From contig CADCUU010000017.1 in the NCBI GenBank assembly GCA_902805995.1, forward strand, positions 1-9,482: a DNA stretch of 9,482 nt, in the 5' to 3' direction. Below, piece by piece: positions 1-9,482 of this stretch. Origin of the DNA: an uncultured Rubellimicrobium sp. GTDB lineage: Bacteria > Pseudomonadota > Alphaproteobacteria > Rhodobacterales > Rhodobacteraceae. Each line of letters begins with the position of its first letter. Position 1 is the first letter of the stretch. The notes beneath the pieces are model-generated. The model searched no databases, was not told where the DNA came from, and worked only from the letters and a program-made list of their open reading frames with translations. A program made the translations under genes and the position numbers.

Positions 1-323
1 TCCCGGTCTCCATGGCCACTGCGGCCCTGGGCGGCGACATCGAGGTGCCGACTATCGACGGAGGTCGCGCCCGGGTGAAGATCCCCGAAGGCTCCCAGAC
101 CGGTCGCCAGATGCGCCTACGCGGCAAAGGCATGCCCGTGCTCCGGTCCAAGGAGGTCGGCGACATGTTCATCGAGCTCATGGTCGAGACGCCGGTGAGC
201 CTGACCGCCAAGCAGAAGGAGCTCCTGCGGGAGTTCGACAAGCTGTCTGAGGGCAAGACCAACCCCCAGAGCGCCGGGTTTTTTTCCGCCGTGAAGGGGT
301 TCTGGGACTCGATGAAGGGCTGA
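1..323 (+). CDS. dnaJ: Chaperone protein DnaJ, C-terminal part (5' end outside window)
   Basis: DnaJ is the J-domain co-chaperone that stimulates DnaK ATPase and delivers unfolded proteins in the cytoplasm. Only the last 106 codons are here, read in the frame starting at base 3, so the ATG at 12 is internal. The visible part is the end of the first and all of the second C-terminal beta-sandwich domain. [16 protein letters not shown], the [21 protein letters not shown] stretch (shown here only as an outline) and [15 protein letters not shown] are typical DnaJ segments. The tail ends in [14 protein letters not shown], as in alphaproteobacterial DnaJ. The J domain and zinc fingers lie upstream and cannot be checked. 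A 7-T run at 279-285 encodes part of the GFF motif and keeps the frame. dnaK probably lies upstream, but that is inference. Confidence 0.95.
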
Positions 324-330
324 TGCACGT

Positions 331-358
331 GGGAGGCGGCCTTGCAAGGCCGCTTCCC
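331..358 (+). terminator. Palindromic hairpin after dnaJ, likely terminator without a T tract
   Basis: GCGGCCTT-GC-AAGGCCGC (336-353) is a perfect inverted repeat. It is extended outward by GGGAG/TTCCC (one G-T pair), giving up to 13 pairs, fewer in RNA because a loop is needed. It starts 8 nt after the dnaJ stop. No T run follows on the plus strand, so it is either a weak intrinsic terminator or an mRNA 3'-end stabiliser. The structure is seen directly; the role is inferred. Confidence 0.6.
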
Positions 359-500
359 GCCGCAGCGTGAGAGCAAGGAGTTGGGTGACCCTGGGAGTTT
401 TAAACCCCCATCTGGCGAAAGCATTCGGGGTAGTCCCTGAAGGATTACAGCAGGTTGCTGCCTGCCAACCAACCATCGTCACTTTCGCCTCACCACGTAC

Positions 501-516
501 TTAACTCTTCCTTAAC
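501..516 (+). promoter_or_regulatory. CtrA-type binding site upstream of radC
   Basis: The sequence TTAACTCTTCCTTAAC matches the full CtrA consensus TTAA-N7-TTAA(C): half-sites at 501-504 and 512-515, exactly 7 nt between them, and the trailing C. TTAA is rare in this GC-rich window, which makes a chance pair at this spacing unlikely. It lies 22 nt before the radC ATG. CtrA is the cell-cycle/motility response regulator of Alphaproteobacteria. In Rhodobacterales it is known to control motility, gene transfer agent and competence/recombination functions. Binding here is inferred from sequence. Confidence 0.7.
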
Positions 517-538
517 TATCTTCTGTCAGTTCTGGGCC

Positions 539-1297
539 ATGTCGAATCCACCCGGCCTGTCCGATTCCCTTGCCCTGTTCCCGACCGATGAGGCCGTGCC
601 GGTCGCACTCGCGCCGGGCAAGCTCCCGTCCTATATCACCGACCACCGCGCCCGCCTGCGTGCCCGCTTCAGCGAGGCCGGTGCCCAGGCCCTGCCTGAC
701 TACGAACTGCTTGAGCTTCTCCTGTTCCGCATCATCCCGCGTCAGGACGTGAAGCCCTTCGCCCGCCGGCTCCTCGACGAATTTGGCGACATCGCGACCG
801 TCATGTCGGCCCCGGTCCCACGGCTGGAACAGGTCCCCGGCGTCGGTCCCGCCGTGGCGCTGGAACTCAAGGTCGTGGAGGCCGTCGCCCACCGGATGGC
901 GCGGGCCAAGGTCCTGCGCCGCCACGTGGTCTCAAGCTGGGCGCAGCTTCTCGACTACTGCCACACCGTCATGGCGCATCAGGAGCAGGAGCAGTTCCGC
1001 GTCCTCTATCTCGACCGCAAGAACGTCCTCATCGCCGATGAGGAACAGGGCCGCGGCACGGTGGATCACGTGCCCGTCTACCCGCGCGAGGTCGTAAAGC
1101 GGGCGCTTGAACTCAACGCTTCGGCCATGATCGTGGTGCACAACCACCCATCTGGCGACCCGACCCCGTCCCGCGCCGATATCGACATGACCGCCCAGAT
1201 CGAGGCCGCGGCCAAAGCCTTGGGCCTCGTGCTCCACGACCACCTCATCATCGGACGGGAGCGGGAGTTGAGCTTCCGGGCCGAGGGGTTGCTCTAG
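539..1297 (+). CDS. radC: RadC family JAB/MPN-domain protein
   Basis: This is a 252-residue RadC homologue. Residues about 30-125 form the UPF0758 N-terminal region. It has the conserved run LPDYELLELLLFR and a helix-hairpin-helix DNA-binding motif (VPGVGPAVALELK, about 99-111). The C-terminal half is a JAMM/MPN+ metal-binding domain with HNHPSGDPTPSRAD (His201, His203, Asp214) and an upstream acidic candidate at Glu150/152. RadC is named a DNA repair protein, but its biochemical role is unsettled; links to recombination and natural transformation have been proposed. ATG539 was chosen because an upstream in-frame TTG (455) would put the CtrA box inside the gene. No Shine-Dalgarno sequence precedes ATG539. 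The gene stands alone: dnaJ is 215 bp upstream, and the neighbour downstream is convergent with 25 bp between stops and no clear terminator. Confidence 0.93.
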   Translation: MSNPPGLSDSLALFPTDEAVPVALAPGKLPSYITDHRARLRARFSEAGAQALPDYELLELLLFRIIPRQDVKPFARRLLDEFGDIATVMSAPVPRLEQVPGVGPAVALELKVVEAVAHRMARAKVLRRHVVSSWAQLLDYCHTVMAHQEQEQFRVLYLDRKNVLIADEEQGRGTVDHVPVYPREVVKRALELNASAMIVVHNHPSGDPTPSRADIDMTAQIEAAAKALGLVLHDHLIIGRERELSFRAEGLL

Positions 1298-1322
1298 CCG
1301 GATACATTGGCCCTAGGAACAG

Positions 1323-2912
1323 CTAACCGCTGACCCAAAGCTCCACCCGGCGGTTCACTTTCGCGCTCCAAGGGCCCTCGCCCTCGCCATCGCAGCCAAT
1401 GGGAAGCGCCTCGCCAAAGGCATGGACACGCAGGCGCACCCCCTCAGGCAGCTGGCCGCCCAGCGCATCCAGCAAAGCGTCCCTCACCGCCTCCGCCCGG
1501 CGCAGCGACAAGGCGCGGTTTTCCTCGGCCGGCCCCCGTCCGTCGGAAAAGCCTGCCAGAACCAGGGTGCGCCCACTGTAGCGTCCTTCCGCGACCTCAT
1601 ACGCGAGCCGCAGGACCAACCCGCGTGACACCGGGTCGAGCGCCGTCCCGTTCCCAAAGCGAAAGGTGGTGGACTGACGCGTGAAGGGTCCAAGAACCCG
1701 GACCAGCCGCTGCAACTCCCGAAGCGGAACCTCGGGTCCCGCCCCACGGATCGCAGCGGCCAGACGCTCACCCTGCTCGGCCCAGGGCACCGGCACCGCT
1801 TCGGTTCCTACAAGGCCCGCGCGCCGCAGCACCAACTGCGCCTCAGGCGTGGCCAGGAAATCGACAAAGGCTTGCGCCTCCGGGGCCAGCCGCCGCATGG
1901 GCTGGAGCAGCGCCAAAGGCACCGTCAGTGGATAGTCCCCGGCCCGCACCGCCGATGGACGCGGCACCCAAGGCAGCCGGCACTGGCCGACCAGAGCCAT
2001 CGGCTGCGCCTCGCCAAAGCTTTCGAAGGGCAGGATGCCGAGGGCCTGGGGATCATCCGACAGAGCCTGCCGCAACGCCGCCTCGTCGTCATGGCGGATC
2101 ACCTGCGGTGAAAGCTCCCGTCCCGTAGCGTCCAGAACCTCCGTGACAAAGGCCTGTGCCAGCGCCGACTCATCCGGCCCCAGATGCGCCCGAACCGGAA
2201 CGTCCTCGCCGCCCAGATCGGCCCAACTCGTCACCTCGCCCGCATAGACGCGCGCCAGATCCTCCAGAGTGATGCGCCCCACCCGCTGCCCGGGCCCGGT
2301 CACCGGCACGAGCGCCCCCTGCGCCAGGAGCCTCAACCGAAGCTCCCCTATCCCGCCCAGGCCCGCCGCGATGAGCCGTTCAGTCTCCTGCGGCAGTGGT
2401 GCGCGGGCCAGCATCGCCAGATCGGCCTCGTTGGAAAGGAGGTCTGCAATGCCGTCCGCGGTGGTGCTCAGCCGGAGGGACAGGCGCAGCACTTCCCGGC
2501 CATCGTCACGCAGGATGTAGGCACCGGCCCGCTCCAATTGCCAGCCCTGAGCGGCCGCAAAGCCCTCCACGAGGGCGGGCAACAGCACCTCGCCCAGACC
2601 CCCGTCCCCGGACAGCCGCATTTCCGGCACGAAGTCCTCGGCCTTCGGGCAGGCCGCCCCCTCACAAGCCATGGCTTGGGTGTCGAGCGTCAGTTCGCCG
2701 GTCTCGGTCTCAACCCGCAGGAAACGCCCGTCGAAGCCGAGAGCGCGCCCCTGGATCCGCAGGCCCGGCGCGGTGAGCCGGACCTCACCCTTCGCCAGCG
2801 GCGCCTCCAACTCAGCCAATGTCTCAGCGGGCGGCGCGTCCTGCGCCAAGCCCGGGCCCGCAGCAAGGAGAAGCCCCGCCAAAGCCCCCCAGCAGAGTTT
2901 CACGTGAAACAT
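1323..2912 (-). CDS. Exported phosphate-binding-protein-like / OmpA C-terminal fusion protein
   Basis: This 529-residue protein is probably periplasmic and tethered to peptidoglycan. A signal peptide covers residues 1-23 (basic residue K5, a Leu/Ala-rich core, cut likely after GLA). Residues about 40-90 form a small beta-rich segment with a Cys pair (83, 88). Residues about 98-375 resemble the PstS-type substrate-binding fold (LSGDGGLGEVLLPALVEGF, then ADLAMLARAP, ITLEDLARVYAGEVTSW, and the closing FVDFLATPEAQLVLRRAG). Residues about 415-529 form an OmpA-like domain with the peptidoglycan-contact motif GFSDGRG (Asp457), LSLRRAEAV and a terminal NRRVE. Start choice: GGAAGG at 2925-2920 sits 7 nt before ATG2912, and the signal peptide starts there. 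Such fusions occur in Rhodobacteraceae; the ligand is not known and phosphate is only a guess. The gene lies 47 bp behind secA on the same strand. Its codons 1-6 lie in a parS site. Confidence 0.88.
   Translation of the reverse strand: MFHVKLCWGALAGLLLAAGPGLAQDAPPAETLAELEAPLAKGEVRLTAPGLRIQGRALGFDGRFLRVETETGELTLDTQAMACEGAACPKAEDFVPEMRLSGDGGLGEVLLPALVEGFAAAQGWQLERAGAYILRDDGREVLRLSLRLSTTADGIADLLSNEADLAMLARAPLPQETERLIAAGLGGIGELRLRLLAQGALVPVTGPGQRVGRITLEDLARVYAGEVTSWADLGGEDVPVRAHLGPDESALAQAFVTEVLDATGRELSPQVIRHDDEAALRQALSDDPQALGILPFESFGEAQPMALVGQCRLPWVPRPSAVRAGDYPLTVPLALLQPMRRLAPEAQAFVDFLATPEAQLVLRRAGLVGTEAVPVPWAEQGERLAAAIRGAGPEVPLRELQRLVRVLGPFTRQSTTFRFGNGTALDPVSRGLVLRLAYEVAEGRYSGRTLVLAGFSDGRGPAEENRALSLRRAEAVRDALLDALGGQLPEGVRLRVHAFGEALPIGCDGEGEGPWSAKVNRRVELWVSG
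2896..2911. other. parS: Chromosomal parS (ParB-binding) site inside the start of the OmpA-fusion gene
   Basis: On the minus strand the sequence is TGTTTCACGTGAAACT, 15 of 16 bases identical to the widespread chromosomal parS consensus TGTTTCACGTGAAACA. The core GTTTCACGTGAAAC (2897-2910) is a perfect 14-bp palindrome. parS sites are loaded by ParB-CTP clamps and mark the origin region for segregation by ParA and SMC. Here the site supplies the codons for MFHVK plus the start of the next, so it is both a centromere element and the N-terminus of a signal peptide. It is the only CACGTG with parS-like flanks in the window: those near 327, 923, 1067 and 6771 lack them. ParB binding is inferred from sequence. 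Confidence 0.85.
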
Positions 2913-2926
2913 TCTCGGCCCTTCCA

Positions 2927-2952
2927 GCCCGCGGCGCCCAAGGCACGCGGGC
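2927..2952 (-). terminator. Hairpin between secA and the OmpA-fusion gene, possible weak terminator
   Basis: GCCCGCG (2927-2933) and CGCGGGC (2946-2952) pair perfectly around a 12-nt loop. The hairpin begins 7 nt past the secA stop on the minus strand. There is no T tract, so read-through into the next gene is likely. It may attenuate or act only as an mRNA structure. In such GC-rich DNA a 7-bp stem could be chance. Confidence 0.35.
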
Positions 2953-2959
2953 CCGGGGC

Positions 2960-5755
2960 TCAGAACGCCCCGTGGCAGTGCTTGAACTTCTTGCCCGACC
3001 CACAGGGGCAAAGGTCGTTGCGGCCCGGATTGCCCCAGGTCGAAGGGTCCTCAGCGTTGAAGCCGGGGATCGGCTCGGACGGAACAGGCTCCAGCTCGGC
3101 GATGCCTGCTGCGAAGGAGACCGTCGCCGGGGCAGCCCGAACGGGGCTCGGGGCCGGTGCGGCAGGTGCCTGGGGCACGGGCGGGGGTGCCGCCTCCGCC
3201 TGCCCTGGCGCGGCAGCGGCCATCTGGGCGCGCCGCTGGGCGATCAGGTTCTGCATCATCGCCTGGCTTTCCTCGGCCAACATGGGCCGCAGGGCGGACA
3301 ACTTCTGTGTCACCTCTTCGCGGAGACCGTCGAGCAGCTTCTCGAAAAGCTGGAAGGACTCGGTCTTGTACTCGTTCAGCGGATCGCGCTGCGCATAGCC
3401 GCGGAAGCCCACGACCGACCGCAGATGCTCCAGCCGCAGGAGATGCTCGCGCCACTTCCCGTCGATCGTCTGGAGGAGAACCTGCTTCTCCACGTTCCGC
3501 ATCGTGTCGGGACCGAAGGCCGCTTCCTTCTCGGCCATGAACGTGTCCGCGGCCTCAATGATCCGCTCGCGGATCGCGTCCTGATCCACACCCTCCTCGG
3601 CCGCCCAGGCCACGATCGGCAACTCCTGCCCCAGCTTCAGCTTGACGCTTTCGGCCAAGGCGTCGACCTGCCACTGCTCCGGATAGCTCCGCGGCGGCAT
3701 GAAGTCGTCCACGAGGTCCTGCACGACCTGATGGCGCATGTCGGCCACGATCTCGTTGACGTCCCTGGTTTCCATGATCTCCCGGCGCTGGCCGAAGATG
3801 ACCTTGCGCTGGTCGTTCATGACGTCGTCGAACTTGAGGAGCTGCTTGCGGATGTCGAAGTTGCGCCCCTCGACTTTCGCCTGCGCCCGCTCCAGCGACT
3901 TGTTCACCCAGGGATGGACGATGGCCTCACCTTCCTTCATCCCGAGCTTCGACAAGACGCTGTCCAGCCGCTCGGACCCGAAGATCCGCATGAGGTCATC
4001 CTCCAGCGACAGGAAGAACGAGGACCGTCCCGGATCGCCCTGCCGGCCCGACCGCCCGCGAAGCTGGTTGTCGATGCGCCGGCTCTCGTGCCGCTCGGTG
4101 GCGAGGACATAAAGCCCGCCTGCCTGCTTCACCCGCTCCTTGTCGGCGGCGTGCTCCGCTTCGATGCGCGCGCGCACCGCCGCCGGATCGGCCTCGGGAT
4201 CGGCCGCGAGCGCTTCCAGCACCTTCATCTCGACGTTGCCGCCGAGCTGGATGTCGGTGCCCCGGCCGGCCATGTTCGTCGCGATGGTGACGGCCCCGGG
4301 CTGCCCGGCCTCGGCCACGATCTGGGCCTCGCGTTCGTGCTCGCGGGCGTTCAGGACGTTGTGCGGGATGCCCTCCTTCTTGAGGAGGTTCGACAGCATC
4401 TCCGACTTTTCGATGCTAGTCGTGCCCACCAGGATCGGCTGGCCCTTCTCATGCGCCTCGCGGATCGCCTTGACGATGGCCTCGTACTTGTCGCGAGCAG
4501 TGCGGTAGACGGCGTCGTGCTCGTCCTTGCGGGCCACGGGGCGGTTCGTGGGGATCTCCACCACGCCCAGCCCATAGATCTCGCGGAACTCGTCGGCCTC
4601 GGTCAGGGCCGTGCCGGTCATGCCCGCGAGCCTGCTGTAGAGGCGGAAGTAATTCTGGAAGGTGACGGACGCGAGCGTCACGTTTTCGGGCTCGATCTTC
4701 ACGCCTTCCTTGGCCTCGATGGCCTGGTGCAAGCCGTCCGACAGGCGGCGGCCGATCATCATGCGCCCGGTGAACTCGTCGATCAGCACGACCTTGCCGT
4801 CGCGGACGATGTAGTCCTTGTCCCGCTGGAACAGCTTGTGCGCCCGCAGGGCCTGGTTGACATGGTGCACCAGCGTCGTGCTCTCGGGATCATAGAGCGA
4901 CTGCGTCTCGGGCAGCAGCTCCGCGCCACGAAGCAACTCCTCCAGCACGTCGTTGCCTTCGTCCGTGAAGGTCACGTTGCGCGACTTCTCGTCCACCGAA
5001 TACCCCGCCTCGGGGATCGACGGGATCAGCGTGTTCACCTTCACATAAAGCTCGGACCGGTCCTGCGCCGGGCCCGAGATGATGAGCGGCGTGCGCGCCT
5101 CGTCCACGAGGATGGAGTCCACCTCGTCCACGATGGCGTAGTTGTGCCCCCGCTGGTTCATCTGCGCGAGGTCCGACTTCATATTGTCACGCAGGTAGTC
5201 GAAGCCCAGCTCGTTGTTAGTCGCGTAGGTGATGTCGGCCTGATAGGCCTCCCGCTTCTCGGGCTCGGGCTGGTGGGGGACGACGACGCCCGTGGTCAGG
5301 CCCAGCATCGCGTAGACCTTGCTCATCCACTCCGCGTCGCGGCGGGCAAGGTAGTCGTTCACTGTCACCACATGCACGCCCTTGCCCGCCAGAGCGTTCA
5401 GCGTCGCCGGGAAGGTCGCGACAAGGGTCTTGCCCTCGCCCGTCTTCATCTCGGCGATGTTGCCCTGGTGAAGGAAGATTCCGCCCATGAGCTGCACGTC
5501 GAAGGCCCGCAGGCCTAGGGCCCGCCGCGCCGCCTCGCGCACCAGCGCGAACGTCTCGGGCAGCAGCGCATCCAGATCCTCGCCGCCGCGCGCCCTTTCA
5601 CGCAGGGCCGCCGTCGCGTCCTTCAGGCCCTGGTCGGTCAGCGCCTTGACCTGGCCCTCCCGCGCGTTGATCGCGTCCACCAGCGGGCGGACCGCCTTGA
5701 CCTTGCGGTCGTTCGGGGTGCCGAAGATGCTCCGCGCGAGCGTGCCCAAGCCCAT
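2960..5755 (-). CDS. secA: Protein translocase ATPase subunit SecA
   Basis: SecA is the ATP-driven motor that pushes unfolded preproteins through SecYEG. The ORF is complete at 931 residues, slightly longer than E. coli SecA (901). Motifs: Walker A MKTGEGKT (103-110), DEAD-type DEVD (210-213), [16 protein letters not shown] (about 177-191), [20 protein letters not shown] in the preprotein cross-linking/NBD1 part, AGMTGTA, then NBD2 with [10 protein letters not shown] and the arginine-finger region [10 protein letters not shown]. The helical scaffold contains [21 protein letters not shown] Pro/Ala-rich linker leads to the zinc-binding C-tail [14 protein letters not shown] (Cys916, Cys918, Cys927, His928), the SecB/phospholipid-binding site. 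Start: GAGGA at 5768-5764 lies 8 nt before the ATG and the N-terminus [20 protein letters not shown] fits the family. It is divergent from the parvulin gene. I see no SecM-like arrest-peptide ORF in its leader. Confidence 0.99.
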
Positions 5756-5872
5756 CTGATCCGTCCTCGTTCCTGCGTTGCCGGACCCCGACCGGGCCGG
5801 ACCCTCGCCGAAATGTGAGGAGATTCCTTGTGGCCCGCACGCGCCCGGCCTAATTGGGGACCCGTGCGCCCC

Positions 5873-5889
5873 CTCGACCGACCGTCGAG
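5873..5889. repeat. Inverted repeat overlapping the secA promoter
   Basis: CTCGAC-CGACC-GTCGAG is a perfect 6-bp inverted repeat with a 5-nt spacer. It covers the proposed secA -10 and transcription start, so it is placed like an operator. No known regulator consensus is recognised. As RNA it would form a short hairpin at the very 5' end of the leader. Confidence 0.45.
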
Positions 5890-5915
5890 ATAAGGGGGGG
5901 CGGTTCCGCTGTCAA
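5886..5915 (-). promoter_or_regulatory. Candidate sigma-70 promoter of secA
   Basis: On the minus strand a perfect -35 TTGACA (5915-5910) is followed after 17 nt by TATCTC (5891-5886), a weak -10 matching TAT. The spacer contains seven consecutive C (seven G at 5894-5900 on plus). Transcription would start near 5879, giving a leader of about 124 nt before secA. No comparably good plus-strand promoter is visible for the parvulin gene. TTGTGG (5828-5833), 17 nt, TAATTG (5851-5856) is a weak option, and GATAAG (5889-5894) lacks a -35. Confidence 0.6.
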
Positions 5916-5953
5916 CGCGGCCCACCTTGGCCGCCCGATCAAGGCTTCGTTCC

Positions 5954-6970
5954 ATGCTGAAACAGCTCATGCTCTTGCAGACCGCCTCGGTCCTCGCCCT
6001 GGCTCTGGCCCTGCCCGCTGCGGCCCAGGACACGACCCAGGATACGGCGACCGAGGAAGCCCCGGCCGCGACGACCGAACAGGCCCCCGCGGGAGCCGAG
6101 GCCGAGGCCACCGCCGTCCCCGACGGAGAGACCACCGACGCCCAGGCCACCGACTCCGAAGCCGCAGCCGGTGAAGCCGCCACCCCCGCCCAGGACGTCA
6201 CCCGCGACACCGTCGTGGCTACCGTGAACGGCACGAACATCACTCTGGGCGAGGTCATCGTCGCCGCGACCCAGCTCCCCGCGCAATACCAGCAGCTCCC
6301 CCCCGACGTGCTCTTTTCCGGCGTGACCGACCAGCTCATCCAGCAGGAGCTCCTGGCCCAGTCCGCCACCGGAGAGCCCGCGAGCCTCGCCATCGCGCTC
6401 GCCAACCAGCGCCGCTCCATCCTCGCCAACGACGTGATCGGGGATGTCGTCGTCTCCGCCGTGACCGAGGAGGCCGTCCAGGCCGCCTATGACGCGCAGT
6501 TCGCCAACGTCGAGCCCGCGACCGAGTGGAACGCCTCCCACATCCTCGTGGGAACCCAGGAGGAGGCCCAGGCCGTCATCGACCGCCTGAACGCCGGAGA
6601 GGACTTCGCCGCCGTCGCGCAGGAGGTCTCCACCGACACCGGCTCCGGCGCCCAGGGCGGCGAGCTCGGCTGGTTCGGCGCTGGTATGATGGTGCCCGAG
6701 TTCGAGCAGGGCGTATCCGGCCTTGAGCCCGGCGCCGTCTCCGAGCCCATCCAGTCGCAGTTCGGCTTCCACGTGATCCGTCTCAACGAGACGCGGCCCC
6801 AGGAAGCCCCCGCGCTGGATGAGGTCCGCAGCGAGATCGAGGCCCAGGTTCAGCAGGAGGCCATCGAGGCCCGCATCGTCGAGCTCGAATCCGCCGCCGA
6901 GGTCACTCGGCCCGAGCCCGGCCAGTTCGACCCCGCCGTCCTGTCCGACACCTCGCTCCTCGAGGACTGA
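5954..6970 (+). CDS. Periplasmic parvulin-type peptidyl-prolyl cis-trans isomerase
   Basis: This 338-residue exported foldase is of the PpiC/SurA/PrsA type; it isomerises X-Pro bonds and helps outer-membrane or periplasmic proteins fold. Residues 1-24 are a signal peptide (LALALALPAAA, then QD). Residues about 25-84 are a low-complexity Ala/Thr/Glu/Asp segment with almost no hydrophobic residues, an acidic linker. Residues about 87-180 form a SurA-N-like helical region starting VATVNGTNITLGEV. Residues about 190-282 form the parvulin domain: NASHILVGTQEEA with His197, GGELGWFGAGMMVPEF, and GFHVIRLNETR with His273. A further helix follows. ATG5954 is preferred over the upstream in-frame TTG5927 because the signal peptide starts there and AAGG (5941-5944) lies 9 nt upstream. 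It is followed by argJ after 1 nt, so they are probably co-transcribed. Exact orthology (surA, ppiC or prsA) is not decided. Confidence 0.93.
   Translation: MLKQLMLLQTASVLALALALPAAAQDTTQDTATEEAPAATTEQAPAGAEAEATAVPDGETTDAQATDSEAAAGEAATPAQDVTRDTVVATVNGTNITLGEVIVAATQLPAQYQQLPPDVLFSGVTDQLIQQELLAQSATGEPASLAIALANQRRSILANDVIGDVVVSAVTEEAVQAAYDAQFANVEPATEWNASHILVGTQEEAQAVIDRLNAGEDFAAVAQEVSTDTGSGAQGGELGWFGAGMMVPEFEQGVSGLEPGAVSEPIQSQFGFHVIRLNETRPQEAPALDEVRSEIEAQVQQEAIEARIVELESAAEVTRPEPGQFDPAVLSDTSLLED
6962..6966 (+). promoter_or_regulatory. Ribosome binding site deciding the TTG start of argJ
   Basis: GAGGA lies 5 nt before TTG6972, within the last codons of the parvulin gene. It supports this rare start codon over the internal and upstream alternatives, and implies translational coupling across the 1-nt gap. 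Confidence 0.6.
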
Positions 6971-6971
6971 C

Positions 6972-8189
6972 TTGGCCGCGAAGACTTCGCCGCTGGCGCC
7001 CGCCCGCTTCCCGGACCTCCCCTCCATCGGGGGGGTCCGTTTCGCATCCCATGCCGCCGGCGTCCGCTACAAAGGCCGCACCGACGTGATGCTCGCCCTC
7101 ATGGACGACGCCACCGTCGCCGGCACCTTCACCCGCTCGGCCACGCGCTCGGCTCCGGTCCGTGACGGCCAGCGCAAGCTGGCACTCTCCGAAGGGGGTG
7201 CCGTGGCCTTCCTCGTCAATTCCGGCAACTCCAATGCCTTTACCGGGCGTGTGGGCGAAGAGGCCGTCCAAGGCATCTGCACCGCCGCAGCCCAGGCCCT
7301 AGGCCTGCCCGAGGAGCGGATCTTTACCTCCTCCACCGGCGTCATCGGGGAGCCCCTGCCCTGGCAACGCATCGCTGACGCGATCCCCGCGCTCCAGGCA
7401 TCGCTTGACCCCGCCGGGATCGAGGCCGCCGCCCGCGCCATCATGACCACCGACACCTTCCCCAAGGGTGCCTCGGCCAAGGTGTCGCTCCCGGGCGGCA
7501 CGGTGCGGATCGCCGGCATCGCCAAAGGTTCGGGTATGATCGCGCCCGACATGGCTACGATGCTCGTCTACGTCTTCACCGATGCAAAGGTCGGCCGCCA
7601 GGAGTTGCAGGAGATCGTCTCCGCCGCCACCGACCGGACCTTCAACCGCATCACGGTGGACAGTGACACCTCCACCTCCGACACGCTGCTGATGGCCGCG
7701 ACCGGTGCCTCCGGCGTGGATGCCGCTGGCCAGCCGGAGTTCGTGGCGGCGGTGGAACGGGTCTTCCTCGATCTCGCCCAACAGGTCGTCCGCGACGGTG
7801 AAGGGGCTACCAAGTTCGTGGAGGTCCGCGTGACCGGCGCCGCCTCGGAACCTGACGCCCATCGGGTCGCCATGGCCATCGCGAACTCCCCCCTCGTCAA
7901 GACCGCCATCGCGGGCGAGGACGCGAACTGGGGTCGCATCGTCATGGCCGTCGGCAAGTCGGGGGCCGAGGCCGACCGCGACCGCCTGTCGATCCGCTTC
8001 GGCGACATCACGGTGGCCAAGGACGGCTTCCGCAGCCCGAATTACTCTGAGGACGCCACCTCCGCCTATATGAAACAGCAGGAGTTGGTCATCGGCGTGG
8101 ACCTGGGGCTCGGCCAAGGGGCCGCGACTGTCTGGACCTGCGATCTCACCCACGGCTACATCGACATCAATGCCGACTACCGTTCCTGA
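6972..8189 (+). CDS. argJ: Bifunctional ornithine acetyltransferase / N-acetylglutamate synthase ArgJ
   Basis: ArgJ transfers the acetyl group from N-acetylornithine to glutamate, running the cyclic arginine pathway; many family members also use acetyl-CoA. The protein has 405 residues, normal length. It is made as one chain that cleaves itself at the ATML motif: here GMIAPDMATML, with Thr196 as nucleophile and new N-terminus of the beta chain. Other family blocks are GVRYKGRTDVMLAL, LVNSGNSNAFTG, SSTGVIGEPLP, ANWGRIVMAVGKSG and the C-terminal CDLTHGYIDINADYRS. Start: TTG6972 gives an N-terminus AAKTSPLAPARFPDLP like that of close homologues, 1 nt after the parvulin stop and behind a GAGGA. 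An upstream reading frame continues open into the parvulin gene but has no homology-like content. Monofunctional versus bifunctional activity cannot be told from sequence alone. Confidence 0.97.
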   Translation: MAAKTSPLAPARFPDLPSIGGVRFASHAAGVRYKGRTDVMLALMDDATVAGTFTRSATRSAPVRDGQRKLALSEGGAVAFLVNSGNSNAFTGRVGEEAVQGICTAAAQALGLPEERIFTSSTGVIGEPLPWQRIADAIPALQASLDPAGIEAAARAIMTTDTFPKGASAKVSLPGGTVRIAGIAKGSGMIAPDMATMLVYVFTDAKVGRQELQEIVSAATDRTFNRITVDSDTSTSDTLLMAATGASGVDAAGQPEFVAAVERVFLDLAQQVVRDGEGATKFVEVRVTGAASEPDAHRVAMAIANSPLVKTAIAGEDANWGRIVMAVGKSGAEADRDRLSIRFGDITVAKDGFRSPNYSEDATSAYMKQQELVIGVDLGLGQGAATVWTCDLTHGYIDINADYRS

Positions 8190-8724
8190 CCCCATGGACC
8201 AAGGGCTCCAGCCTTCGGGGACGCGCTCACCGGACGCGTCCCCGGACAATTCCCGCAACGCCGAAGTCCCGCCCAGCGAGGGTGTCGGAGGTGCCGCCTC
8301 TGGGTCCAGGGAAGGCGCCTCCCCGGTCCGCCTGCTTCTCGTCTCCGCCGTGGCGCTGATCGATCCGGAAGGACGCGTCCTCCTCGCCCAGCGTCCCGAG
8401 GGCAAGAGCATGGCAGGTTTATGGGAGTTCCCGGGCGGCAAGGTCGAATCCGGCGAGACGCCCGAAGCCGCCCTGATCCGCGAACTGCACGAGGAACTGG
8501 GCATCGACACTCATGCCTCCTGCCTGGCCCCACTCACCTTCGCGAGCCACGCCTACGAGTCCTTCCATCTCCTGATGCCGCTGTTCGCCTGCCGCCGCTG
8601 GACCGGAACCCCGCGGCCGAGGGAGGGACAGACCCTCGCTTGGGTGAAGGCGCGCGACCTGAAGTTTTACCCAATGCCGCCCGCTGACATCCCGCTGATC
8701 CCGATCCTGCGCGACTGGTTGTAG
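8170..8724 (+). CDS. mutT: MutT-type Nudix hydrolase, (deoxy)nucleoside triphosphate pyrophosphohydrolase, with N-terminal extension
   Basis: MutT hydrolyses oxidised nucleotides such as 8-oxo-dGTP to the monophosphate and so prevents mutations. In a 184-residue reading, the Nudix box GX5EX7REUXEEXGU is complete at 90-112 (Gly90, Glu96, Arg104, Glu105, Glu108, Glu109). It is preceded by VLLAQRPEGKSMAGLWEFPGG, typical of MutT (quoted with its first residue at about 70). The C-terminal block FYPMPPADIPLI is also typical. Normal MutT would begin near residue 53 (VRLLLVSAVALI), but no ATG, GTG or TTG lies there. The candidates are ATG8170, overlapping argJ by 20 nt, and ATG8194, 4 nt past the argJ stop. 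Neither has a Shine-Dalgarno. The extra 45-52 residues are Pro/Ser/Gly-rich, look disordered, and their DNA holds a strong hairpin. Translation is probably coupled to argJ. The Nudix call is firm, the start is not. Confidence 0.9.
   Translation: MPTTVPDPMDQGLQPSGTRSPDASPDNSRNAEVPPSEGVGGAASGSREGASPVRLLLVSAVALIDPEGRVLLAQRPEGKSMAGLWEFPGGKVESGETPEAALIRELHEELGIDTHASCLAPLTFASHAYESFHLLMPLFACRRWTGTPRPREGQTLAWVKARDLKFYPMPPADIPLIPILRDWL
8214..8246 (+). repeat. Strong inverted repeat between argJ and the MutT core
   Basis: GGGGACGCG (8217-8225) and CGCGTCCCC (8235-8243) are perfect complements around a 9-nt loop. The flanks TTC/GGA add up to three more pairs, one of them G-T. No T run follows, so it is not a classical terminator. 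It could stabilise the upstream mRNA, attenuate mutT, or hinder ribosomes. Confidence 0.65.
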
Positions 8725-8727
8725 TCC

Positions 8728-8755
8728 GGGTGTCACAGTCACCCATCTGTGATGG
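8728..8755 (+). repeat. Overlapping, mutually exclusive inverted repeats after mutT
   Basis: Three short stems share bases: GGGTG/CACCC (8728-8732 with 8740-8744), TCACAG/CTGTGA (8733-8738 with 8747-8752) and CCATC/GATGG (8743-8747 with 8751-8755). They start 3 nt after the mutT stop. They may mark a transcript end, a protein-binding dyad or a small RNA switch before the next gene. No T tract is present. Confidence 0.4.
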
Positions 8756-8818
8756 AACCAGATTAGATGTGGGTATCTTTGAATGCGCTCCTATGCGACC
8801 TCTGCTCGGCACTCTGTT

Positions 8819-8823
8819 GGAGG
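8819..8823 (+). promoter_or_regulatory. Strong ribosome binding site of the small gene
   Basis: GGAGG lies 9 nt before ATG8833. It decides the start in favour of the 48-residue protein over the in-frame ATG8767, which has no such site and would add a Cys-rich, unlike segment. Confidence 0.8.
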
Positions 8824-8832
8824 ACGAGTCAG

Positions 8833-8979
8833 ATGCTGCGCACCATCGAAATCGGAACCTGCATGGCCGTTCAGGGCCTCGTTGTCCGTCACTTGGACGA
8901 TGGACGCATCACGATCAGGATTGCTGACAGGCTCTACACGGGATTTCCGGTCGGTCACACGATGGCCAAGGCCGCCTGA
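8833..8979 (+). CDS. Small conserved-looking protein of unknown function (48 aa)
   Basis: The protein starts MLRTIEIGTCMAVQGLVV and then has alternating hydrophobic and polar residues with turns at DDG and ADR (GRITIRIADRLYTGFPV). This suggests a compact all-beta fold, perhaps a small OB- or SH3-like barrel. There is one Cys (residue 10), no signal peptide and no membrane helix. Support for a real gene: a GGAGG site at ideal spacing, a following terminator hairpin, and a family-like pattern that I associate, with moderate certainty, with small uncharacterised proteins in Rhodobacteraceae. It sits alone, about 108 bp after mutT and convergent to infB. No clear sigma-70 promoter is visible upstream. 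Its function is unknown; a nucleic-acid or ribosome role would be speculation from the fold pattern. Confidence 0.75.
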   Translation: MLRTIEIGTCMAVQGLVVRHLDDGRITIRIADRLYTGFPVGHTMAKAA

Positions 8980-9010
8980 CCTTCGCCTATCTTCCCTAGA
9001 CAGGTTCGAC

Positions 9011-9043
9011 ACGGCCCTTCGCTCCTTGCGCGCGGGGCCGTTT
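9011..9043 (+). terminator. Intrinsic terminator after the small gene
   Basis: ACGGCCC (9011-9017) pairs with GGGCCGT (9035-9041). The 17-nt interior can add CGC/GCG pairs. The stem is followed by TTTCC, a short T run on the plus strand. It lies 31 nt after the stop at 8979. Confidence 0.65.
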
Positions 9044-9243
9044 CCATTTGGCGGCAGCTCGTGTCGAGCGGCTGGCCCGGACCCATGCAACCAGCGTTGG
9101 CCTGAGGGCGTCTTGGCCGCCCGTTGCGACGGTCCGATGGACCTCGATGCCCTGACACCCTGGGCCGGACAGACGCTCCCCTGCCTTGGCTTGGTCCGCC
9201 TGTCGCAAGCGCCGCCCCTGCACGCCGCGCCTGTGTCATGTCA
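9044..9243. other. Unassigned intergenic segment
   Basis: The gene-free stretch 8980-9303 holds two terminators and this 200-bp interior. No supported gene, tRNA or promoter is seen here. Small perfect hairpins occur: GCTCG-TGT-CGAGC (9057-9069), GGGCG-N7-CGCCC (9106-9122) and GGTCC-GAT-GGACC (9131-9143). All could be chance in GC-rich DNA. A 75-codon minus-strand ORF (9223-8996) runs across it, but it spans the upstream terminator and resembles nothing I know. Confidence 0.4.
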
Positions 9244-9277
9244 AAGGGGAGGAGCCTGCTTCCAGGCTCCTCCCCTT
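9244..9277 (-). terminator. Strong intrinsic terminator of infB, possibly bidirectional
   Basis: AAGGGGAGGAGCCTG (9244-9258) and CAGGCTCCTCCCCTT (9263-9277) form a perfect 15-bp stem with a 4-nt loop. On the minus strand it lies 26 nt after the infB stop and is followed by a short T run (CCCCTTTGA). On the plus strand the following bases are TTCCT-like. It is the strongest hairpin of the window. Confidence 0.88.
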
Positions 9278-9303
9278 CCTGTCGCGTCCCGTTCCGGTCC
9301 CGG

Positions 9304-9482
9304 TCAGAGCGTGCGTTCGACCGTTTCGCGCTCGAAGATCTCGATGACATCGCCTTCGCGGATGTCCTCGTAGTTGTCGAAGGCCATGCCGCATTCCTGG
9401 CCGGACTCGACCTCGTTGACCTGGTCCTTGTAGCGCGCCAGCGTCCGGAGCGTGCCCTCGTGGATCACCACGTTGTCGCGCA
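9304..9482 (-). CDS. infB: Translation initiation factor IF-2, C-terminal end (5' part outside window)
   Basis: IF-2 is the GTPase that brings initiator fMet-tRNA to the 30S subunit and promotes subunit joining. The minus strand from the right edge reads [20 protein letters not shown] and continues [20 protein letters not shown], then ends [17 protein letters not shown] and TGA (9306-9304). This is the last 58 residues of domain IV (C2), the fMet-tRNA binding domain; SGQECGMAF and [10 protein letters not shown] are hallmark segments. The G domain and the start lie beyond the window. It contains no start codon of its own because it is a fragment, so simple ORF finding would miss it. It is convergent to the small gene at 8833. 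Confidence 0.95.

Follow-up and report, generated by a model that had tools for sequence, protein, structure and literature searches.

A predicted parS site overlapping the predicted start codon of a putative envelope gene beside secA in a likely Rubellimicrobium genome

In this study we focus on a 9,482-nucleotide stretch of bacterial DNA (the window) in which a parS-like palindrome lies across the beginning of a gene. We consider it probable, at roughly 0.8, that this palindrome is one predicted ParB-loading site of a dispersed, likely origin-proximal array, that its TG completes the predicted ATG of an envelope gene, and that the next 12 bases are read as the residues FHVK. The case for the site in the window rests on a comparison of the secA locus within the genus. 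The stronger result is a start of the same kind at gidA, common to most of the bacterial family, together with its reuse at pstS.

Results

The palindrome and the predicted start of the envelope gene

The palindrome AGTTTCACGTGAAACA agrees with the chromosomal parS consensus TGTTTCACGTGAAACA at 15 of 16 bases, with a single mismatch. The plus strand at 2896-2912 reads AGTTTCACGTGAAACAT, and the minus strand from 2912 downwards reads ATG TTT CAC GTG AAA CTC. As the preliminary description had proposed, the TG of the parS match completes the ATG (minus strand 2912-2910), the reading frame confirms that one stretch of bases gives both the start codon and FHVK, and GGAAGG is present 7 nt upstream (Table 1). 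Two other in-frame starts lie nearby, GTG at codon 4 and TTG at codon 11; because the GTG stands 16 nt from GGAAGG, the ATG is the better fit to the spacing and is retained as the predicted start.

This is the only parS match in the window at up to three mismatches, with 0.01 expected from shuffled sequences (2 of 200 shuffles had a match). A genome-wide list of parS-like sites had been suggested as a check in the preliminary description: the assembly that holds the window (G000; 3.03 Mb in 504 contigs, 85% complete, 5.1% contamination, window contig of 9.5 kb) contains five sites at up to two mismatches, three of them perfect and two with one mismatch, and a reversed control pattern gave no match in the same scan of the same genome. 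The palindrome is very likely a real parS, at which binding of ParB is predicted.

Table 1 Features of the window around the parS-like palindrome
Feature	Position	Strand	Basis or remark
radC-like gene	455..1297	+	convergent; other boundary of the interval keeping the site
Envelope gene, 529 aa; PBP_like_2 (149-357) and OmpA (422-505)	1323..2912	-	domain search
Sec signal peptide MFHVKLCWGALAGLLLAAGPGLA, likely	2844..2912	-	translation, judged by eye
Palindrome AGTTTCACGTGAAACA	2896..2911	none	sequence scan; conserved island beside secA within the genus
Codons 2-5, TTT CAC GTG AAA (FHVK)	2898..2909	-	inside the palindrome
Predicted ATG start	2910..2912	-	TG coincides with the first TG of the palindrome on the minus strand
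GGAAGG, possible ribosome-binding site	2920..2925	-	7 nt upstream of the ATG; read from sequence
secA	2960..5755	-	931 aa; 48 nt from secA stop to palindrome

MFHVK forms, as judged by eye, the basic n-region of the likely Sec signal peptide. The gene on one side is taken to be secA, and the one on the other side is presumably radC-like, from the motif HNHPSGDPTPS. Further frames, at 5927-8724, presumably resemble argJ and genes for a MutT-type hydrolase and a parvulin-type isomerase. Across the family the order secA, envelope gene, radC recurs widely: of 30 loci, the window's included, 26 show the secA end and 27 show radC.

A homologue search with the window protein gave 93 proteins, of which P0001-P0014 are 70-100% identical, P0001 being the window's own entry and P0002-P0014 being of metagenomic origin. 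P0013 is devoid of its N-terminus, hence 13 near homologues were compared: seven (own entry included) begin with [MV]FHVK and six with other starts. Residues 2-5 are identical in the seven, and the subsequent signal-peptide residues differ. Among P0015-P0093 (79 proteins, some N-terminally cut) none starts with FHVK. Outside the genus, 29 orthologous loci from a longer list of orthologues were read, and none has a parS match at up to three mismatches within about 1.5 kb. The codons of the window gene itself carry less weight since TTT is not rare there (about 0.57 of Phe codons, smoothed), the chance of the spelling TTT CAC GTG AAA being 0.014.

The site beside secA within the genus

The genus, whose name is likely Rubellimicrobium, was represented by G000 and seven other genomes (G001-G007), with SecA proteins 82-89% identical to that of the window. 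A parS site lies 31-57 nt past the secA stop in five of the eight (G000, G002, G003, G004 and G007). Among those five genomes the 16-base site is 89% identical, as against 30% for the 30+30 flanking bases in an ungapped comparison. In G001 the secA-radC interval also holds a site, which is separated from secA by 1.2 kb and from the radC-like frame by 32 bp; near secA, neither G005 nor G006 has one. Moreover, a scan of named genomes for a secA end followed by the palindrome core at 32-62 nt returned four records, all from Rubellimicrobium (R. aerolatum, R. rubrum, R. roseum and R. arenae), which are likely G004, G003, G007 and G002, respectively.

A search for the PBP_like_2-OmpA gene did not find it in any of the seven other genomes: there was no match in G002, G003, G004 and G006, and weak matches at the OmpA-like end in G001, G005 and G007. 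In G002, G003, G004 and G007 the site is kept beside secA without the envelope gene, and the end of radC comes directly next, so that the absence of the gene from this interval is not due to genome incompleteness. Since the secA-gene-radC order is common in the family, the envelope gene was likely lost in Rubellimicrobium lineages while parS stayed. Judging from these alignments of sequence, the DNA site at the secA locus of the genus is conserved and the coding overlap is optional, because four genomes without the gene keep the site there.

parS sites and parB in the genus and the family

Each genus genome contains three to nine sites at up to two mismatches. On single contigs, G001 has nine sites over 200 kb and G002 five over 201 kb; G007 has six over 170 kb and one on another contig, G004 four over 98 kb and one elsewhere, and G005 three within 49 kb. 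In G003, G006 and G000 the sites fall on more than one contig. Among 65 other genomes of the family, scanned at up to one mismatch, 53 have exactly two sites and four have none; in four of seven other-genus genomes with at least three sites, the whole set lies within 5 kb.

A parB gene lies at most 4 kb from the gidA site in all seven other genus genomes, and a ParB search of the window's own assembly, which is 85% complete and has gidA on a 3.5-kb contig, gave no hit. The distance from the secA site to the gidA/parB site is 47-50 kb in G002, G004 and G007 and 94 kb in G001. By analogy with these relatives, the window contig may be origin-proximal.

Starts of gidA and pstS on parS

The coding overlap has a counterpart at gidA. 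Of 43 family genomes covered, 41 gave a real match to gidA, and the start was read in each of them. An in-frame start codon (ATG, GTG or TTG) lies on a site with at most one mismatch in 37 and opens an FHVK-type N-terminus. These comprise all 30 best-scoring loci (eight from the genus, 22 from other genera) and seven of the 11 other family loci. An overlap in every gidA of the family is rejected by the remaining four, among which FHVKH is still in frame in G022 and G030, where ACG or GGG precedes it, and the starts of G024 and G029 are unrelated. The overlap looks like a family-level trait, because none of nine loci from other families of the class has a gidA start on parS; a site flagged at one of these loci (L207) precedes a stop and is not a start. 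In the first 30 loci TTT and CAC occur in all and the full TTT CAC GTG AAA in 28, with 0.63 of 30 expected from each gene's own codon usage.

Five of the eight genus genomes (G002, G003, G004, G006 and G007) have a pstS gene that starts with MFHVK on parS, after AGGAG; in G006 the His codon is CAT, which costs one base of the palindrome. The full-length pstS of the window's genome starts with MSSMKL and has no parS (best 6 mismatches in the locus), and in G001 and G005 the pstS genes are all more distant ones. Elsewhere in the five pstS genes AAA accounts for none of 28 Lys codons and TTT for 5 of 91 Phe codons, and both are used at the start in all five; like those for gidA, these figures are descriptive, as related sequences are not independent. 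An MFHVK start is found in 19 of the 120 PstS homologues listed (7999 matched). Two of the listed homologues, P0101 and P0104, have the N-termini MSFIQHPATALALML and MFHVKHPATALALML, which look as though one had arisen from the other by overwriting of codons 2-5 in place, in either direction.

Start overlaps account for three of 17 grouped site positions, with p about 7e-7 at an assumed rate of 1 per 1000 or 6e-4 at 1 per 100, and for two of 16 (p about 1e-4 or 0.011) when the window's own position is left out; the 17 positions are our own grouping of the sites, one pair being split by differing orientation. For the other-genus genomes with at least three sites (seven genomes, 16 of 24 sites), a filter script returned a gidA overlap (L187) and an MFHVKH frame of 222 codons (L180); its length and codon filters drop true overlaps, such as the gidA start of G036, and its output is no count.

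Reading frames of the palindrome

The three frames of the consensus palindrome translate as FHVK, as VSRET and as CFT followed by a stop; after one base, the FHVK frame opens with NTG. This explains why parS tolerates coding DNA and why gene starts suit parS. Downstream of gidA in other genera, 15 second sites were tallied from the 16 of 22 gidA loci parsed: 13 are read as VSRET, one as VSCET (L175) and one lies elsewhere (L178). The VSRET and VSCET sites sit near the start of a frame that we take to be gidB-like.

Further sites were observed in or near other frames. In G000, G004 and G007 parS is read as VSRET inside a presumably MFS-like transporter frame. The variant TGTTCCACGTGAAACG lies inside a long frame at L094 and L114 (near 4001), its GTGGAAC spelling opening the stop frame (RFTWN). 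In G001 (L120, near 4001) a gene presumed to be NUDIX-like from a motif appears to take its in-frame stop (CFT*) from parS, and on another contig of G007 (L109, near 4001) 58 bp separate a perfect parS from a gene that presumably resembles gltB.

An mRNA hairpin at the start codon was rejected, folding being no more stable than in shuffled sequences, with z 0.42 for the window gene, 0.25 and 0.36 for two pstS starts and 0.52 for gidA.

Discussion

The preliminary description had placed the site under double constraint, from segregation and from the protein N-terminus. The synonymous bases held at the parallel gidA and pstS starts speak for this view, but the constraint is lopsided, since the site survives without the gene in four of the seven other genus genomes. 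A full double constraint at the envelope gene is indeed rejected, as the gene was found in none of those seven and the site stands beside secA in four. Orthologues that keep the protein and lose the palindrome, with no parS nearby, had been named as evidence against the proposal; such cases occur outside the genus (the 29 loci) and not inside it. The site has likely been kept for segregation, with the beginning of the protein fitted around it.

We would picture ParB, with CTP, loading at the palindrome and sliding outward as a clamp, and the site helping chromosome segregation like other parS sites. The coding overlap is likely an accommodation, in which the frame of parS would supply a start codon and a short basic N-terminus, FHVK being basic and tolerated where a signal peptide begins. 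If ParB affects expression of the envelope gene at all, this is likely secondary. The suggestion that ParB could spread to secA is doubtful as regards the promoter, because the secA start lies 2.84 kb from the site; for Caulobacter ParB, spreading around one site reached no further than about 2 kb when measured in E. coli as host (PMC5815017).

The alternatives differ in what would hold the bases in place. A chance match, for which the sole point is the one mismatch to the consensus, has next to no probability and is rejected, given the 0.01 matches expected in the window and a site at the same place in five genomes with diverged flanks. It is highly improbable that the bases are kept for the protein start itself or for a hairpin in the mRNA: seven of the 13 near homologues retain FHVK, but the fold of the start region is no more stable than its shuffles, TTT and AAA in the first codons of pstS and gidA depart from usage in the remainder of the gene, and four genomes still have the palindrome in non-coding DNA, which largely refutes this explanation. 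The role of the palindrome in ParB binding is a prediction from sequence, which leaves room for another DNA-binding protein as its user; we consider this very unlikely, since the 14-base core is the same as in the gidA sites, which adjoin parB in 7 of 7 relatives, and as in the known chromosomal parS consensus (PMC4409726).

Regulation of the envelope gene by ParB, as the reason why the site stays at the start codon, appears unlikely as well. Local regulation is possible, because the ParB of Pseudomonas aeruginosa acts as a repressor of the promoters next to parS3 and parS4 (PMC5521831). Furthermore, the three start overlaps exceed random placement under the assumed rates, and two of the three overlapped genes encode PBP_like_2 binding proteins. 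Against this, the site overlaps a start codon and not a mapped promoter, and the four genus genomes that retain the site without the gene speak against regulation as what keeps it. A broader proposal, that in this family the centromere repeatedly writes N-termini (at gidA for most members, and in Rubellimicrobium also at pstS and the envelope gene) and that ParB clamps on start codons couple segregation to the expression of phosphate-binding envelope proteins, is tentative and in our view rather unlikely.

On the preferred reading, in which parS is kept for segregation and the coding sequence is accommodated to it, a centromere element likely shapes the beginnings of proteins at several genes, and some N-terminal residues may reflect segregation and not protein function. 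The overlap provides a natural setting for asking whether expression changes when a ParB clamp loads at a start codon, and the dispersed array of the genus, set against the two sites of most relatives, lends itself to comparative work on why parS arrays spread.

Literature searches on parS with start codon, coding sequence, gidA or gidB listed titles and abstract openings that describe no parS start codon, and nothing relevant was found on Rubellimicrobium together with parS. Among known systems, the window site is closest to the chromosomal parS of ParABS (Spo0J/ParB type, consensus TGTTNCACGTGAAACA), with which it shares the same 15 of 16 bases, the occurrence of several sites per chromosome and, in relatives, parB beside one of them. 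It differs in being known from sequence, with binding predicted, and in the arrangement of the sites, four genus genomes spreading them over about 100-200 kb as against exactly two sites in 53 of 65 other family genomes. Palindromes in protein-coding DNA are likewise described in the portions used here of reports on Caulobacter, where parS lies within essential or costly genes (PMC5815017), and on Thermus, where it lies within gidB (PMC4409726); unlike these, the window site itself forms the predicted start codon and the beginning of a signal peptide. The parS3 and parS4 sites of Pseudomonas aeruginosa also adjoin gene beginnings but are intergenic and near promoters (PMC5521831), whereas the window site overlaps a predicted start codon, where regulation would be conceivable by analogy.
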